NCBI RefSeq assembly: GCF_037055355.1
Contig: NZ_CP146350.1
Coordinates: 3,433,001 to 3,497,000, forward strand
Reading direction: 5' to 3'
Length of the DNA stretch: 64,000 nt
Source of the DNA: Streptomyces sp. DG1A-41
GTDB lineage: Bacteria > Actinomycetota > Actinomycetes > Streptomycetales > Streptomycetaceae
The position numbers and the translations under genes were made by a program. The notes below the pieces were generated by a model. It was not told the DNA's origin. It made no database searches and saw only the letters and a program-made list of their open reading frames with translations. This document shows positions 1-64,000 of the stretch, piece after piece (the stretch's first letter is position 1; every line of letters starts with the position of its first letter).

Positions 1-1
1 G

Positions 2-913
2 TGCGGCCTGACCAGCGGCTCCCCCATGGCGGACGACGTGCGGCCCGGGTCGGTCGGGCGGGGCGAGCCGCTCAAGGGCGCGAGCCTGACGGTGACGTCG
101 AAGTCGTTCACCGAGGGGCTGATCCTCGGAGCGATCATGGGCATCGCCCTGGAGGCGGCCGGGGCGCAGGTGCTCGACCGCACGGGCATCCAGGGTTCCC
201 TCGGCAGCCGCGAGGCCGTCCGGAAGGGCGACGCAGACGCCGGGTACGAGTACACGGGCACGGCCTGGATCACGTACCTGGGGCACAGCGAGCCGATCAC
301 CGATCCGCGCGAGCAGTGGGAGGCGGTGCGGAAGGCCGACGCGGCGAACGGGCTGACCTGGTTGCGGCCGTCGTCCCTGAACAACACGTACGCGCTGGCG
401 ATGAACCAGGCGAACGCGAAGAAGTACGGCACGAAGACCCTGTCGGACGTGGCGGAGCTGGCGAAGTCCGACCCGGGGGCGGTGAAACTGTGCGTGGAGG
501 TCGAGTTCGCCAACCGGGCGGACGGGTTGCCGGGCATGCAGCGGACGTACGGGATGAAGCTGCCGGCGCGGAACGTCACGCAGATGGACACCGGGATCAT
601 CTACACCCAGACGTCGAAAGGGAGTTGCCCGTACGGGGAGGTGTTCACCACCGACGGGCGCATCAAGTCCATGAACCTGGCGGTGATGGCGGACGACAGG
701 AAGTTCTTCCCCCACTACAACGCCGCGCCGATGATCAACGCGAAGACCCTGAAGCGGTGGCCGGCGATCGCGGACGTCCTGGACCCGGTGACGGCGAAGC
801 TGAACAACACGGTGGCGCGGACGCTGAACGCGAAGGTGGATGTGGAGGGGGAGGATCCGCATCAGGTGGCGCTGGAGTGGATGGTGGAGGAGGGGCTTGT
901 CAGGGAGGAATGA
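2..913 (+). CDS. Glycine betaine-type ABC transporter substrate-binding lipoprotein, 5' end cut by the window
   Basis: Periplasmic-type binding protein of the OpuAC/ProX family, which captures glycine betaine or related osmoprotectants for an ABC importer. The frame is already open at base 2, where it encodes CGLTSGSPM. That is a typical mature lipoprotein N-terminus, so the Cys is probably the lipidated residue and the signal peptide lies upstream of the window. The ATG at 26 is therefore an internal Met. Family signatures follow: SKSFTEGLILG near the start, then DAGYEYTGTAW and SLNNTYALAMN. About 303 residues are visible. The permease and ATPase genes would be expected upstream. The exact ligand cannot be told from the sequence. 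Confidence 0.85.
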   Translation, partial: CGLTSGSPMADDVRPGSVGRGEPLKGASLTVTSKSFTEGLILGAIMGIALEAAGAQVLDRTGIQGSLGSREAVRKGDADAGYEYTGTAWITYLGHSEPITDPREQWEAVRKADAANGLTWLRPSSLNNTYALAMNQANAKKYGTKTLSDVAELAKSDPGAVKLCVEVEFANRADGLPGMQRTYGMKLPARNVTQMDTGIIYTQTSKGSCPYGEVFTTDGRIKSMNLAVMADDRKFFPHYNAAPMINAKTLKRWPAIADVLDPVTAKLNNTVARTLNAKVDVEGEDPHQVALEWMVEEGLVREE

Positions 914-941
914 CAGGGAGGGGGTGACTTACAAAGAAGCC

Positions 942-963
942 GTTGCAAAGGACTCTTTGCAAC
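942..963. promoter_or_regulatory. Perfect inverted repeat, likely operator of the ArsR-type gene
   Basis: GTTGCAAAG and CTTTGCAAC form a perfect 9-bp inverted repeat around the 4-bp spacer GACT. It ends 15 bp before the ATG at 979. A further TTTGCATGCATG follows directly. The size, symmetry and position just upstream of a helix-turn-helix gene fit an autoregulatory operator of a dimeric ArsR-type repressor. This is inference; no binding data are available. Confidence 0.55.
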
Positions 964-978
964 GCTACCTTTGCATGC

Positions 979-1563
979 ATGCCCGAACCCGAGGACCGGC
1001 CCACCCATCTGCTCGACGCCCGCTCCCTGCGCGGCCTCGCCCATCCCCTGCGGATGCGGCTGCTGACGGCACTACGCCGGGGCGGACCCGCCACGGCATC
1101 CCAACTCGCTGAGAAACTGGGCGAGTCGAGCGGAGCGACCAGCTACCACCTGCGGCAGCTCGCGGAGCACGGCTTCGTCGAAGACGCCCACGAGCACGGC
1201 AAGGGCCGGGAACGGTGGTGGCGGGCGATCCACGGTGGCGTGCAGTTCGACGAGTCCCTGCTGCGGCACGCCGACCCGACGGTGCGCGGGGCGGCCTCCG
1301 CGTTCCTGCACGAGGTCGCGACCACACACGCCCAGGAACTCTCGGCGTTCCTCGGGACCACCCACGAGTGGTCCGAGGAGTGGTACCGCGCCTCGGACGC
1401 CAGCGACTTCACCCTGCGCCTGCCGCCCGCGCTCGCCCTGGAGCTCGTGCAGAAGATGCACGACCTCGTGGAGCACTACCGCACCCAGGTTTCCGCCGAA
1501 GCCGCCCCGGACGCCGAGCAGGTGCGCGTCCACACGCACGTCTTCCCCGTCCGCACGAACTGA
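979..1563 (+). CDS. ArsR-type winged-helix transcriptional regulator
   Basis: A 194-residue protein with an N-terminal ArsR/HTH_20 winged helix (about residues 10-75). GLAHPLRMRLLTAL opens the domain and ATSYHLRQLAEHGFV is the recognition helix and wing. The C-terminal half is a helical, probably effector-binding, domain without a cysteine metal motif, so metal sensing is not supported. The ATG at 979 was chosen over 943 because the earlier start would place the operator palindrome inside the coding region. A 62-residue gene follows 13 bp downstream. The regulon is unknown. Confidence 0.85.
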   Translation: MPEPEDRPTHLLDARSLRGLAHPLRMRLLTALRRGGPATASQLAEKLGESSGATSYHLRQLAEHGFVEDAHEHGKGRERWWRAIHGGVQFDESLLRHADPTVRGAASAFLHEVATTHAQELSAFLGTTHEWSEEWYRASDASDFTLRLPPALALELVQKMHDLVEHYRTQVSAEAAPDAEQVRVHTHVFPVRTN

Positions 1564-1576
1564 AAGGCCCTGCCCG

Positions 1577-1765
1577 ATGCAGCCCGACATCCATCTCGTC
1601 CTGCACCACGCCCGCAGCGCCGAACTTCGCGTTCTGGCCGACGAACACCGCCGGGCCGCCGCACTCACCCCGCACCGACGCGAGCTGCGCACCCGGCTCG
1701 GCTGGACACTCGTCGAACTCGGTCTCCGCCTGGCCACGACGCCCGGGCCGGCCGCCGCCCACTAA
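1577..1765 (+). CDS. Small hypothetical protein downstream of the ArsR-type gene
   Basis: A 62-residue open frame starting 13 bp after the ArsR-type gene, starting MQPDIHLVLHHARSAELRVL and rich in Arg, Ala and Leu. It has no membrane segment or motif I recognise. Similar short proteins often follow ArsR-type genes in Streptomyces, and the tight spacing suggests cotranscription. Its stop overlaps the stop of the convergent S16 protease gene by three bases. Confidence 0.55.
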   Translation: MQPDIHLVLHHARSAELRVLADEHRRAAALTPHRRELRTRLGWTLVELGLRLATTPGPAAAH

Positions 1766-2553
1766 CAGCTGGGCACGGACCCCTTCCCCGTCTCCAGGGC
1801 CCCCAGTGAACTCACCGTGCTCTTCAGCGTGGTCACCGGAATCAGCCGCAGGCCCTTCGGCAGCTCGGCCCGCGCGTCCGCGCACTCCGCCTTGGGGACG
1901 AGGAACACGGTCGCGCCGTCGCGCTTGGCGGCCTGGGTCTTGAGGGCGACGCCGCCCACCGCCCCGACCTTGCCGTCGGCGGCGATCGTGCCGGTGCCGG
2001 CGATGACACGGCCCCCCGTGAGATCACCACCGGTGCCGTCGCCGTCGAGCTTGTCGATGATCCCGAGGGAGAACAACAGCCCGGCACTGGGCCCGCCCAC
2101 GTCCGCGAGCTTCAGGCCGACCTTGACGTCCTTGGCGTGGAGGCCGAGATGGTTCAGCGCGGCCTGCGTCGCCGCGTCCTGGGACTCCTTCATCTGCTTC
2201 TCGTTGTGCCGCTCGATCTCCTGGACGGTGTCGCCGCTCGGGTAGATCGCGTCACTCGGCATGACCGCCCGGTCCGTACGGAACCAGCTGTCGATGATGT
2301 CCGGGAGCGAGACCCGGGTGTCCGGCGAGGTCGCCACGATGGTGGTCATCCGCAGCTGGCCACGGGTGTCCCGGACCGGCGCGCCCGAGATGGTGATCAC
2401 CGGGTCGCCCTTGTCCTCCCCGAGCACGTTCGTCGTCTGCCCGGGCTGCGCCACCGAGAACGGCAGTGGCGCGAACACCGCCGTGGCGAGCAGAGCCACG
2501 ACGGGCAGGGCACAGACGGCGATGGCCTGGGGACGCGTGAGGCGAGAGAACAC
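1762..2553 (-). CDS. Membrane-anchored Lon-like (S16) serine protease
   Basis: A 263-residue protein with one N-terminal membrane segment (about residues 10-30, rich in Ala, Leu and Val) followed by an extracytoplasmic region. It ends in a Lon/S16 protease fold. VGGPSAGLLFSLG carries the nucleophilic Ser and GKVGAVGGVALKTQAAK carries the Lys of the Ser-Lys dyad. It lacks the AAA+ module of Lon and, unlike YlbL-type relatives, shows no clear PDZ domain. The substrate is unknown. The gene is convergent with the small gene at 1577 and ends in a Cys codon. Confidence 0.8.
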   Translation of the reverse strand: MFSRLTRPQAIAVCALPVVALLATAVFAPLPFSVAQPGQTTNVLGEDKGDPVITISGAPVRDTRGQLRMTTIVATSPDTRVSLPDIIDSWFRTDRAVMPSDAIYPSGDTVQEIERHNEKQMKESQDAATQAALNHLGLHAKDVKVGLKLADVGGPSAGLLFSLGIIDKLDGDGTGGDLTGGRVIAGTGTIAADGKVGAVGGVALKTQAAKRDGATVFLVPKAECADARAELPKGLRLIPVTTLKSTVSSLGALETGKGSVPSC

Positions 2554-2629
2554 GGGTTCAATCTAACTCGGGCGTGGAATCCGGCCGGGCCCAGGTCGCC
2601 CGATATCCGGCTGGAGGGCTCCGCGCACG

Positions 2630-3280
2630 TCAGCGCAGCGCGTCCGCCACCTCTCGTGCCGCCTCGACGACCCTCACCCCCACCCGCTCCGGCACCACGT
2701 CCGCCAGCATCACCACGCCCACGCTGCCCTCGACACCCGTGACGCCCAGCAGCGGCGCGGCCGCACCGCACGCGCCGGCCTCCAGCTCCCCGTGGGTCAG
2801 GGTGTAGCCCGGGTCCGTCATCGGGTGCTGCCGGGCCGCGAGGATCGCCTTGCCCGCGGCGCCCCGGTCGAGGGGGTGCCGGAACCCGGCCCGGTAGGCG
2901 ACGTGGTAGTCCGTCCAGGTCGGCTCCACCACGGCCACGGCGAGCGCGTCCGCCCCGTCGACCAGGGTCAGGTGCGCCGTCGCGCCGATGTCCTCGGCCA
3001 GTGACCGCAGCGCCGGCATCGCGGCCTCCCTCACCAGCGGATGGACCTGCCGCCCCAGACGCAGCACCCCCAGCCCGACCCGGGCACGTCCGCCCAAGTC
3101 ACGGCGTATGAGCGCGTGCTGTTCCAGCGTGGCGAGCAACCGGTACACCACGGTCCGGTTGACGCCCAGTTTGAGGGAGAGCTCGGTCACGGTCAGCCCG
3201 TGGTCCGTGTCGGCGAGCAGCTTGAGGACACGCAGTCCCCTGTCGAGCGTCTGGGAGGTCTCCGCGGTCACGACGCCCAC
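2630..3280 (-). CDS. IclR-family transcriptional regulator
   Basis: A 216-residue IclR-type regulator. The N-terminal winged helix (about residues 8-70) contains TLDRGLRVLKLLAD and LSLKLGVNRTVVYRLLATL. The C-terminal effector domain contains YRAGFRHPLDRGAAGKAILA, the usual conserved stretch. It is shorter than the typical 250 residues, trimmed at the C-terminus. A GTG three codons into the frame is an alternative start. No metabolic operon adjoins it, so the effector cannot be guessed. Confidence 0.85.
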   Translation of the reverse strand: MGVVTAETSQTLDRGLRVLKLLADTDHGLTVTELSLKLGVNRTVVYRLLATLEQHALIRRDLGGRARVGLGVLRLGRQVHPLVREAAMPALRSLAEDIGATAHLTLVDGADALAVAVVEPTWTDYHVAYRAGFRHPLDRGAAGKAILAARQHPMTDPGYTLTHGELEAGACGAAAPLLGVTGVEGSVGVVMLADVVPERVGVRVVEAAREVADALR

Positions 3281-3547
3281 TCCTTAGTGGTGAGGTCGGC
3301 GGCCCCCCGTCGGCGGATGCGTCACCGAGTCCCGTCGGCAACGCGCTTCAGAGGCCGCCGATCGGCCGGCGGCCCGGCCTGTCCGGGCCGCGTCGCTTCA
3401 CGGCTGCGCTCCGCGGCGGCGCTGCCACGGGGCGTATGCGTAGCCGGACAGTAGCGAAGGGGGTTCGCTGAGCGGAAGGCTCCGTCCAGAATCCGGGCAC
3501 GAGTCAGGCCGACTGGCTCCCTTTGCCCACATACGTACACCCGGGGG

Positions 3548-5347
3548 TCACTTCATCCGCGTGGCCCACTCCTGGACCTTCGCGATCCGCTGCCGCAGCT
3601 GCCCCGCCGTGGCCTCCGCCGCCGGAGGCCCCCCGCACACACGCCGCAGCTCCGTGTGGATCACTCCGTGCGGCTTGCCGCTCTGGTGGACGTACGCGCC
3701 GACCATCGTGTTGAGCTGCCGCCGCAGCTCCATCATCTCCTTGTGCGAGACGACCGGCCGCCGCTCGGCGGGCAGTTCGAGCAGGTCGGCCTCCTCGTCC
3801 GGCTTCTTGCGGCTGTGCGCGATCTGCCGGGCCTGCCGCTTCTGGAGCAGCAGCTGGACCTGGTCGGGCTCCAGCAACCCGGGGATGCCGAGGTAGTCCT
3901 GCTCCTCCTCGCTCCCCGGGTGGGCCTGCATGCCGAACTCGGCGCCGTTGTACATGACCCGGTCGAAGACCGCGTCGGACTCCAGCGCCTCGAAGGGCAG
4001 CATCTCCTGCTCGCCGGTGTCCTCGTCCTGCTCCTTGTTCGCCTCCTCCATCTCCTTCTCGGATTCGGCGTAGGGGTCCTCCTCGCCCTCCTTCTTGGGC
4101 TTGTCGAGGACGTGGTCGCGCTCGCGCTCCATCTCGTTGGCGAACGAGAGCAGGTCGGGCACGGTCGGCAGGAACACGGAGGCCGTCTCGCCGCGCCGCC
4201 GGGACCGTACGAAACGCCCGACGGCCTGCGCGAAGAAGAGCGGCGTCGAGATGGTGGTGGCGTACACACCCACCGCGAGCCGCGGCACGTCGACGCCCTC
4301 GGACACCATCCGCACGGCGACCATCCACCGGTCGGTGTTCGCGCTGAACTCGTCGATCCGCTCGGAGGCGCCGGCGTCGTCGGACAGCACGAGGGTCGCC
4401 TTGCTGCCCGTGATCTCGCGGATCAGCTTGGCGTACGCGCGCGCCGAGTCCTGGTCGGAGGCGATGACGAGCGCGCCGGCGTCCGGGATGGCCTTGCGCA
4501 CCTCGGTCAGCCGCTGGTCGGCGGCGCGCAGCACGGCCGGCATCCACTCACCGCGCGGATCGAGGGCGGTCCGCCAGGCCTGGCTGATGGCGTCCTTGGT
4601 CATGGGCTCGCCGAGCCGCGCGGCGACCTCGTCACCGGCCTTGGTGCGCCAGCGCATGTTGCCGCTGTAGGAGAGGAAGATGACGGGCCGGACGACGTTG
4701 TCGGCGAGCGCGTTGCCGTACCCGTAGGTGTAGTCGGCGGCGGACCGCCGGATTCCGTCCTGCCCCTCCTCGTACGTCACGAAGGGGATGGGGTTGGTGT
4801 CGGACCGGAAGGGTGTACCGGTGAGGGCGAGTCGGCGGGTGGCGGGCTCGAAGGCCTCCAGACAGGCCTCACCCCAGGACTTGCTGTCACCGGCGTGATG
4901 GATCTCGTCGAGGATGACCAGGGTCTTGCGCTGCTCGACGCGGTTGCGGTGGAGCATCGGCCGCACACCGACACCCGCGTACGTCACGGCGACCCCGTGG
5001 TACTCCCGGCCGAGCGGCCCGGCGCTGTACTCCGGGTCGAGCTTGATGCCTATCCGGGCCGCGGCCTCGGCCCACTGCTTCTTCAGATGCTCGGTCGGGG
5101 CCACGACGGTGACCTGCTGCACGACGTGGTGGTGCAGCAGCCAGGACGCCAGTGTCAGCGCGAAGGTCGTCTTGCCGGCGCCGGGGGTGGCGACCGCCAG
5201 GAAGTCCCGCGGCTGCTCCTGGATGTACTTCTCCATCGCGCCCTGCTGCCAGGCGCGCAGCTTGCTGGCGGTACCCCAGGGGGCCCGGCCGGGGAACGCC
5301 GGGGACAGGTGGTGCGAGGCAGAGCTTGTGCCGGCGGTGGTAGTCAC
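3548..5347 (-). CDS. DEAD/DEAH-box superfamily 2 helicase
   Basis: A 599-residue SF2 helicase. Walker A is ATPGAGKTTFALTLA, motif II is VILDEIHHAG (DEIH box), motif III is LTGTPFRSD, and motif VI is QAVGRFVRSRRRGE. A long acidic stretch (EEDPYAESEKEMEEANKEQ) precedes the C-terminal domain. The GTG at 5347 was chosen because an ACGGAG sequence lies just upstream and the protein sense starts there (VTTTAGTSS). The frame stays open to an ATG at 5488, but that stretch looks non-coding. The nucleic-acid substrate is not predictable. Confidence 0.85.
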   Translation of the reverse strand: MTTTAGTSSASHHLSPAFPGRAPWGTASKLRAWQQGAMEKYIQEQPRDFLAVATPGAGKTTFALTLASWLLHHHVVQQVTVVAPTEHLKKQWAEAAARIGIKLDPEYSAGPLGREYHGVAVTYAGVGVRPMLHRNRVEQRKTLVILDEIHHAGDSKSWGEACLEAFEPATRRLALTGTPFRSDTNPIPFVTYEEGQDGIRRSAADYTYGYGNALADNVVRPVIFLSYSGNMRWRTKAGDEVAARLGEPMTKDAISQAWRTALDPRGEWMPAVLRAADQRLTEVRKAIPDAGALVIASDQDSARAYAKLIREITGSKATLVLSDDAGASERIDEFSANTDRWMVAVRMVSEGVDVPRLAVGVYATTISTPLFFAQAVGRFVRSRRRGETASVFLPTVPDLLSFANEMERERDHVLDKPKKEGEEDPYAESEKEMEEANKEQDEDTGEQEMLPFEALESDAVFDRVMYNGAEFGMQAHPGSEEEQDYLGIPGLLEPDQVQLLLQKRQARQIAHSRKKPDEEADLLELPAERRPVVSHKEMMELRRQLNTMVGAYVHQSGKPHGVIHTELRRVCGGPPAAEATAGQLRQRIAKVQEWATRMK

Positions 5348-5504
5348 GGTCTCCGTTGGGGGTCGGGCGGCTCGTTCGAGGGAGCCTGACGGCTCGGCTA
5401 CGTATGACAACCGGGCCACCCTACCGGCGGCCCACCACTGCCCATGCGCGGACAAGGCCGGGTCATGCCAGGGTGGGATCCACGTCACAGCCGGGAAGCG
5501 GTCC

Positions 5505-7034
5505 TCACCGCTCCCGCAACCGGGTCGTCACCCAGGCCCCCGCCAGCGCCACCACCGCCATCGGCAGGAACACCGCGGCGAACGCGGCCGGATGGGAGCC
5601 GGTGGTGGCGGTGGTGGTGTGGGTGACCGTGCCGCCGCCGAGGGCGGCGAAGGCGGCGCCGCCGGCGGAGAGCAGGACGACGTTGGAGAGGCCGTCGGAG
5701 ATCTGGAGGGCGGCGGAGTTGGTGCCGGCCTCCTCGGGGGCGGAGAGCTTGAGCAGGAGCACGCTCGTGGAGGAGATGACGAGGCCCATGCCGAAGCAGC
5801 CGAAGGCCCAGGCGACGGCAAGGGTCCAGACGGGCACGGAGTCGATCAGCACACTCGGTGCGGTGGCGATGGCCGCCGCCACCAGCAGCATGCCGAGAGT
5901 CGTCAGCCGCTCCCGGTACGGCTCGAACCGCGGCCGCGACTGCACCCACGAGCCCAGCGCCCACGTCCCGCCGCCCGCGGCGAGCGAGAACCCGGCCAGC
6001 GTCGGACTGAGTCCGCGCTGGGTCACCAGCATCAGCGGCACGAAGGATTCCGCGGCGATGAAGGACCCCGCGGCGACGCCGCGCAGCAGCACGACGGAGG
6101 GCAGCCCGCGAGCGGCCCGGTAGGTGCCGCGCGGGAGCAGCCCGAGCACGGCGGGCACCAACAGGGCCACTCCGACCGCGCCCGGCAGGAGCGAGAGCGG
6201 GCGCAAGTCCTGGGCGGCGTACTGGAGGAGGCCGGCCCCGAGGGAGATGGCCAGGGCCAGGCGGATGCGTCGCCGGTTGAGGGAGCGCGGCCGGCCGGGA
6301 GGGGCGGGCTCCGACACCGGCTCGGCCTCCGGCACCGGTCCGGCCTCCGGCACCGGTCCGGCCTCCGGCACCGGTCCGGCCTCCGGCACCGGTCCGGACG
6401 CCCGGCGGCGTATCTGCGGCAGTGCGAGCGCGAGCGGAAAGACGACGAGCACGGGTATCCCGACGAACACCCACCGCCACCCGAGCTGCTCGGTCACCGT
6501 ACCGGCGGCGAGCGGGCCGACGATCGACGGCAGGATCCAGCTCGCGGCGAACGCGGCCATGATGGCCGGCCGCAGCCGCTCCGGATACGCCCGCCCGACA
6601 ACGACGTACAGAGCGACGATCACCAGACCGCCGCCGAGCCCCTGCACGGCCCGCCCCAGGATGAACACCCACATCGCCCCGGCGGTCCCCGACAGCACCA
6701 GCCCGGCCCCGAAGGAGGCGATGCCCGTCGTCAACGGCCCGAGGGGCCCGCGCCGGTCCGACCACTGCCCGGAGAGCACCATCCCGAACAGGCTGGTGGT
6801 GAAGTACCCGGAGAACGCGAACGCGTACAGCGACACCCCGTCCAACTCCCGCGCGGCGACGGGCATCGCCGTGCCGACCGCCGTCGCCTCGAAGGCGATG
6901 AGCAGCACGACGGAGACGATCCCGAAGCTCAGCGCCCGATACGCCCGCCCCCACACGGTGTCGTCCACCGCGGGGACGGCGGGCAGGTCATCGGCATCCA
7001 CGACATCTGCGTCACGCGGCTGCGGGGTGGTCAT
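5505..7034 (-). CDS. Major facilitator superfamily exporter (DHA2-like)
   Basis: A polytopic transporter of about 509 residues with 12-14 predicted membrane segments. Motif A-like SGQWSDRRGPLGPL lies between TM2 and TM3, and LGRAVQGLGGGLVIVALYVV is typical of drug/H+ antiporters. The cytoplasmic central loop carries four tandem GPVPEA units. The ATG at 7034 (MTTPQPRD) is preferred over a GTG at 7055; neither has a strong ribosome binding site. The substrate is unknown. Confidence 0.8.
   Translation of the reverse strand: MTTPQPRDADVVDADDLPAVPAVDDTVWGRAYRALSFGIVSVVLLIAFEATAVGTAMPVAARELDGVSLYAFAFSGYFTTSLFGMVLSGQWSDRRGPLGPLTTGIASFGAGLVLSGTAGAMWVFILGRAVQGLGGGLVIVALYVVVGRAYPERLRPAIMAAFAASWILPSIVGPLAAGTVTEQLGWRWVFVGIPVLVVFPLALALPQIRRRASGPVPEAGPVPEAGPVPEAGPVPEAEPVSEPAPPGRPRSLNRRRIRLALAISLGAGLLQYAAQDLRPLSLLPGAVGVALLVPAVLGLLPRGTYRAARGLPSVVLLRGVAAGSFIAAESFVPLMLVTQRGLSPTLAGFSLAAGGGTWALGSWVQSRPRFEPYRERLTTLGMLLVAAAIATAPSVLIDSVPVWTLAVAWAFGCFGMGLVISSTSVLLLKLSAPEEAGTNSAALQISDGLSNVVLLSAGGAAFAALGGGTVTHTTTATTGSHPAAFAAVFLPMAVVALAGAWVTTRLRER
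6323..6394 (-). repeat. Four tandem 18-bp repeats inside the MFS gene
   Basis: Four identical in-frame copies of an 18-bp unit encode GPVPEA, placed in the central loop between the two six-helix halves. Exact identity of all four copies suggests recent slippage expansion. Copy number is likely to vary between strains. Confidence 0.9.
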
Positions 7035-7148
7035 GACCGCCAGAGTAAGGGCCACAGAGCACTTTGACCCCTGTCGCGAGACGGTCCCTGCCTTGGACCT
7101 TGGTCCTACGCCCTTGTCGCGCAGCAGTCCTCGTACGGCACCCCGCCC

Positions 7149-8315
7149 CTACAGCACCCCGCCCGCCTCGTCCTGGAAGGCGTCCGTCCAGTAGTGACGG
7201 CCGGAGCTGCTCGCCGTGACGCCCGTCGGGTCGACCGCCGACAGGACCTGGAGCATCGTCATGGCCAGCTGGTCGTAGGTGTCGGTCGTCAGCTCGTGGT
7301 CCGACTGGGCGTCGATCGCCCGCTCGCGGTGCAGCAACCAGAGGGTGAACGCCAGGGTCGACACGTCCGTGTTGAGCGGGTACAGCGTCGCCTCGGGCTC
7401 GCACCAGTTCAGGACCGCGCCCGTCGCGCCGTCGACGACCAGGCTGTTGTCCTCGACGAGGTGGCCGAGGCGTATCAGGCGGTGGGCGCTGGAGGGGAGC
7501 TCCGTCGGGCCGTCCGTGTCGGCGTGGTACTCCGCCAGCGTCGCCAGGGGGACGTCCGTGTCCAGGGAGAAGACGTGGGCGTCCTCAGGCAGGCCCACCT
7601 CGCGCAGGAAGCGGCGGGTCGGCTCGTGCGTGAGGGTCGCGGGGAAGTCGACGTCCTCGAAGCGGGCCACCTTGCCGGGGCCGAACTCCTGGTCCAGGAG
7701 GCGGTGCGGGAGATCCAGGGACAGGCCGGATGCGCCGGACCGGCCCGCGACCAGGGAGAGCGGGCGGATCAGTGCCGCCATCTTCCAGAACGGGGCCGGC
7801 TCGCCGTCCGTCCCGTCCCGGAACACGGCCAGCAGGTGCTGGGAGGCCTCCGCCACCGCCTTCGGGCCGAAGCGCCCCGCGTAGGAGACGAACTGGCCGC
7901 GCAGGCCCGCCAGTTCGTCCGTGGCCTCGGCGAAGCGCACCAGCGTGCGCAGCGAGGGCGCCAAGGGGCGGCGGTCCATCAGGTCGGGGCGGTCGGGCAG
8001 GAAGTACGTCGTCGAGATCTCGCCCGTCGCGCCGTCCAGCAGGACCGACTCCGTCTCCAGGCCTCCGGGGCCGAGCAGTCCGCCTATCACGAGCTGCTCG
8101 CGCAGCTCCGCCGACAGCCTGTCCTCCGCATCGCCCGTCGAGTCCGCCACCGTGCGCAGGCCCTCCCGGCCCAGCTCGGCGAAGCTCAGCACGCCGCTGT
8201 CGGACGGCAGTCCGGGCCCGGTCAGCCAGTGCCGCGTCGACACGTGCGTGACCCACGGGTCCAGCTCGGACTCGGTCAGGGTGATCACCGCGGAACCGGC
8301 GTCGGTCGTACTCAT
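7149..8315 (-). CDS. Tandem SUKH-4-like immunity-type protein
   Basis: A 388-residue soluble protein with two related halves. GLP at residues 35-37 and 241-243 starts each unit. LLDGATGE (about 92-99) and VVDGATGA (about 293-300) mark the same strand-turn in each, followed by a helical segment (SLRTLVRFAEAT and STLAFTLWLLHR). This pattern matches the SUKH-4 immunity-type fold, used against polymorphic toxins. The ATG at 8315 follows a strong GGGGGAG ribosome binding site. No toxin gene adjoins it; neighbours are an MFS gene and a kinase, so an orphan or housekeeping role is possible. Confidence 0.65.
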   Translation of the reverse strand: MSTTDAGSAVITLTESELDPWVTHVSTRHWLTGPGLPSDSGVLSFAELGREGLRTVADSTGDAEDRLSAELREQLVIGGLLGPGGLETESVLLDGATGEISTTYFLPDRPDLMDRRPLAPSLRTLVRFAEATDELAGLRGQFVSYAGRFGPKAVAEASQHLLAVFRDGTDGEPAPFWKMAALIRPLSLVAGRSGASGLSLDLPHRLLDQEFGPGKVARFEDVDFPATLTHEPTRRFLREVGLPEDAHVFSLDTDVPLATLAEYHADTDGPTELPSSAHRLIRLGHLVEDNSLVVDGATGAVLNWCEPEATLYPLNTDVSTLAFTLWLLHRERAIDAQSDHELTTDTYDQLAMTMLQVLSAVDPTGVTASSSGRHYWTDAFQDEAGGVL

Positions 8316-8483
8316 GGGCTCCCCCGCATGTGCTTGCTCACCGTCCCCAGGCGGAGCACGGCAGACCGCCCGGCCAGGCCCGGCAGCCGTCCCCCACTGC
8401 CCAGAACAGTACGCCCCACCACTGACAACGCCCCGGAACAGCGACGCGCCCCCCAGCGACTGCGCGTCCACCTCACCAGACGC

Positions 8484-9023
8484 TCAGAGCGCCCTCGCGC
8501 GTTCCCTTTCCGCCAGAATCGCCTCCACGGTCTGTCCCACCGTCAGCTCCGAGGTGTCCAGCCACAGCCCGATGCGCGGCGTCCGCGTGCGCAGCTCCTC
8601 GTCCAGCATGCCGACGGACCAGGCGGCACCGTATCCCGTCTTCGAGCGATCCGCCTCCCGCACGGCCACCGCCTCAGGGCGTGGCGCCAGGACGACCACG
8701 GACAGCGGGCGGGTGCGCACCAGACCGGCGTACGTCCTCAAGTCCTCGCCCAGCACGACGTCCTGCACGACGGCCGTGAACCCGGCCTCGGCGTACGCGT
8801 CCGCCGTCGCCGCCGACAGGCGGTAGCGGAGCCGGAGTTGGACTTCGGCCTCGCCCCCGGCGCCGGGGAGGTACTCCTCCCGGCCGGACACGATCATGCG
8901 CCGGAACACGTCCCCGCGGACGTGCGCGGCCCGCGGCAGGGACTCCGCCAGCGCTTGGGCGACCGTCGACTTGCCGGCCGCCATCACCCCGGTGACCAGG
9001 ACGACCCCGTCCAGCTCCGGCAT
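8484..9023 (-). CDS. Small P-loop kinase coupled to the molybdo-flavoenzyme operon
   Basis: A 179-residue single-domain P-loop protein. VLVTGVMAAGKSTVAQALA is the Walker A segment and HVRGDVFRRM a substrate-binding region. A later Arg-containing lid (AVREADRSKTG) resembles chloramphenicol phosphotransferase, gluconate kinase and related AAA_33 kinases. Its ATG overlaps the TGA of the molybdopterin subunit by one base (TGATG), so translation is coupled. A role in making or modifying a substrate or cofactor for that enzyme is inference. The phosphate acceptor is unknown. Confidence 0.75.
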   Translation of the reverse strand: MPELDGVVLVTGVMAAGKSTVAQALAESLPRAAHVRGDVFRRMIVSGREEYLPGAGGEAEVQLRLRYRLSAATADAYAEAGFTAVVQDVVLGEDLRTYAGLVRTRPLSVVVLAPRPEAVAVREADRSKTGYGAAWSVGMLDEELRTRTPRIGLWLDTSELTVGQTVEAILAERERARAL

Positions 9024-11332
9024 CAGGACCGTTCCGTGACCACCGCGGCCTGCGGGCGGATCGGCAGCCGGTTCACGGGGCGGCCCGTGGCGGCCCGTAC
9101 GGCGGACGCGATGGCCGCCGGGGACGTCACCACCGGCACCGCGCTGACCGCCTTCGCCCCGAAGGGGGCGACCACGTCCCGCTCCTCGACCAGCCTGACG
9201 ATGCGGACGTCGGGCGCGTCGAGGGCCGTCGGGAGGGCGTAGCCGGTCAGGTCCGGGTGGCGGATCAGGCCGCGGGGGGTGCGCAGGTTCTCGGTCAGCG
9301 CGATGCCCAGGCCCTGGGTCACGCCCGCCTCGATCCGGGCGGCCAGCTGGGTGGGGTTCAGAACCCGCCCCACGTCCTGGGCGACGGCCAGTTCCACGAC
9401 CCGTACGGAACCGAGCTCGATGTCGACGTCCACCACCGCGCGGATCGCGCAGAAGGCCATGCCGACGAAGGCGTCGCCCTGGCCGGCCTCGTTCAGCGGC
9501 TCGGTCGGATGCGGGCGGCACTGGGCGGTGGCCCACAGTTCCTTGCCGTCCAGCGCCTCGGTGACGGTCGTCGAGAGGACTCCGTCGTACGACGTGATCT
9601 TGCCGTCGGTGATCTGGAGCAGCTCCGTGGACATGCCGAACTTGTGGGCGAGCGGCTGGAGGAGCTGCGTGCGGACCATCTTGGCCGCACGCTCCACCGC
9701 GCCGCCCGACACCCAGGTGTGCCGGCCGCGGCAGCCCGCGCCCGCCGGGGGCTGGTCGGTGTCGACCGGCGCCACGTGCACCTCGTCTATGCCGAGCGTC
9801 TCCTGCACGATCTGCCGGGCCAGGGTCGTGAAGCCCTGGCCGGTCTCGACGGCCGCGCACAGCACCGTCGCCACACCGTCGTGGACCTTCACGGTCGCCG
9901 TGGAGACCTCGTCCGCGCCCTCCGCGCCGAGCATGTGCACCATGCCCACGCCGTAGCCCACGCCCCTGCGCACCGCGCCCGGTTCGCCCGCGCCCTCGGG
10001 GCCGCCGGGCAGCAGCCACTCCTCCTCGGGCGTGTCCTTGGGCAGCGGCGGGAGCGGGAAGTCCCGGACCGCCTGGAGCAGTTCGGCGACCGGGGCCGGG
10101 CAGGTCACCGTCTGGCCGGTCGGGAGCACGTCGCCCGTCGCCATGGCGTTGCGCAGCCGCACCTCGGCCGGGTCGAAACCGAGCTTCTTGGCGATCTTGT
10201 CCATCTGTGCCTCGTAGGCGGCACAGACCTGCATGGCGCCTTCGCCGCGTACGTGGCCGGACGGGGGGTTGTTGGTGCGTACGGCCCAGCCCTCGATGAA
10301 GGCGTTCGGGACGACGTACGGGCCGCAGGCGAACGCGACGGCGGCGGCCAGGGCGTCGGCGGAGGTGTCTGCGTAGGCGCCCGCGTCGAGCAGGATCTGC
10401 GCCTCCACCTTCACGAGTCTGCCCTCGGCGTCGGCGTGGTGGCGGTAGCGCAGCAGGGTGGGGTGTCGGTGGACGTGCCCCAGGAAGGACTCCTCGCGTG
10501 TGGCCGCGAGTTTCACCGGGCAGCCGGTCCGCAGCGCCAGCAGGCCGAGCGGGAGCTGGAAGCCCTGGTCCTCGCGGTCGGCCGTGGCGCCGGGGACACC
10601 GGTGACGACGACCTTGACCCGCTCGGGTTCCAGAGCGAAGGCGGCGGCGGCCGTGTCGCGGTCGGTGTGCGGGTCGGTGGAGGCGACGTACAGCTCCACG
10701 CCGCCGTCCGGGCGCGGCACGGCCAGGCCCGCCTCGGCGCCGATGGGCGCGGGGTCCTGGCGGCCGATGCGGTACAGGCCCTCGACGACGATCTCGCCGG
10801 CCGCCTCCGGGTCGCCGTGGCGCAGCGGGATGTGCCGGATCAGGTTGCCGTCGGGGTGCAACGGCTCCGCCTCGAAGGCCTGCTCCGGGTCGGTCACCGG
10901 GTCGAGCACCTCGTACTCGACGATGACGGCGGCGGCGGCCATCCGCGCGGTGTCCGGGTGGTCGGCCGCGACGGCGGCGATGGGCTCGCCGTGGTGGCGT
11001 ACGACCTCGGAGGCGAAAACCGGGCGGTCGGCCTTGCCGCGGCCGTGCAACGGGCTGCCGGGGACGTCCTCATGGGTGACGACGGCGCGTACGCCGGGCA
11101 TCTCGCGCGCGTGGGAGGTGTCGATGGAGACGATGCGCGCGTGCGGGTGCGGTGAGCGCAGCACGGCCGCCCACAGCAGGCCCTCGGCCCACAGGTCGGC
11201 GGCGTACGGGAAGGTGCCCTCCGTCTTGGCGCGGGCGTCGGCGGCCGGGAGGGCGGCGCCCAGGCCGTGCGGCAGCGGTTCGGCGGCGGGGGCGGCCTCC
11301 GCGGCCTGCGCGGTGGCTGCTTCGTTGCTCAC
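9023..11332 (-). CDS. Xanthine dehydrogenase-family molybdopterin-binding subunit, atypical active site
   Basis: A 769-residue large subunit of a molybdenum hydroxylase. The a/b hammerhead domain (about 25-145) includes HHGEPIAAVAADHPDTARMA. Mo-binding domains follow (TGCPVKLAATREESF at about 269-283; VRTNNPPSGHVRGEGAMQ at about 351-368; VETGQGFTTLARQI). The usual GGxFG loop before TGxPVK is replaced by GVPGATADREDQGFQ. The C-terminal GxGE motif, with the catalytic Glu, reads GAKAVSAVP with Ala731 in its place. The enzyme may be divergent or use another substrate. The GTG start overlaps the Fe-S gene stop (GTGA). Confidence 0.85.
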   Translation of the reverse strand: MSNEAATAQAAEAAPAAEPLPHGLGAALPAADARAKTEGTFPYAADLWAEGLLWAAVLRSPHPHARIVSIDTSHAREMPGVRAVVTHEDVPGSPLHGRGKADRPVFASEVVRHHGEPIAAVAADHPDTARMAAAAVIVEYEVLDPVTDPEQAFEAEPLHPDGNLIRHIPLRHGDPEAAGEIVVEGLYRIGRQDPAPIGAEAGLAVPRPDGGVELYVASTDPHTDRDTAAAAFALEPERVKVVVTGVPGATADREDQGFQLPLGLLALRTGCPVKLAATREESFLGHVHRHPTLLRYRHHADAEGRLVKVEAQILLDAGAYADTSADALAAAVAFACGPYVVPNAFIEGWAVRTNNPPSGHVRGEGAMQVCAAYEAQMDKIAKKLGFDPAEVRLRNAMATGDVLPTGQTVTCPAPVAELLQAVRDFPLPPLPKDTPEEEWLLPGGPEGAGEPGAVRRGVGYGVGMVHMLGAEGADEVSTATVKVHDGVATVLCAAVETGQGFTTLARQIVQETLGIDEVHVAPVDTDQPPAGAGCRGRHTWVSGGAVERAAKMVRTQLLQPLAHKFGMSTELLQITDGKITSYDGVLSTTVTEALDGKELWATAQCRPHPTEPLNEAGQGDAFVGMAFCAIRAVVDVDIELGSVRVVELAVAQDVGRVLNPTQLAARIEAGVTQGLGIALTENLRTPRGLIRHPDLTGYALPTALDAPDVRIVRLVEERDVVAPFGAKAVSAVPVVTSPAAIASAVRAATGRPVNRLPIRPQAAVVTERS

Positions 11333-14001
11333 GCGGGGCCTCCGTCCTGGCCGTGGGGCTGGTCATGCGGGTCTGGAGTGTGCGGTTCCGGGGGCGAGCC
11401 GAAAGCCGACGCGTTGACGCCGCCGGCGCCCTGGCCCGCCTGGTGCGGGATACGGGCCTCGTCGGTGTCGCCGTCGGCGGGCCCGGAGTGTGCCTCGCGT
11501 TCGGCGACGACCTCCTGCACGGCGTCCACCACGCCCCGGTAGCCGGAGCAGCGGCACAGGTTGCCGCACAGCGCCTGGCGGGTCTCCAGCTCGGTGGGCG
11601 CCGGGTTGCCCTCCAGGAGGTCGTGCACCGTCATCGCCATGCCGGGGACGCAGAAGCCGCACTGCACGGCGCCGCAGCGCGCGAGCGCCCGCTGCACGTC
11701 CGACGGCTGCCCGTCCTCGGCCAGGCCCTCGACGGTACGGACCTCGCTGCTGGCGGCGGTCACGGCCGGGACCAGGCAGGACGCGACGAGCCGCCCGTCG
11801 ACCTGGACGTTGCACGCGCCGCACTCGCCCTGCGAGCAGCCGTCCTTGGCCCCCGCGAGTCCGAGCCGCTCGCGCAGCACGTACAGCAGGGACTCGCCGA
11901 TCCACGCGTCGCCGACCGGGCGGTCGGTGCCGTTGACGCGCAGGACGTAGGAGGCGAGGGGGTGTTCCTCCTGCGGGGCCGTGGAGGGCGGCTCCTGGGA
12001 CGCCTCGCCCTGGGTGTCGGCCGAGTCGTGCGGAGCGGCGGACGGGTCCTGCGGTGCCGGGTCGTCCGGGGTCTCGCCGTCGGCGGCCTCCGGGTCCGCC
12101 TCGGCCGGGAGGGGCCCGGCGAGCGGCTCGGCGGGGGCGTCGGCGCCCTCGGCGGCCTCTGGGGCGTCCTCGGCGGCCTCATCGGGGCCGGGAGCGTCCT
12201 GTGAGGCTTCCTGGAGGGTCGGCGAGGGCGCGGCGGCTTCCTCGTGCGCCTCGGGCACGGGCTCACCGGAGGCCTCGCCCGGGGCCTCGGGGTACGGCTG
12301 GGGGGACGCCGGTTGTTCGGGGGCGTGCGCGGCGGGCCCGGGGTGCTCCGGTGCGTCATCGGCGGCAGCGGGGTGCTCGGTCGGGTCGCCGACGTGGCCC
12401 GACCGCTCCGGCGCGTGTCCCGGTACACCGGACGGCTCCGGGACGTGGCCGGGTGCGCCCGACGGCTCCGGACCGGGGGAGCCGGAGGGCTCCGGGCCGT
12501 GGTGGTCCGTGAAGGTGTGCGGCTCCGGGTGGTGGTCGGTGAAGGCGGACTGATCCGAACCGTGGTCCGTGAAGGAGGACGGATCCGACCCGTGGCCGGG
12601 TACGCCGTGCGACTCCGTCCCGTGGCCGGGCACGCCCTGCGACTCGGGTACGCCGTGTGGATCCGAGCCGTGGCCGGTGAAGGCGGACGACTCCGAGCCG
12701 TGGTCCGTGAAGGGGGACGACTCCGAGCCGTGGTCCGTGAAGGGGGACGACTCCGAGCCGTGGTCCGTGAAGGGGGACGGATCCGAACCGTGGCCGGGCA
12801 CGCCCTGCGACTCCGACCCGTGGTCGGCGAAAGCCGACGGCTCCGGACGGTGGTCCGTATATGCAGGTGACTCCGAGCCGTGGTCCGTGAAGCCGTGTGG
12901 ATCCGACCCGTGGTCGGCGAAAGCCGGCTGCTCCGGCGCATGGCCGGCACCGTCGGACGGCTGAGGTGCGTGACCGGCGCCGGGCATCTCCGCCCCATGA
13001 CCGCCGAACCCGGACGACTCCGCCCCATGACCGGTGAAGCCGGACGGCTCCGGCGCCTGCGCGGCACCCTCCGGCTGCTGCGGCACGTGACCGGTGCCGT
13101 CGGCCGCTCCCGGGGCGTGGCCGGCCGCCGGGTCGGCCTCCTGCGGCAGAGGCCCGGCAGGCGGCTGCCCCGGGGCGTGGGCGCTCCGGGCGGCCGGATC
13201 CGGTGCGTACCCGGAGGCCGGCCCGGCAGCCCCCGGCTGCCCGTGTCCGTGTCCGCCGTCCTGCTCGTGCCCGTGCGGATAGCCCGGCCCGGCCTGCTCC
13301 TGTCCCGCCGTGTCCTGCTGCCCCCAGGGCAGGCCCGCCGCCTGTGTCGCCCACGGCGCGGGCGCACCGCCCGGCAGCGTGGCCGGTGGGGTGCCGCCCC
13401 ACTGCTCGACCAGCGAGGACGTGGTGAACTCGCCCGACTCGTCCGGAAGATCACCCCCGGCGACGGGGATGGACCACTGCCCGGTCACGTCATGGCCGGG
13501 CGCGGACTCCGCCGCCGTGGCCTCCTCGAAGTGCCACTGCCCCGTGGCTCCCGGGTTGTACGTGAAGCGGTCGTTCCCGCCGCCGTGCCGCGCCGCCCCG
13601 GAGCCGTACGGCGTGCCGGATCCGTACGGCGCCTCGGAGCCGTACGACCGCTCCCCCGTGTCGTGCCCCGGCTGCTGGTGGCCGCCGTGCTCGTGGCCCT
13701 GCTGGTGTGCCGCGTGCGGGTCGTGCCACTGGGCGCCGTCGACGGGCGCGCCGGGCACCGGCCACGCCGCCGGGGCCCCCGGGTCGGTTCCGCCGGTCGT
13801 GGCGGTGTCGACCGTTATCTGCGGCGGTACGTAGCCGTGGCCGGGCGCGGCGAGGGGACTGTCGGCGGCCAGCAGGGCGTCGACGCCCCCTTCGGGGAGT
13901 TGGACGAAGGCGGTGGCGCCGTCGTCGTACTCGCCCTGGGGCAGCGGGTCCCAGCGACTCCCACCCCGGGGCGTGCCCTCTCCGTGCTGGTCGTCGGTCA
14001 C
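11329..14001 (-). CDS. [2Fe-2S] subunit of a xanthine dehydrogenase-like enzyme with a giant repeat-rich N-terminus
   Basis: An 890-residue protein whose last 208 residues form a normal XdhC/CoxS-type Fe-S subunit. The plant-type cluster Cys are near 722, 727, 730 and 742 (CSQGECGAC). The second cluster uses CGFC near 781-784 and CRC near 816-818. Residues 1-682 are low complexity. They start VTDDQHGEGTPRGGS, then are rich in Gly, His and Gln, then carry 25 or so imperfect ten-residue repeats around FTDHGSESSP, then become Pro/Glu-rich. The GTG at 14001 has a GGAGGG site and overlaps the FAD gene stop (GTGA). Ordinary relatives are about 160-200 residues long. Confidence 0.85.
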   Translation of the reverse strand: MTDDQHGEGTPRGGSRWDPLPQGEYDDGATAFVQLPEGGVDALLAADSPLAAPGHGYVPPQITVDTATTGGTDPGAPAAWPVPGAPVDGAQWHDPHAAHQQGHEHGGHQQPGHDTGERSYGSEAPYGSGTPYGSGAARHGGGNDRFTYNPGATGQWHFEEATAAESAPGHDVTGQWSIPVAGGDLPDESGEFTTSSLVEQWGGTPPATLPGGAPAPWATQAAGLPWGQQDTAGQEQAGPGYPHGHEQDGGHGHGQPGAAGPASGYAPDPAARSAHAPGQPPAGPLPQEADPAAGHAPGAADGTGHVPQQPEGAAQAPEPSGFTGHGAESSGFGGHGAEMPGAGHAPQPSDGAGHAPEQPAFADHGSDPHGFTDHGSESPAYTDHRPEPSAFADHGSESQGVPGHGSDPSPFTDHGSESSPFTDHGSESSPFTDHGSESSAFTGHGSDPHGVPESQGVPGHGTESHGVPGHGSDPSSFTDHGSDQSAFTDHHPEPHTFTDHHGPEPSGSPGPEPSGAPGHVPEPSGVPGHAPERSGHVGDPTEHPAAADDAPEHPGPAAHAPEQPASPQPYPEAPGEASGEPVPEAHEEAAAPSPTLQEASQDAPGPDEAAEDAPEAAEGADAPAEPLAGPLPAEADPEAADGETPDDPAPQDPSAAPHDSADTQGEASQEPPSTAPQEEHPLASYVLRVNGTDRPVGDAWIGESLLYVLRERLGLAGAKDGCSQGECGACNVQVDGRLVASCLVPAVTAASSEVRTVEGLAEDGQPSDVQRALARCGAVQCGFCVPGMAMTVHDLLEGNPAPTELETRQALCGNLCRCSGYRGVVDAVQEVVAEREAHSGPADGDTDEARIPHQAGQGAGGVNASAFGSPPEPHTPDPHDQPHGQDGGPA
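12420..13060 (-). repeat. 30-bp-based tandem repeat array in the Fe-S subunit gene
   Basis: Imperfect tandem 30-bp units encode ten-residue repeats of the form x-x-F-T-D-H-G-S-E/D-S/P. The stretch near 12,690-12,780 holds three nearly identical consecutive units. Variants (FADHGSD, VPGHGSE, YTDHRPE) lie on both sides. The array is in frame throughout, showing that protein sequence is maintained despite expansion. Confidence 0.9.
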
Positions 14002-14891
14002 GACAGCGCCCTCCCCAGTGCTCGTCGGGCCAGCGCGGCGACGGTGCGCCGCAGGTGCAGTACGGCGGGCGGAAGCTTTTGTACGGAGCCGTCCTCGGCC
14101 GGGGCCGCGTCGGGGATGCAGGCCGCCGCGACGTACTCCCCGAAAGCGCTCAGGGCCTCCGGTACGAGCGCGCGGTTGTTGTCCCAGTCGATGAGCCGGC
14201 CCACCCACTGCTCGGCCTCCAGGGGGCGCAGGGGCATCGGCGCAATGGCACCCACCGCACAGCGCACACCCCGGCGTGCGGGGTCCAGGACCAGGGCCAC
14301 GGATGCCACCGCGCGCCCCGGACCGGTACGGCCGGTCGCCTTCAGGAAGACCTGCGGGGCGTGCAGCAGCGGCACGCGCACGTAGCCGATGAGTTCGCCG
14401 GCGCGCAGCATCTCCATCCCGGCCAGCAGGTGCGACACCGGGATCTCCCGGCGGGCTCCGCCCGGGCCCGCGACGATCAGGGTCGCCTCCAGGGCGGCGA
14501 GCACCGGCAGCGCGTCCCCGGTGGGGGCGGCCGAGGCGATGTTGCCGCCCAGGGTGCCGGCGTTGCGGATGTGCGGCGGGCCCGCGGCGCGCGCGGCGGC
14601 GGCGAGCGCCGGGATCAGGGCCGCGAAGTCGGGGCGGCCCATGCGCGCGTGCGTGAGGCCCGCGCCGAGCAGCGCGTGACCGTCCTGGTACTGCCAGCCG
14701 CGGATCTCGCTGATCCGGTTGAGTCCCACCAGCGCGGCGGGCCTGAGCTGCCCGGAGTTGACGGCGGCCATCAGGTCGGTGCCGCCCGCGACGGGCACGG
14801 CGGCGGGCACGGCGGTGAGTGCCGCGACGGCCTCGTCCAGCGTCGTGGGCAGCGTGACGGCCTGCGCCGCCTGCGGTGCGTGCGTGGTCAA
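13998..14891 (-). CDS. FAD-binding subunit of a xanthine dehydrogenase-like enzyme
   Basis: A 297-residue CoxM/XdhB-type flavoprotein, first gene of the molybdo-flavoenzyme operon. VAGGTDLMAAVNSG (about residues 30-45) is the FAD pyrophosphate-binding loop and RNAGTLGGNIASAAPTGD is the second flavin motif. The C-terminal CO dehydrogenase flavoprotein domain follows. The start is taken as the TTG at 14891 (MTTHAPQAAQ), 9-10 bases after a GGGAAGGGG sequence. The stop overlaps the GTG of the Fe-S gene. It passes electrons from the Fe-S clusters to NAD or another acceptor. Confidence 0.85.
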   Translation of the reverse strand: MTTHAPQAAQAVTLPTTLDEAVAALTAVPAAVPVAGGTDLMAAVNSGQLRPAALVGLNRISEIRGWQYQDGHALLGAGLTHARMGRPDFAALIPALAAAARAAGPPHIRNAGTLGGNIASAAPTGDALPVLAALEATLIVAGPGGARREIPVSHLLAGMEMLRAGELIGYVRVPLLHAPQVFLKATGRTGPGRAVASVALVLDPARRGVRCAVGAIAPMPLRPLEAEQWVGRLIDWDNNRALVPEALSAFGEYVAAACIPDAAPAEDGSVQKLPPAVLHLRRTVAALARRALGRALS

Positions 14892-15151
14892 ACCGGCTGC
14901 CCCTTCCCGCTGCCCCACCTGGTCCCACCTGTGCTGCCGTACGGTACGTGCTGACAGGGCGGACGTGGCAACTCTGGCACATCTTGGCGAGAGCCGAAGA
15001 CACGGGTCCACTAGAAGGTATTCGCCCACCTCACCGGGGAGATGGTCCGTTTTCGCACGGGTTCGCCAGTGCGTGCCGATTGGCACTTTCGGTGACCCTT
15101 GTGCCCATTTTCTGTGGCCTGTTCGAGCTGTTCGGTCGCGACGGCCCGGGG

Positions 15152-16777
15152 CTACCGGCTGGGCGGCGGGCCGTCCTTCGGGCGGCCCAGTACTCCGGGG
15201 CGCCGCTGCCAGGGCAGCGGGCCGGCGGGTGGCCGGTAGGCGACGCCGAGGGCGTCGAGTCGCCGGTAGTGGGCGGTCATACGGCGCTCGAAGCCTGCGA
15301 AGTCCCGTTCCGCCGGGGCGGGCAGGGCGCTCCAGGCGGCCTCGGCGAAGGCCGCGAGCCGGGGGAACACCTGGTAGTCCACGCGCGCGTGGTCCTCCAG
15401 CACCTCGGTCCACACGTTGGCCTGGGTACCGAGCACGTGCCGGGCCTCCTCGGGCGTCAACTCCGGCGGGACGGGCTCGAACCGGTAGACGTCCTCCAGG
15501 GTGCGCACCCACCCGATCGGTACCGGCTCGTCGGGGCCCGGGGCCTGACGGTGGTCCAGATACACCTGCTGCTCGGGGCACATGACGACGTCGTGGCCGG
15601 CCCGCGCGGCGGCGACACCCCCGGCGTAACCGCGCCAGGAGGACACGGCCGCGCCCTTCGCCAGCCCGCCCTCCAGGATCTCGTCCCAGCCGATCAGCCG
15701 GCGCCCGCGCGCGGAGAGCCACGCGTCGAAGTGCCCGATGAACCAGGACTGGAGCTCGTCCTCGTCCGCGAGGCCGAGCTCTCTGATGCGCGCCTGGGCC
15801 GTCCCGGACCGCCGCCACTGGTCCTTGGGGCATTCGTCGCCGCCGACGTGGACGAACTCCGACGGGAACAGCTCCAGCACTTCCTCGAAGACGCCCTCGT
15901 AGAAGCGCAGGGTGTTGTCGGTGGGGGCGAGTACGTTCGGGTTGATTCCCCAGGTGTCCCAGACGGAGAGGGCAGTCGTGTCGATGACGTCGGTGTTGCC
16001 GAGTTCCGGGTACGCGGCGATGGCGGCCTGCGAGTGGCCGGGTACGTCGATTTCGGGGACGACGGTGATATGCCGCTCGGCGGCGTAGGCGACGATCTCC
16101 CGGATGTCGTCCTGGGTGTAGTAGCCGCCGTGCGGCTTCTCCTCCCACAGCGGCGAGGCCCGGTGGCCGGTTTTCGTCCGCGCCCGCCAGGAGCCGATCT
16201 CCGTCAGCCGTGGATGCCGCTCGATCTGGATGCGCCAGCCCTGGTCGTCCGTCAGATGCAAGTGGAAGACGTTGAGTTTGTGCGCCGCCATCAGATCGAG
16301 ATAGCGCAGTACGCCTTCCTTGGGCATGAAGTGCCGGGCGACGTCGAGCATGAGGCCGCGCCAGCGGAATCGGGGGGCGTCCTCGATCGTGAGGTACGGC
16401 ACGGCCCAGGCGCGGTCGCGGCTGAGCGGGGCCTTGCGGTACGCGTCAGGGCCGAGAAGCTGCCGCAGAGTCTGGGCGCCCCAGAAGACACCGGCCGCAC
16501 TGCCGCCCTCGATGAGGACGCCGTTCCAGTCGCTGACGAGGCGGTACTCCTCGGGGCCGAGCTCGGGGGCGAGCTGGAGCCCGATGCCGTCGCCGCCGGC
16601 GTCGTCGAGTTCCCGCCCCTCGCGCAACGGCAGGCCGGTGGCCTGCCGGAGGACGGTGCGCAGCCAGTGGCCGACGCCCTGCGTCCCGGTGCAGGTGTAG
16701 AGCCGGGAGTGCGCCGTCAGCCGCACCTCGCCGGTGGTGACGGCGACGCTGCGGGGCTTCGGAATCAGTTCGGTCAC
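15152..16777 (-). CDS. Cytoplasmic beta-N-acetylhexosaminidase (GH20)
   Basis: A 541-residue GH20 enzyme that removes terminal N-acetylglucosamine or N-acetylgalactosamine from oligosaccharides. An N-terminal GH20b domain (about 1-125) precedes the TIM barrel. FRWRGLMLDVARHFM, HLHLTDDQGWRIQI and VHVGGDECPKDQWR are classic, the last holding the catalytic Asp-Glu pair. No signal peptide is visible, which suggests it acts on imported chitin or cell-wall fragments. There is no transporter next to it. The ATG at 16777 is the only good start. Confidence 0.9.
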   Translation of the reverse strand: MTELIPKPRSVAVTTGEVRLTAHSRLYTCTGTQGVGHWLRTVLRQATGLPLREGRELDDAGGDGIGLQLAPELGPEEYRLVSDWNGVLIEGGSAAGVFWGAQTLRQLLGPDAYRKAPLSRDRAWAVPYLTIEDAPRFRWRGLMLDVARHFMPKEGVLRYLDLMAAHKLNVFHLHLTDDQGWRIQIERHPRLTEIGSWRARTKTGHRASPLWEEKPHGGYYTQDDIREIVAYAAERHITVVPEIDVPGHSQAAIAAYPELGNTDVIDTTALSVWDTWGINPNVLAPTDNTLRFYEGVFEEVLELFPSEFVHVGGDECPKDQWRRSGTAQARIRELGLADEDELQSWFIGHFDAWLSARGRRLIGWDEILEGGLAKGAAVSSWRGYAGGVAAARAGHDVVMCPEQQVYLDHRQAPGPDEPVPIGWVRTLEDVYRFEPVPPELTPEEARHVLGTQANVWTEVLEDHARVDYQVFPRLAAFAEAAWSALPAPAERDFAGFERRMTAHYRRLDALGVAYRPPAGPLPWQRRPGVLGRPKDGPPPSR

Positions 16778-16920
16778 GTCAGCCCTTCACCGCTCCGCCC
16801 GGTCCGGAGGCCAGCCACAGCAATCGCGCCCGGCTCACCCACGCCCACAAGAGGCCTCGCCCACTCTGCGCCCGGCAGACGCATCCCGCGCCCCCGCGCA
16901 GCACCGCACCCGGACAGCAC

Positions 16921-16953
16921 AAAAGCCCCCAGGGCGCGCACAACGCACCCTGG
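16921..16953 (-). terminator. Intrinsic terminator of the DUF3039 gene
   Basis: On the minus strand, CCAGGGTGCG pairs with CGCGCCCTGG (one mismatch) around a short loop and is followed by GGGCTTTTG. It lies 28 bp after the DUF3039 stop. Confidence 0.6.
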
Positions 16954-16981
16954 AAGCCTTACGCCGCGCGGACCGGGCCTT

Positions 16982-17263
16982 CTACTTGTCGCCCTTGCCC
17001 TTGTCGTCGTCGCCGGAGCCCATGGACTCGTAGATCTCCTTGCACATGGGGCACACCGGGTACTTCTTCGGGTCGCGGCCCGGCACCCAGACCTTGCCGC
17101 ACAGCGCCACGACGGGGGTGCCGTCGAGGGCGCTCGCCATGATCTTGTCCTTCTGGACGTAGTGGGCGAAGCGCTCGTGGTCACCGTCACCGTGGGAGGT
17201 CTGCGGCGTCGGCTCTACGAGGGTCCCCGTACCAGTCCCGCGCTCGGGCTCGAGAGTGCTCAT
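16982..17263 (-). CDS. DUF3039 family zinc-ribbon-like protein
   Basis: A 93-residue actinobacterial protein of the DUF3039 family. The N-terminal third is polar. The conserved core is HYVQKDKIMASALDGTPVVALCGKVW, and VCPMCKEIYE supplies a CxxC that with the earlier Cys probably binds zinc. The tail is Asp/Lys-rich. The ATG at 17263 fits the family N-terminus, although the frame is open further upstream. The function is not known. The YqgE/AlgH remnant lies 29 bp upstream on the same strand. Confidence 0.8.
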   Translation of the reverse strand: MSTLEPERGTGTGTLVEPTPQTSHGDGDHERFAHYVQKDKIMASALDGTPVVALCGKVWVPGRDPKKYPVCPMCKEIYESMGSGDDDKGKGDK

Positions 17264-17292
17264 AGGCCCAAGGGTACTGAAGGTCACAGACA

Positions 17293-17873
17293 TCAGTTGA
17301 GTGAAGGGTCGTCCGGGTACGTCGCCACCATCGCCAGCTCGTTGCGCTGGCGGCGCAGCACCTCGCGCCAGAGTCCCTCCGGGGACGGCGAGGAGACGTC
17401 GCCGGGCTCCGACTCGACGACGTACCACGCGCCGTCCACCAGCTCGTCCTCCAGCTGGCCCGGGCCCCAGCCGGCGTATCCGGCGAAGATCCGCAGCGAG
17501 CCGAGGGCGGAGGCCAGCAGTTCCGGCGGGGCCTCCAGATCGACCAGACCGATCGCCCCGTGCACCCGGCGCCAGCCCAGCGGTGCGGCCTCCCCGGACG
17601 CTCCGCCGGGGACGACGGCGACCCCGAGGGCCGAGTCCAGCGACACCGGGCCGCCCTGGAAGACGACGCCGGGTTCGCCGGCGAGATCCCCCAGCCCTCC
17701 AGGATGTCGCCCACGTCCACCGGGGTGGGTCGGTTGAGGACGACACCGAGGGAGCCCTCCTCGTCGTGGTCGAGGAGCAGCACCACCGCGCGGTCGAAGT
17801 TCGGGTCCGCCAGGGCGGGCGTGGCCACGAGCAACCGCCCTGTGAGCGAGGACACCTCGGTCATGCCTGACAT
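17293..17873 (-). pseudogene. YqgE/AlgH family protein, broken by a single-base frameshift
   Basis: The first part reads MTEVSSLTGRLLVATPAL, then LGVVLNRPTPVDVGDILEGW, all typical of YqgE/AlgH. The rest (GDLAGEPGVVFQGGPV, then IFAGYAGWGPGQLEDEL) continues in another frame. The two join perfectly if one G is restored in the G5 run of GGCTGGGGGATCTC (C5 at 17,688-17,692 on the plus strand). The restored protein would be about 193 residues, the family length. Start may be 17,873 or 17,864. Either a sequencing error or a recent inactivation; both halves look undecayed. The family's role is unknown. Confidence 0.85.
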
Positions 17874-18116
17874 GATCCCGCATCTTGCCTCCGCATGGGG
17901 AGGCAATGCGGCGTCGGGAGTGAACGCAGCTCAGGGCGCACTGATGCGTCCCACGCACACGAGCGCGACCGTGACCCCACGTGCCCGGCACAGAACGGTT
18001 CGTGTTGTGACAGAGCTATGACGTGGCTGGGTCTGACTCAGGCTTACGGAAGGGGGGTGGAGGGCGATTACCCTTTCCCTCCTGGCCCCTGCCCGACTCC
18101 ACGGAACGCGAGATTC

Positions 18117-19457
18117 ATGACCGTCAACGACGATGTCCTGCTTGTCCACGGCGGAACCCCGCTGGAGGGCGAGATCCGTGTCCGCGGTGCGAAGAACCTC
18201 GTACCGAAGGCCATGGTGGCAGCGCTGCTGGGCAGCGCTCCGAGCCGCCTCCGCAATGTTCCGGACATCCGTGACGTACGGGTCGTACGGGGTCTGTTGC
18301 AGCTGCACGGTGTGACGGTCCGTCCGGGGGACGAACCCGGCGAACTGGTGATGGATCCGACGCGCGTGGAGAGCGCGAACGTCGCTGACATCGATGCCCA
18401 TGCGGGTTCGAGCCGTATCCCGATCCTCTTCTGCGGCCCCCTGCTGCACCGCCTCGGCCACGCGTTCATACCGGGCCTCGGCGGCTGCGACATCGGCGGC
18501 CGTCCCATCGACTTCCACTTCGACGTGCTGCGGCAGTTCGGCGCGCGGATCGAGAAGCGGGCGGACGGGCAGTACCTGGAGGCACCGCAGCGGCTGCGGG
18601 GTACGAAGATCCGGCTGCCCTACCCGTCCGTGGGCGCGACCGAGCAGGTGCTGCTGACGGCGGTGCTCGCCGAGGGCGTCACCGAGCTCTCGAACGCGGC
18701 CGTCGAGCCGGAGATCGAGGACCTGATCTGCGTCCTTCAGAAGATGGGCGCCATCATCGCGATGGACACCGACCGGACCATCCGCGTCACCGGTGTCGAC
18801 AAACTCGGCGGCTACACCCACCACGCCCTGTCCGACCGCCTGGAGGCCGCGTCCTGGGCGTCCGCCGCGCTGGCGACCGAGGGCAACATCTACGTCCGCG
18901 GCGCCCAGCAGCGCTCGATGATGACGTTCCTGAACACCTACCGGAAGGTGGGCGGGGCCTTCGAAATCGACGACGAGGGCATCCGCTTCTGGCACCCCGG
19001 CGGCCAGCTGAAGTCCATCGCGCTGGAGACGGACGTCCACCCCGGCTTCCAGACCGACTGGCAGCAGCCGCTGGTGGTGGCCCTGACCCAGGCCACGGGC
19101 CTGTCCATCATCCACGAGACGGTCTACGAGTCCCGCCTCGGCTTCACCTCCGCCCTGAACCAGATGGGCGCGCACATCCAGCTCTACCGCGAGTGCCTGG
19201 GCGGCTCCGACTGCCGCTTCGGCCAGCGCAACTTCCTCCACTCGGCGGTCGTCTCCGGCCCCACCAAGCTCCAGGGCGCCGATCTGGTCATCCCCGACCT
19301 GCGCGGCGGCTTCTCGTACCTCATCGCGGCACTGGCGGCCCAGGGCACGTCCCGCGTCCACGGCATCGGCCTCATCAACCGCGGCTACGAGAACTTCATG
19401 GAGAAGCTCGTGGAGCTGGGCGCGAAGGTGGAACTGCCGGGCAAGGCGCTCGGGTAG
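18117..19457 (+). CDS. murA: UDP-N-acetylglucosamine 1-carboxyvinyltransferase
   Basis: The first committed step of peptidoglycan synthesis: transfer of enolpyruvate from phosphoenolpyruvate to UDP-GlcNAc in the cytoplasm. The 446-residue protein has the two inverse alpha/beta barrels of the EPT family. VRGAKNLVPKAM holds the conserved Lys-Asn pair. GLGGCDIGGRPID holds the active-site Cys (Cys124), so fosfomycin sensitivity is expected. The ATG at 18117 was chosen by homology; the frame is open to 17895, and the upstream GGAACGCGAG is a weak ribosome binding site. A strong bidirectional terminator follows. Confidence 0.93.
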   Translation: MTVNDDVLLVHGGTPLEGEIRVRGAKNLVPKAMVAALLGSAPSRLRNVPDIRDVRVVRGLLQLHGVTVRPGDEPGELVMDPTRVESANVADIDAHAGSSRIPILFCGPLLHRLGHAFIPGLGGCDIGGRPIDFHFDVLRQFGARIEKRADGQYLEAPQRLRGTKIRLPYPSVGATEQVLLTAVLAEGVTELSNAAVEPEIEDLICVLQKMGAIIAMDTDRTIRVTGVDKLGGYTHHALSDRLEAASWASAALATEGNIYVRGAQQRSMMTFLNTYRKVGGAFEIDDEGIRFWHPGGQLKSIALETDVHPGFQTDWQQPLVVALTQATGLSIIHETVYESRLGFTSALNQMGAHIQLYRECLGGSDCRFGQRNFLHSAVVSGPTKLQGADLVIPDLRGGFSYLIAALAAQGTSRVHGIGLINRGYENFMEKLVELGAKVELPGKALG

Positions 19458-19486
19458 CACAGGCAGTCAGCACACGCAGTGATGCC

Positions 19487-19523
19487 AAAGGGGCGGCCAC
19501 CCGGTTCGGGTGGCCGCCCCTTT
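19487..19523. terminator. Bidirectional terminator between murA and hup
   Basis: A perfect 17-bp inverted repeat (AAAGGGGCGGCCACCCG and its complement) around the loop GTT. The arms end in AAA/TTT on both strands, so it can serve the convergent murA and hup genes. Confidence 0.9.
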
Positions 19524-19571
19524 GATGTCACTGTGCCTCGTACGTCATCCTGAGACGTACGAACGACCAGG

Positions 19572-19853
19572 TCACCTACCCTTGGCCGCTTCCTTGAGCT
19601 TGGAGCCCGCGGAGACCTTCACGCTGTAGCCCGCCGGGATCTGGATGGGCTCGCCGGTCTGCGGGTTGCGGGCGGTGCGAGCGGCACGGTGGGTGCGCTC
19701 GAAGGTCAGGAAGCCGGGGATGGTGACCTTCTCGTCCCCCTTGGAGACGATGTCGCCGACCACGTCGGCGAACGCGGCCAGCACGGCGTCGGCGTCCTTG
19801 CGGGTCACCTCGGCGCGGTCGGCCAGCGCGGCCACCAGCTCACTGCGGTTCAT
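19572..19853 (-). CDS. hupA: HU-family nucleoid protein
   Basis: A 93-residue HU protein that bends and compacts DNA. MNRSELVAALADRAEVTRKD is the N-terminal helix region, GFLTFERTHRAARTARNPQTG is the HU signature leading into the arm, and the C-terminus ends KLKEAAKGR. It lacks the long Lys-rich tail of the second Streptomyces HU (HupS), so it is the short HupA type. GGGAG lies seven bases before the ATG. Confidence 0.93.
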   Translation of the reverse strand: MNRSELVAALADRAEVTRKDADAVLAAFADVVGDIVSKGDEKVTIPGFLTFERTHRAARTARNPQTGEPIQIPAGYSVKVSAGSKLKEAAKGR

Positions 19854-20164
19854 GTTGTTACTCCCGTGTTCATCTTGCCGTTGAGGCGTCAGATCGAAGC
19901 CGATGCTGCCAGGGTCCTCAATGAGTCCCCGGACCCGGGTCCGTCGTCAGACCCTCGCGCCCAGGGACGCATCCTGCCTCTACCTGCGGCGGGAAAGCCA
20001 ATCCGGCACCCGCAGGAGTCGTGAGAACACCCTTGGGAGTCACACGAAAAGAGGGCCTGAGCCTGGCCGACACGATAGAGGGCGGCCCAAGGGGTGGGGT
20101 TCCCCGACGCGCCGTTGCCGGGCCAGTCGTGGCAATCCTCACAGCCGACCGAAGGACTGCCGCC
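19854..20164. other. Intergenic region between hup and the malic enzyme gene
   Basis: A 311-bp gap holding the hup promoter region and the tail of the malic enzyme transcript. It contains a 12-bp GGACCCGGGTCC palindrome near 19,930. I see no credible coding sequence and no clear intrinsic terminator. Confidence 0.5.
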
Positions 20165-21595
20165 CTACGGCTGTGAGGTCGTCGCCGTCGCCCCCGCCGC
20201 CTTCGCGGCCTCCCGCACCGCCCCGGCGACCGCACCCGCGACCTTGTCGTTGAAGACGCTCGGGATGATGTAGTTCGGGTTCAGCTCGTCCTCGGTCACC
20301 ACGTCCGCGAGGGCGGTCGCGGCGGCCAGCATCATCTCGGTGTTGACCGTGCGGGACTGGGCGTCCAGCAGACCGCGGAAGACACCCGGGAAGACCAGCA
20401 CGTTGTTGATCTGGTTCGGGAAGTCGGAGCGGCCGGTGGCCACAACGGCCGCGGTCTGGCGGGCGATTGCCGGGTCGACCTCGGGGTCCGGGTTCGCGAG
20501 CGCGAATACGATGGCGCCGTCGGCCATGGCGGCCACGTCGTCGCCGTCGAGGACGTTCGGGGCCGAGACGCCGATGAAGACGTCGGCGCCGCGCACGGCC
20601 TCCTTGAGCGTGCCGGTCAGGCCCTCGAGGTTGGTGTTGTCGGCGATCCAGCGCAGCGCCGAGCCCGGGGCGGCGTCCACCAGGTCCTCGCGGCCCGCGT
20701 GCACGACGCCGTGGATGTCGGCGACGACGGCGTTCTTGACGCCCGCTGCCAGCAGCAGCTTCAGGATGGCCGTACCGGCCGCGCCGGCTCCGGACATGAC
20801 GACCCGGATGTTCTCGATCGCCTTGCCCGTGACGCGCAGTGCGTTCGTGAGGGCGGCGAGGACGACGATCGCGGTGCCGTGCTGGTCGTCGTGGAAGACG
20901 GGGATGTCGAGGGCCTCGCGCAGCCGGGCCTCGATCTCGAAGCAGCGGGGCGCGGAGATGTCCTCGAGGTTGATGCCCGCGAAGCCCGGGGCGATCGCCT
21001 TGACGATCTCGACGATCGCGTCGGTGTCCTGGGTGTCGAGGCAGATCGGCCAGGCGTCGATGCCGGCGAACCGCTTGAAGAGGGCCGCCTTGCCCTCCAT
21101 GACGGGCAGCGCGGCCTTCGGGCCGATGTTGCCCAGGCCCAGCACGGCGGAGCCGTCCGTCACGACCGCAACGGAGTTGCGCTTGATGGTGAGGCGGCGG
21201 GCGTCCTCGGGGTTCTCGGCGATCGCCATGCAGACGCGGGCCACGCCCGGCGTGTAGACCATGGACAGGTCGTCACGGTTGCGGATGGGGTGCTTCGACG
21301 CCATCTCGATCTTGCCGCCGAGGTGCATGAGGAAGGTCCGGTCCGAGACCTTGCCCAGCGTGACGCCCTCGATGCCGCGGAGTTCTTCGACGATCTCGTC
21401 CGCGTGCGCGGTCGACGAGGCCGCGATGGTGACGTCGATTCGGAGCTTCTCGTGACCGGACGCGGTGACGTCGAGGCCGGTCACCGAGCCTCCGGAGGAC
21501 TCCACGGCGGTGGTGAGCTGCGAGACGGCGGTTCCGCTCGCGGGCACCTCCAGCCGGACCGTCATCGAGTAGGAGACGCTGGGCGCCGTTGCCAT
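20165..21595 (-). CDS. NAD-type malic enzyme with N-terminal ACT domain
   Basis: Oxidative decarboxylation of malate to pyruvate, linking the TCA cycle to acetyl-CoA supply. The 476-residue protein has an N-terminal ACT-type ligand-binding domain (about 8-90). The malic enzyme domain follows (DLSMVYTPGVARVC, GSAVLGLGNIGPKAALPVMEGKA, FHDDQHGTAIV), then the NAD-binding domain (VVMSGAGAAGTAILKLLL; FALANPDPEVDP). The ACT domain suggests allosteric control by a small molecule. AGAGGAAG lies upstream of the ATG. A candidate structured RNA sits 117 bp upstream on the same strand. Confidence 0.9.
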   Translation of the reverse strand: MATAPSVSYSMTVRLEVPASGTAVSQLTTAVESSGGSVTGLDVTASGHEKLRIDVTIAASSTAHADEIVEELRGIEGVTLGKVSDRTFLMHLGGKIEMASKHPIRNRDDLSMVYTPGVARVCMAIAENPEDARRLTIKRNSVAVVTDGSAVLGLGNIGPKAALPVMEGKAALFKRFAGIDAWPICLDTQDTDAIVEIVKAIAPGFAGINLEDISAPRCFEIEARLREALDIPVFHDDQHGTAIVVLAALTNALRVTGKAIENIRVVMSGAGAAGTAILKLLLAAGVKNAVVADIHGVVHAGREDLVDAAPGSALRWIADNTNLEGLTGTLKEAVRGADVFIGVSAPNVLDGDDVAAMADGAIVFALANPDPEVDPAIARQTAAVVATGRSDFPNQINNVLVFPGVFRGLLDAQSRTVNTEMMLAAATALADVVTEDELNPNYIIPSVFNDKVAGAVAGAVREAAKAAGATATTSQP

Positions 21596-21711
21596 GGCCG
21601 ACTTCCTCTGCTTTCACCTGACGCTGAGTTGTGCCGTCCGATCGTCGCACCTACCGCTGAGTAGCAGGTAGCCACCCTCGATTGCGAACGTTTTGTTCGC
21701 GGAACAGGCCA

Positions 21712-21850
21712 GCAAAAAGAGACCCACGTCACTGTGGACGTGGGTCTCTTCACAAGTAGGTGGCACCGACCCGCCATGCTCGCCTCGCGGCAAGTGGTCG
21801 CTCGTAGCGACGAAGGTTGGGCCCGGGGGCTTGGATCGAGCCGGTGCCAC
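21712..21850 (-). ncRNA. Candidate structured small RNA or leader ending in an intrinsic terminator
   Basis: On the minus strand a TAGCCT hexamer (possible -10) lies about six bases before GUGGCACCG at 21,850. That sequence pairs perfectly with CGGUGCCAC at 21,768-21,760, closing a domain of about 90 nt with an internal hairpin (GUCGCU/AGCGAC). A 14-bp perfect hairpin (AAGAGACCCACGTC arms, 21,717-21,750) and a T5 run follow. The whole is about 139 nt with no convincing coding sequence. It sits between the HelD-type gene and malic enzyme, so it may be a free small RNA, a 3'-UTR RNA or a leader of malic enzyme. I do not recognise an Rfam class. Confidence 0.65.
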
Positions 21851-21927
21851 GTCCAGGCTAACAAACAGATCCCGTAAGGCCATTCCCGTACCGGGAGTTC
21901 ATTTCGCCGACACGTGGGTAACGGGCC

Positions 21928-24214
21928 TCAGTCCCTGAGCAGGTCCGGGATCCCGGCCGCGTCGGGCTCGTCCCGTCCGGCCGAGACGACCGTGAGCTGC
22001 TGGGTGGCCCGGGTCAGTGCGACGTAGAGCACACGCAGTCCGGCCGGGGACTCGTCGGCGATCTCCGCCGGGGAGACCACGACCGTCGCGTCGTACTCCA
22101 GGCCCTTCGCCTCCAGGCTGCCGAGTGCCACCACCCGGTCGCCGAGTCCGGCGAGCCAGCGCCGGGCCTCCTCGCGGCGCTGCATGGCAACGACCACACC
22201 GACCGTGCCGTCGACGCGCTCCAGCAGCCGGGCGGCCTCGGCGCGGACGGTTTCGGCCAACGTGTCGTCCACGACCGTGAAGCGGGGCTCGACTCCGGTG
22301 GAGCGGACCGCCTTCGGGGACGCGGAGCCGGGCATGGCCAGGGCCAGCACCTTCGAGGCGAGCTCGGCGATCTCGGCCGGGTTGCGGTAGTTCACGGTGA
22401 GCTCGAAGCGGCGGCGCGGGCGGGTGCCGAGGGCCTCGTCGCGGGCCTCGGCGGCCTCCTCCGGGTCGGACCAGGAGGACTGGGCGGGGTCGCCCACGAC
22501 CGTCCAGGTGGCGTGCCAGGCCGCGGCGGCCGACCATGCGCCACTGCATCGGGGTGAGGTCCTGGGCCTCGTCGACGATGACGTGCGCGTACTCGGTGCG
22601 CTCGGCGGCCAGCCGCTCGGCGCGCTCGCGCTGCGACTCCTCGCGCACCGGCATCAGCTCCTCCAGGCCGGTGAGCTGGTCGAGCGGGTCGAGTTCGCGC
22701 TTCTTCCGGGGGCGGGCCGGGGCGCCGAGGATGGCCAGGAGCTCGTCGAGCATCGCGATGTCGTGCACCGAGTGGCCGTCGCGCCTGAGGGAACGGGCGA
22801 CCTTGCGGATCTCCCCGGGGTTGAGGATCCGCCGTGCCCAGCGGCCGAGGCGCCGCTCGTCGGCCATGACGTCCAGGACCGCCGCCGGAGTCAGCTCGGG
22901 CCACCAGGCGTCGAGGAATTCGATGAAGGCGTCCTCGGAGGTGATGTCCTCGTCGAAGGAGGAGCGCAGCTCGGCGGCGAGCTCCGGGTCGGTGTGCCGG
23001 CCGGCCGCGCCGGACTGCTCCCACAGGGCGTCCAGGAGCAGCTTGCGGGCGCGGGGGCGCAGCAGGTTCACGGGGGCGGTGCCGCCGAGTGCGGCGCGGC
23101 GGATGCCCGCCAGCTGCTCGGCCTCCAGCTCCAGGCGGCGGCCGAAGGCGACCACGCGCAGCCGGGCCGGTGAATCGTTCAGCTCCAGGGCTCCGCGCGC
23201 GGCCTTCCGCAGCACCTTGAGCATGCGGGACGAACCCTTGGCACGGGCCACGGACGGGGAGTCGTAGAGCGTGGCCTCGGCGCCGTCGACGAGGGAGCCG
23301 ATGGCGCGGATGGCGACCTGGCCTTCCTCGCCGAGGGAGGGCAGCACGCCCTCGGTGTAGGCGACGAGCAGCGGGGTCGGCGAGACGATCAGGATGCCGC
23401 CCGCGTACCGGCGGCGGTCCTGGTAGAGGAGGTAGGCCGCGCGGTGCAGGGCGACCGCGGTCTTGCCGGTGCCGGGGCCGCCCTCGACGTAGGTCACCGA
23501 GGCGGCGGGGGCGCGGATGACCAGGTCCTGCTCGGCCTGGATGGAGGCGACGATGTCGCGCATGGTGTGGCTGCGGGCCTGGCCGAGCGCGGCCATCAGG
23601 GCGCCGTCGCCGATGACGGGCAGCTCGTGGCCGTCGAGGTAGGCCGTCAGCTCGGGGCGCATCAGGTCGTCCTCGACGCCGAGCACCCTGCGTCCCTTGG
23701 AGCGGATGACCCGGCGGCGGACGACCCGGCCGGGGTCCACGGGCGTCGACCGGTAGAAGGGAGCGGCGGCCGGGGCCCGCCAGTCGATGACCAGCGGGGC
23801 GTAGTCCTGGTCGAGGACACCGATGCGGCCGATGTGCAGCGTCTCGGCGATGTCGGCGGTGTTGTCCTCGCGGATCGCGCCCTCGGCGGGCTCCACGGCG
23901 GTGTAGGCGCCGTCGGGGCCCTTCTTGCCGTCCTTGCCGCGCAGCAGGTCGATGCGGCCGAAGAGGAAGTCCTCGAACTCGTTGTTCAGCCGGCTGAGGT
24001 GTATGCCGGCGCGGAAGACCTGGGCGTCCCGCTCGGCGAGCGCGCCGGGTGTGCCGACCTGGCCGCGCTGGGCCGCGTCGTTCATGAGGAACTCGGCCTC
24101 GTGGACCTTCTCCTCGAGACGCCGGTACACCCGGTCCAGGTGTTCCTGTTCGACGCCGATCTCTCTGTCTCTCAGGGAGTCGAGCGCGGTTTCCTGCTGA
24201 GCCTGAGCGGCCAC
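21928..24214 (-). pseudogene. HelD/UvrD-like superfamily 1 helicase, broken by a single-base frameshift
   Basis: About 761 residues if repaired. The N-terminal segment (LDSLRDREIGVEQEHLDRVY, coiled-coil-like) resembles HelD, which binds RNA polymerase and recycles stalled complexes. Walker A is YVEGGPGTGKTAVALHRAAYLL; the Walker B region is AHVIVDEAQDLTPMQWRMVG. After GRRG the frame is lost. The continuation (TWTVVGDPAQSSWSD, then LTVNYRNPAEIA and VALTRATQQLTVVS) is in another frame. Deleting the A at about 22,518 on the plus strand restores RRGRHATWTVVGDP. GTG start at 24214 after GAAGGGGG. No other damage is visible. Confidence 0.85.
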
Positions 24215-24274
24215 CGGGCCCCCTTCTGACGTGCTGGGCAGCCGTCCACCGTACGCGAAGGGGACCCGGTAAAG

Positions 24275-25102
24275 CTACGCGTCGACCTCGACCAGCCGCT
24301 TGCCGTCGAAGGTCACTACCTCGAAGTGATCGATCTGGTTCGGCTCGAAGGCGGCGCCGCCCTGGACGTACAGCGGCTCCTTGGCCTTCTCGGACTTGGC
24401 GTCCGGCAGGCCGTAGCCCCATTCCGGGACGGACCAGGAGGCGAGGGTCTCGCGCTCGCCGTTCTTGCCGACCGCGACGAGGGCGCACTTGAGCGGGCCC
24501 TTGAGGTTCTTCAGCTCCAGGACGGTGCCGGTGCCCCAGTCCTTCTTCTGGACGGCGACGGTCGCGGAGACCTTGGTGTTGGGGTCGGTGGCCGTGATCT
24601 TGTCGGAGATGCCGTCGAAGGCCTCCTTGGCGGGGCTGGAGGCGAGCGGGCGGTTCTCGGCGCCGCCGCCGTCACCGCCGCCGTTCGTCGCGACCGCGAC
24701 GAAGGGGCCACCGATGATCAGCGCGCCGGCCGCGGCCACCATGTAGAAGCTGCGGCGGCGCTTCTGGGCGCGGCGGTCGGCGACCTCGTCGACCAGCTTC
24801 TCCACCAGGCGCGGCCGGGGCTTCGCGGACAGCGACTCGCCGATCGCGGGTGTGCCCGAGCCGGGCAGGTCGGCGAGGGCGGCGAGCATCGGCTCCATGC
24901 CGGCCAGCTCGTCGAGCTGCTGGGCGCACCATTCACAGGTCGCGAGGTGGGCTTCGAAAGCGGTTGCTTCGGCGTCGTCGAGGATGCCGAGAGCGTAGGC
25001 ACCGACGGTTTCGTGCTCGTTCGGCACCGGAGATCCCTGCATGGGTCCAGACATACCCATGCCTCCCGTACCGAATCCCTGGTTTCCCCCGTAAACACTC
25101 AT
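24275..25102 (-). CDS. rsuA: Membrane-bound zinc anti-sigma factor
   Basis: Partner of the upstream ECF sigma factor. The N-terminal cytoplasmic ZAS domain contains TVGAYALGILDDAEATAFEA and the zinc motif HLATCEWC (HxxxCxxC). One membrane segment (about 120-140, FYMVAAAGALIIGGPFVAV) separates it from an extracytoplasmic sensor-like domain (about 135 residues). The ATG overlaps the sigma factor TGA by one base (TGATG), giving coupled synthesis. The pair's order and sequence match SigU-RsuA of S. coelicolor, in which unchecked SigU blocks aerial development. 275 residues. Confidence 0.88.
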   Translation of the reverse strand: MSVYGGNQGFGTGGMGMSGPMQGSPVPNEHETVGAYALGILDDAEATAFEAHLATCEWCAQQLDELAGMEPMLAALADLPGSGTPAIGESLSAKPRPRLVEKLVDEVADRRAQKRRRSFYMVAAAGALIIGGPFVAVATNGGGDGGGAENRPLASSPAKEAFDGISDKITATDPNTKVSATVAVQKKDWGTGTVLELKNLKGPLKCALVAVGKNGERETLASWSVPEWGYGLPDAKSEKAKEPLYVQGGAAFEPNQIDHFEVVTFDGKRLVEVDA

Positions 25103-25659
25103 CACGCCGTCACCCCCCGCTCCTCCAGTGCGAGCTTCATCGAACGCAGGGCGTAGAACACCCTGGAGCGGACGGTTCCGCTGGGTATGCCCAGGGTTTC
25201 GGCCGCCTCATTGACGGTACGCCCCTTGAAGTACGTCTCGACGAGCACCTCCCGGTGGGCGGGAGTCAGGTCGTCGAGTGCGTCCGACAGAGTCATCAGC
25301 CACAGCGCCTTGTCGATCTCGTCCTCCGCGGGGATGACCTCCAGCGGCGACGGGTCGACCTCCTGCGGCCGGGCCTGCCGGCTGCGGTGGCCGTCGATGA
25401 CGATGCGCCGGGCGACCGTCACCAGCCAGGGGCGTACCGATCCGGTCGCCCGATTGAGCTGACCGGCGTTCTTCCAGGCACGGATGAGCGTCTCCTGCAC
25501 GACGTCCTCGGCGCGCTGCCGGTCTCCGGCGACCAGGCGCAGGACGTACGCAAGCAGGGGTCCGGCGTGTTCGCGATACAGCGCACGCATCAGCTCCTCG
25601 TCGGGTTCCGAGGGCTGGGACATGCGATGTCGGGCCCTCGGTGCACGTTCATTGGCCAC
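25102..25659 (-). CDS. sigU: ECF-type RNA polymerase sigma factor
   Basis: An ECF sigma factor with regions 2 (YREHAGPLLAYVLRLV, QETLIRAWKNA) and 4 (LTPAHREVLVETYFKGRTVN, LGIPSGTVRSRVFYALRSM). It directs RNA polymerase to its own regulon and is held by the downstream anti-sigma factor. The GTG at 25659 is preferred because AAGGA lies seven bases upstream; the ATG at 25623 (MSQPSEPDEEL) is a possible shorter start. The predicted length is 185 residues. Confidence 0.88.
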   Translation of the reverse strand: MANERAPRARHRMSQPSEPDEELMRALYREHAGPLLAYVLRLVAGDRQRAEDVVQETLIRAWKNAGQLNRATGSVRPWLVTVARRIVIDGHRSRQARPQEVDPSPLEVIPAEDEIDKALWLMTLSDALDDLTPAHREVLVETYFKGRTVNEAAETLGIPSGTVRSRVFYALRSMKLALEERGVTA

Positions 25660-25996
25660 GACGGAATCCTTGCGCACGCCCACCTCCGGTGTCCGGGGGT
25701 TCCCCCAGTCGGTCGCTCCACATGCCGTACGGATGCGAGCCGTTGGGTGTTCAAAGAGGCGTGACAGATTTCTTCGGAGTGGCGTGACGAGGGGGACATG
25801 GGAGCACATTCCCACCCCATGTTCTTTACATTTCCGCCACATCGATCAAATCAAGCCAGGCTTTCCCTACGGGGGCGTAGGTAAACGGCGTGTAATCGAA
25901 ATCACTTCGACAGCACGTCCACAGAAGTCGCATTTAGGACAGGGGAATTGGGTGCAGCGACCATCCAACGGCCTTGCAGTGAAGGACAAAAGGGAT
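25660..25996. other. Intergenic region upstream of sigU
   Basis: A 337-bp gap between the sigU start and the CGNR gene stop. It must hold the sigU promoter. Its A/T content is locally higher (around 25,840-25,990) than in the genes. I see no convincing open frame or terminator and cannot name a promoter class. Confidence 0.45.
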
Positions 25997-26590
25997 TTAA
26001 GCGCGAGTGAGCGCCGCGCGGCGGCGGTGCCGGGCGACCCTTTCGCGGTTGCCGCAAACCTCGCTGGAGCACCAGCGCCTCCTGCGCCCCCGGGAGGTGT
26101 CGAGGTACACGATCGGGCAGTTGTCGCCCTCGCACTGGCGCAGGGCCGCGCGGGCGACGGGGTCGGTCAGCAGGTCCACGGCGTCCCGGGCGACGACCGC
26201 GAGCAGGGCGGGGCAGCCGGGCGGGCCGTCCAACCGCCGTACGAGCTCGCCGTCTCCACCGCGGACGGCGCGCGGGGCGGGGGGCGCCGTACGGGCGAGG
26301 TCGTTGACGCGCGCGAGCGCGAAGTCGTACGCCCGGGCTCCGGATCCCGGCCAGCCGCGCACCAACCGGTCGATCTGGCCGCGCAGTTCGCGGAAGGCGG
26401 CCGGCCAGGTGGCGTCGGCGTGGGCCAGGGCGGTGTCCGCCGGGACGAGCCCGGAACCGGTGATCCAGGCGCGCAGCACGTCCACGGAGTCCAGCCGTTC
26501 CTCCGGATGCGTGGTGGAGAGCAGATCGAGGCAGATCCGCCCGGCATCGAAGCGCAGCTCGTACGGGGCCGTGGCCGTACCCAGTGCCAT
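25997..26590 (-). CDS. CGNR zinc-finger family protein (putative regulator)
   Basis: A 197-residue protein with an N-terminal helical domain (YELRFDAGRICLDLLSTTHP, the family's opening) and a C-terminal CGNR zinc finger. CEGDNCPIVYLD gives the first Cys pair and CSSEVCGNRERVARHRRR the second pair and basic tail. The fold is thought to bind DNA. The ATG at 26590 fits the family start although the frame is open further upstream. Targets are unknown. Confidence 0.82.
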   Translation of the reverse strand: MALGTATAPYELRFDAGRICLDLLSTTHPEERLDSVDVLRAWITGSGLVPADTALAHADATWPAAFRELRGQIDRLVRGWPGSGARAYDFALARVNDLARTAPPAPRAVRGGDGELVRRLDGPPGCPALLAVVARDAVDLLTDPVARAALRQCEGDNCPIVYLDTSRGRRRRWCSSEVCGNRERVARHRRRAALTRA

Positions 26591-26841
26591 GTGCCTGTCA
26601 CCGCCTAGGGGTGCACCCCGGTCGCGAGGGGTTCGGTGGGGCGCCAGTGAGAGGGCTGGGAAACCGTTCCCTCTTACAGTGCCTGCCCACCGCGAAGCCG
26701 AAAACCCCTCGCACGGGCCCGTCGTGAGGCGCGGCTTCGCCCCGGCACGGGTTCCGGCCATGGCGCGCGCCCCACGCCGAGCGGCAATGGACGCGCGGGC
26801 GGCGTCAGCATGGCGGTATCTCGCTCAACCCGCGGATGCGG

Positions 26842-27993
26842 TCACGCGTCCGCGTACTTCGTGTCCGCTGCCGGGTCCAGGGCGAGGCGGTAGCCGCGTT
26901 TGACCACGGTCTGGATCAGTTTCGGGGTGCCGAGGGCCGTGCGGAGGCGGGCCATGGCCGTTTCGACCGCGTGCTCGTCGCGGCCGGAACCGGGGAGGGC
27001 GCGGAGCAGTTCCGCGCGGGCGACCACCCAGCCGGGGCGGCGGGAGAGAGCACGCAGGAGGGACATGCCGGCCGGCGGCACGGGCTTGAGTTCCCCGTCC
27101 ACCAGGACGGCGTGACCGCGGATCTCCACCCGGTGCCCGGCGATCGGCAGCGCGCGGGCCCGGCCGGGCAGTTCCTTGCAGAGAAGCTGGACGAGGGGGC
27201 CGAGCCGGAAGCGCTCGGGCTGGATCGTGTCGATGCCGCGGGACTGGAGCGGCAGGGCGGTGACCGGGCCCACGCAGGCCGGCAGCACGTCGTGGCTCAT
27301 GGCCTCCAGTACCTCGGGGAGCATCCCGCGCTCCTCCGCCCGGGAGAGCAGGGAGGCCGCGGCCGGGGCGCTGGTGAAGGTCAGCGCGTCCACGCCCCGG
27401 GAGACCGTCGCGTCCAGGAGGCGGTCCACCGGGGCGATGTCCTCCGGCGGCATCCACCGGTAGACGGGCACGCCCACGACCTCGGCCCCGCCCTCCCGCA
27501 GCGCCTCCACGAACCCGGGCAACGGCTCACCGTGCAGCTGGATCGCGATCCGCTGCCCGTCGACGCCCTCCTCCAGCAGCCGGTCGAGCACCTCCGCCAT
27601 GGACTCCGACGACGGCGACCACTCCTCCGTCAGCCCGGCGGCCCGGACCGCGCCCTTCACCTTGGGGCCGCGCGCCAGGATCCGTACGCGGCCGAGACGC
27701 GACAGCAGATCGTCGCCGAGCCCCCAGCCGTCGGCGGCCTCGACCCAGCCCCGGAAACCGATCGCGGTCGTGGCGACCACGATGTCCGGCACCTGGCGGA
27801 CGAGCTCCTTCGTCGCGGCCAGCAGCTCGCTGTCGTCGGCGAGCTGCACGATCCGCAGGGCAGGGGCGTGCAGAACGGCGGCACCGCGCCGCTGGAGCAG
27901 CGTGCCCAGCTCGTCGGCCCGGCGCGCGGCCGTCACGCCCACGGTGAAACCCGCCAGGGGCCCGTGGTCCGGTCGCTGTTCTTCCTCGTACAT
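26842..27993 (-). CDS. nnaR: HemD-like uroporphyrinogen-III synthase domain fused to a DNA-binding domain
   Basis: A 383-residue fusion. Residues 10-265 are a HemD-type domain (GFTVGVTAARRADELGTLL; DALTFTSAPAAASLL). Residues 285-375 are an OmpR-type winged helix (GHAVLVDGELKPVPPAGMSL, then RDEHAVETAMARLRTALG and VVKRGYRL). This architecture and the narK gene just upstream match NnaR, the Streptomyces regulator of nitrate/nitrite assimilation that acts with GlnR. The HemD domain probably senses a ligand rather than making haem; that is inference. Confidence 0.88.
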   Translation of the reverse strand: MYEEEQRPDHGPLAGFTVGVTAARRADELGTLLQRRGAAVLHAPALRIVQLADDSELLAATKELVRQVPDIVVATTAIGFRGWVEAADGWGLGDDLLSRLGRVRILARGPKVKGAVRAAGLTEEWSPSSESMAEVLDRLLEEGVDGQRIAIQLHGEPLPGFVEALREGGAEVVGVPVYRWMPPEDIAPVDRLLDATVSRGVDALTFTSAPAAASLLSRAEERGMLPEVLEAMSHDVLPACVGPVTALPLQSRGIDTIQPERFRLGPLVQLLCKELPGRARALPIAGHRVEIRGHAVLVDGELKPVPPAGMSLLRALSRRPGWVVARAELLRALPGSGRDEHAVETAMARLRTALGTPKLIQTVVKRGYRLALDPAADTKYADA

Positions 27994-28051
27994 GGCTCTC
28001 GTCCCGCACTCGAGTCGTCGTACATGGGTACGGCGTACCTACATGCCGATC

Positions 28052-28079
28052 GAGCCTGTCAACGGCTCGTGACAGGCTC
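28052..28079. promoter_or_regulatory. Perfect 10-bp inverted repeat between narK and nnaR
   Basis: GAGCCTGTCA and TGACAGGCTC flank an 8-nt spacer, 58 bp upstream of nnaR and 107 bp after narK. There is no T-run on the minus strand, so an operator is at least as likely as a terminator of narK. Confidence 0.45.
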
Positions 28080-28185
28080 GGATCCGCTTGATGTCGCTCG
28101 TGTTACCGATGCCGTTTTCCGCCGGATCGACGGCTACGGGCTTCGGCCGGGGATCCGGGGGTCGTCCCCCGGATCAGCACTAACG

Positions 28186-29571
28186 TCACACCTTGGCGTA
28201 GCTGAGCTGCGGCTCCGCCTCCGAGGTCGCCGTCGTGGCGGGTACCCGGGGAGTCGTACGGCGAAGGTATACGGCCCAGGTGACCGCGAAGCAGACCGCG
28301 TAGAAGGCGAGGAAGGCGACGAAGGCGCCGGTGCCGGAGCCGTAGGAGAGGAAGGACTGGCGGAAGGCGAGGTTGATGCCGACACCGCCGAGCGCGCCCA
28401 CCGCGCCGATGAGTCCCATGGAGGCGCCGGAGAGGCGACGCCCGTAGGCAGCGGCCGCTTCACCCTTCAGCCCCTTGGCGAGGGCCTTGTTCTGGAAGAT
28501 GCCCGGGATCATCTTGAACGTCGAGCCGTTGCCGAGCCCGCTGAGGACGAACAGCACCACGAACGCCACGGTGAACAGCGCCAGCGACTTCTCCATGGAG
28601 GCGCCGATCAGGATGGCCGTCGCGATGCCCATGCAGACGTAGTTCCACAGGCTGATCTTCGCGCCGCCGTACTTGTCGGCCAGCCAGCCGCCCAGGGGCC
28701 GGATCAGCGAGCCGAGGAGCGGACCGATGAAGGTGACGTACGCCGCCTCCAGCGGGGTGCGTCCGAACTGGTTCTGGAGGACCTGGCCGAAGGCGAAGCT
28801 GTATCCGATGAACGACCCGAACGTGCCGATGTAGAGGAAGGACATGATCCACGTGTGGGCGTCCCGCGCGGCGTCCTTGGCGGCACCGGTGTCGTTCTTG
28901 ACGTTCTCCAGGTTGTCCATGAAGAGCGCGGCCATGACCGCGGCGACGAGGATCAGCGGGATGTAGATCCCGAGCAGCAGGCGCGGTCCGCCGCCGGCGC
29001 CGATGATCGCGAGCGCTGCCAGCTGGATCACCGGTACGCCGATGTTGCCGCCGCCCGCGTTCAGGCCGAGGGCCCAGCCCTTCTTCCGCAGCGGGAAGAA
29101 GGCGTTGATGTTGGTCATGGAGGAGGCGAAGTTGCCACCGCCGACGCCGGCGAGCAGGCCGACCAGCAGGAAGGTGGAGAAGGAGGTGCCCGGCTCCATC
29201 ACGGTGAACGCGGCGACGGTCGGGACGAGGAGGAGGGCGGCGGAGATGATCGTCCAGTTCCGGCCGCCGAAGATCGCGACGGCGAAGGTGTAGGGGACGC
29301 GGACGACGGCGCCGACCAGCGTGACCATCGAGGTCAGCATGAACTTGTCGGCCGGGGTCAGCCCGTACTCCGGGCCCATGAAGAGGACCAGAACGGACCA
29401 CAGGGTCCAGATCGAGAACCCGATGTGCTCGGAGAGCACGGAGAAGAAGAGGTTCCGGCGGGCGATCTTCTCCCCGCTCTCCTTCCAGAAGGTCTCGTTT
29501 TCCGGATCCCAGTGCTGGATCCAGCGTCCGCCCCTGCTCGGGGGTGCGGGTGCCGTGCCAGGGCCTGTCAT
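28186..29571 (-). CDS. narK: Nitrate/nitrite transporter, NarK family
   Basis: A 461-residue MFS transporter with 12 membrane segments. Nitrate signature-type stretches are visible: GVGGGNFASSMTNINAFFPL in TM5 and GLGNGSTFKMIPGIF in TM11. RPLGGWLADKYGGAK lies in the loop between TM8 and TM9. GGAGGCGTC precedes the ATG at 29571. It moves nitrate in or nitrite out. The downstream nnaR and a GlnR-like site upstream place it in nitrogen assimilation. Confidence 0.9.
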   Translation of the reverse strand: MTGPGTAPAPPSRGGRWIQHWDPENETFWKESGEKIARRNLFFSVLSEHIGFSIWTLWSVLVLFMGPEYGLTPADKFMLTSMVTLVGAVVRVPYTFAVAIFGGRNWTIISAALLLVPTVAAFTVMEPGTSFSTFLLVGLLAGVGGGNFASSMTNINAFFPLRKKGWALGLNAGGGNIGVPVIQLAALAIIGAGGGPRLLLGIYIPLILVAAVMAALFMDNLENVKNDTGAAKDAARDAHTWIMSFLYIGTFGSFIGYSFAFGQVLQNQFGRTPLEAAYVTFIGPLLGSLIRPLGGWLADKYGGAKISLWNYVCMGIATAILIGASMEKSLALFTVAFVVLFVLSGLGNGSTFKMIPGIFQNKALAKGLKGEAAAAYGRRLSGASMGLIGAVGALGGVGINLAFRQSFLSYGSGTGAFVAFLAFYAVCFAVTWAVYLRRTTPRVPATTATSEAEPQLSYAKV

Positions 29572-29658
29572 GACGCCTCCACTTGCTCCGGGACTCGGTC
29601 GTTCCATGTGTGCTGGTCCCGAAGGTAGGGAGGACTCGTTTCGTGACTGTGCCACCGG

Positions 29659-29674
29659 GTGACCGCGAGGGAAC
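29659..29674 (+). promoter_or_regulatory. Possible GlnR box upstream of narK
   Basis: GTGAC and GGAAC are spaced by six bases, matching the GTnAC-n6-GnAAC core of Streptomyces GlnR sites, about 90 bp upstream of the narK start. A second, compressed GTTTC-GTGAC lies nearby at about 29,638. One core match in a GC-rich genome is weak evidence. Confidence 0.4.
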
Positions 29675-29723
29675 TTTGCTCTCACCCCGGCCTTGGGCGG
29701 GATGAGAGGTTCGGCGGCTTGTG

Positions 29724-30725
29724 TCAGCGTTGCGGAGGCTGCCAGTGCGGGTTCTGCTGAGAATACGGCTGGCTGTAGGGGCCGGGGGTCTGAGCACCGT
29801 ACGGGCCGGACGCGGGCTGGCCACCACCGTACGGGCCGGACGCGGGCTGGCCACCGTAGGGGCCCGGCGCGGGCTGGCCACCACCGTACGGGCCGGACGC
29901 GGGCTGGCCACCGTAGGGGCCCGGCGCGGGCTGCGCGGGGTACGGGCCGGCGGCCTGCTGCCCGGGGTACGGGCCCGGCGCCGGCTGGGCGTACGGCCCT
30001 GGCGCCTGCTGTCCGTAACCCCCGGGGGAGCCACCGGCCGGAGTGGGCATCCCGCCGGGCCTGCCCGGCACCCCGGGCGCCTGCCCGCCGCCGTACGGCC
30101 CTCCCCCGAACGGATTGCCCCGCCCCGGCATCTGCGCCCCGGGCGGCAGATACCGCAACCGCCCGTTCTCATCGGTCACCGGCATGAAGCCGGCCGCCTG
30201 CAAGCGCGCGGCGAACTTCGTGTTGCGCTTGCGCGTGACCAGCAGCCCGATGCCGAAGATCGCCATGAACAGCAGCCACACCACGCCCGCCGCGATGAAG
30301 TCGAAGGACTCACCGCCGGTGCGGAAGGCGAGGACCACGCAGCCGACGGTGACGCCGAGGGCCGCGTAGCCCATGCGCTTCTCGGCGTTCTTGCCGGTGA
30401 GGTCGAAGTTGATGCGGGCCTTGAGGAGCTCGAAGGCGTCCGGCACGAGCGGCGGCAGGGAGACACCGTCGCCGGCGCCCGGGTACTGCGCCCAGTTCTG
30501 TGCGGCCCGAGCCCGGGCCTGCGGGCTGGGGTCGGGCAGGATCAGCATGGTGAGCGCGCCGTTGCGGCCGGTGCTCTGCCGGACGTCCGCGTACTCGTAG
30601 CCGAACTGCTGGGCGACGAAGGCCAGCCGGGCGAGTTTCTTCACGGACGCCATCGGGCTGGTGAGCTCGACCGGTTCTCCGCTCGCCATCAGCCGCAGCA
30701 TCTTCTGCATCTGCCGCTTACTCAT
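29724..30725 (-). CDS. Membrane protein with a Pro/Gly/Tyr-rich repeat tail
   Basis: A 333-residue protein. The cytoplasmic N-terminal half (MSKRQMQKMLRLMASGEPVE; later SPQARARAAQNWAQYPGAGD) has no known domain name I can assign. Two membrane segments (about 150-195) follow. The C-terminal third is disordered, built of PGPYGGQPA-type repeats and ending in Gln/Pro. The ATG at 30725 has GGAG at good spacing; an upstream GTG at 30755 is less likely. Such tails are common on Streptomyces membrane proteins of unknown role. Confidence 0.7.
   Translation of the reverse strand: MSKRQMQKMLRLMASGEPVELTSPMASVKKLARLAFVAQQFGYEYADVRQSTGRNGALTMLILPDPSPQARARAAQNWAQYPGAGDGVSLPPLVPDAFELLKARINFDLTGKNAEKRMGYAALGVTVGCVVLAFRTGGESFDFIAAGVVWLLFMAIFGIGLLVTRKRNTKFAARLQAAGFMPVTDENGRLRYLPPGAQMPGRGNPFGGGPYGGGQAPGVPGRPGGMPTPAGGSPGGYGQQAPGPYAQPAPGPYPGQQAAGPYPAQPAPGPYGGQPASGPYGGGQPAPGPYGGQPASGPYGGGQPASGPYGAQTPGPYSQPYSQQNPHWQPPQR
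29794..29940 (-). repeat. Direct repeats encoding PGPYGGQPAS units
   Basis: Alternating near-identical units of about 30-33 bp encode PGPYGGQPASGPYGGGQPA-type peptide repeats. They lie in the 3' part of the membrane protein gene. Confidence 0.8.
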
Positions 30726-30765
30726 CCCACCGCTCCCCGGCCACTCACTGGGCACAGTTGTTCAC

Positions 30766-31614
30766 ATGCGCAACTCAGGCAGTTTTCCACACCGGGAAAG
30801 CCCAAGGGAACGGGCCTCGTTGTCCTCAAGCGGACCCACGCGGGGAAGCGGAGAGTCCGTGTCCGCTGAGTCGAGGGCCGAGCGGCCGGAGGCACGGCGC
30901 CCGCAGCGCTCCTTGGCCGGAACCGTCGCCTTCGGAGCGGGAATGCTCCTCGTCCTGGCGACGGCGACGCTCGGCGCGTTCGGGGCCGTGGCCCTGCTGG
31001 GCAGGGCGGTGGGCGCGGCCCCGCTGTCGAGCGTGGTGCCCGACGAAGGGCACAACGCCGCGGTGGTGGGAGGCATCGGGGTCGGCGGGCTGACCGGGCT
31101 GATGCTGCCGGTGATCCTCTTCGGTATGGCGCGCGGCAACGAGGACACGCCCCGGGTCGGCCTGGGAGCCGCGGCGCGCAAGGTGCTGGCGGTGCTGGTG
31201 TTCGACGTCTGGCTGCCGGTCGTGGCGTTGCTCGTCGCCCAGCTGGGGTGGCTCCTCCCGGCCCAGGTCACCACCGTCGTCGCCGTGTTCGCCGTCGGGT
31301 TCGGCTGGATGCCGCTCGCGATGGTCCCTTGGGAGCGGTTCGGTTTCGGCGATGGCCGCTCATCGTCCGTCCTCGCCGATGCCGGCCCCGCTCAGCCGCC
31401 GGGTGCCGGTCGCCTCCGGCTCCCTCGGGACCTCACCCGAGGCGCACTGTTCGGCCACGACCGGGGTTTCCGCTTCGCCGCGACGTCCTCGACCCAGCCG
31501 AACGCGAGGATCGCCGCGCCGATCAAGGGCCAGACCAGGACGAACATCCAGATCGTGTACGTGGTGTCCAGGGCGGACACCGCGCTGTCGCTCTGGAGGA
31601 ACGGCAGTTCGTAG
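30766..31614 (+). CDS. Four-helix hypothetical membrane protein
   Basis: The N-terminus (about 45 residues) is polar and Ser/Arg-rich. Four hydrophobic segments follow (TVAFGAGMLLVLATATLGAF; VGGLTGLMLPVILFG; VLVFDVWLPVVALLVA; VAVFAVGFGWMPLAM). The recognisable part ends near WERFGFG (about 31,350). The frame then continues antisense to the acyltransferase gene for about 220 bp, where the sequence is not protein-like. The natural end may be earlier or a frameshift may be present. The gene is divergent from 29724-30725. Function unknown. Confidence 0.6.
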   Translation: MRNSGSFPHRESPRERASLSSSGPTRGSGESVSAESRAERPEARRPQRSLAGTVAFGAGMLLVLATATLGAFGAVALLGRAVGAAPLSSVVPDEGHNAAVVGGIGVGGLTGLMLPVILFGMARGNEDTPRVGLGAAARKVLAVLVFDVWLPVVALLVAQLGWLLPAQVTTVVAVFAVGFGWMPLAMVPWERFGFGDGRSSSVLADAGPAQPPGAGRLRLPRDLTRGALFGHDRGFRFAATSSTQPNARIAAPIKGQTRTNIQIVYVVSRADTALSLWRNGSS

Positions 31615-32693
31615 AGGAGGTCGAGGATCGGGACCGTCGCCATGATGAGGAGGTTGTGCCAGAGGTAGATCGTGACCGCGCGGTTGTTGGAGAGGGTCAC
31701 GAGTTTGTCCCACCTGGCGAGGCGGCCCGGGAGTTCGCGCCAGGACGGGGAGTACTGGAGCAGGATGACCACGAAGCCGAAGGACCAGGCCGCCTGGGCC
31801 AGTGGGATGTCGTTCAGGTCCCAGCCGTCGGGGCCCAGGTGGCCCGAGGCCCACCACAGGCCGAATGCCATCAGCAGGGCCGCCCAGGAGATCGCCAGGT
31901 AGCGGGGGATCTGCTTGAGCAGGCCCTCGTGGTGGGCGAAGCCCAGGACCCAGCAGCCGCCGTAGACCGCGAAGTCGGTCACCGCGTTGCCCGTCTCGCC
32001 GGGGATCTTCACCAGGCCCGTGCCGACGACCGCCGTGAGGCCCAGGGGTGCCAGCAGCGTCGGCCAGGGTGCCCGGCGGAACGCCCACAGCAGCAGCGGG
32101 GAGGCGATGACGAACCAGAGGTAGGCCCGCAGGTACCACAGCGGACCGGCCGCCTGCACCGCCCAGGTGTCCTCCAGCAGGCCGGACTTGGCGCCGAGGT
32201 GCCAGGGGAAGGGCGGGGCACCGACGGGGAAGACGTAGTTGAACAGGTCGATCAGGCCCCAGGTGCCGCCGTGGTCCGGGTCCTTCAGCGGGTTCCAGCC
32301 GCCCGCGAACATCATCGCCAGCACCACCACGCTGAACACCCAGAGCGGGGGCAGGAGCCGGCGGATCCGGCCCCGGACCACCCCGAGCGCGGGGCGGTTC
32401 AGCGAGCGCGCCATCAGGGCGCCCGCCAGCGCGAACATCACGCCCATCGACGGGAACAGCACCGTCAGCCACGCCCAGCCGAACAGGTGGTACACGACGA
32501 CACGGACCAGGGCGATCGAGCGCAGCAGGTCCAGGTAGCGGTCACGGCCGCCGCCCTGGCGCGGCGCCGTGTCGGGGGCGGTTTCGCCCGCGGCTGCGGG
32601 GTCCGTCGTGCGCTGCTGCGGGATGCCGTACGACGGCGGCCCCGGCATGCCGGACGCCGCCGATGACGTGGGGACAGGGTTTTCGTGGGTCAT
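31392..32693 (-). CDS. matB: Membrane acyltransferase 3 family protein, MatB-like
   Basis: A 433-residue integral membrane acyltransferase (AT3/OafA-like) with about ten helices. RYLDLLRSIALVRVVVYHLF carries the family's Arg and His near TM1, and NNRAVTIYLWHN lies near the C-terminus. Its ATG overlaps the stop of the upstream synthase gene (ATGA), so the two are coupled. The pair matches the MatAB locus needed for PNAG-like surface polymer and mycelial aggregation in Streptomyces. Assignment of A and B names is from gene order as I recall it. Confidence 0.75.
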   Translation of the reverse strand: MTHENPVPTSSAASGMPGPPSYGIPQQRTTDPAAAGETAPDTAPRQGGGRDRYLDLLRSIALVRVVVYHLFGWAWLTVLFPSMGVMFALAGALMARSLNRPALGVVRGRIRRLLPPLWVFSVVVLAMMFAGGWNPLKDPDHGGTWGLIDLFNYVFPVGAPPFPWHLGAKSGLLEDTWAVQAAGPLWYLRAYLWFVIASPLLLWAFRRAPWPTLLAPLGLTAVVGTGLVKIPGETGNAVTDFAVYGGCWVLGFAHHEGLLKQIPRYLAISWAALLMAFGLWWASGHLGPDGWDLNDIPLAQAAWSFGFVVILLQYSPSWRELPGRLARWDKLVTLSNNRAVTIYLWHNLLIMATVPILDLLYELPFLQSDSAVSALDTTYTIWMFVLVWPLIGAAILAFGWVEDVAAKRKPRSWPNSAPRVRSRGSRRRPAPGG

Positions 32694-34888
32694 GCCACCG
32701 GCCTCCGCTCGCCGCTGCTCTGGGACCGCTGGCGCGGCACGGGGCCGCCCCCGGGCGTGTCGACCACACCGGTGCGCCGCAGCTTCTGCCAGCGCAGCCG
32801 GCCGCCGGTGAGGGCGGTGATCCAGGACTGGAGCAGGACGACATACATGAGCTGCCGGTAGAGGATCTGCTGCAAGGGCAGGGAGACGAGGTGGGTCATG
32901 CGCTCTCGGTCGAGTCGGAAGGCATAGGCCGCGCAGACCGCCTGGATCGCCAGGACGCCGAGCCACGCGATGATCGTCTTCTGGGTCGGGCCGAACACGA
33001 GGCCGTAGACGAGGAACACGTCGATCAGCGGTGCCAGCAGGGGCGCCACGACCATGAAGAGGGACACCAGGGGCAGGCCCACGCGGCCGAAGCGGCCCGA
33101 GGCGCCCTTGTCCACCAGCGCCCGGCGGTGTTTCCAGATGGCCTGCATGGTGCCGTACGACCAGCGGTAGCGCTGGGACCACAGTTGCTGGACCGTCTCG
33201 GGCGCCTCGGTCCAGGCACGGGCCTTCTCCGCGTAGACCACGCGCCAGCCGTCGCGGTGCAGGGCCATGGTGATGTCGGTGTCCTCGGCGAGCGTGTCGT
33301 CACTCATGCCGCCGACCCGTTCCAGCGCGCTGCGGCGGAAGGCTCCGACCGCGCCGGGGATCGTCGGCATGCAGCGCAGCACGTCGTACATCCGGCGGTC
33401 GAGGTTGAAGCCCATCACGTATTCGATGTGCTGCCAGGCGCCGATGAGGGTGTCCTTGTTGCCGACCTTGGCGTTGCCCGCCACCGCGCCCACGCGCGGG
33501 TCGCCGAAGGGCTGCACCAGCTCGCGCACGGTGGACGGTTCGAAGACCGTGTCGCCGTCCATCATCACGATCAGGTCGTAACGGGCGTTGGCCACACCGC
33601 GGTTGAGCGCGGCCGGCTTGCCCGCGTTGAGCTGGCGGACCACCCGGACATTGGGCAGGCCCATGGCCTCCACGATCCGTGCCGTGCCGTCGGAGGAGCC
33701 GTCGTCGATGACGAGGACCTCGATGGGGTGGTCACTGGCGGCGAGGGAACGGACGGTGTTCTCGATGCACTTGGCCTCGTTGTACGCCGGGACCAGGACC
33801 GACACCGGTTCGGTGATCGGCGGCCCATAGCTGAAGCCGCGGCGGCGCACCCTGCGTGCATGCAGCCCGGAGAGCAGCAGCATCAGGACGAAGCGGCCGA
33901 TGACGAGGGTGCCGACGATCGCGAGGCCGACGACCAGCCCGTCGGTGAGGTGCTCCGAGGCCTGCACCAGGAAGATCCACGCCTTGCCCTTCCAGTGTTC
34001 GAGGCCGGTGACCCGGGAGTGCGCGCTCGGGGCGTCGAGGGCCTCGGTGAGATTGGCGAACTCGTATCCCTGCTCGCGCAGGTCGGGCAGCATGCGGTCC
34101 AGTGCCTCGACGGTCTGGTGGCGGTCGCCGCCGGAGTCGTGCATCAGGACGATGGCGCCCTTGCCGCCCTTGGGCGTGGCCTTGCGGATGATCTCCTCGA
34201 CGCCGGGCTTGCGCCAGTCCTCGCTGTCGGTGTTGTTGACGACGGTGATGTAGCCGCGGTCGCCGATGTACTCGGTCACCGGCCAGGACATGTTGTCCAT
34301 GGCGTCGGCGAAGGAGGAGTACGGCGGCCGGAAGAGAGAGGTGCGGATGCCCGCCGCGCCCGAGATCGCGAGCTGGTTCTGGGACAGCTCCCAGTCGATG
34401 CGCTTCTTGGACTGGTAGGACAGGTCGGGGTGGTTGAAGGTGTGCAGACCGACCTCGTGGCCTTCCGCGACCATGCGCCTGACCAGGTCCGGGTAGCGCG
34501 AGGCCATGGTGCCGGTGACGAAGAAGACCGCGTGCGCCTCGTGCTTCCTCAGGATGTCCAGGACCTTCGGCGTCCAGACCGGGTCCGGGCCGTCGTCGAA
34601 GGTGAGGACCAGGCGGCGGTCGGGCAGGCGCAGGCTCTCCGTGCGGCCGCTGCGGGTGTCGATGACGGGCCCGCCTCGCATGATCTTCTCCGGCACCTGG
34701 TCGGTGGCGGCGGGCGGCCGGACCCGGTGGTCGGCGAGGATCTCGCTGTGCACGTACCCGCGCAGCATGAGCATCGCCATCAGCGCGACGAGGACGAGCA
34801 GGGGCAGCAGCAGGCGCAGGGGCAGGCGTCGCCTGCTGCCGCCACGGGCTCGGGGCGCGGGCCCGGAACGGCGGGTATGGGATGCCAT
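32690..34888 (-). CDS. matA: Bifunctional polysaccharide deacetylase / family 2 glycosyltransferase, MatA-like
   Basis: A 732-residue membrane protein. After one N-terminal helix comes a NodB-type deacetylase (VLTFDDGPDPVWTPKVLDIL; HTFNHPDLS with the metal-binding His pair). Then a helix and a processive GT2 domain: VLVPAYNEAKCIENTV, DDGSSDGTARIV, MMDGDTVFEP, the EDTD motif, and QRYRWSYG. Further helices form a translocation channel. This arrangement suits synthesis, export and partial de-N-acetylation of a poly-beta-1,6-GlcNAc-like polymer. Coupled to the downstream acyltransferase. Confidence 0.85.
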   Translation of the reverse strand: MASHTRRSGPAPRARGGSRRRLPLRLLLPLLVLVALMAMLMLRGYVHSEILADHRVRPPAATDQVPEKIMRGGPVIDTRSGRTESLRLPDRRLVLTFDDGPDPVWTPKVLDILRKHEAHAVFFVTGTMASRYPDLVRRMVAEGHEVGLHTFNHPDLSYQSKKRIDWELSQNQLAISGAAGIRTSLFRPPYSSFADAMDNMSWPVTEYIGDRGYITVVNNTDSEDWRKPGVEEIIRKATPKGGKGAIVLMHDSGGDRHQTVEALDRMLPDLREQGYEFANLTEALDAPSAHSRVTGLEHWKGKAWIFLVQASEHLTDGLVVGLAIVGTLVIGRFVLMLLLSGLHARRVRRRGFSYGPPITEPVSVLVPAYNEAKCIENTVRSLAASDHPIEVLVIDDGSSDGTARIVEAMGLPNVRVVRQLNAGKPAALNRGVANARYDLIVMMDGDTVFEPSTVRELVQPFGDPRVGAVAGNAKVGNKDTLIGAWQHIEYVMGFNLDRRMYDVLRCMPTIPGAVGAFRRSALERVGGMSDDTLAEDTDITMALHRDGWRVVYAEKARAWTEAPETVQQLWSQRYRWSYGTMQAIWKHRRALVDKGASGRFGRVGLPLVSLFMVVAPLLAPLIDVFLVYGLVFGPTQKTIIAWLGVLAIQAVCAAYAFRLDRERMTHLVSLPLQQILYRQLMYVVLLQSWITALTGGRLRWQKLRRTGVVDTPGGGPVPRQRSQSSGERRPVA

Positions 34889-35094
34889 GAGTGGTGGTAC
34901 TCCGGGGTGGTGCGGGGATGAAGTGCTGCGGGGACGGGTGGTGCGGGGACGGTGTCGGCAGGCCTCACGGCGTCAGGGCCCCACCGCTCCAGCGTGGCCA
35001 GGAGCTCGGGGCCTGGGATCCGGGGCGCCGGAGCACCCTTCCCCGGGATCTTTCTGGAGGGCGGACGCGGCGGGCGCCGTCCCCGCGACCGGGT

Positions 35095-36072
35095 CTAGGC
35101 GGCGGGCGACTGGGCGACGGGCGGCGTCTCGGGCGGGCCTTCGGCGACCGTTTCGGTGCCGCCGCTGTCGCCGGCGCCCGTGGGCTCGGTCGGTTCCGGC
35201 GTGGGCTCGACCGTCGGCGTCGGGTCGGTCGCCGGCGTGGTCGGCGGGTGTGCCGGCTCGGTCGGGGTCGGGGCGGTCACGCCGGTGCCCGGGGCCGGTG
35301 TGGTTCGGCGCGCGGTCGGCGAGGGGCCGACGGGCTGCTTGCCGGGGCGGCCCGGTTCGGCGGTGGCGGCCGGTTCGAGGGCGCTGAGGCCGGGCGAGGG
35401 CGCCGTGACCTCGTCGGTCGTCGGCGCACTGCCCGGGGCGGTGGTGCCGGTGCCGGTGGCCGGGGCCGACTGCTCGGGCAGCGGCGGGGTGTCGACCTGC
35501 CCGGCCGGCGCCCCCTCCTGCTGACCCGGTACGGGCAACCAGGGCGCGTTGGAGTTGCCGGACAGCAGCGTGGCGACGATGACCACGGCGTAGACCCCAC
35601 AGGACAGGGCGATGGCCATGCCGATCCGGCGGAAGCGGCGGCTGCGGCGGCCCGACTCGTCGACGAAGACGGGCCGGTCGGCGGGGGCTGCGGGGCCCAC
35701 GCCGATGCCTTCCTCGACCTGCCGTACGAACCCGCCCCCGAGCTGTACGGCGTCGAGCTGGACGGTGACCTCGTGCGGGTCGTGGCGGTGTCCGACCGGG
35801 TCGGCGACCTCCTGCCAGGGGTCGCGGGCGGCGGTCCGGGGCGCGGAGTCCGCGGCGAACGAGTCGGCCTCGCCCTCGCTCTGCCGGGGGATGCCGCGCA
35901 GCATCTCCGTACCGCCGGGCAGCCGGCGGCCGGTCACCTGGACGTCGCCGCCGGAGAAGACCTGCGTGGCTCTCCGGTCCCGGCCTCTGCCGTCAGCGGG
36001 CAGCTCACCGGTCGCCGCCACGGCGTCGGGCCATTCGGGTTGGGCGTCTTCTCGCCACTGTTCCACTCGCAC
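35095..36072 (-). CDS. Single-pass membrane protein with a long Pro/Thr/Ala-rich extracellular region
   Basis: A 325-residue protein: a polar cytoplasmic N-terminal part of about 150 residues, one membrane helix (IGMAIALSCGVYAVVIVATLL), then about 150 residues rich in Pro, Thr, Ala and Glu (ATDPTPTVEPTPEPTEPTG). No catalytic motif. The GTG at 36072 follows GGGGGGAAGTGC, a good ribosome binding site. It lies just upstream of the MatAB-like genes on the same strand (206-bp gap), so a cell-surface role is plausible but unproven. Confidence 0.7.
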   Translation of the reverse strand: MRVEQWREDAQPEWPDAVAATGELPADGRGRDRRATQVFSGGDVQVTGRRLPGGTEMLRGIPRQSEGEADSFAADSAPRTAARDPWQEVADPVGHRHDPHEVTVQLDAVQLGGGFVRQVEEGIGVGPAAPADRPVFVDESGRRSRRFRRIGMAIALSCGVYAVVIVATLLSGNSNAPWLPVPGQQEGAPAGQVDTPPLPEQSAPATGTGTTAPGSAPTTDEVTAPSPGLSALEPAATAEPGRPGKQPVGPSPTARRTTPAPGTGVTAPTPTEPAHPPTTPATDPTPTVEPTPEPTEPTGAGDSGGTETVAEGPPETPPVAQSPAA

Positions 36073-36233
36073 GCACTTCCCCCCACGGGATGGTTCAGGT
36101 ACGCGTACGACCTGAGCACCCGTCGTCCGGACCGGGTCCCCAACCCGTCCAGAGCGCCCCCATTACCACACTGTGCTCAGGCGTCGAATGTAGCGCATGC
36201 GGAAGTTGTGTGCGGACCGGGTGCCGAATCGTG

Positions 36234-37198
36234 TCAGCGGTGAGACGCCATGAGGACATCATCGGTGGCCGGAATCCACCCTTCGGCGGGCCTCCGCAGC
36301 CACCCCGCCTCCGCCGCGAGCCGCGCCGCCGCCCGTCGCAGCGCGTCGAGCGCGGGGTGCGTCAAGCCCTTGCGCCACACCAGCGACACGGGAGAAAGCG
36401 GAACAGGATCGACCAATGGACGTGACACCGTCGTCGGCGGGGCCGGGAACCCCACGACGGTCAGGACCGGGTTGCGCGTACGGGCCATGATCCGCTGGAA
36501 CTCCTCCTCCCCGACGGCGAGCGGTGCCGGTGGCGCGATCTCGATACCCCGTCCCTCGAACAGCAGCCGCGCGAGGCCGGTCCACTCCGGCGTACGGGGA
36601 TTGCCGGCCCCGCGTAGACGGTCTCGCCGGCCAGCTCGGCGAGCGGCACCTCCGCCAGCGAGGCCAGCCGGTGGTCCCCGGGCAGCACGACCGCCATCGG
36701 CTCGAACCGCACGGGCTGGTGGTCGAGCCCGGACCGCAGCGCCGGATCCAGCCCGGCGAACCGTCCGAACGACGCGTCCAGCCGGCCCGCGAGCAACTCC
36801 CCGGCGGCTCCGGTCAGACCGCTCTCATAGCGGGCCATCAGCTCGTGCCGCGGGGCGAGTTCACGCGCCCGATGCAGCACGCGGCGCGGTGTGACCAGGC
36901 CCGGGGAGTTGAGGTCCACCAGCAGCGGCCGGGCCCGGTCGAAGGCGGCGAGCAGTTCCTCCTGCGCCTGGAGCACGCGGCGGGCGTACGGCAGCAGCCG
37001 CTCTCCGTCGGGCGTGAGTGTCACCTGCCGCGTGGTCCGTACGAACAACTCGGCGCCCAGCTCCCGCTCCAGCCGCCGCACGTCCCGGCTGAGCGCCTGC
37101 TGGGCCGTATGCAGACGCACCGCGGCACGGGTGAAGTGCAGTTCCTCGGCGACGGTGACGAAGGCGCGCAGGAGACGGGGGTCGAGGTGGCCGGGCAT
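36234..37198 (-). pseudogene. LysR-family transcriptional regulator, broken by a single-base frameshift
   Basis: The N-terminal helix-turn-helix (DPRLLRAFVTVAEELHFTRA; LSRDVRRLERELGAELFVR) and most of the effector domain read to GETVYAG. The continuation (NPRTPEWTGLARLLFEG, LTVVGFPAPPTTVSRPL, LVWRKGLTHPALDALRRA) is in another frame. Restoring one G in the G4 run (C4 at 36,608-36,611 on the plus strand) joins them to give a normal regulator of about 320 residues. No further damage is seen, so sequencing error is a real possibility. Target genes are unknown. Confidence 0.85.
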
Positions 37199-37303
37199 GC
37201 CGTGAACCTACAGCGACGGCCTGCCGTTCGGCCCCCGGCGACCCGCTCAGTCCTCGGCGACCCGCTCGGACTCCGGCGCCCTGCTCGGACCCCGGCGGCC
37301 TCC

Positions 37304-38179
37304 TCAGCTCCCGGCCACCCGACCAGGCTCCTCGCCGCCCTCCCCCACACACTCACCCGGAACGGGACCGGCACCCGGACCGGCACCCGCGCCCGTCACC
37401 TCACCCCCCGGACCATCCCCACCGGCAAGTTCCCTCGACGGAACCTGCCCCAGGCGATGCCGAGGCACCGTACGCACGGGCGGACGCGTCAGCGTGATCT
37501 GGCGGACGACCTGCTGGAAGCACGCCAGCGCCGCCAGCCCGGGCAGGGCGGCAGCCGCGATACCGAGGACGGTCCTCGGTGCCTGGGCGACACACAGCAG
37601 CACGGCGACGCACGAGAAGACCACCACCACGCACCAGGAGTGCACGGCACGGCGCTGGTGCAGCGCGGCCCGCAGGACGGACAGGGAGGCCACCAGCCAG
37701 GGCCCGTACACCAGCAGGGGCCACCAGGTGCGCAGGCTGCGCTCCGCGGGGGACACCGCGACCAGGCGCAACGGGTCGTAGGCGACCATGCCGCTCAGGA
37801 GACTCACCGCGGAAGCGATGACGGCCGTCAGGGCGGCGACGAGGAAACTGGTGGTGCGGAGCACGCCCGGGGCTCTGCTGGCCCGGATCTTGCGGTGGCG
37901 CCGGGGGACGTCCCGTACGGGCGGCAGTTCCTCGGTGATGTCCTGGAGGCGCTGCATGCGCTCGCCCGGGGCCGGGTCCGCGGGGGCGGGGGCGGGGGCG
38001 GCCTGTGCCGTGTCCCGGGGGGCGGGAATCCTCGACTCCTGCTCCCCGAGCGCCTCCTCGAGGATGAACGCCAGTTCCTCCGCCGGGTCCCAGGTCGGAT
38101 CCGGTGGCGTCAGCGGAGTCACATAATCCCTGGTCGGAGCCCGGTGCCGGCCGGTGCCCTCGATTCCTTTGTCGTACAT
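37304..38179 (-). CDS. DUF2637-like four-helix membrane protein
   Basis: A 291-residue protein. The N-terminal region is Pro/Ala/Glu-rich (PAEELAFILEEALGEQE) and predicted cytoplasmic. Four membrane helices follow (residues about 105-235), including the DUF2637-type SFLVAALTAVIASAVSLLSG and VYGPWLVASLSVLRAALH. The tail is Gly/Pro-rich. Related proteins occur in Streptomyces and on mobile elements as spread-type proteins; the role here is unknown. The 81-residue gene lies 12 bp upstream, so the two are probably one operon. Confidence 0.7.
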   Translation of the reverse strand: MYDKGIEGTGRHRAPTRDYVTPLTPPDPTWDPAEELAFILEEALGEQESRIPAPRDTAQAAPAPAPADPAPGERMQRLQDITEELPPVRDVPRRHRKIRASRAPGVLRTTSFLVAALTAVIASAVSLLSGMVAYDPLRLVAVSPAERSLRTWWPLLVYGPWLVASLSVLRAALHQRRAVHSWCVVVVFSCVAVLLCVAQAPRTVLGIAAAALPGLAALACFQQVVRQITLTRPPVRTVPRHRLGQVPSRELAGGDGPGGEVTGAGAGPGAGPVPGECVGEGGEEPGRVAGS

Positions 38180-38191
38180 AGCGCGATCCGA

Positions 38192-38437
38192 CTATTCCGC
38201 AAGCACGAAAGCGGGCCATTCCGTCGCACTGATCCACCGCCGGGCGAGGTCCTTTTCCAGCACGCTCATGGCATCGATGAAATCGCGCAGAACCGGCTCG
38301 GTCACCTGGAGCGCGACCGGGCAGCCGGCCTTGGTGAGCGTGCCGTTGACGGTGGCCGACGAGTGCGCTGGAGCGGGAATGTAGGTGTAGGGGCCGAGCG
38401 TTACCGCCCAACCGTCTTTCCTGGTCGCCTCGGTCAT
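38192..38437 (-). CDS. Small hypothetical protein upstream of the DUF2637-like gene
   Basis: An 81-residue soluble protein starting MTEATRKDGWAVTLGPYTYI and ending WISATEWPAFVLAE. No membrane segment or known motif. The ATG at 38437 is preferred over 38479. It is followed after 12 bp by the DUF2637-like gene. Confidence 0.6.
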   Translation of the reverse strand: MTEATRKDGWAVTLGPYTYIPAPAHSSATVNGTLTKAGCPVALQVTEPVLRDFIDAMSVLEKDLARRWISATEWPAFVLAE

Positions 38438-38653
38438 GTACCGACTAACCGTCGGTCCACTTCGGCGGATGCGCGGCAAACGAGTGAAGGATTTCCCGGC
38501 CGAGTATCTTTTCCATGTGTCATTAAGGACTCTCCATATCGCTGTATGAAAAACAGGCCGCGAACATTTCCCGCCTGTCCTACAACCCAGGTGCGTGAGT
38601 CCGTACGGAACAGGTGTTGGACCGCCCGATCACCTCCGGGCGACGGTGGGGGC

Positions 38654-39862
38654 ATGCCGCAACTCACCCCGTACCGCCGTCTCTTCGGGCTGTCGGGCGC
38701 CCGTGCGTTCACCGCCGGGAACCTGATCGCCCGGTTGCCGATGGGCATGTTCAGCGTCAGCGCGGTCGTCATGATCGCCGGGACGCGGGGCTCGTACGCC
38801 CTCGCCGGTGCCGTCACGGCGACGGGGCTCGCGGCGACCGCGGTGGTCGCGCCGTGGACCGCGCGGCTCGTCGACCGGCACGGCCAGGCCCGGGTTGCCC
38901 TGCCCGCCACGGTGATCGCCGTCCTCGGCTCGCTCGCGCTGCTGCTGTGCGTGCGCCACGGCGCCCCCGACTGGACCCTCTTCGCGGCGTACGCCGCCAC
39001 CGCGACGACCCCCAACACCGGCGGCATGTCCCGCGCCCGCTGGGCGTATCTGCTGAAAGGCGACGCGAAGGCCCTGCACGCCGCCAACTCCTTCGAGCAG
39101 GCCGCGGACGAGCTGTGCTTCATGCTCGGGCCGGCGCTCGCGGCCTTCCTGTGCGGCACGTTCTTCCCGGAGGCGGGCACGCTGGCCGGCGCGGTGCTGC
39201 TGATGTCGGGCGTCCTGCTGTTCGCAGCGCAGCGCTCGACCGAACCGCCGCCCCGGGGACGTACGACGACGGCCGGTTCACCGTTGCGGGCGCCCGGCAT
39301 CCCGCCGCTGCTGGCCGTGTGCCTTGCGATGGGCGCGGTGTTCGGGGCGACGGAGGTCGTCACGATCGCGTTCGCGGACGCACAGGGTCACAAGGCGGCG
39401 GCCGGTGTGGTGCTCGCCCTCCAGGCGGCAGGCTCGTGCGCAGCCGGCCTGGTGTACGGGGCGCTGCGGCCGGCCGGGTCCGCGCGGGCCCGCCTGCCGT
39501 GGTGCGTGGCCGCGATGACGGCCCTGCTGACGCTGCCACTGCTCGCGACGGCCCTGACCGGCTCGCTCCCGCTGCTCGCCGGCACGCTGCTGATCGCCGG
39601 GATGGCGACCGCCCCGACCATGGTCACCACCATGACGCTGGTCCAGCAGCGCACCCCCGAGGGCCATCTGAACGAGGGCATGACCCTGGCCGTGACGGGC
39701 CTGCTCGGCGGCATCGCCTGCGGCAGCGCGATCGGCGGCTGGACGGTGGAGCACGCCTCGGCGGCGGCCGGGTACGGCGTGCCGGTGACGGCCGCCGCCG
39801 TGGCCCTGGTGCTCTCCCTCGTTCTGTTCGGGTCGTCGAATCGCTTCACCACGTCCGCGTAA
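38654..39862 (+). CDS. Major facilitator superfamily transporter
   Basis: A 402-residue MFS protein with about 12 helices. ARLVDRHGQARVALPATVIA is the motif A-type loop. SFEQAADELCFMLGPALAAF and TPEGHLNEGMTLAVTGLLGG are typical of the YfmO/SetA-like efflux group of actinobacteria. GGTGGGGGC precedes the ATG at 38654. The substrate is unknown. The gene stands alone and ends 150 bp before the sugar transporter operon, facing the same way. Confidence 0.8.
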   Translation: MPQLTPYRRLFGLSGARAFTAGNLIARLPMGMFSVSAVVMIAGTRGSYALAGAVTATGLAATAVVAPWTARLVDRHGQARVALPATVIAVLGSLALLLCVRHGAPDWTLFAAYAATATTPNTGGMSRARWAYLLKGDAKALHAANSFEQAADELCFMLGPALAAFLCGTFFPEAGTLAGAVLLMSGVLLFAAQRSTEPPPRGRTTTAGSPLRAPGIPPLLAVCLAMGAVFGATEVVTIAFADAQGHKAAAGVVLALQAAGSCAAGLVYGALRPAGSARARLPWCVAAMTALLTLPLLATALTGSLPLLAGTLLIAGMATAPTMVTTMTLVQQRTPEGHLNEGMTLAVTGLLGGIACGSAIGGWTVEHASAAAGYGVPVTAAAVALVLSLVLFGSSNRFTTSA

Positions 39863-39924
39863 CCCGTTTCGTCAATTTTCGCGCATCCCATTGACGGCCT
39901 GGAAGCTCGCGCATACCTTCGCCC

Positions 39925-39961
39925 GTCGAAGCGCTTCGACGCCGCGTATCGAACGATTCGA
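39925..39961. promoter_or_regulatory. Two LacI-type palindromic operators upstream of the sugar ABC operon
   Basis: A perfect 16-bp palindrome GTCGAAGCGCTTCGAC at 39,925-39,940 has the central GCGC typical of LacI-family sites. TCGAA-CGA-TTCGA follows at 39,949-39,961. Both lie 52-88 bp upstream of the binding-protein ATG. The obvious regulator is the LacI-family gene at 45351, the last gene of the coupled run. Confidence 0.7.
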
Positions 39962-40012
39962 CGACCCGCGTGGCGCTGCGACCTACCCATCCGGCTCCCC
40001 TGGAGGCACAGG

Positions 40013-41305
40013 ATGTTGACGACACGAAGGCGTGTGGTGGCGACGGCGGTGGTCCTGGCCGGAGCACTGCTGGTGACCTCCTGCGGTGACTCGGACAGCG
40101 GCTCCTCCGACGGCAAGACCCTGAAGCTCTGGCACTACGAGGGCCCGGACAGCGCGATGGGCGCCGCCTGGAACGAGGCCATCAAGGAGTTCGAGAAGAC
40201 GCACCCGGGCGTGAAGGTCGAGTTCGAGGAGAAGGGCTTCGAACAGATCCAGAAAACCGCGCCCATGGTCCTCAACTCCGGCGACGCCCCGGACCTCATG
40301 GAGTACAACAAGGGCAACGCCACGGCGGGCCTGCTCTCCAAGCAGGGCCTGCTCACCGACCTCACGGCCGAGGCCACCAAGCGCGGCTGGGACAAGAAGC
40401 TCAGCTCCGGTGTGCGCACCACCAGCGTGTACGACACCAACGGGGTCATGGGCTCCGGCAAGTGGTACGGCGTGCCCAACTACGCCGAGTACACGCTGGT
40501 CTACTACAACAAGGACCTGTTCAAGAAGCACGGCATCGCCGAGCCGAAGACGCTGGGCGACCTGACCGCCGCGATGGACAAGTTCGTCGACGCGGGCGTC
40601 ACCCCGCTGGCCAACGCGGGCGCCGAGTACATGGCCCAGCAGTACCTGTACCAGCTGGCCCTGTCGAAGGCGGACCGCTCCTGGGTCGACGCCTACGAGC
40701 TGTACAAGGGCAAGACCGACTTCCACGACACGGCCTGGACGTACGGCGCCGAAACCTTCGCCGACTGGGTGAAGAAGGGCTACATCGCCAAGACCTCGTC
40801 GAGCACCAAGGCGGAGGACGCCGGCGTCTCCTTCATGCAGGGCAAGGCGCCGATCATGTTCTCCGGCAGCTGGTGGTTCGGCCGGGTCGCGGCGGAGGCG
40901 AAGTTCGACTGGGGCACCTTCCTGTGGCCCGACTCGAACCTGACCCTGGGCTCCGGCGGCAACCTCTGGGTCGTCCCGAAGGGCGCCAAGAACAAGGAGC
41001 TCGCCTACGACTTCATCGACATCACCATGTCGAAGAAGATCCAGAACCTGCTCGGCAACAAGGGCGGCGTCCCGGTCGCGGCCGACCCGAACGCCATCAC
41101 CGACCCGCGGGCAAAGGCCCTCATCGCGAACTTCAACACGCTCTCCCAGAGGGACGGCCTGGCTTTCTACCCCGACTGGCCGGTCCCCGGCTTCTACGAC
41201 GTCCTCGTCTCCGAGACGCAGAAGCTGATCACGGGCAGCGCGCGACCGGACGAGTACCTGGACGCGTTGCAGGAGGCGTACGACAAGGGCGCACCGAAGC
41301 GATGA
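40013..41305 (+). CDS. Sugar ABC transporter substrate-binding lipoprotein
   Basis: A 430-residue family 1 extracellular solute-binding protein. The signal peptide ends at a lipobox (LLVTSC, Cys24), so it is lipid-anchored outside the membrane. LKLWHYEGPDSAMGAAWNEA and FEEKGFEQIQKTAPMVLNSG are typical of oligosaccharide binders. Its stop overlaps the first permease start (ATGA). The alpha-xylosidase and GH3 enzyme downstream suggest a xylose-substituted gluco-oligosaccharide as ligand; this is inference from context. Confidence 0.9.
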   Translation: MLTTRRRVVATAVVLAGALLVTSCGDSDSGSSDGKTLKLWHYEGPDSAMGAAWNEAIKEFEKTHPGVKVEFEEKGFEQIQKTAPMVLNSGDAPDLMEYNKGNATAGLLSKQGLLTDLTAEATKRGWDKKLSSGVRTTSVYDTNGVMGSGKWYGVPNYAEYTLVYYNKDLFKKHGIAEPKTLGDLTAAMDKFVDAGVTPLANAGAEYMAQQYLYQLALSKADRSWVDAYELYKGKTDFHDTAWTYGAETFADWVKKGYIAKTSSSTKAEDAGVSFMQGKAPIMFSGSWWFGRVAAEAKFDWGTFLWPDSNLTLGSGGNLWVVPKGAKNKELAYDFIDITMSKKIQNLLGNKGGVPVAADPNAITDPRAKALIANFNTLSQRDGLAFYPDWPVPGFYDVLVSETQKLITGSARPDEYLDALQEAYDKGAPKR

Positions 41306-42273
41306 CGGTCGCCGTCGACAAGCGGGGCGGGCGGGTGACCGGCAAGCAGGCCCATGCCGGCCCCCCGCGCCACCGCCCCCGCGACTCCTACGCCCTGTTC
41401 CTGCTCCCCGGCGTCCTCGCCTTCCTCGCCGTCATCGTCCTGCCGTTCCTGATGAACACGGGCGTGAGCTTCACCGACTGGCAGGGCGTGGGCAGCCCGA
41501 GCTGGTCGGGCCTGGCCAACTACCGCGAGCTGATGGACGACAGCGAGTTCTGGGCGTCGTTCCGGCACAGCCTGTTCATGGTCGTGGCGATGGCGCTCGT
41601 GCCGACGGCGATCGGCCTGGTCCTGGCCGCCGCCCTGTTCGACTACGTCGGCAAGCACTTCGGGTCGAAGACGGCCGCCGTGCTGCGGGCCTGCTTCTAC
41701 CTCCCCCAGGTGCTTCCGATCGCGGTCGCCGGCATCGTCTGGAGCTGGATCCTCGCCCCCGACAACGGCTCCCTCAACGAACTCCTGAGGGCGATCGGTC
41801 TGGGCTCCTGGCAACAGGACTGGCTCGGCGACCCCGACCTCGCCCTCTACAGCGTCATGGGCGTCATGGTCTGGGTGCAGATCGGCTTCCCGCTGGTGGT
41901 GTTCATGGCGGGCCTGCAACGCGTCGACCCGCAGCTGTACGAGGCGGCCGAGCTGGACGGCGCCGGCTGGTGGCGCCGCTTCTGGCACATCACGCTGCCG
42001 CAGATCCGCCCGGAGACGTACGTCGTGCTCACCTGGTGCACGATCGCCGCGCTCAAGGTGTTCGGCGCGGTGTACGTGCTGACGAAGGGCGGCCCGGGCG
42101 GCGCCACCAACGTGCCTTCCTACTTCTCCTTCACCACGTTCTTCGAGAAGACCCAGGTCGGCTACGGCGCCGCGATCTCCACCGTGCTGACCGTGATCAT
42201 CCTCGCCCTCTCCCTGGTCGGGCTGAAGCTCCAGACCCGGGCCGAGGACGCGGAGGAGGGGACCCGCGCATGA
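41302..42273 (+). CDS. Sugar ABC transporter permease (MalF-type)
   Basis: A 323-residue inner-membrane permease with six predicted helices. The EAA loop reads YEAAELDGAGWWRRFWHITL, the contact site for the ATPase. It starts within the stop of the binding-protein gene and ends within the start of the second permease (ATGA at both ends). No ATPase gene is present in the operon, as is usual for Streptomyces CUT1 systems that share MsiK. Confidence 0.92.
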   Translation: MTVAVDKRGGRVTGKQAHAGPPRHRPRDSYALFLLPGVLAFLAVIVLPFLMNTGVSFTDWQGVGSPSWSGLANYRELMDDSEFWASFRHSLFMVVAMALVPTAIGLVLAAALFDYVGKHFGSKTAAVLRACFYLPQVLPIAVAGIVWSWILAPDNGSLNELLRAIGLGSWQQDWLGDPDLALYSVMGVMVWVQIGFPLVVFMAGLQRVDPQLYEAAELDGAGWWRRFWHITLPQIRPETYVVLTWCTIAALKVFGAVYVLTKGGPGGATNVPSYFSFTTFFEKTQVGYGAAISTVLTVIILALSLVGLKLQTRAEDAEEGTRA

Positions 42274-43091
42274 CCGCCGTACGCCGCTACCCGGTGCTGG
42301 CAGCCCTGTGCATCGCCGCGCTCTTCATGGTCGTCCCGTTCCTCATCGTGGCGGTCAACGCGGTCAAGTCCCCGGCCGAGTACGCCCAGAGCGGCCCGCT
42401 GAGCATGCCCGACGGCCTCTACCTGGACGGCCTGAAGGACTTCTGGGAACGCGTCGACTACGGCCAGAAGCTGCTGAACTCGCTCCTGATCAGCGGCGCG
42501 GTGGCGATCTTCGCGGCGGCTCTGTCCGTCCTCAACGCGTACGCGATCGGCATCGGCCGCGTCAAGGGCCGCACCTGGGTGCTGGCGTTCTTCGTGCTGG
42601 CCAACATGCTGCCGCAGGAGGCGCTGGTCTACCCGATCTACTACCTGAGCAAGGAGGTCGGCCTCTACGACACTCGGCTCAGCGTGATCATCGTCTTCAC
42701 GGTGATCCAGGCGGCCTTCGGCACGTACCTGCTGTCGTCTGTGCTGGGCCAGTTCCCGCGCGAGATCATCGAGGCCGCCCGCATCGACGGTGCCAGCAAG
42801 TGGCAGGTCCTGTGGCGGATCGTCGTCCCCGTCAGCCGCCCCACCCTCGGCGTGCTCCTCGTCTTCTTCTTCATCTGGACCTGGAACGAGTTCCTGCTCC
42901 CCCTGGTCATGCTGATCTCCAACGACAACCAGACCGTGTCGGTGGCGCTCGGCGTCCTCCAGGGCCAGCGCCTGATGGACGCCACCATGACCAACGCGGC
43001 CGCCCTGCTCGGCGTGCTCCCCGCCATCGTCTTCTTCCTCGTCTTCCAGCGGACCCTCACCCGCGGCATCGCCGTGGGAGCCGTGAAGTAA
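42270..43091 (+). CDS. Sugar ABC transporter permease (MalG-type)
   Basis: A 273-residue permease with six predicted helices and the EAA motif IEAARIDGASKWQVLWRIVV. It forms the transmembrane pore with the upstream permease. The start overlaps the upstream stop (ATGA). The alpha-xylosidase gene begins 10 bp downstream, preceded by AAGGA. Confidence 0.92.
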   Translation: MTAVRRYPVLAALCIAALFMVVPFLIVAVNAVKSPAEYAQSGPLSMPDGLYLDGLKDFWERVDYGQKLLNSLLISGAVAIFAAALSVLNAYAIGIGRVKGRTWVLAFFVLANMLPQEALVYPIYYLSKEVGLYDTRLSVIIVFTVIQAAFGTYLLSSVLGQFPREIIEAARIDGASKWQVLWRIVVPVSRPTLGVLLVFFFIWTWNEFLLPLVMLISNDNQTVSVALGVLQGQRLMDATMTNAAALLGVLPAIVFFLVFQRTLTRGIAVGAVK

Positions 43092-43101
43092 GGACCCCCA
43101 C

Positions 43102-45351
43102 ATGAAGTTCACCGACGGCTACTGGCTGCTGCGCGAGGGCATCACCGCGGCCTATCCGGTCGAAGTCCTCGACGTCACCGCGCAGGACGGCGCGCTGGAG
43201 ATCCACGCGCCGACCCAGCCCATCCGCCACCGCGGCGACCTGCTGAAGGGACCGGTCGTGACGATCAGCGCGCACGCCCCGATGCCCGACGTCATCGGCG
43301 TCACCTTCACCCACTTCGACGGCGAGCAGCCGCGCGGACCGGAGTTCGAGGTCGCCACACAGGACGTCCCGGCGCAGGTGGCGTACGACGACGAGCACGC
43401 GACCCTGACGTCCGGCGCGCTGTCGGTGCGGGTGGCCCGCACCGGCTCCTGGCACGTCGACTTCCTCGCCCACGGCCGCACCCTCACCTCCAGCTCCACC
43501 AAGGGCATGGGCATCATGCGGGAGGCGTCCGGCGGGCACTACCTGCGCGAGCAGCTCAACCTGGGCGTCGGCACGTCCGTCTACGGCCTCGGCGAACGCT
43601 TCGGCCCGCTGGTCAAGAACGGCCAGGTCGTCGACATCTGGAACGCCGACGGCGGCACGGCCACCGAGCAGGCCTACAAGAACGTCCCGTTCTACCTGAC
43701 GGACGCGGGCTACGGCGTCTTCGTCGACCACCCGGGCAAGGTGTCCTTCGAGGTCGGCTCGGAGGTCGTCTCACGGGTGCAGTTCAGCGCCGAGACACAG
43801 CAGTTGACGTACTACGTCATCTACGGGCCGAGCCCGAAGGAGATCCTGCGGAAGTTCACCGAGCTCACCGGGCGTCCGGCGCTCCCGCCGCCCTGGTCGT
43901 TCGGCCTGTGGCTGTCGACGTCCTTCACCACCTCCTACGACGAGGAGACGGTCACCTCCTTCATCGAGGGCATGCGGGAGCGTGAACTCCCCCTGTCCGT
44001 CTTCCACTTCGACTGTTTCTGGATGCGCGAGTTCAACTGGTGCGACTTCCAGTGGGACCCGCGGGTCTTCCCCGACCCGGAGGGCATGCTGGCGCGGCTG
44101 CACGCGCGGGGCCTGCGGGTGTGCGTGTGGATCAACCCGTACATCGCCCAGCGCTCCCCGCTGTTCGCCGAGGGCAAGGCGCTCGGGCATCTGCTGAAGC
44201 GGCCGGACGGCAGTGTCTGGCAGTGGGACCTGTGGCAGCCCGGTATGGCGCTGGTCGACTTCACCAGCCAGGCGGCCCGTGACTGGTACGCCGCGAAGCT
44301 GGAGGCGCTGCTCGCGCAGGGCGTCGACTGCTTCAAGACGGACTTCGGCGAGCGGGTGCCGGTCGACGTGGCCTGGTCCGACGGCTCGGACCCGGAGCGC
44401 ATGCACAACTACTACACGTACCTGTACAACCGCACCGTCTTCGACGTGCTGCGCAAGCACCGCGGCGAGGAGGAGGCCGTCGTGTTCGCGCGGTCGGCGA
44501 CGGCCGGCAGCCAGAAGTTCCCCGTGCACTGGGGCGGCGACTGCGAGGCCACGTACGAGTCGATGGCCGAGTCGCTGAGGGGTGGCCTGTCGCTGGGGCT
44601 GTCCGGTTTCGGCTACTGGAGCCACGACATCGGCGGCTTCGAGGGCACGCCGACGCCCGCGCTGTTCAAGCGGTGGATCGCCTTCGGCCTGCTGTCCTCG
44701 CACAGCCGCCTGCACGGCAGCTCCTCCTACCGGGTCCCGTGGCTGTTCGACGAGGAGGCCGTGGACGTCCTGCGGCTGTTCACCCGGCTGAAGCTGCGGC
44801 TCATGCCCTACCTGTACGAGGCCGCCCGAACCGCCCACGCCGAGGGCCTGCCGATGATGCGGGCGATGGTGCTGGAGTTCCCGGACGACCCGGGCTGCGC
44901 CCACCTGGAGCGGCAGTACATGCTCGGGCCGGACCTGCTGGTGGCGCCGGTGTTCTCCGACGAGGGGAACGTCTCGTACTACGTGCCCGAGGGCACCTGG
45001 ACGCACTTCCTGACCGGCCGGACGGTGACCGGGCCGCGCTGGGTGCGCGAGCAGCACGACTTCCTGAGCGTGCCGCTGCTGGTCCGGCCGGGCGCGGTGA
45101 TCCCGGTGGGCGCGGTGGACGACCGGCCCGACTACGACCATGCCGACGGGGTGACCCTGCGGGCGTACGGCCTGAGGCGGGGCGACCAGGTGACGGTGCC
45201 GGTCGGGGACGTGACCTTCACCGTCGTACGCGAAGGCGAGACCCTGCGGGCGTCCTGCAGCGACCCGGCGGCGCCCTGGGGACTGGCCTCCGGCGAGCGC
45301 GAGGTGCGGGCGCAGAACGGGACCGGGTTCCTGACGCTGGAGCTGGGCTGA
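43102..45351 (+). CDS. yicI: Alpha-xylosidase, GH31, YicI-type
   Basis: A 749-residue cytoplasmic GH31 enzyme that removes alpha-linked xylose from oligosaccharides such as isoprimeverose. The nucleophile is Asp414 (CFKTDFGERVP) and the acid/base Asp480 (HWGGDCEATYESM), at nearly the same positions as in E. coli YicI. The stretch SGFGYWSHDIGGFEGT and LLSSHSRLHGSSSYRVPW are close to YicI and favour alpha-xylosidase over alpha-glucosidase. There is no signal peptide. It lies between the permease and LacI genes; its stop overlaps the LacI start. Confidence 0.88.
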   Translation: MKFTDGYWLLREGITAAYPVEVLDVTAQDGALEIHAPTQPIRHRGDLLKGPVVTISAHAPMPDVIGVTFTHFDGEQPRGPEFEVATQDVPAQVAYDDEHATLTSGALSVRVARTGSWHVDFLAHGRTLTSSSTKGMGIMREASGGHYLREQLNLGVGTSVYGLGERFGPLVKNGQVVDIWNADGGTATEQAYKNVPFYLTDAGYGVFVDHPGKVSFEVGSEVVSRVQFSAETQQLTYYVIYGPSPKEILRKFTELTGRPALPPPWSFGLWLSTSFTTSYDEETVTSFIEGMRERELPLSVFHFDCFWMREFNWCDFQWDPRVFPDPEGMLARLHARGLRVCVWINPYIAQRSPLFAEGKALGHLLKRPDGSVWQWDLWQPGMALVDFTSQAARDWYAAKLEALLAQGVDCFKTDFGERVPVDVAWSDGSDPERMHNYYTYLYNRTVFDVLRKHRGEEEAVVFARSATAGSQKFPVHWGGDCEATYESMAESLRGGLSLGLSGFGYWSHDIGGFEGTPTPALFKRWIAFGLLSSHSRLHGSSSYRVPWLFDEEAVDVLRLFTRLKLRLMPYLYEAARTAHAEGLPMMRAMVLEFPDDPGCAHLERQYMLGPDLLVAPVFSDEGNVSYYVPEGTWTHFLTGRTVTGPRWVREQHDFLSVPLLVRPGAVIPVGAVDDRPDYDHADGVTLRAYGLRRGDQVTVPVGDVTFTVVREGETLRASCSDPAAPWGLASGEREVRAQNGTGFLTLELG

Positions 45352-46358
45352 TGGTGAAGATCACGGACGTGGCACGGCGCGCCGGGGTCTCCCCCAGCAC
45401 CGTGTCCTACGCGCTGAGCGGCAAGCGCCCGATCTCCGAGGAGACCCGGCGCCGCGTCGAGACGGCCATCCGCGAGCTGGGCTACCGCCCGCACGCCGGC
45501 GCCCGGGCCCTGGCCAGCAGCAAGTCCAACGTGCTCGCCCTGGTGATTCCGCTGCGGGCGGGGATCCACGTACCGGTGGTGATGCAGTTCGCGGTCGCGG
45601 CCGTCACCACGGCCCGCGCCCACGACCACGACGTGCTGCTGCTCACCCAGGAGGAGGGCGAGGAAGGGCTGCGCAGGGTCGCGGACACGGCGATGGTGGA
45701 CGCCCTGATCGTGATGGACGTCCAGCTCCAGGACCCCCGGCTGCCGCTGCTGCGCTCGCTGGACCGGCCGTCGGTGCTGATCGGCTTCCCGGCCGAGCCG
45801 GACGGGCTGACCTGCATCGACCTCGACTTCAAGGCGGCGGGCGAGGCGTGCGTGGAGCATCTGGTGCGGCTCGGGCACCGGGTGGTGGCGCTGGTGGGCT
45901 CGCCGCCGGAGGTGTACGTCCGGCAGACCGCGTTCGCGCAGCGGCTCGTGCAGGGCTTCACCGCGGCCGCCGACCGGCACCGGCTCGTCTCCGCCGTGCA
46001 CCCGTGCGAGACCGGCCCCGGCGCAGCCCGGCGGATCGCCGAGCAGCTGCTGCGCGAGCAACCGGCGTTGACCGGAGTCGTGGTCCACAACGAACCCTTA
46101 CTGGAGCCGCTGGTCGACGCCTTCGAGCAGCTCGGGCTGCGGGTGCCCGGCGACCTGTCCGTCGTCGCCGTCTGCCCGGACGAACTCGCCGCGTCGGCCC
46201 GCGTCCCGGTCACCTCGATCGCCCTGCCGTCCGCCGAGGTGGGTGCGCGGGCGGTGGAGCTGCTGATGCACAAGCTGGGCGGCAAGTCCGCACCGGAGGC
46301 CACGTTGCTGCCGCCTCGGCTGACCGAGCGGGCGAGTACGGCACCGCGCACGGCCTGA
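45351..46358 (+). CDS. LacI-family transcriptional regulator
   Basis: A 335-residue repressor. The LacI helix-turn-helix is ITDVARRAGVSPSTVSYALS, followed by the hinge region (LGYRPHAGARALASSKSNVL) and a periplasmic-binding-protein-like sensor domain. Its ATG shares one base with the alpha-xylosidase stop (TGATG), so it is translated with the operon it probably controls. Likely targets are the palindromes at 39,925-39,961; the inducer is probably a released or imported oligosaccharide. Confidence 0.9.
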   Translation: MVKITDVARRAGVSPSTVSYALSGKRPISEETRRRVETAIRELGYRPHAGARALASSKSNVLALVIPLRAGIHVPVVMQFAVAAVTTARAHDHDVLLLTQEEGEEGLRRVADTAMVDALIVMDVQLQDPRLPLLRSLDRPSVLIGFPAEPDGLTCIDLDFKAAGEACVEHLVRLGHRVVALVGSPPEVYVRQTAFAQRLVQGFTAAADRHRLVSAVHPCETGPGAARRIAEQLLREQPALTGVVVHNEPLLEPLVDAFEQLGLRVPGDLSVVAVCPDELAASARVPVTSIALPSAEVGARAVELLMHKLGGKSAPEATLLPPRLTERASTAPRTA

Positions 46359-46402
46359 CGTCCCGCACGACCTGGTAAGGCCCTACCCGAAGGAGCCGTG
46401 GC

Positions 46403-49317
46403 ATGCAGGGCATGCGAAGAAGCCGGAGAACGAGAACGAGAACGACCCTGGTCCTGGCGTTGGCGCTCGTAGCGGGCCTCGGCGCCACCGTCCCCGCACA
46501 GGCGGAGGACACCCTCCCCTTCCGTAACCCGAAACTCTCCGTCGACCGGCGGGTCGACGACCTGCTCGGCCGCCTCACCCTCGACGAGAAGGTCTCCCTC
46601 CTCCACCAGTACCAGCCCGCCATCCCCCGCCTCGGCATCCGGTCCTTCCGCACCGGGCAGGAGGCCCTGCACGGCGTGGCCTGGCTCGGCGAGGCCACCG
46701 TCTTCCCGCAGGCCATCGGCCTGGCCTCCACCTGGGACCCCAAGCTGATGGAGCGGGTCGGCTCGGCCGTCGGCGACGAGGTGCGCGGCTTCCAGCAGGA
46801 ACGCCCGGCCGGCTGGGGCCTGAACGTGTGGGCCCCCGTGGCGAACGTGCTGCGCGACCCGCGCTGGGGCCGCAACGAGGAGGGCTACAGCGAGGACCCG
46901 AAGCTGACCGGCGCGCTGGCCACGGCCTACGGCGAGGGCCTGACCGGCGGCGACCCGGACCACCTCAAGACGGCTCCCACCCTCAAGCACTACCTCGCCA
47001 ACAACAACGAGGTGAACCGCACCACCACCTCCTCCGACCTGCGCCCGCGCGTGAAGCACGAGTACGAGGAGGCGGCGTTCAAACCGGCCATCGAGGCGGA
47101 CGCGGCCACAGGCGTGATGACCTCCTACAACCTGGTCAACGGCCGCCCGGCAACGGTCGGTGCGGACCTGAACGACGTCGTACGGACCTGGACCGACCGG
47201 GACCTGCTGAACGTCACCGACGCCTTCGCGCCGGGCAACATCCCCGGCGACCAGAGGTACTACCCCACCCTCGCCGAGGGCGACGCGGCCGCCCTGAAGG
47301 CCGGCATCGACAGCTTCACGGACAACAACGACGACCCGGGACCGACGATCGGCGCCGTCAACTCGGCTTTGCGGCAAGGCCTGCTGAAGGAATCGGACAT
47401 CGACACGGCGGTCTCCCACATCCTCTCCGTCCGCGTCCGCCTCGGCGAGTTCGACCCGGGCGGCGGCAGATACGGCTCCATCGGGAAGTCGGTCGTCAAC
47501 AGCCCGGCCCATCGGAAGCTGGCCCGCACGGCGGCGGCCGAGGGCGCGGTGCTGCTGAAGAACGCGGGCGGCGCCCTGCCACTGCGGAAGTCCGCGAAGG
47601 CGGCGGTCGTCGGCCCCCTCGCCGACACTCTCTACACCGACTGGTACTCGGGCACGCTCCCGTACGCCGTCACGCCCGCCGAGGGCATCGAGGCGAAGCT
47701 CGGCACCCCGGTCGCGAGCAGCGAGGGCGTGGACCGGATCGCCTTCCGCAACACGGCGACCGGCAAGTACGTCACGGCGGGCACGGACGCCGACGGCGAG
47801 CCGCTGAAGGAGAGCTCGGCCTCAGGTGCCAGCACCCAGTTCGACATCTTCGACTGGGGCGCGGGCATCGTCACCCTCCGCTCGGCCGCCAACGGCAAGT
47901 ACGTCGGTTACAACTGGTCGCACTTCGTCAACGACCAGACCCAGCCGAACGGCTGGTTCGTCCAGCAGCAGTTCGTGCCGGAGCGGCAGACGGACGGCAC
48001 GTACACCCTCCGCTACGCCGGGTACGAGACCCGGGAGCCCTGGTGGTCCAACCCGGTCTACCTCGGCCCGACCGGCGCGGACGGCACCCTCGGCCTGGTG
48101 GCGAAGGAGCGGGCCGCCCACTACGCCAAGGAGATCGTCCGCAGCGGCGTCGAGGAAGCCGTGGCGGCGGTGCGGGGCAAGGACACGGCCGTGGTGGTGG
48201 TCGGCTCGATGCCCGCGATCAACGGCCGGGAGACCGACGACCGTGAGGACATGGGCCTGGCACCGACGCAGGAGGCGCTGGTCAAGGCGGTGCGCAAGGC
48301 GAACCCGAACACGGTCGTGGTGGTCGAGAACAGCTACCCCACCACGCTCGGCGCCCTCCAGAAGGAGGTCCCGGCCGTGCTGTGGACGTCCCACGCGGGC
48401 CAGGAGACGGGCAACGCGCTCGCCGACGTCCTGTTCGGCGACGTGAACCCCGCCGGCCGCCTCACCCAGACCTGGTACCGCTCCGAGTCCGACCTCCCGT
48501 CGATCCTCGACTACGACATCATCAAGTCCGACCGCACCTACCAGTACTTCCGGGGCCGCCCGCTGTACCCCTTCGGCCACGGCCTGTCGTACACGACGTT
48601 CCGCTACGGCGCCCTGAAACGCGTGGGCGACGGATACGAGGTGCCGGTCACCAACACCGGCACCCGGCCGGCGACGAGGTGGTGCAGCTGTACGTGCGGC
48701 AACGGCAGTCGCGCGACAAGCAGCCGCTGAAGCAGCTGAAGGCGTTCCAGCGGGTGGCGCTCCAGCCGGGCGAGACGAAGACGGTCCGTCTGAAGGTGAG
48801 GGAGAAGGACCTCGCCCACTGGGACGTGACCCGTTCGAAGTGGGTCGTGGAGACGGCCACGTACGACGTGCTGGTGGGCGCGTCCTCGGCCGACATCCGC
48901 ACCCGCACCGCCTGGCCGGTACGCGGCGAGACGATCCCGCCCCGGGACCTGTCGAGGAGCACCCGTGCCGAGAACTTCGACGACTACGACGCCGTCCGTC
49001 TGGTCGACGAGTCGAAGGTACGCGGCACGGCGGTGGCCGCGTCCGCCGACGGCGCGTGGCTGAAGTTCGCGGACGCCGGCCTGGGCCGAGGCGCGTCCGC
49101 GTTCAGCGCGCGCGTCGCCGGGGCGCCCGGCACGGTCGAGGTACGCCTCGGCGCACCGGACGGCCCGCTCGCCGGGACGGCACGCTTCGCCGGAACCTCG
49201 TCGCCGTACGAATACGGGACGGTGACGGCCGGCCTGTCGGCGGCGGCGAGGGGCCGCACGGACGTGTACCTGGTCCTGAGCGGCGGTCTGCGCCTGTCGG
49301 CCTTCACCCTGCGCTGA
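46403..49317 (+). pseudogene. Secreted GH3 beta-glycosidase with inserted trefoil-like and CBM6-like domains, single-base frameshift
   Basis: About 971 residues if repaired. The signal peptide ends at AQA-ED (twin Arg near the N-terminus). The GH3 barrel runs about 35-330, with candidate nucleophile in LLNVTDAFAPGNI. The GH3 C-domain is interrupted at about 440-555 by a fascin/trefoil-like module (RNTATGKYVTAG; SAANGKYVGYNW). A fibronectin-like domain then breaks at about 48,670: TNTGTRPA leaves frame and GDEVVQLYVRQRQS continues in another. One G restored in CCGGCGAC fixes it. A CBM6-like domain ends the protein. AAGGAG precedes the ATG. It probably trims beta-linked glucose or xylose outside the cell. 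Confidence 0.82.
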
Positions 49318-49322
49318 CACAC

Positions 49323-49360
49323 GACGAGGGCCCGGCGGGTGAAACCACCGGGCCCTCGTC
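49323..49360. terminator. Hairpin between the convergent GH3 and tmRNA genes
   Basis: GACGAGGGCCCGG pairs with CCGGGCCCTCGTC across a 12-nt loop, 5 bp after the GH3 stop and 13 bp after the tmRNA 3' end. Neither strand has a T-run, as is common in Streptomyces. Confidence 0.65.
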
Positions 49361-49372
49361 ACATGGAGATTG

Positions 49373-49775
49373 TGGAGATGGCGGGAATCGAACCCGCGTC
49401 CAACGGTGTGGAAACAGGGCTTCTCCGTGTGCAGTCGGCTGTGCTTTTCTCGGCCCCGGAGATCACGCCGACAAGTCTCCGACGGGCCCAGTCACTGTGT
49501 GATTTCCCTCCAGACCCCGTGACCGGGTCTAGAGGTTTAGTTCCCTAAATGATGCCAGGATCCGGGTCGGGAACACCCCCGGGCTGACACTCCCTTTAAG
49601 TAGGGGAGCCGCTGCTCGCTACCTGAAGATCAGGCAGCGAGGGCGAGCTCGCCCTGGGAGATGGATCGCTTGGAATTGGCGATTATTTTTTTCGGCCTGT
49701 GGTTTACGAGATCATGGCCGCTTCCTCGACACGCTTCCCCTGCTTCGACAGCCGCTGTCGAAACCGATCATCCCC
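49373..49775 (-). ncRNA. ssrA: Transfer-messenger RNA (tmRNA)
   Basis: Rescues stalled ribosomes together with SmpB. The 5' end GGGGATG pairs with the 3' end CATCTCC to form the acceptor stem. The T-arm GGTTCGATTCC is intact, and GATCGGTTTCGACAG is the conserved 5' sequence. The 3' CCA is not fully encoded, so end addition is expected. About 403 nt. The tag frame lies at 49,680-49,630, and the smpB gene starts upstream on the same strand. Confidence 0.95.
49630..49680 (-). other. tmRNA proteolysis-tag reading frame
   Basis: Sixteen codons and a TGA encode ANSKRSISQGELALAA. The terminal ALAA is the degradation signal recognised by Clp-type proteases. The A-rich stretch AAAAAAATAATC sits just upstream of the resume codon, as expected. 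Confidence 0.9.
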
Positions 49776-49957
49776 ATGTTGATTTTTCAATCGTCGCCCC
49801 CGCTACGAGGGGCTCGCACCGACTGGACGATGCAGATGCCATCGTACGGGATCAACCTCCGACGATGCCACCGTATTCCCGGCGGCCACCCCGCCGACGC
49901 ACCGGGTTCAACGCCTTCCTGTGCCGGAGCGCTGCCGACCCCGGCATGTGACACAGG

Positions 49958-50437
49958 TCACGCCCGCTGCTTCCGCCGCACCGCCGAGATCACCCGCTCG
50001 GCCTCGCGCCGGTCCTGCTTCTCGCGGAGCGTCTGGCGCTTGTCGTACTCCTTCTTGCCCTTCGCCAACGCGATCTCGACCTTGGCGCGGCCGTCCTTGA
50101 AGTACAGGGCGAGGGGCACGATGGTGTGACCCGTCTCCTGTGACTTCGACTCCAGCTTGTCGATCTCCTCGCGGTGCAGCAGCAGCTTCCGCTTGCGGCG
50201 GGCGCTGTGGTTGGTCCACGTGCCCTGGGTGTACTCCGGCACGTGCACGTTGTAGAGCCACGCCTCGTGCCCGTCCATCTGCACGAAGCCGTCGACCAGC
50301 GACGCCCGTCCCTGGCGCAGCGACTTCACCTCGGTGCCGGTGAGGACCAGACCGGCCTCGTAGGTGTCGATGATGAGGTAGTCGTGCCGCGCCTTCTTGT
50401 TCTGCGCGATCAGCTTGCGCCCTTTTTCCTTAGCCAT
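49958..50437 (-). CDS. smpB: SsrA-binding protein SmpB
   Basis: A 159-residue partner of tmRNA that places it in the empty ribosomal A site. Conserved stretches include [40 protein letters not shown] and the basic C-terminal tail ([20 protein letters not shown]). The ATG at 50437 (MAKEKGRK) is preferred over 50449 by length and family start. The tmRNA gene lies 182 bp downstream. Confidence 0.95.
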
Positions 50438-50483
50438 AGTGCCGCCCATTTTCGCACTACCCAGGGGTCCCGCGGGAAGTCGA

Positions 50484-51653
50484 TTACGAGGGACCGGCCA
50501 GACCGCGCAGTACGGTCTCGGCCCGCTGGAGGGCCCCTTCGTCGGCCTCCAGGTCGGGCGTGATGCCCCGGCCGTCGACCGCGCGGCCGGAGGGGGTGCG
50601 GTAGTGCCCGACGGTCAGCTCCGCGACGGAGCCGTCGGGCAGCCGGCTCGGCATCTGGACCGAGCCCTTGCCGAAGGTCCGGGACCCCACGACGAGCGCC
50701 CGTCCGCGATCCTGAACGGCGCCGGTGAGAAGTTCGGCCGCGCTCATCGTCCCGCCGTCGACGAGCGCGACCAGGGGTCTCGTCGTGTCGCCGCCGGGCT
50801 CGGCGTGCAGGGCGCGCTGCTCGCCGTCGACGTCGTACGTGGCGACCAGGCCGCCATCCAGGAAGGCGGAGGCGGCGGTGACGGCCTCGGTGACCAGGCC
50901 GCCGGAGTTGCCGCGCAGGTCGAGGACGATCCCGCCGCCGGGCGGGGCCTGCCGGACGGCCTGGCGGACCTGGTCGCCGGAGCCCTTGGTGAAGCTGTCG
51001 ACCCGGATGACGGTGACCGAGCCGGCGACTTCTCGCACGGCGACCGAGTCCCTGGAGAGCTGGGCCCGGCGCAGGGTCTCGGTCCACGCGCGCGTGCCGC
51101 GCTCCAGGCCGAGGCGGACGGTGGTGCCGGCGGGGGCGTCCGTGGCGTCCCCGCGCAGTAAGGAGACCACCTCGGTGACCGGCCGTCCGTCGGTCTTCCG
51201 GCCGTCGACGCTGCGCAGCAGGTCGCCGGGGCGGATCCCGGCGGCGGCAGCGGGCGAGCCGGCGCGCACCTTCGTCACCTCGATACGGCCGTCGCGTTCG
51301 CTGCGCGCCCAGAGGCCGACGCCGGTGTACTCGCCGTCGAGGGATTCCTCGAACTCCTCGTACTCGCCCTGGGAGTAGACGGCGCCCCACCGGTCCCCGC
51401 TACGGCTGACAGCGCGCTTCGCGGCCTCCATCGGGGACTTGCCGTCGGCCATGGCCTCCTCGGCCGCCCTGGCGACGTCCGCGTGGTGCCCGGCCGGGGT
51501 GGCCGAACGGGCCTCGTCCGGCGCGGACTTCCGCTCGGCCTGCGGGAGGGATCCCGTGGCCGCGCCGGCGACGAGCACGCTCGCGAACATCAATGTCAGG
51601 GCGGCCCCGCGGCGGATGCGACGGGGCTGGCAGAACGGGTCACGACCTGACAT
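50484..51653 (-). CDS. S41 family C-terminal processing protease with PDZ domain
   Basis: A 389-residue exported serine protease. One N-terminal membrane/signal segment ([17 protein letters not shown]) is followed by a PDZ domain ([31 protein letters not shown]). The S41 domain holds the catalytic Ser in [11 protein letters not shown] and the Lys in [11 protein letters not shown]. It probably cleaves C-termini of envelope proteins. It sits between ftsX and smpB on the same strand, 68 bp after ftsX with a terminator between, and 46 bp before smpB. Confidence 0.88.
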
Positions 51654-51675
51654 GCCGGTGAGTCTAGGACAAGGG

Positions 51676-51712
51676 AAAGGGCCGTACGGCTTGTTGACCG
51701 CACGGCCCCTCT
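51676..51712 (-). terminator. Intrinsic terminator after ftsX
   Basis: On the minus strand AGGGGCCGTGCGG pairs with CCGTACGGCCCTTT (one mismatch), followed by TTTCCC, just after the ftsX stop. Confidence 0.65.
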
Positions 51713-51721
51713 TGGTATGCG

Positions 51722-52639
51722 TCACACCTTCAAGTACTTGCGCAGCGCGAAGAACGCGGCCAACGCGGGCATCAGCAGACTCGTGGCGAGGATGAGCGGC
51801 AACTTCGTCAGGACGGCGTCCCAGCCGATGAAGTTGATCAGTGTGAGCTGGTCGGCCAGGGCCAGTCCGTGGTCGATGAGGAAGTACCGGGCGATCAGCA
51901 GGAAGGCGCACGCGAGTGTGCCGCCGATGAGCCCGGCGACCGCGGCCTCCATGATGAACGGCGCCTGGATGTAGAAGCCCGAGGCGCCGACCAGGCGCAT
52001 GATGCCGGTCTCGCGCCGGCGGCTGAACGCCGAGACGCGCACGGTGTTGACGATCAGCATCAGCGCGACGACCAGCATCAGCGCCATCACCGCGCGCGCG
52101 GCCCAGTTCATGCCGTTCAGCAGCTTGAAGAGGTTGTCCAGGATGCCCTTCTGGTCCTGAACGGACTGCACGCCGTCCCGGCCGTTGAAGGCGGTGGCGA
52201 TGACCTGGTACTTCTGCGGGTCCTTCAGCTTGATGCGGTACGACTCCTGCATCTGGTCCGGCGTGAGGGAGCTGGCCAGCGGGGAGTCGCCGAACTGTTC
52301 CTTGTAGTGCTTGTACGCCTGGTCCTGCGACTCGTACGTGACCGACTGGACGACGCCCATCTTGTCGAGGTCGGCCTTGATCTGCTTCTTCTGGTCGTCC
52401 GTCACCGCGCCCTTGGCGCAGTTGGGGTCGGACTCGGCGTCGCTCTTGTTGCAGAGGAAGATCGAGACGTTGACCTTGTCGTACCAGTAGCCCTTCATGG
52501 TGTTGACCTGGTCGCTCATCAGGAGCGACCCGCCGAACAGGGCGAGCGACAGGGCGACGGAGACGACGACGGCGAAGGTCATCGTCAGATTGCGGCGGAG
52601 ACCGACGCCGATCTCCGACAGGACGAACTGGGCGCGCAT
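51722..52639 (-). CDS. ftsX: Cell division ABC transporter subunit FtsX
   Basis: A 305-residue membrane subunit that links FtsE ATPase activity to cell-wall hydrolases at division sites. Helix 1 (LTMTFAVVVSVALSLALFGG) is followed by a large extracytoplasmic domain with two Cys (about 63 and 74) that may form a disulfide, then three C-terminal helices. RRRETGIMRLVGAS is the FtsX/MacB signature. It is 40 bp downstream of ftsE, in the same operon. Confidence 0.93.
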   Translation of the reverse strand: MRAQFVLSEIGVGLRRNLTMTFAVVVSVALSLALFGGSLLMSDQVNTMKGYWYDKVNVSIFLCNKSDAESDPNCAKGAVTDDQKKQIKADLDKMGVVQSVTYESQDQAYKHYKEQFGDSPLASSLTPDQMQESYRIKLKDPQKYQVIATAFNGRDGVQSVQDQKGILDNLFKLLNGMNWAARAVMALMLVVALMLIVNTVRVSAFSRRRETGIMRLVGASGFYIQAPFIMEAAVAGLIGGTLACAFLLIARYFLIDHGLALADQLTLINFIGWDAVLTKLPLILATSLLMPALAAFFALRKYLKV

Positions 52640-52679
52640 GGCGAAGGGTTATGCCTTTCCGTGACTCTCGGGTGCGGTC

Positions 52680-53369
52680 TCAGTGCTGGTAGCCGTAGAC
52701 ACCGCGGGCCTGGTCGCGGACGAGGCGGCCCTTCTCCAGTTCGATGACGCGCTTGCGCATCTGGTCCACGATGTTCTGGTCGTGCGTGGCCATCACCACG
52801 GTCGTGCCCGTCCGGTTGATGCGGTCGAGCAGCTTCATGATGCCGACGGAGGTCTGCGGGTCGAGGTTGCCGGTGGGCTCGTCGGCGATGAGCAGCTTGG
52901 GCCGGTTGACGAAGGCCCGCGCGATGGCGACGCGCTGCTGTTCACCACCGGACAGCTCGCCGGGCATCCGGTCCTCCTTGCCGCCGAGCCCGACGAGGTC
53001 GAGCACCTGCGGCACGGACTTGCGGATCTCGCCGCGCGACTTGCCGATGACCTCCTGCGCGAAGGCGACGTTCTCGCCGACCGTCTTGTTCGGCAGCAGG
53101 CGGAAGTCCTGGAAGACCGTCCCCAGCTGGCGCCGCATCTGCGGCACCTTCCAGTTGGAGAGGCGCGCGAGGTCCTTGCCCAGAACGTGCACCTGCCCGT
53201 GACTGCACCGCTCCTCGCGGAGGATCAGCCGCAGGAAGGTGGACTTTCCGGAGCCGGAGGACCCCACGAGGAAGACGAACTCGCCCTTCTCGACCTCCAG
53301 GGATACATCCCGGAGGGCGGGGCGGGTCTGCTTGGGGTAGACCTTGGAGACGTTGTCGAATCGGATCAC
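52680..53369 (-). CDS. ftsE: Cell division ATP-binding protein FtsE
   Basis: A 229-residue ABC ATPase: Walker [16 protein letters not shown], signature [16 protein letters not shown], Walker [17 protein letters not shown] and the switch His in ATHDQNIV. It works with FtsX in septal or tip wall remodelling. It is the first gene of the ftsEX pair; the start is ATG at 53369. Confidence 0.95.
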
Positions 53370-53671
53370 GGATGCACCACGGGTAGCCGGGGGTAGATGA
53401 GCGTGACCATACGCGAACCGGGCAGGGCACCGCAGTCACCGGTGGCGCTTGTGTAGCACTTGTGCCTTTTTCTGCCGGTGAGTACCACACCCTCAAGGGG
53501 CGCGGGGAACTGCGCGCCCAGCCGCCTACGGCCCCCGGCCGCGCGACAATGGCAACCACCCCCTCGGGTGCGAGCCGCGCACCCTCCGGAGGAACCTGGC
53601 ACAGTGGAGGGGGAACGTTCGCGCCGCCGCGAGCGTTACACACAAGGAACCGGCGCAAGGAGGGCGAGCGC

Positions 53672-53863
53672 ATGACGTACGACCGGCTGGTGTGCGCGAA
53701 CTGCGCAGCGCCCGTGAGCGAGGGCCGGTGCCCCGTGTGCCGTGCGAACCGCGAGCGGATGCAGCAGGAGAACTTCCTCTCGAGTCTGAACCCTGTGACG
53801 CTGATCGCACTGCTGACCGTGCTGATCGCCGCGGTGGCGCTCCTGGCGCACCAGACCGCCTAG
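53672..53863 (+). CDS. Small zinc-ribbon membrane protein
   Basis: A 63-residue protein. The N-terminal half is a CxxC/CxxC zinc ribbon (LVCANCAAPVSEGRCPVCRA) and the C-terminal half a single membrane helix (PVTLIALLTVLIAAVALLA). AAGGAGG lies eight bases before the ATG, one of the strongest ribosome binding sites in the window. Function unknown; the gene is divergent from ftsE. Confidence 0.8.
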   Translation: MTYDRLVCANCAAPVSEGRCPVCRANRERMQQENFLSSLNPVTLIALLTVLIAAVALLAHQTA

Positions 53864-53903
53864 CGGAGTACTCAGCAGCGGTCCGAGAGACCCGAAAGAC
53901 ACG

Positions 53904-53939
53904 GCCGAGGGCCCGGAGCGTTCGCTCCGGGCCCTCGGC
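53904..53939. terminator. Bidirectional hairpin terminator
   Basis: A perfect 17-bp inverted repeat (GCCGAGGGCCCGGAGCG and its complement) with a two-base loop. It lies between the convergent zinc-ribbon gene and the LAxTG protein gene. Confidence 0.85.
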
Positions 53940-53978
53940 GTTGCGCTGTGCCTACCGTCCGTAGGGACGCGGCTACCG

Positions 53979-54590
53979 TCAGGCGGCAGTCCCGCGGCCG
54001 CCCATGAGGCGCGGCAGGACGCGGAAGCCGACACCGCCGGCGATCATCGTGGCGGCGCCGATCACCAGGAAGGTGGTCTGCGCCGCACCCGTCTCGGCGA
54101 GCTCCTGGCCGTTGCCCTGGGCCTGCGGCGCCGCCGGGGTGGCGTCCGAGCCGGTGTCGGTGAGGGACGAGGAACCCTCCTCCTGCGGGACGGTGCCGCC
54201 GTCGGGGTCGGCGATGTTGCCGCCGCCGTTGCCGCCACCGTTGGCGTTGCCGTTACCGCCGCCGTTCCCGTTGCCCGGGTCGGTCGGCTGGGCCGTCGGG
54301 TCCTCGGTCGGCTCGGTGGGCTCGCCCGTGGGCTCGGTCGGCTCGTCGGTGGGCTCCGCGGTCGACGGCGGGTCCGTCGGGAGGACGGTCGGCGGGGCGG
54401 TCGGAACCGGCGGGGTGGTCGCCGGCGGGGTCGGGGTCGGGACCGGCGACTCCTCGGCGCACAGGATGCCGAGCAGGCAGTCCTCGGTCTCCGCGGCGGA
54501 TGCGGCACCGGCGGCGGTCAGCGAGGCACCGGCGGCGATCACGGCGCCGGCCGCTATCCGCGCGACACGGATCCGCGTCTTCTTCGTCAT
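53979..54590 (-). CDS. Sortase-anchored surface protein (LAETG) with a Pro/Thr-rich stalk
   Basis: A 203-residue exported protein. The signal peptide ends near AASAAE. A short segment with two Cys (DCLLGILCAEES) follows, then a stalk of PTEPTxEP-type repeats, a Gly/Asn-rich stretch and the sorting signal LAETG, hydrophobic helix and basic tail. LAxTG is typical of class E sortase substrates in Streptomyces. Its function is unknown; the small N-terminal Cys segment may be the functional part. Confidence 0.85.
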   Translation of the reverse strand: MTKKTRIRVARIAAGAVIAAGASLTAAGAASAAETEDCLLGILCAEESPVPTPTPPATTPPVPTAPPTVLPTDPPSTAEPTDEPTEPTGEPTEPTEDPTAQPTDPGNGNGGGNGNANGGGNGGGNIADPDGGTVPQEEGSSSLTDTGSDATPAAPQAQGNGQELAETGAAQTTFLVIGAATMIAGGVGFRVLPRLMGGRGTAA

Positions 54591-54836
54591 GTGGTTGCTA
54601 CCCCCAGTAGCTCATCGTCATTAGGCAGCGTTTGGAGCTGTGCTCGACGGGGGTAGCTGCGGTGAAGAGCCCCCCGGTTCACATGCGCCCCAGAGACACG
54701 CATGCCGCGCTTTACCCTTCCCATTTTTCAAAGACACGTCAAGGGCGTTTGCGGACGCCATGTCCAAGTACGGGGGCAATGCCGGGAGTCTGACTCTGTG
54801 AGTGTGATGTAAAACCCAGACATGCAGGGCACAGAA

Positions 54837-54871
54837 AAGGCAACTGCCGCTCTGACGCCGACAGTTACCTT
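54837..54871 (-). terminator. Intrinsic terminator of prfB
   Basis: On the minus strand AAGGTAACTG pairs with CAGTTGCCTT (one G-U pair) across a 15-nt loop, followed by TTCTG. It begins 11 bp after the prfB stop. Confidence 0.6.
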
Positions 54872-54881
54872 GTCGACAAAC

Positions 54882-55988
54882 TTACTTCTCCTGCTGCTTG
54901 CGCCAGCGAATTCCGGCTTCGAGGAATCCGTCGATCTCGCCGTTGAAAACGGCCTCGGGGTTGCCGACCTCGAAGTCGGTGCGCAGGTCCTTGACCATCT
55001 GGTACGGGTGCAGCACGTACGAACGCATCTGGTTGCCCCAGGAGTTGCCGCCGTCGCCCTTGAGGGCGTCCATCTTGGCCTGCTCCTCCTGGCGGCGCCG
55101 CTCCAGGAGCTTGGCCTGGAGCACGTTCATGGCCGTCGCCCGGTTCTGGATCTGGGAGCGCTCGTTCTGGCAGGAGACGACGATGCCGGTGGGGATGTGG
55201 GTGATGCGCACCGCGGAGTCGGTGGTGTTCACGCCCTGGCCACCGGGGCCCGAGGACCGGTAGACGTCGACCCGCAGCTCGCTCTCGTCGATGTCGACGT
55301 GGTCGGACCGCTCGACCACGGGCAGGATCTCCACGCCCGCGAAGGAGGTCTGGCGCCGGCCCTGGTTGTCGAAGGGCGAGATGCGCACCAGCCGGTGCGT
55401 GCCCTGCTCGACGGAGAGCGTGCCGTACGCGTAGGGCGCCTGGACGGCGAAGGTGGTCGACTTGATGCCGGCCTCCTCCGCGTACGACGTCTCGTAGATC
55501 TCGGTCTTGAAGCCGCGCTGCTCGGCCCATCGCAGGTACATGCGCTGGAGCTTCTCGGCGAAGTCGGCGGCGTCGACGCCGCCGGCCTCGGCGCGGATGT
55601 TCACCAGGGCCTCACGGGCGTCGTACTCGCCGGAGAGGAGGGTGCGGACCTCCATCTCGTCCAGCGCCTTCTTCACGGCCGTGAGCTCGGACTCGGCCTC
55701 GGCACGGGTGTCCGGGTCGTCCTCCTCCTCGGCCATCTCGAAGAGAACGGCGAGGTCGTCGATACGACCGCGCAGGGCCTCGGCCTTGCGCACCTCGGCC
55801 TGGAGGTGGGACAGCTTGCTGGTGATCTTCTGCGCCTCTTCGGGGTTGTCCCACAGGGACGGCGCGGCCGCCTGCTCCTCGAGCACGGCGATGTCTGCCC
55901 TCAGCCTGTCGAGGTCCAGAACGGCCTCGATCGACTCCATGGTCGAGGAGAGGGACTTGAGCTCTTCGGATACATCGACGACTGCCAC
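54882..55988 (-). CDS. prfB: Peptide chain release factor 2
   Basis: A 368-residue release factor for UGA and UAA codons. [13 protein letters not shown] contains the SPF anticodon-like motif and [15 protein letters not shown] the GGQ motif that triggers hydrolysis. The GTG at 55988 ([11 protein letters not shown]) gives the genus length; the GGAGG just upstream is unusually close to it. The frame is continuous, so the programmed frameshift of many bacterial prfB genes is absent. Confidence 0.93.
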
Positions 55989-56097
55989 GCCTCCAGCGTA
56001 ACGGCTCCGTCCACCGGCCAGCGCCGGGCCGCCGGAGCCGACGGGCCAGGGCGACGAGGGACGCCGAACCTTTCCGTGCCCTGCCACGCCCGGCGTC

Positions 56098-56381
56098 ACT
56101 CACCCACCGCCGTCGGCCGGGCCCCGCCCCGGACCGCTGCCGCCGCCCTTCGCCCGTCCCCCGGGACAGGCCAGGAGACCGCGAGCCGAATTCGCCGCGC
56201 CTCGCCGACAGCCAGACCCCTGCTCCGGCCGTCGGCGCCGCCACGCTTCTCCCGTCCCCCGGGACAGACCACCGCGAGCCGCATTCGCCGCGCCCCGGCA
56301 CCCCGCGCCCTTCACCCCTCGCCGACGGCCAGGCCCCGGCACAAGGCTCAGGGCTCAGGGCTCAGGGCTCAGGGCTCAGGG
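56098..56381. repeat. Repeat-rich intergenic region between prfB and pkaB
   Basis: The 387-bp gap (55,989-56,375) holds no credible gene. A unit beginning CCCGTCCCCCGGGACAG and running through GCGAGCCG to CGCCGACAGCCAG occurs twice (near 56,155 and 56,250) with small changes. At 56,345-56,381 a GGGCTCA heptamer is repeated in tandem about five times, and the last copy supplies the pkaB stop codon. Confidence 0.75.
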
Positions 56382-57623
56382 GGACTGTGGGGCCGAGTTC
56401 TTCGTGTCCTGGGGAGGGGTGTTCGCGTCGTCGCTCGATGTGGACAGCCAGGCCCCGACGCCGACGGCCGCCGCCAGGGCGACCGCGGCCGCGCCCAGGG
56501 CCACGCGGCGGCGCCGGGCGATGGCGCGGTTGCGGGCGGAGCCCGGCCGGGGCGTGCCCGACGCGCGCGGGGCCCTGGCTGTGCCGTGGGCGCCCCCGGC
56601 CAACTCGTCGGGTGCCGGTACGCGCATCGAGGTGTGGGTGTCCCGGTTGGAGTCGGCCGGTTTCGCGCCCGGCACCAGGGGGACCGCGCCCCGCCGCCGG
56701 ACCCGCTCCCCGGCCGGTGCCGGTCCGGCGGGCTGCTCCTCCCGGTCCGTCTCCTCGGCGGACTCCGTGTCCGGCTCGTCCACCTCCAGCGGCGGCATGC
56801 CCGCCAGCATCGGCAGCAGCTCCCGCAGCCGGGCGCCGAGCTCCGAGGCCCGCAGCCGCGAGGCCGGCGCCTTGGCCAGGCACTGCACGAGCAGCTGCCA
56901 CAGCTCGTCCGGGATGCCGGGCAGCGGGACGACCGTCTCCGTGACGTGCCGGCGCAGGACCGCGCCCGGGTGGCCGCCGCCGAACGGGGTGAAGCCCGCG
57001 AGCAGCTCGTAGAGGACCGTGGCGAGCGCGTAGATGTCGACGGAGGCGCGGGGCGGCAGGCCCTCGACGATCTCCGGGGCGAGGTAGTCCGGCGTGCCGA
57101 TGATCTTCGTGGCCTTGGTGCGGCGCGGGGTGTCGATGAGTTTGGCCACACCGAAGTCGGTCAGCAGCGCGCGGTGGGAGCCGCCCGGTCCCAGGGGGCC
57201 CTGCATGTCCAGGAGCACGTTTTCCGGCTTCACGTCCCGGTGCACGACGCCCGCGGCGTGCGCGGCCGCCAGCCCGTCGGCGATGTCGGCCGAGATCGCG
57301 ACGGCGGCCTCGGGCGCGAGGCGCCGGTCCCGCTCCAGCCGGGTCCGCAGGTCGGTGCCCCGGACGAGGTCCATGACCAGCGCCAGGTCGTTGCCGTCCA
57401 CGACCAGGTCGCGCACCGACACCACGTGCGGGTGCTCCAGGCCGAGCAGCGCCGTCCGCTCTTGTACGAACCGCCCGACGAGTTCCTGGTCGGACGCGAG
57501 GTCCTCGCGCAGCAGCTTGATGGCGACGGGGCCCTCGGGGCCCTCACCCAGCCACACCGTGCCGGCGCTGCCCCGCCCCAGGATCTGGTGGGCGGTGTAC
57601 CGGCTGCCGATCTTCCGTGCCAA
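56376..57623 (-). CDS. pkaB: Membrane-anchored Ser/Thr protein kinase PkaB
   Basis: A 415-residue Hanks-type kinase. Glycine loop LGRGSAGTVW, Lys36 (VAIKLL), HRDVKPENV (Asp130), DFG at 156-158 and GTPDYLAPE activation segment are intact. A disordered linker leads to a single C-terminal membrane helix (RVALGAAAVALAAAVGVGAW) and a short outer tail without PASTA repeats. The start is TTG at 57623. It lies 122 bp downstream of pkaA, same strand, as in S. coelicolor. Substrates are not known from the sequence. Confidence 0.92.
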   Translation of the reverse strand: MARKIGSRYTAHQILGRGSAGTVWLGEGPEGPVAIKLLREDLASDQELVGRFVQERTALLGLEHPHVVSVRDLVVDGNDLALVMDLVRGTDLRTRLERDRRLAPEAAVAISADIADGLAAAHAAGVVHRDVKPENVLLDMQGPLGPGGSHRALLTDFGVAKLIDTPRRTKATKIIGTPDYLAPEIVEGLPPRASVDIYALATVLYELLAGFTPFGGGHPGAVLRRHVTETVVPLPGIPDELWQLLVQCLAKAPASRLRASELGARLRELLPMLAGMPPLEVDEPDTESAEETDREEQPAGPAPAGERVRRRGAVPLVPGAKPADSNRDTHTSMRVPAPDELAGGAHGTARAPRASGTPRPGSARNRAIARRRRVALGAAAVALAAAVGVGAWLSTSSDDANTPPQDTKNSAPQSP

Positions 57624-57745
57624 GGCTGCTCCTACCGACGCGTGTTGTCGTTAAAACTACGCGTCCGGGGAGCCAACCTTCACTGCGGAGGCAGAAATCA
57701 CCCGCCAGGTGTCGACAAATCACCAACCCCGCAGGGCGGTTCCGG

Positions 57746-59428
57746 TCAGTTCGTGCCGGAACCGCTCCCGCCCAGCTTCTCGAACCAGCCGGTCACGGTG
57801 TTGAACCAGTCGGTGAGCTGGCTCCAGTAGCCCTTGCCCGTGCCGATCCACTCCTGGAGCGGGCTCAGTTCCCAGATCAGCCAGCCGGCGACGAACAGGA
57901 TGACGATCGAGAAGAGACACCCCTTCAGGCAGCCGAGCCCGGGGATCCGCATCCGGTTCGCGCTGCGCTGCCGGGGCTCGCGCGGGGGCCGCTGCGGCTG
58001 CTGGGGCTGGGGCGGCGGCGCGGGCGGGGCGTAGCGCTGCGGCGGCTGGGGCCGCTGCGGCTGCGGGGCGTACTGCTGGGGCTGCTGCTGCGGATGGCCG
58101 TAGCCGGGCCCGGGCGGGGGTGCCTGACGCCGCGGGGGCTGCTGCGGCCGGGCGACCTGCCGCTGGGGGCGGCGGCGCAGCGGGTCCTGGTTGGGGTCGA
58201 GGTACTGGACCTGCGTCTGTTCGTTGCGGTCGCGGGCCGCCCGCAGCTGGTTCTGCCAGGGGTGCGGGTCCTCGGGTCCGCCCTGCTGGCCCTGCTGCCC
58301 GGGGTGGCCGGGCGAGCCCGGCGGGACCGGCGGCATCACGGCCGTCGGGTCGGCCGCGCCCCGGCCCGGCAGGACGGCGGTGGGGTCGGCGGCGCCGGCC
58401 GGGCCGCCGGTGTGCGGCATGACGCTGGTCGCGGCGTTCGGGTCGTACGCACCCGCGCCCTGCGGGAGGACCTGGGTGGGGTCGGCCGCGCCGGGCGTGT
58501 CCGGCACGGGCGCGGGCGCCGGGTCGGGCACCAGGAGCACGCCGACGCCCTCGGCGGCGGCGATCTGCGCGGAGTTCGCGTGCACACCGATGCCCTCGGC
58601 GACGACGCGCAGGCCACGGGCGAGGTTCTCGGCGCTGGGCCGCTCGTCCGGGTTCTTGCGCAGACAGCGCTCGATGACCGTCCACAGCGGATCGGGGACC
58701 GTGGAGGGGCGGCGCGGCTCGGCGCTCAGGTGCTGGTGCAGCACCTCCAGGGCGGAGCCGCCGGAGAACGGCGGGCGGCCGGTGACCAGCTCGTACAGCA
58801 GGATGCCGGCGCCGTAGATGTCGACGGCGGAGGTCTGCGGGCGGCCCTCGGCGGACTCGGGCGCGACGTACGCGGGCGTGCCGACGAACTCCTGGGTGCG
58901 GGTCAGGCCCGGGGAGTCGGCCAGGCGGGCGATGCCGAAGTCGGTCAGCAGCGGGTGCATCTGCCCGTCGCGCTGCTGGAGCAGGACGTTCGCCGGCTTG
59001 AGGTCGCGGTGGACGACGCCGTCGGCGTGGCTGGCGGCGAGCGCGTCGGCGACCTGGGCGGTGAGCAGGGCCGCGGCCACGGGCGTGAAGGGCCCGTTCT
59101 CGCGCAGGTAGCGGTGCAGGTCGGGGCCCTCGACGAGGTCCATGACCAGCGCCAGCAGATCGCCCTCGACCACCAGGTCACGGACCCGGACGATGTTCGG
59201 GTGGGTGAGCCGGAGCAGGACGGAGCGCTCCCGGAGGAACCGCATCACGACGTCCGCGTCGCTGGCCAGCTCCTCCTTGAGGACCTTGATCGCGACGGTC
59301 TCGCCGGGCTGTCCCGGCACGGCCGCCTCGGCGCCCGCGGTCTCGCGCTGGCGGGCTCGCCAGACGGTGCCCGTGGCGCCGCGTCCGAGCGGCTCCTCGA
59401 GCAGGTACTTGCTGCCTACCGGCCGCAC
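57746..59428 (-). CDS. pkaA: Membrane-anchored Ser/Thr protein kinase PkaA
   Basis: A 560-residue Hanks-type kinase: glycine loop LGRGATGTVW, Lys48, HRDLKPANV (Asp142), DFG at 163-165, GTPAYVAPE. The juxtamembrane part has three AADPTxV(L/M)P motifs (Thr 318, 350, 362), candidate phosphorylation sites. It is followed by a long Pro/Gln-rich stretch and a membrane helix (FSIVILFVAGWLIW) with a short outer tail. GTG start at 59428. The divergent gene at 59791 encodes an FHA protein, a class that reads phospho-Thr. Confidence 0.92.
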   Translation of the reverse strand: MRPVGSKYLLEEPLGRGATGTVWRARQRETAGAEAAVPGQPGETVAIKVLKEELASDADVVMRFLRERSVLLRLTHPNIVRVRDLVVEGDLLALVMDLVEGPDLHRYLRENGPFTPVAAALLTAQVADALAASHADGVVHRDLKPANVLLQQRDGQMHPLLTDFGIARLADSPGLTRTQEFVGTPAYVAPESAEGRPQTSAVDIYGAGILLYELVTGRPPFSGGSALEVLHQHLSAEPRRPSTVPDPLWTVIERCLRKNPDERPSAENLARGLRVVAEGIGVHANSAQIAAAEGVGVLLVPDPAPAPVPDTPGAADPTQVLPQGAGAYDPNAATSVMPHTGGPAGAADPTAVLPGRGAADPTAVMPPVPPGSPGHPGQQGQQGGPEDPHPWQNQLRAARDRNEQTQVQYLDPNQDPLRRRPQRQVARPQQPPRRQAPPPGPGYGHPQQQPQQYAPQPQRPQPPQRYAPPAPPPQPQQPQRPPREPRQRSANRMRIPGLGCLKGCLFSIVILFVAGWLIWELSPLQEWIGTGKGYWSQLTDWFNTVTGWFEKLGGSGSGTN

Positions 59429-59790
59429 GTCATGCGCTCCCTGGTGCTTGCCTTGCCTGCTGGCCTGTCCGACCCACTGTAGTGCCGTGCCGCCGGGGAC
59501 CGGGGTGTCGTCATTCTGTGGGTCTTACGTATCCGTTCTCACACACGTTCGAAGGAAAGACGCTTTCCTCGGTCTCGGGGTTGCCGAGAACGAGCGTGAC
59601 CGATCTCAAGTGATCGCGAGCGGGTCATCTCTCAGGCACTTTTGCGGGCAGAGCCGACCAATCAAGATCACTTGTTCCGGAGCGAGGGGCGCGCTGTCAG
59701 TGGCAGGTGCGAGGATGCGTGCAGTACTGGCCGACGTGCTGGGGCGGAGTGGGGGACTCCGCGCCCGGGCAGAAGGGACCGCTGACGGCG
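59429..59790. other. Divergent control region between pkaA and the FHA-ATPase gene
   Basis: A 362-bp gap that must carry promoters for both directions. CAAGTGATC (59,607-59,615) and GATCACTTG (59,666-59,674) form a perfect 9-bp inverted repeat 50 bp apart. No open frame is convincing. I cannot assign -10/-35 boxes with confidence. Confidence 0.45.
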
Positions 59791-62700
59791 ATGCAGATCC
59801 GGCTGACCGTCGTAGACCCGCTGGGCCTGGCGGCTCCGGCTCGGGACCGCGCCGCGCGCTGCGACGTGCTGGTCACTGCGCCCGCCGGGACGGCGCTCGC
59901 GGTGGTGGCCTCGGGGCTCGCCCAGGTGGTCCTCGGCGGTGACGGCTCGGGCTCCCCGGTGCTGTACGCCGGGGAGCAGCGGCTCGACGCCCAGCGCTGC
60001 ACGCTCGGCGAGCCCCCGCTGACCGACGGTGCCGTGCTGTCCGTGGGCGCGCCGGGCGAGCCGGAGCCGCATCCCGAGCTGGACGACGCCCCGGCCCAGC
60101 TCCAGGTGGTCGCCGGGCCCGACGCCGGCGGTGTCCACCTGCTGCACGGCGGCGAGATCCGCATCGGCCGCTCCGCCGACGCCGATGTGCCGCTCGACGA
60201 CCCGGACGTCTCCCGGCTGCACTGCGCGGTGACGGTGTGCCCCGACGGCCGCGTCTCGGTCGCCGACCTCGACTCCACGAACGGCACGACGCTGGACGGC
60301 GCGCGCGTGGGCGACCGGGCGGTCCGTTTCGCGCCGGGGGCGCTGCTCCGGATCGGCGAATCGGCTCTGCGGCTGGCTCCCGCCGGGGGGCCCGGGGCCC
60401 GGGTGGACACGACGCCGGACGGGGAGGGGCACGTGCGCGTGCCGGGGCCCGCCGGCGGCTCGGGCGCGGATATGCGCGCGTCGGGGACGGTCACTGGGGC
60501 TCTCGGTGGTGCCGGGGCTGGGGGGGCTGCCGGTGCTGTGGGCTCTGCCGGTACCGCGGCTTCTGCCGGTACTGCCGGAGCTGTGGGTTTTTCCCGGCCC
60601 GCTGGTGCTTCCGATCCTGGGGGGCCTGCCAGTCCTGCGGGACCGGCCGAGTCTGCCGGACCTGCCGAGTCTGCCGGACCTGCCGGGCCTGCCGGTGCTT
60701 CGGGGTCTGGCGGGCGTGCCGGTGCTTCCGACCCTGCCGGGTCCTTCGGGCGTACCGGTGCCTCCGGGCCTGGCGATGCTTCCGGGCGTACCGGTGATTC
60801 CGGGCCTGGCGGTACTTCCGGGCGTACCGGTGATTCCGGGCCTGCCGGGTGGATTGGGCCTGCCGGTGCCGGTCCAGCCGGGTCTGCCGGGCGTGCCGGT
60901 GATTCCGGCCCTGCGGGACCTGCCGGGTCTGCCGGTTCCTCCGGTCCTACCGGAGCTTCCGGGGCCTCCGGTCCTCCCGGGTCTCTCGGGCGTGCCGGTG
61001 CCTCCGGCCCTGCGGGTCCCGCCGGTGCTTCCGGCCCTGCCGACTCTGCCGACTCCGCCGGGCCAACTCATCACGCTTACGGCTCGGCGGCCTGGGATGC
61101 GCCGGGCACCGCGGGGCGCGGCTCCGGCGACTCGGCGGTGGTGCCGGGGCAGGGCGGAGCGCCGCGGGTCGAGAGCAGGGGTGCCAGAGCGGCCACGGAG
61201 GCTTCGCGGCCGGCCGCTGGGGGTGGGCCGGGGGCCACGCAGAGCAGAAATCGGGATGCCGCCGGGGATGAGCCAGGAGCCACACGGGGCGGACATCGGG
61301 ATGCCGCCGGGGGTGGGCCGGGGGCCGCGCAGGGCGAAAGCCGGGATGCTGTCGGTGAACACGGGCCGGGCCACGCCCGGGGCCAGGGGGACCCGGGGCC
61401 CGTCGGCCCCGGCGGACACGCGGCGCGCTCGGCCTCCCGGGAAGGTGCCCGTACGGCTTCGCCGGAGGGCGCGGTCCGGGCTCCCCGGCAGCGCGGAGCC
61501 GCCGAGGGCTCGTCGGCGGTGGCCTCCCCCGACGGCGTCACCAGCACTCACCGGCAGCGCGGTACCGGGATCGGCACCGGGGACACGCACGCGGGGCGCT
61601 CCGGGGCCGGGGCGTTCGGTGACAGGGGTGCGGGGGTTTCCGGCCACGGCGCGGGAGCGGCGGACGGCGTAGGCCCTCAGGCCGGGACCGGAGGCCAGGC
61701 GGCCCCCCGTCCGACGGCTCCCGCCGGGGGCGGCCGTCCCGGCGACGACGACGGCCTGGCCCCGGCGAGCTCCGCAGACGAGCGGTCCGGCCGTGGGCGC
61801 AAGGGCACCCCCCTCCGCGGCACCGACGTTCCGCCGGGGACGCGCAGGCGCGGCGGGCTCGGGGCGTGGGCGCGGCGGTTGACCGGAGGGCGTGGCGAGC
61901 AGGGGGCGGCCGCGCGCGGGACGCACGAAGACGAGCCGGCCGAAGTCGCGGCGGAGCGCACGGCCGTCGGTCCGGCGGTGCCGGAAACGTGGCCGGATCC
62001 TGCCACGCTGCTGCTGACGGCGCTGGGGCCGGGGCCCCGGCTGTGGGAGCGCGGCCCGGGCCACCCGGAGGCCCTCGCGGTGCGCCTCGGCACCGCCGAC
62101 CGGGCGGCGCCGGACGGCTCGGGCCTGCTGCCCGCGGTGCCGGTGACCTCCGGGCTGCGCGAGGTCGGCGCACTGGGACTGGCCGGGCCGCGGGCGCGGC
62201 TCGCCGGGCTGGCCCGTGCCGTGCTGGCGCAGCTCACCGCGCTGCACTCCCCCGACACCCTGGAAATAGTCCTGATCGCGGCGGACCGCTCCCGCCCGCT
62301 GGAGGAGCGCACCGCCGAGTGGGGCTGGCTGGGCTGGCTGCCGCATGTCCGCCCGGGGCACGGGCAGGACTGCCGCCTGCTGCTCGCCTACGACCGGGAA
62401 CAGGCCGCCGCCCGCACGGACGAGTTGCTCCGTCGCCTGGAGGACCAGCTGGCGGACGCGGGAGGAAACACCGCAGGGGCCGCCGGGCTGCTGGACAACG
62501 TGCGGTTCTCCAGAGCCCAGGTGACCGACGGCCCGAGCGGCAGCGCGCCACGCCCCGACGCCGACAACCCCGTGCCCGGCACCGCCGCTCCCGTGACCCG
62601 CCGCCCCTCCTGGGCCCGGGACGACACCCCCGCCCCCGCCCCGGCCACCGGCTTCCCCGGCCCCTACACCGTCCTCGTCGTGGACGGCGACCCCGGCGGG

Positions 62701-64000
62701 GCCGATCTGCGCGAGGCCGTGGCACGGCTGGCGCTGGAAGGCCCCCGGGCCGGGATCCACGTCGTCTGCCTGGCCGAGACCGCGGCCGCCTCCCCCGCCT
62801 CGCCCGTTACGGAGACCTACGAGGCGGCCTGCTCGGTGGCGCCCACGTTCCGGCAGTGCGGTGCGGTCGCGCTGCTCAGCGGGGACGTGGCGACGGCCCT
62901 GCGGCTGATGCGCGTGGCCCGGGTCGACGGCGCCTCGGGACCGGTCGGGCCCGTGGGCCACGGCACCATCGCCACCGTCGACGCCGTCTCCGCCGCGTGG
63001 GCCGAGCGGTTCGCGCGGGCGCTGGCGCCGCTGCGTACGGACGGCGCGACGAGCGAGCGGCAGCCGCGCGTCTCCGCGCCCCTGCCCCAGGCTGCCCGGT
63101 TGCTGGACGAGCTGGGCCTGGCCCGGGCCACCCCGGCGTCGCTGATGGCGCGCTGGGCGGACGCGGCCGACGACACCGAGGCGCTGGGCGGGCGGGTGCG
63201 CGCGGTGCTGGGCGCCGGGCCGCGCGGCCCGGTCTGCGCGGACCTCGCGGCCCAGGGACCGCATCTGCTGATCGAGGGCCCGCCGGGCAGCGGACGTACG
63301 GAGCTGCTGCGGGCGGTCGCCGCGTCCCTGGCCGCCGCCGAGCGGCCGGACCGGCTGGGCATCGTGCTGGTCGACGGCCGGGGCGGCCCCGGCGCGGGCG
63401 GCGGGACCGGCGAGGGACTGCGCGTGTGTACGGACGTCCCGCATGTCACCACGTACCTCACGGCCCACGACCCCGTCCGGATGCGCGAGTTCGCGCAGTC
63501 CCTGAGCGCCGAACTGAAGCGGCGCGCCGAGCTGCTGGGGCGGTCCGACTTCACCGAGTGGCACACCGGGCGCGAGCTGTCGGGCCGTATGGTCGCCCAG
63601 CGCACGGCGACGGTTCGGGGCGGCGCCCGGGCCGAGGCCGGTGCCGGGACCGCCGCCGGTGCCGGGGATCTCGACTCCCCGCCCAGTTCGACGATGCGGC
63701 TGCGGCCCGGAGCGGGCCGGCGGCGGACGGAGGCGGCGCCGCCGCTGCCCCGGCTCGTCGTGGTCGTGGACGACCTGGACGCGTTGGTCTCCCCCGCCCT
63801 CGGCTCGACCGGACGGCCCGCGGCCGGGTCGGTGATGCGCGCGCTGGAGGCCGTGGCCCGGGAGGGCGAGCGGCTGGGGGTCCACCTGGTGGCGGCCACC
63901 GGTCCGTGCGCCCGTACGGCGGAGACGGAACCGGCGCGCCGGGCCACTCTCCGCGTCACCCTCGACGCCCCGGCACCGGGCCCCGACGAGCCCGCTCCGG
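59791..64000 (+). CDS. FHA-domain FtsK/EccC-like ATPase with a collagen-like linker, 3' end cut by the window
   Basis: At least 1,403 residues, with no stop before the window ends. Residues 1-100 resemble the N-terminus of EssC/EccC proteins. An FHA domain spans about 103-197 (Gly126-Arg127, Ser141-x-x-His144, Asn164-Gly165). Residues 210-720 are low complexity, with a Gly-X-Y array at 284-417. About 731-850 matches the EccC domain before the ATPase (LGPGPRLWERGPGHPEALAV). The first ATPase domain has Walker A GPPGSGRT (1163-1170, Lys replaced by Arg) and Walker B LVVVVDDLDALV. The start is uncertain; GTG at 59749 is also in frame. A role in secretion or DNA/protein translocation is inferred. 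Confidence 0.85.
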   Translation, partial: MQIRLTVVDPLGLAAPARDRAARCDVLVTAPAGTALAVVASGLAQVVLGGDGSGSPVLYAGEQRLDAQRCTLGEPPLTDGAVLSVGAPGEPEPHPELDDAPAQLQVVAGPDAGGVHLLHGGEIRIGRSADADVPLDDPDVSRLHCAVTVCPDGRVSVADLDSTNGTTLDGARVGDRAVRFAPGALLRIGESALRLAPAGGPGARVDTTPDGEGHVRVPGPAGGSGADMRASGTVTGALGGAGAGGAAGAVGSAGTAASAGTAGAVGFSRPAGASDPGGPASPAGPAESAGPAESAGPAGPAGASGSGGRAGASDPAGSFGRTGASGPGDASGRTGDSGPGGTSGRTGDSGPAGWIGPAGAGPAGSAGRAGDSGPAGPAGSAGSSGPTGASGASGPPGSLGRAGASGPAGPAGASGPADSADSAGPTHHAYGSAAWDAPGTAGRGSGDSAVVPGQGGAPRVESRGARAATEASRPAAGGGPGATQSRNRDAAGDEPGATRGGHRDAAGGGPGAAQGESRDAVGEHGPGHARGQGDPGPVGPGGHAARSASREGARTASPEGAVRAPRQRGAAEGSSAVASPDGVTSTHRQRGTGIGTGDTHAGRSGAGAFGDRGAGVSGHGAGAADGVGPQAGTGGQAAPRPTAPAGGGRPGDDDGLAPASSADERSGRGRKGTPLRGTDVPPGTRRRGGLGAWARRLTGGRGEQGAAARGTHEDEPAEVAAERTAVGPAVPETWPDPATLLLTALGPGPRLWERGPGHPEALAVRLGTADRAAPDGSGLLPAVPVTSGLREVGALGLAGPRARLAGLARAVLAQLTALHSPDTLEIVLIAADRSRPLEERTAEWGWLGWLPHVRPGHGQDCRLLLAYDREQAAARTDELLRRLEDQLADAGGNTAGAAGLLDNVRFSRAQVTDGPSGSAPRPDADNPVPGTAAPVTRRPSWARDDTPAPAPATGFPGPYTVLVVDGDPGGADLREAVARLALEGPRAGIHVVCLAETAAASPASPVTETYEAACSVAPTFRQCGAVALLSGDVATALRLMRVARVDGASGPVGPVGHGTIATVDAVSAAWAERFARALAPLRTDGATSERQPRVSAPLPQAARLLDELGLARATPASLMARWADAADDTEALGGRVRAVLGAGPRGPVCADLAAQGPHLLIEGPPGSGRTELLRAVAASLAAAERPDRLGIVLVDGRGGPGAGGGTGEGLRVCTDVPHVTTYLTAHDPVRMREFAQSLSAELKRRAELLGRSDFTEWHTGRELSGRMVAQRTATVRGGARAEAGAGTAAGAGDLDSPPSSTMRLRPGAGRRRTEAAPPLPRLVVVVDDLDALVSPALGSTGRPAAGSVMRALEAVAREGERLGVHLVAATGPCARTAETEPARRATLRVTLDAPAPGPDEPAP
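60640..61041 (+). repeat. Collagen-like Gly-X-Y array in the FHA-ATPase gene
   Basis: About 45 consecutive triplets with Gly in nearly every first position (residues 284-417). GPA, GAS, GDS, GRT and GSA are frequent, and Pro is usually in X. The exceptions are Glu or Asp at residues 287, 293, 314 and 329, and one triplet lacks a residue near 359-361. The stretch GPAGPAGSAGSSGPTGASG is typical. Confidence 0.9.
61221..61355 (+). repeat. Three tandem 45-bp repeats in the FHA-ATPase linker
   Basis: Three 45-bp units at 61,221, 61,266 and 61,311 encode fifteen-residue repeats around PGAxxxxxRDAxG. They lie downstream of the collagen-like array. Confidence 0.8.

Follow-up and report, generated by a model that had tools for sequence, protein, structure and literature searches.

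Based on the comparison of orthologs and on the composition of the underlying DNA, we propose that a collagen-like Gly-X-Y array in an FHA/FtsK-like protein of Streptomyces sp. DG1A-41 is most likely a flexible linker that a minisatellite has expanded, a reading to which we give a probability of roughly 0.87. The array was found in a window of 64,000 nucleotides, the whole stretch of DNA that was analysed, and all coordinates below without another reference are positions in it. A flexible Gly/Ala/Ser linker expanded by slippage had been the fallback of an earlier, sequence-only reading; supported by both comparative and DNA evidence, it fits best.

In the scenario that we favour, an in-frame 9-bp minisatellite would have grown inside an indel-prone, probably disordered linker, which joins an FHA domain to one putatively degenerate FtsK/EccC-like P-loop domain. 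Many inspected orthologs have a short Pro-Ala-Gly seed (e.g. GPAGPAGPTHH) at the site, which could have been the starting point; in the window's clade, slippage or unequal recombination would then have changed the array's length repeatedly and in both directions, 9 or 18 bp at a time. Each 9-bp unit holds one GGN codon, so that Gly-X-Y results from every expansion of this kind. The segment itself most likely serves as a length-tolerant flexible tether, which could allow docking of the FHA domain on phosphorylated partners, possibly the products of two neighbouring kinase genes, while the P-loop domain works separately.

Gene layout and conserved neighbours

The gene (59791..64000, plus strand) is an open frame that starts at the ATG at 59791 and extends beyond the window end; the complete protein of 1487 aa was taken from its own genome (L007:6791-11254), and the N-terminal MQIRLTV is common to the gene product and its orthologs. 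An FHA domain occupies residues 123-189 (60157..60357, plus strand; PF00498, 57 bits against a cut-off of 20.7), and a single FtsK/SpoIIIE-type P-loop domain occupies residues 1146-1371 (63226..63903, plus strand; PF01580, 51.7 bits against a cut-off of 24), with the Walker A motif GPPGSGRT at residues 1163-1170 (63277-63300, plus strand). The position of the array between the FHA domain and the ATPase part, as read from the letters, was borne out: it falls in a hypervariable low-complexity linker that spans residues 201-733 (60391..61989, plus strand) and is 533 residues long in the window protein. The FHA region matched solved FHA domains in the PDB set, and its GRS, SRLHC and STNG stretches, whose residues we take to bind phosphothreonine, vary little or not at all among 37 aligned orthologs; the region is thereby predicted to adopt an FHA fold with phosphothreonine-binding residues in place. 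An AlphaFold2 model of P0117, the shortest of those listed orthologs that have an FHA domain, reached a mean pLDDT of 43.9 and a pTM of 0.34 from a 37-row alignment and was set aside, its confidence being too weak for use.

Two divergent protein kinase genes lie on the minus strand beside the gene, one encoding 560 aa (57746..59428; PF00069, 183.6 bits) and the other 415 aa (56376..57623; PF00069, 156.4 bits). Conservation of these neighbours was counted on the 73 of 80 ortholog loci with full flanks: minus-strand homologs of both kinases were present at all 73, and a solute-binding protein gene was found downstream of the FHA/FtsK-like gene at 72. This arrangement, in which two kinases face an FHA protein, suggests a role as a phospho-dependent partner. 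Among the papers listed by literature searches, none concerned this linker, and none was found for the kinase names PkaA/PkaB together with FHA.

The Gly-X-Y array and its DNA unit

Across residues 284-417 (60640-61041), Gly stands at 41 of 45 in-phase positions if one phase change (residues 359-361) is allowed. The sequence-only estimate of about 45 triplets therefore holds as a count of positions but not as a contiguous tract, the longest unbroken runs in this interval comprising 19 (residues 361-417; 60871..61041, plus strand), 10 (332-361), 6 (296-313) and 4 (317-328) triplets. Over the slightly wider residues 278-423, Gly occupies 42 of 49 in-phase positions, with seven interruptions and a one-residue phase slip. 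The Pfam Collagen model (PF01391) matched residues 361-416, within the longest run, at 29.8 bits, barely above its cut-off of 27.2, and collagen chains in the PDB set matched residues 296-417 (best E 4.7e-24). In 20000 residue shuffles of residues 278-425 the longest Gly run never exceeded 10, compared with the 19 observed, and in the linker's Markov DNA models (orders 2, 3 and 5; 2000 each) the longest runs were at most 7, 9 and 11, respectively. The pattern is real and above chance, and with 19 unbroken triplets, 42/49 positions in phase and a PF01391 match above cut-off it amounts to the long regular Gly-X-Y repeat by which a collagen-like domain is recognised. Among 42 array triplets, Pro was found at X in 17 and at Y in one, and Thr at Y in four. 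Pfam recognised neither a trimerisation domain nor a secretion domain in the window protein.

At the DNA level the array is a degenerate 9-bp repeat of the form GGN NCT NCC with an 18/36-bp higher order, encoding the interrupted Gly-X-Y of residues 278-423 (60622..61059, plus strand). Tandem Repeats Finder reported periods of 18, 27 and 36 at 62-69% matches, and the direct repeats within the array have spacings that are multiples of 9, except one of 87. The array has a GC3 of 0.562 compared with 0.935 in the FHA and ATPase parts, and the linker as a whole has a GC3 of 0.737 in the window gene against a minimum of 0.81 among 53 other loci (58 rows were compared, five of them the window's own gene). 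In 48 units, the wobble base of Y is C in 43 and that of X is T in 38, about as constant as the second base of the Gly codon (G in 42/48); the first base of that codon is the most constant column (47/48), while the third is variable, unlike the third base of Y. Such constancy of the X and Y wobble bases is expected from the copying of a DNA unit and not from amino-acid selection alone. A 96%-identical ortholog from another one-contig genome carries, in the same place, a much shorter array of the CCTGCCGG unit.

A comparison of codon positions speaks mildly against expansion by slippage, as do the constant first and variable third base of the Gly codon. Deviations from the unit affect 7/98 of the first and second Gly codon positions and 29/168 of those of X and Y (Fisher p 0.025; p 0.069 for the comparison with the third Gly position), an excess of conservation at Gly that is biased because the Gly pattern itself guided the choice of stretch.

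We also considered the pattern as a plain property of both DNA strands. This fails at the array locus, where the other frames show the pattern only weakly (which again counts against the favoured reading) and the antisense frame contains at most seven triplets in a row and has no Pfam match, in an other-frame comparison that covers 90 of 121 proteins; a collagen pattern on both strands does occur elsewhere in this and other genomes. A second tandem repeat in the same linker (61213-61349; 45 bp, 3 copies, 77% matches) shows no collagen pattern.

The array site among orthologs

With residues 740-1480 as query, 3185 relatives were retrieved. The comparison covers the 120 best of them, 78-95% identical over these residues, and may thus miss rarer linkers in more distant homologs. 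The precomputed Collagen family is absent from all of the best 120 of 3185 relatives. Linker length ranges from 178 to 613 residues among 111 measurable proteins, the window protein included, without a common value. The sequence-only reading had proposed a search for conserved Gly-X-Y periodicity in Streptomyces FHA-FtsK proteins. Such conservation was not borne out: in a test covering 111 of 121 proteins (seven of the ten omitted are shorter proteins without a listed FHA domain), Gly periodicity exceeded all 300 shuffles of the protein's own linker in seven, the window protein among them (P0001, P0002, P0006, P0007, P0009, P0012 and P0016), and an eighth, P0104, reached p 0.033. Six of the best 120 relatives show Gly periodicity at the array site, weaker than that of the window protein. 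Among the named genomes, the longest run in the 61 readable linkers of 80 loci was six triplets. Many of 40 orthologs viewed have a site ending in GPAGPAGPT or similar, a seed of two to three triplets.

The carriers of the periodicity were placed on a tree that covers 49 of the 121 proteins and leaves out the linker. All seven fall in one 16-row clade, mixed with nine non-carriers, and the carrier pattern requires six changes, at least five of them forced by well-supported branches; parsimony over the whole tree of 49 proteins did not cluster the carrier label beyond shuffles (131 of 500 shuffles were as low). P0003, a tree neighbour of the window protein that groups with P0001 (support 95/84), has 32 residues between GEGHVRV and THH compared with 208 in the window protein; this distance is 25 residues in P0017 and 27 in P0022. 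P0073 and P0059 have an expanded site too, but its AGTSGGAG-type repeat does not place Gly at every third residue. The Gly-X-Y repeat is not conserved as a domain among the orthologs, and since close relatives lack the array or carry another repeat at its site, the array looks like an ordinary linker expansion and not like a working collagen domain.

The reading originally put first, a collagen-like domain causing trimerisation or stiffening of the ATPase, is not supported. The finding that the sequence-only reading had named as refuting it was made in five orthologs with linkers longer than 533 residues (P0022, 545; P0033, 561; P0046, 581; P0053, 609; P0057, 603), none of which has a Gly run above 3 in a measurement covering 110 of 121 proteins or belongs to the 8/111 that beat their shuffles at p < 0.05. 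A true triple helix in the cytoplasm, with its glycines kept by selection, would account for the 19 unbroken triplets, the Collagen score above cut-off, the PDB collagen-chain matches, the frequent Pro at X and the mild, biased excess of Gly conservation. We nevertheless regard it as very unlikely, given that the array is absent from P0003 and eight others of its 16-row clade and replaced by another repeat in P0073 and P0059, that the tract is interrupted and slips phase, that no trimerisation domain was recognised by Pfam, and that Y positions hold little Pro or Thr, whereas a review (PMC8968730) gives Thr at 48% of Y positions in Gram-positive collagen-like proteins. Nothing found here requires a functional triple helix. 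The confinement of the carriers to one clade counts against the favoured reading in that the array could be advantageous there. We consider it highly improbable that a cytosolic collagen-like tract specific to this clade, born repeatedly from the 9-bp repeat, trimerises or stiffens a degenerate FtsK-type FHA protein and has been retained in some lineages because its Gly phase is useful.

Selection could instead act on linker length, that is on the spacing between FHA domain and ATPase, with Gly-X-Y merely the material at hand. That all 111 measured linkers are long, at least 178 residues, would agree with this, yet their spread up to 613 residues and the difference between 208 and 32 residues at the array site of tree neighbours make it very improbable. 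Tandem repeats can also collapse or inflate in assembly, but an array length produced in this way is barely credible here: the 107-nt copies in the array are merely 61-74% alike in the rows shown and hence easily told apart in assembly, the reading frame remains open, the genome consists of a single contig and several relatives carry arrays at the same site.

Collagen-like matches elsewhere and known systems

Of the 41 genomes of the genus that were searched, 36, among them the DG1A-41 genome, gave Pfam Collagen matches above cut-off. Some of these fall in frames that contain stop codons or on the two strands of a single place, so that false matches on GC-rich repeats are a weakness of the model. 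Matches of this kind should consequently be compared with orthologs before a structural role is claimed, and the array described here offers a worked case: a short DNA repeat, in frame within a linker, best accounts for a Pfam Collagen match in a GC-rich Streptomyces genome. Were a triple helix to form here after all, new cytosolic oligomerisation elements would be arising through repeat slippage.

The DG1A-41 genome contains seven Collagen-matching places at E 0.001 or better, two of which are opposite strands of one place. One of them, a FabG-like reductase (L009/L115, G000:C1:3872320-3873354), has a 129-residue N-terminal extension with 20 unbroken Gly-X-Y triplets; in L116, a relative whose core is 91% identical, the extension is 18 residues long, the starts having been read by eye. 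DNA similarity revealed an FHA protein (L004, G000:C1:3151269-3154385) in which a GPG repeat with 11 consecutive triplets forms the linker that precedes the FHA domain. A further protein (L008/L011, G000:C1:1684850-1685014) combines two chaplin-type (ChpA-C) stretches with a GNPGDPG repeat that Pfam Collagen matched on both strands, one frame having a stop codon, and an open frame (L013, G000:C1:3682572-3685730) places GAPGAP-type repeats ahead of XOO_2897-like deaminase and SUKH-4 immunity-like domains. The reductase and the GPG-linker FHA protein resemble the window protein in combining a cytosolic-type domain with an extension or linker made of Gly-X-Y, although they are other genes with other repeat units. 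Given these collagen-like stretches in other genes of the genome, Gly-X-Y expansions of linkers and extensions are not unique to the gene described here.

Among bacterial collagen-like proteins, streptococcal Scl proteins share an interrupted Gly-X-Y pattern with the window protein, which matched the families NF038329 and NF038330 weakly and below both cut-offs (42.1 of 325 and 28.2 of 400, respectively). Scl1 and Scl2 are described in the same review (PMC8968730) as surface or secreted proteins whose triple helix was shown by CD. Whereas Scl and its kin are exposed or secreted, the window protein has no recognised secretion domain and its array is not conserved in orthologs.

The type VII secretion ATPases EccC and EssC share the FtsK/SpoIIIE P-loop, and the window protein partially matched both TIGR03924 and EccC5 structures; other FtsK/SpoIIIE chains were also matched in the PDB set. 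N-terminal beta-sandwich (FHA) domains are present in EssC as well, according to PMC4925161. All scores against EccC/EssC families fell far below their cut-offs (TIGR03924, 140.8/509.15; TIGR03928, 72.2/778.4; TIGR03925, 44.3/346.55). EccC and EssC have membrane segments ahead of several ATPase domains, the active ones with a Walker A Lys, and a WXG100/Esx gene adjoins the ATPase gene; among the genes around the FHA/FtsK-like gene are those for kinases, a release factor and a solute-binding protein. The window protein differs in that it has a single P-loop, where Arg replaces Lys, and lacks a hydrophobic, membrane-like stretch from the FHA domain to the ATPase (19-residue Kyte-Doolittle means of at most 1.28 for starts 191-1145). 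Its highest 19-residue mean, again by hydropathy only, is 1.81 at residues 26-44. The window protein thus stays below the family cut-offs and shows neither the membrane segments, as judged by hydropathy, nor the several ATPase domains with Walker A Lys that mark EccC/EssC. In the description as an FHA/EccC-type ATPase, the EccC label needs care. The exchange of Lys for Arg in Walker A (GxxGSGRT) extends to 121/121 family proteins, with the Walker B DD conserved in 120/121, and points to a nucleotide site that is unusual or inactive and has been retained throughout the genus. With one P-loop, Arg for the Walker A Lys and no membrane-like segment, the hexameric ring expected of such ATPases is an assumption and is not established for this FHA/FtsK-like family. 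The window protein is a member of the Streptomyces proteins annotated as 'FHA domain-containing' or 'FtsK/SpoIIIE domain-containing', with which it shares the start, the FHA domain and the GxxGSGRT P-loop, and it is the array site in which it differs from them.
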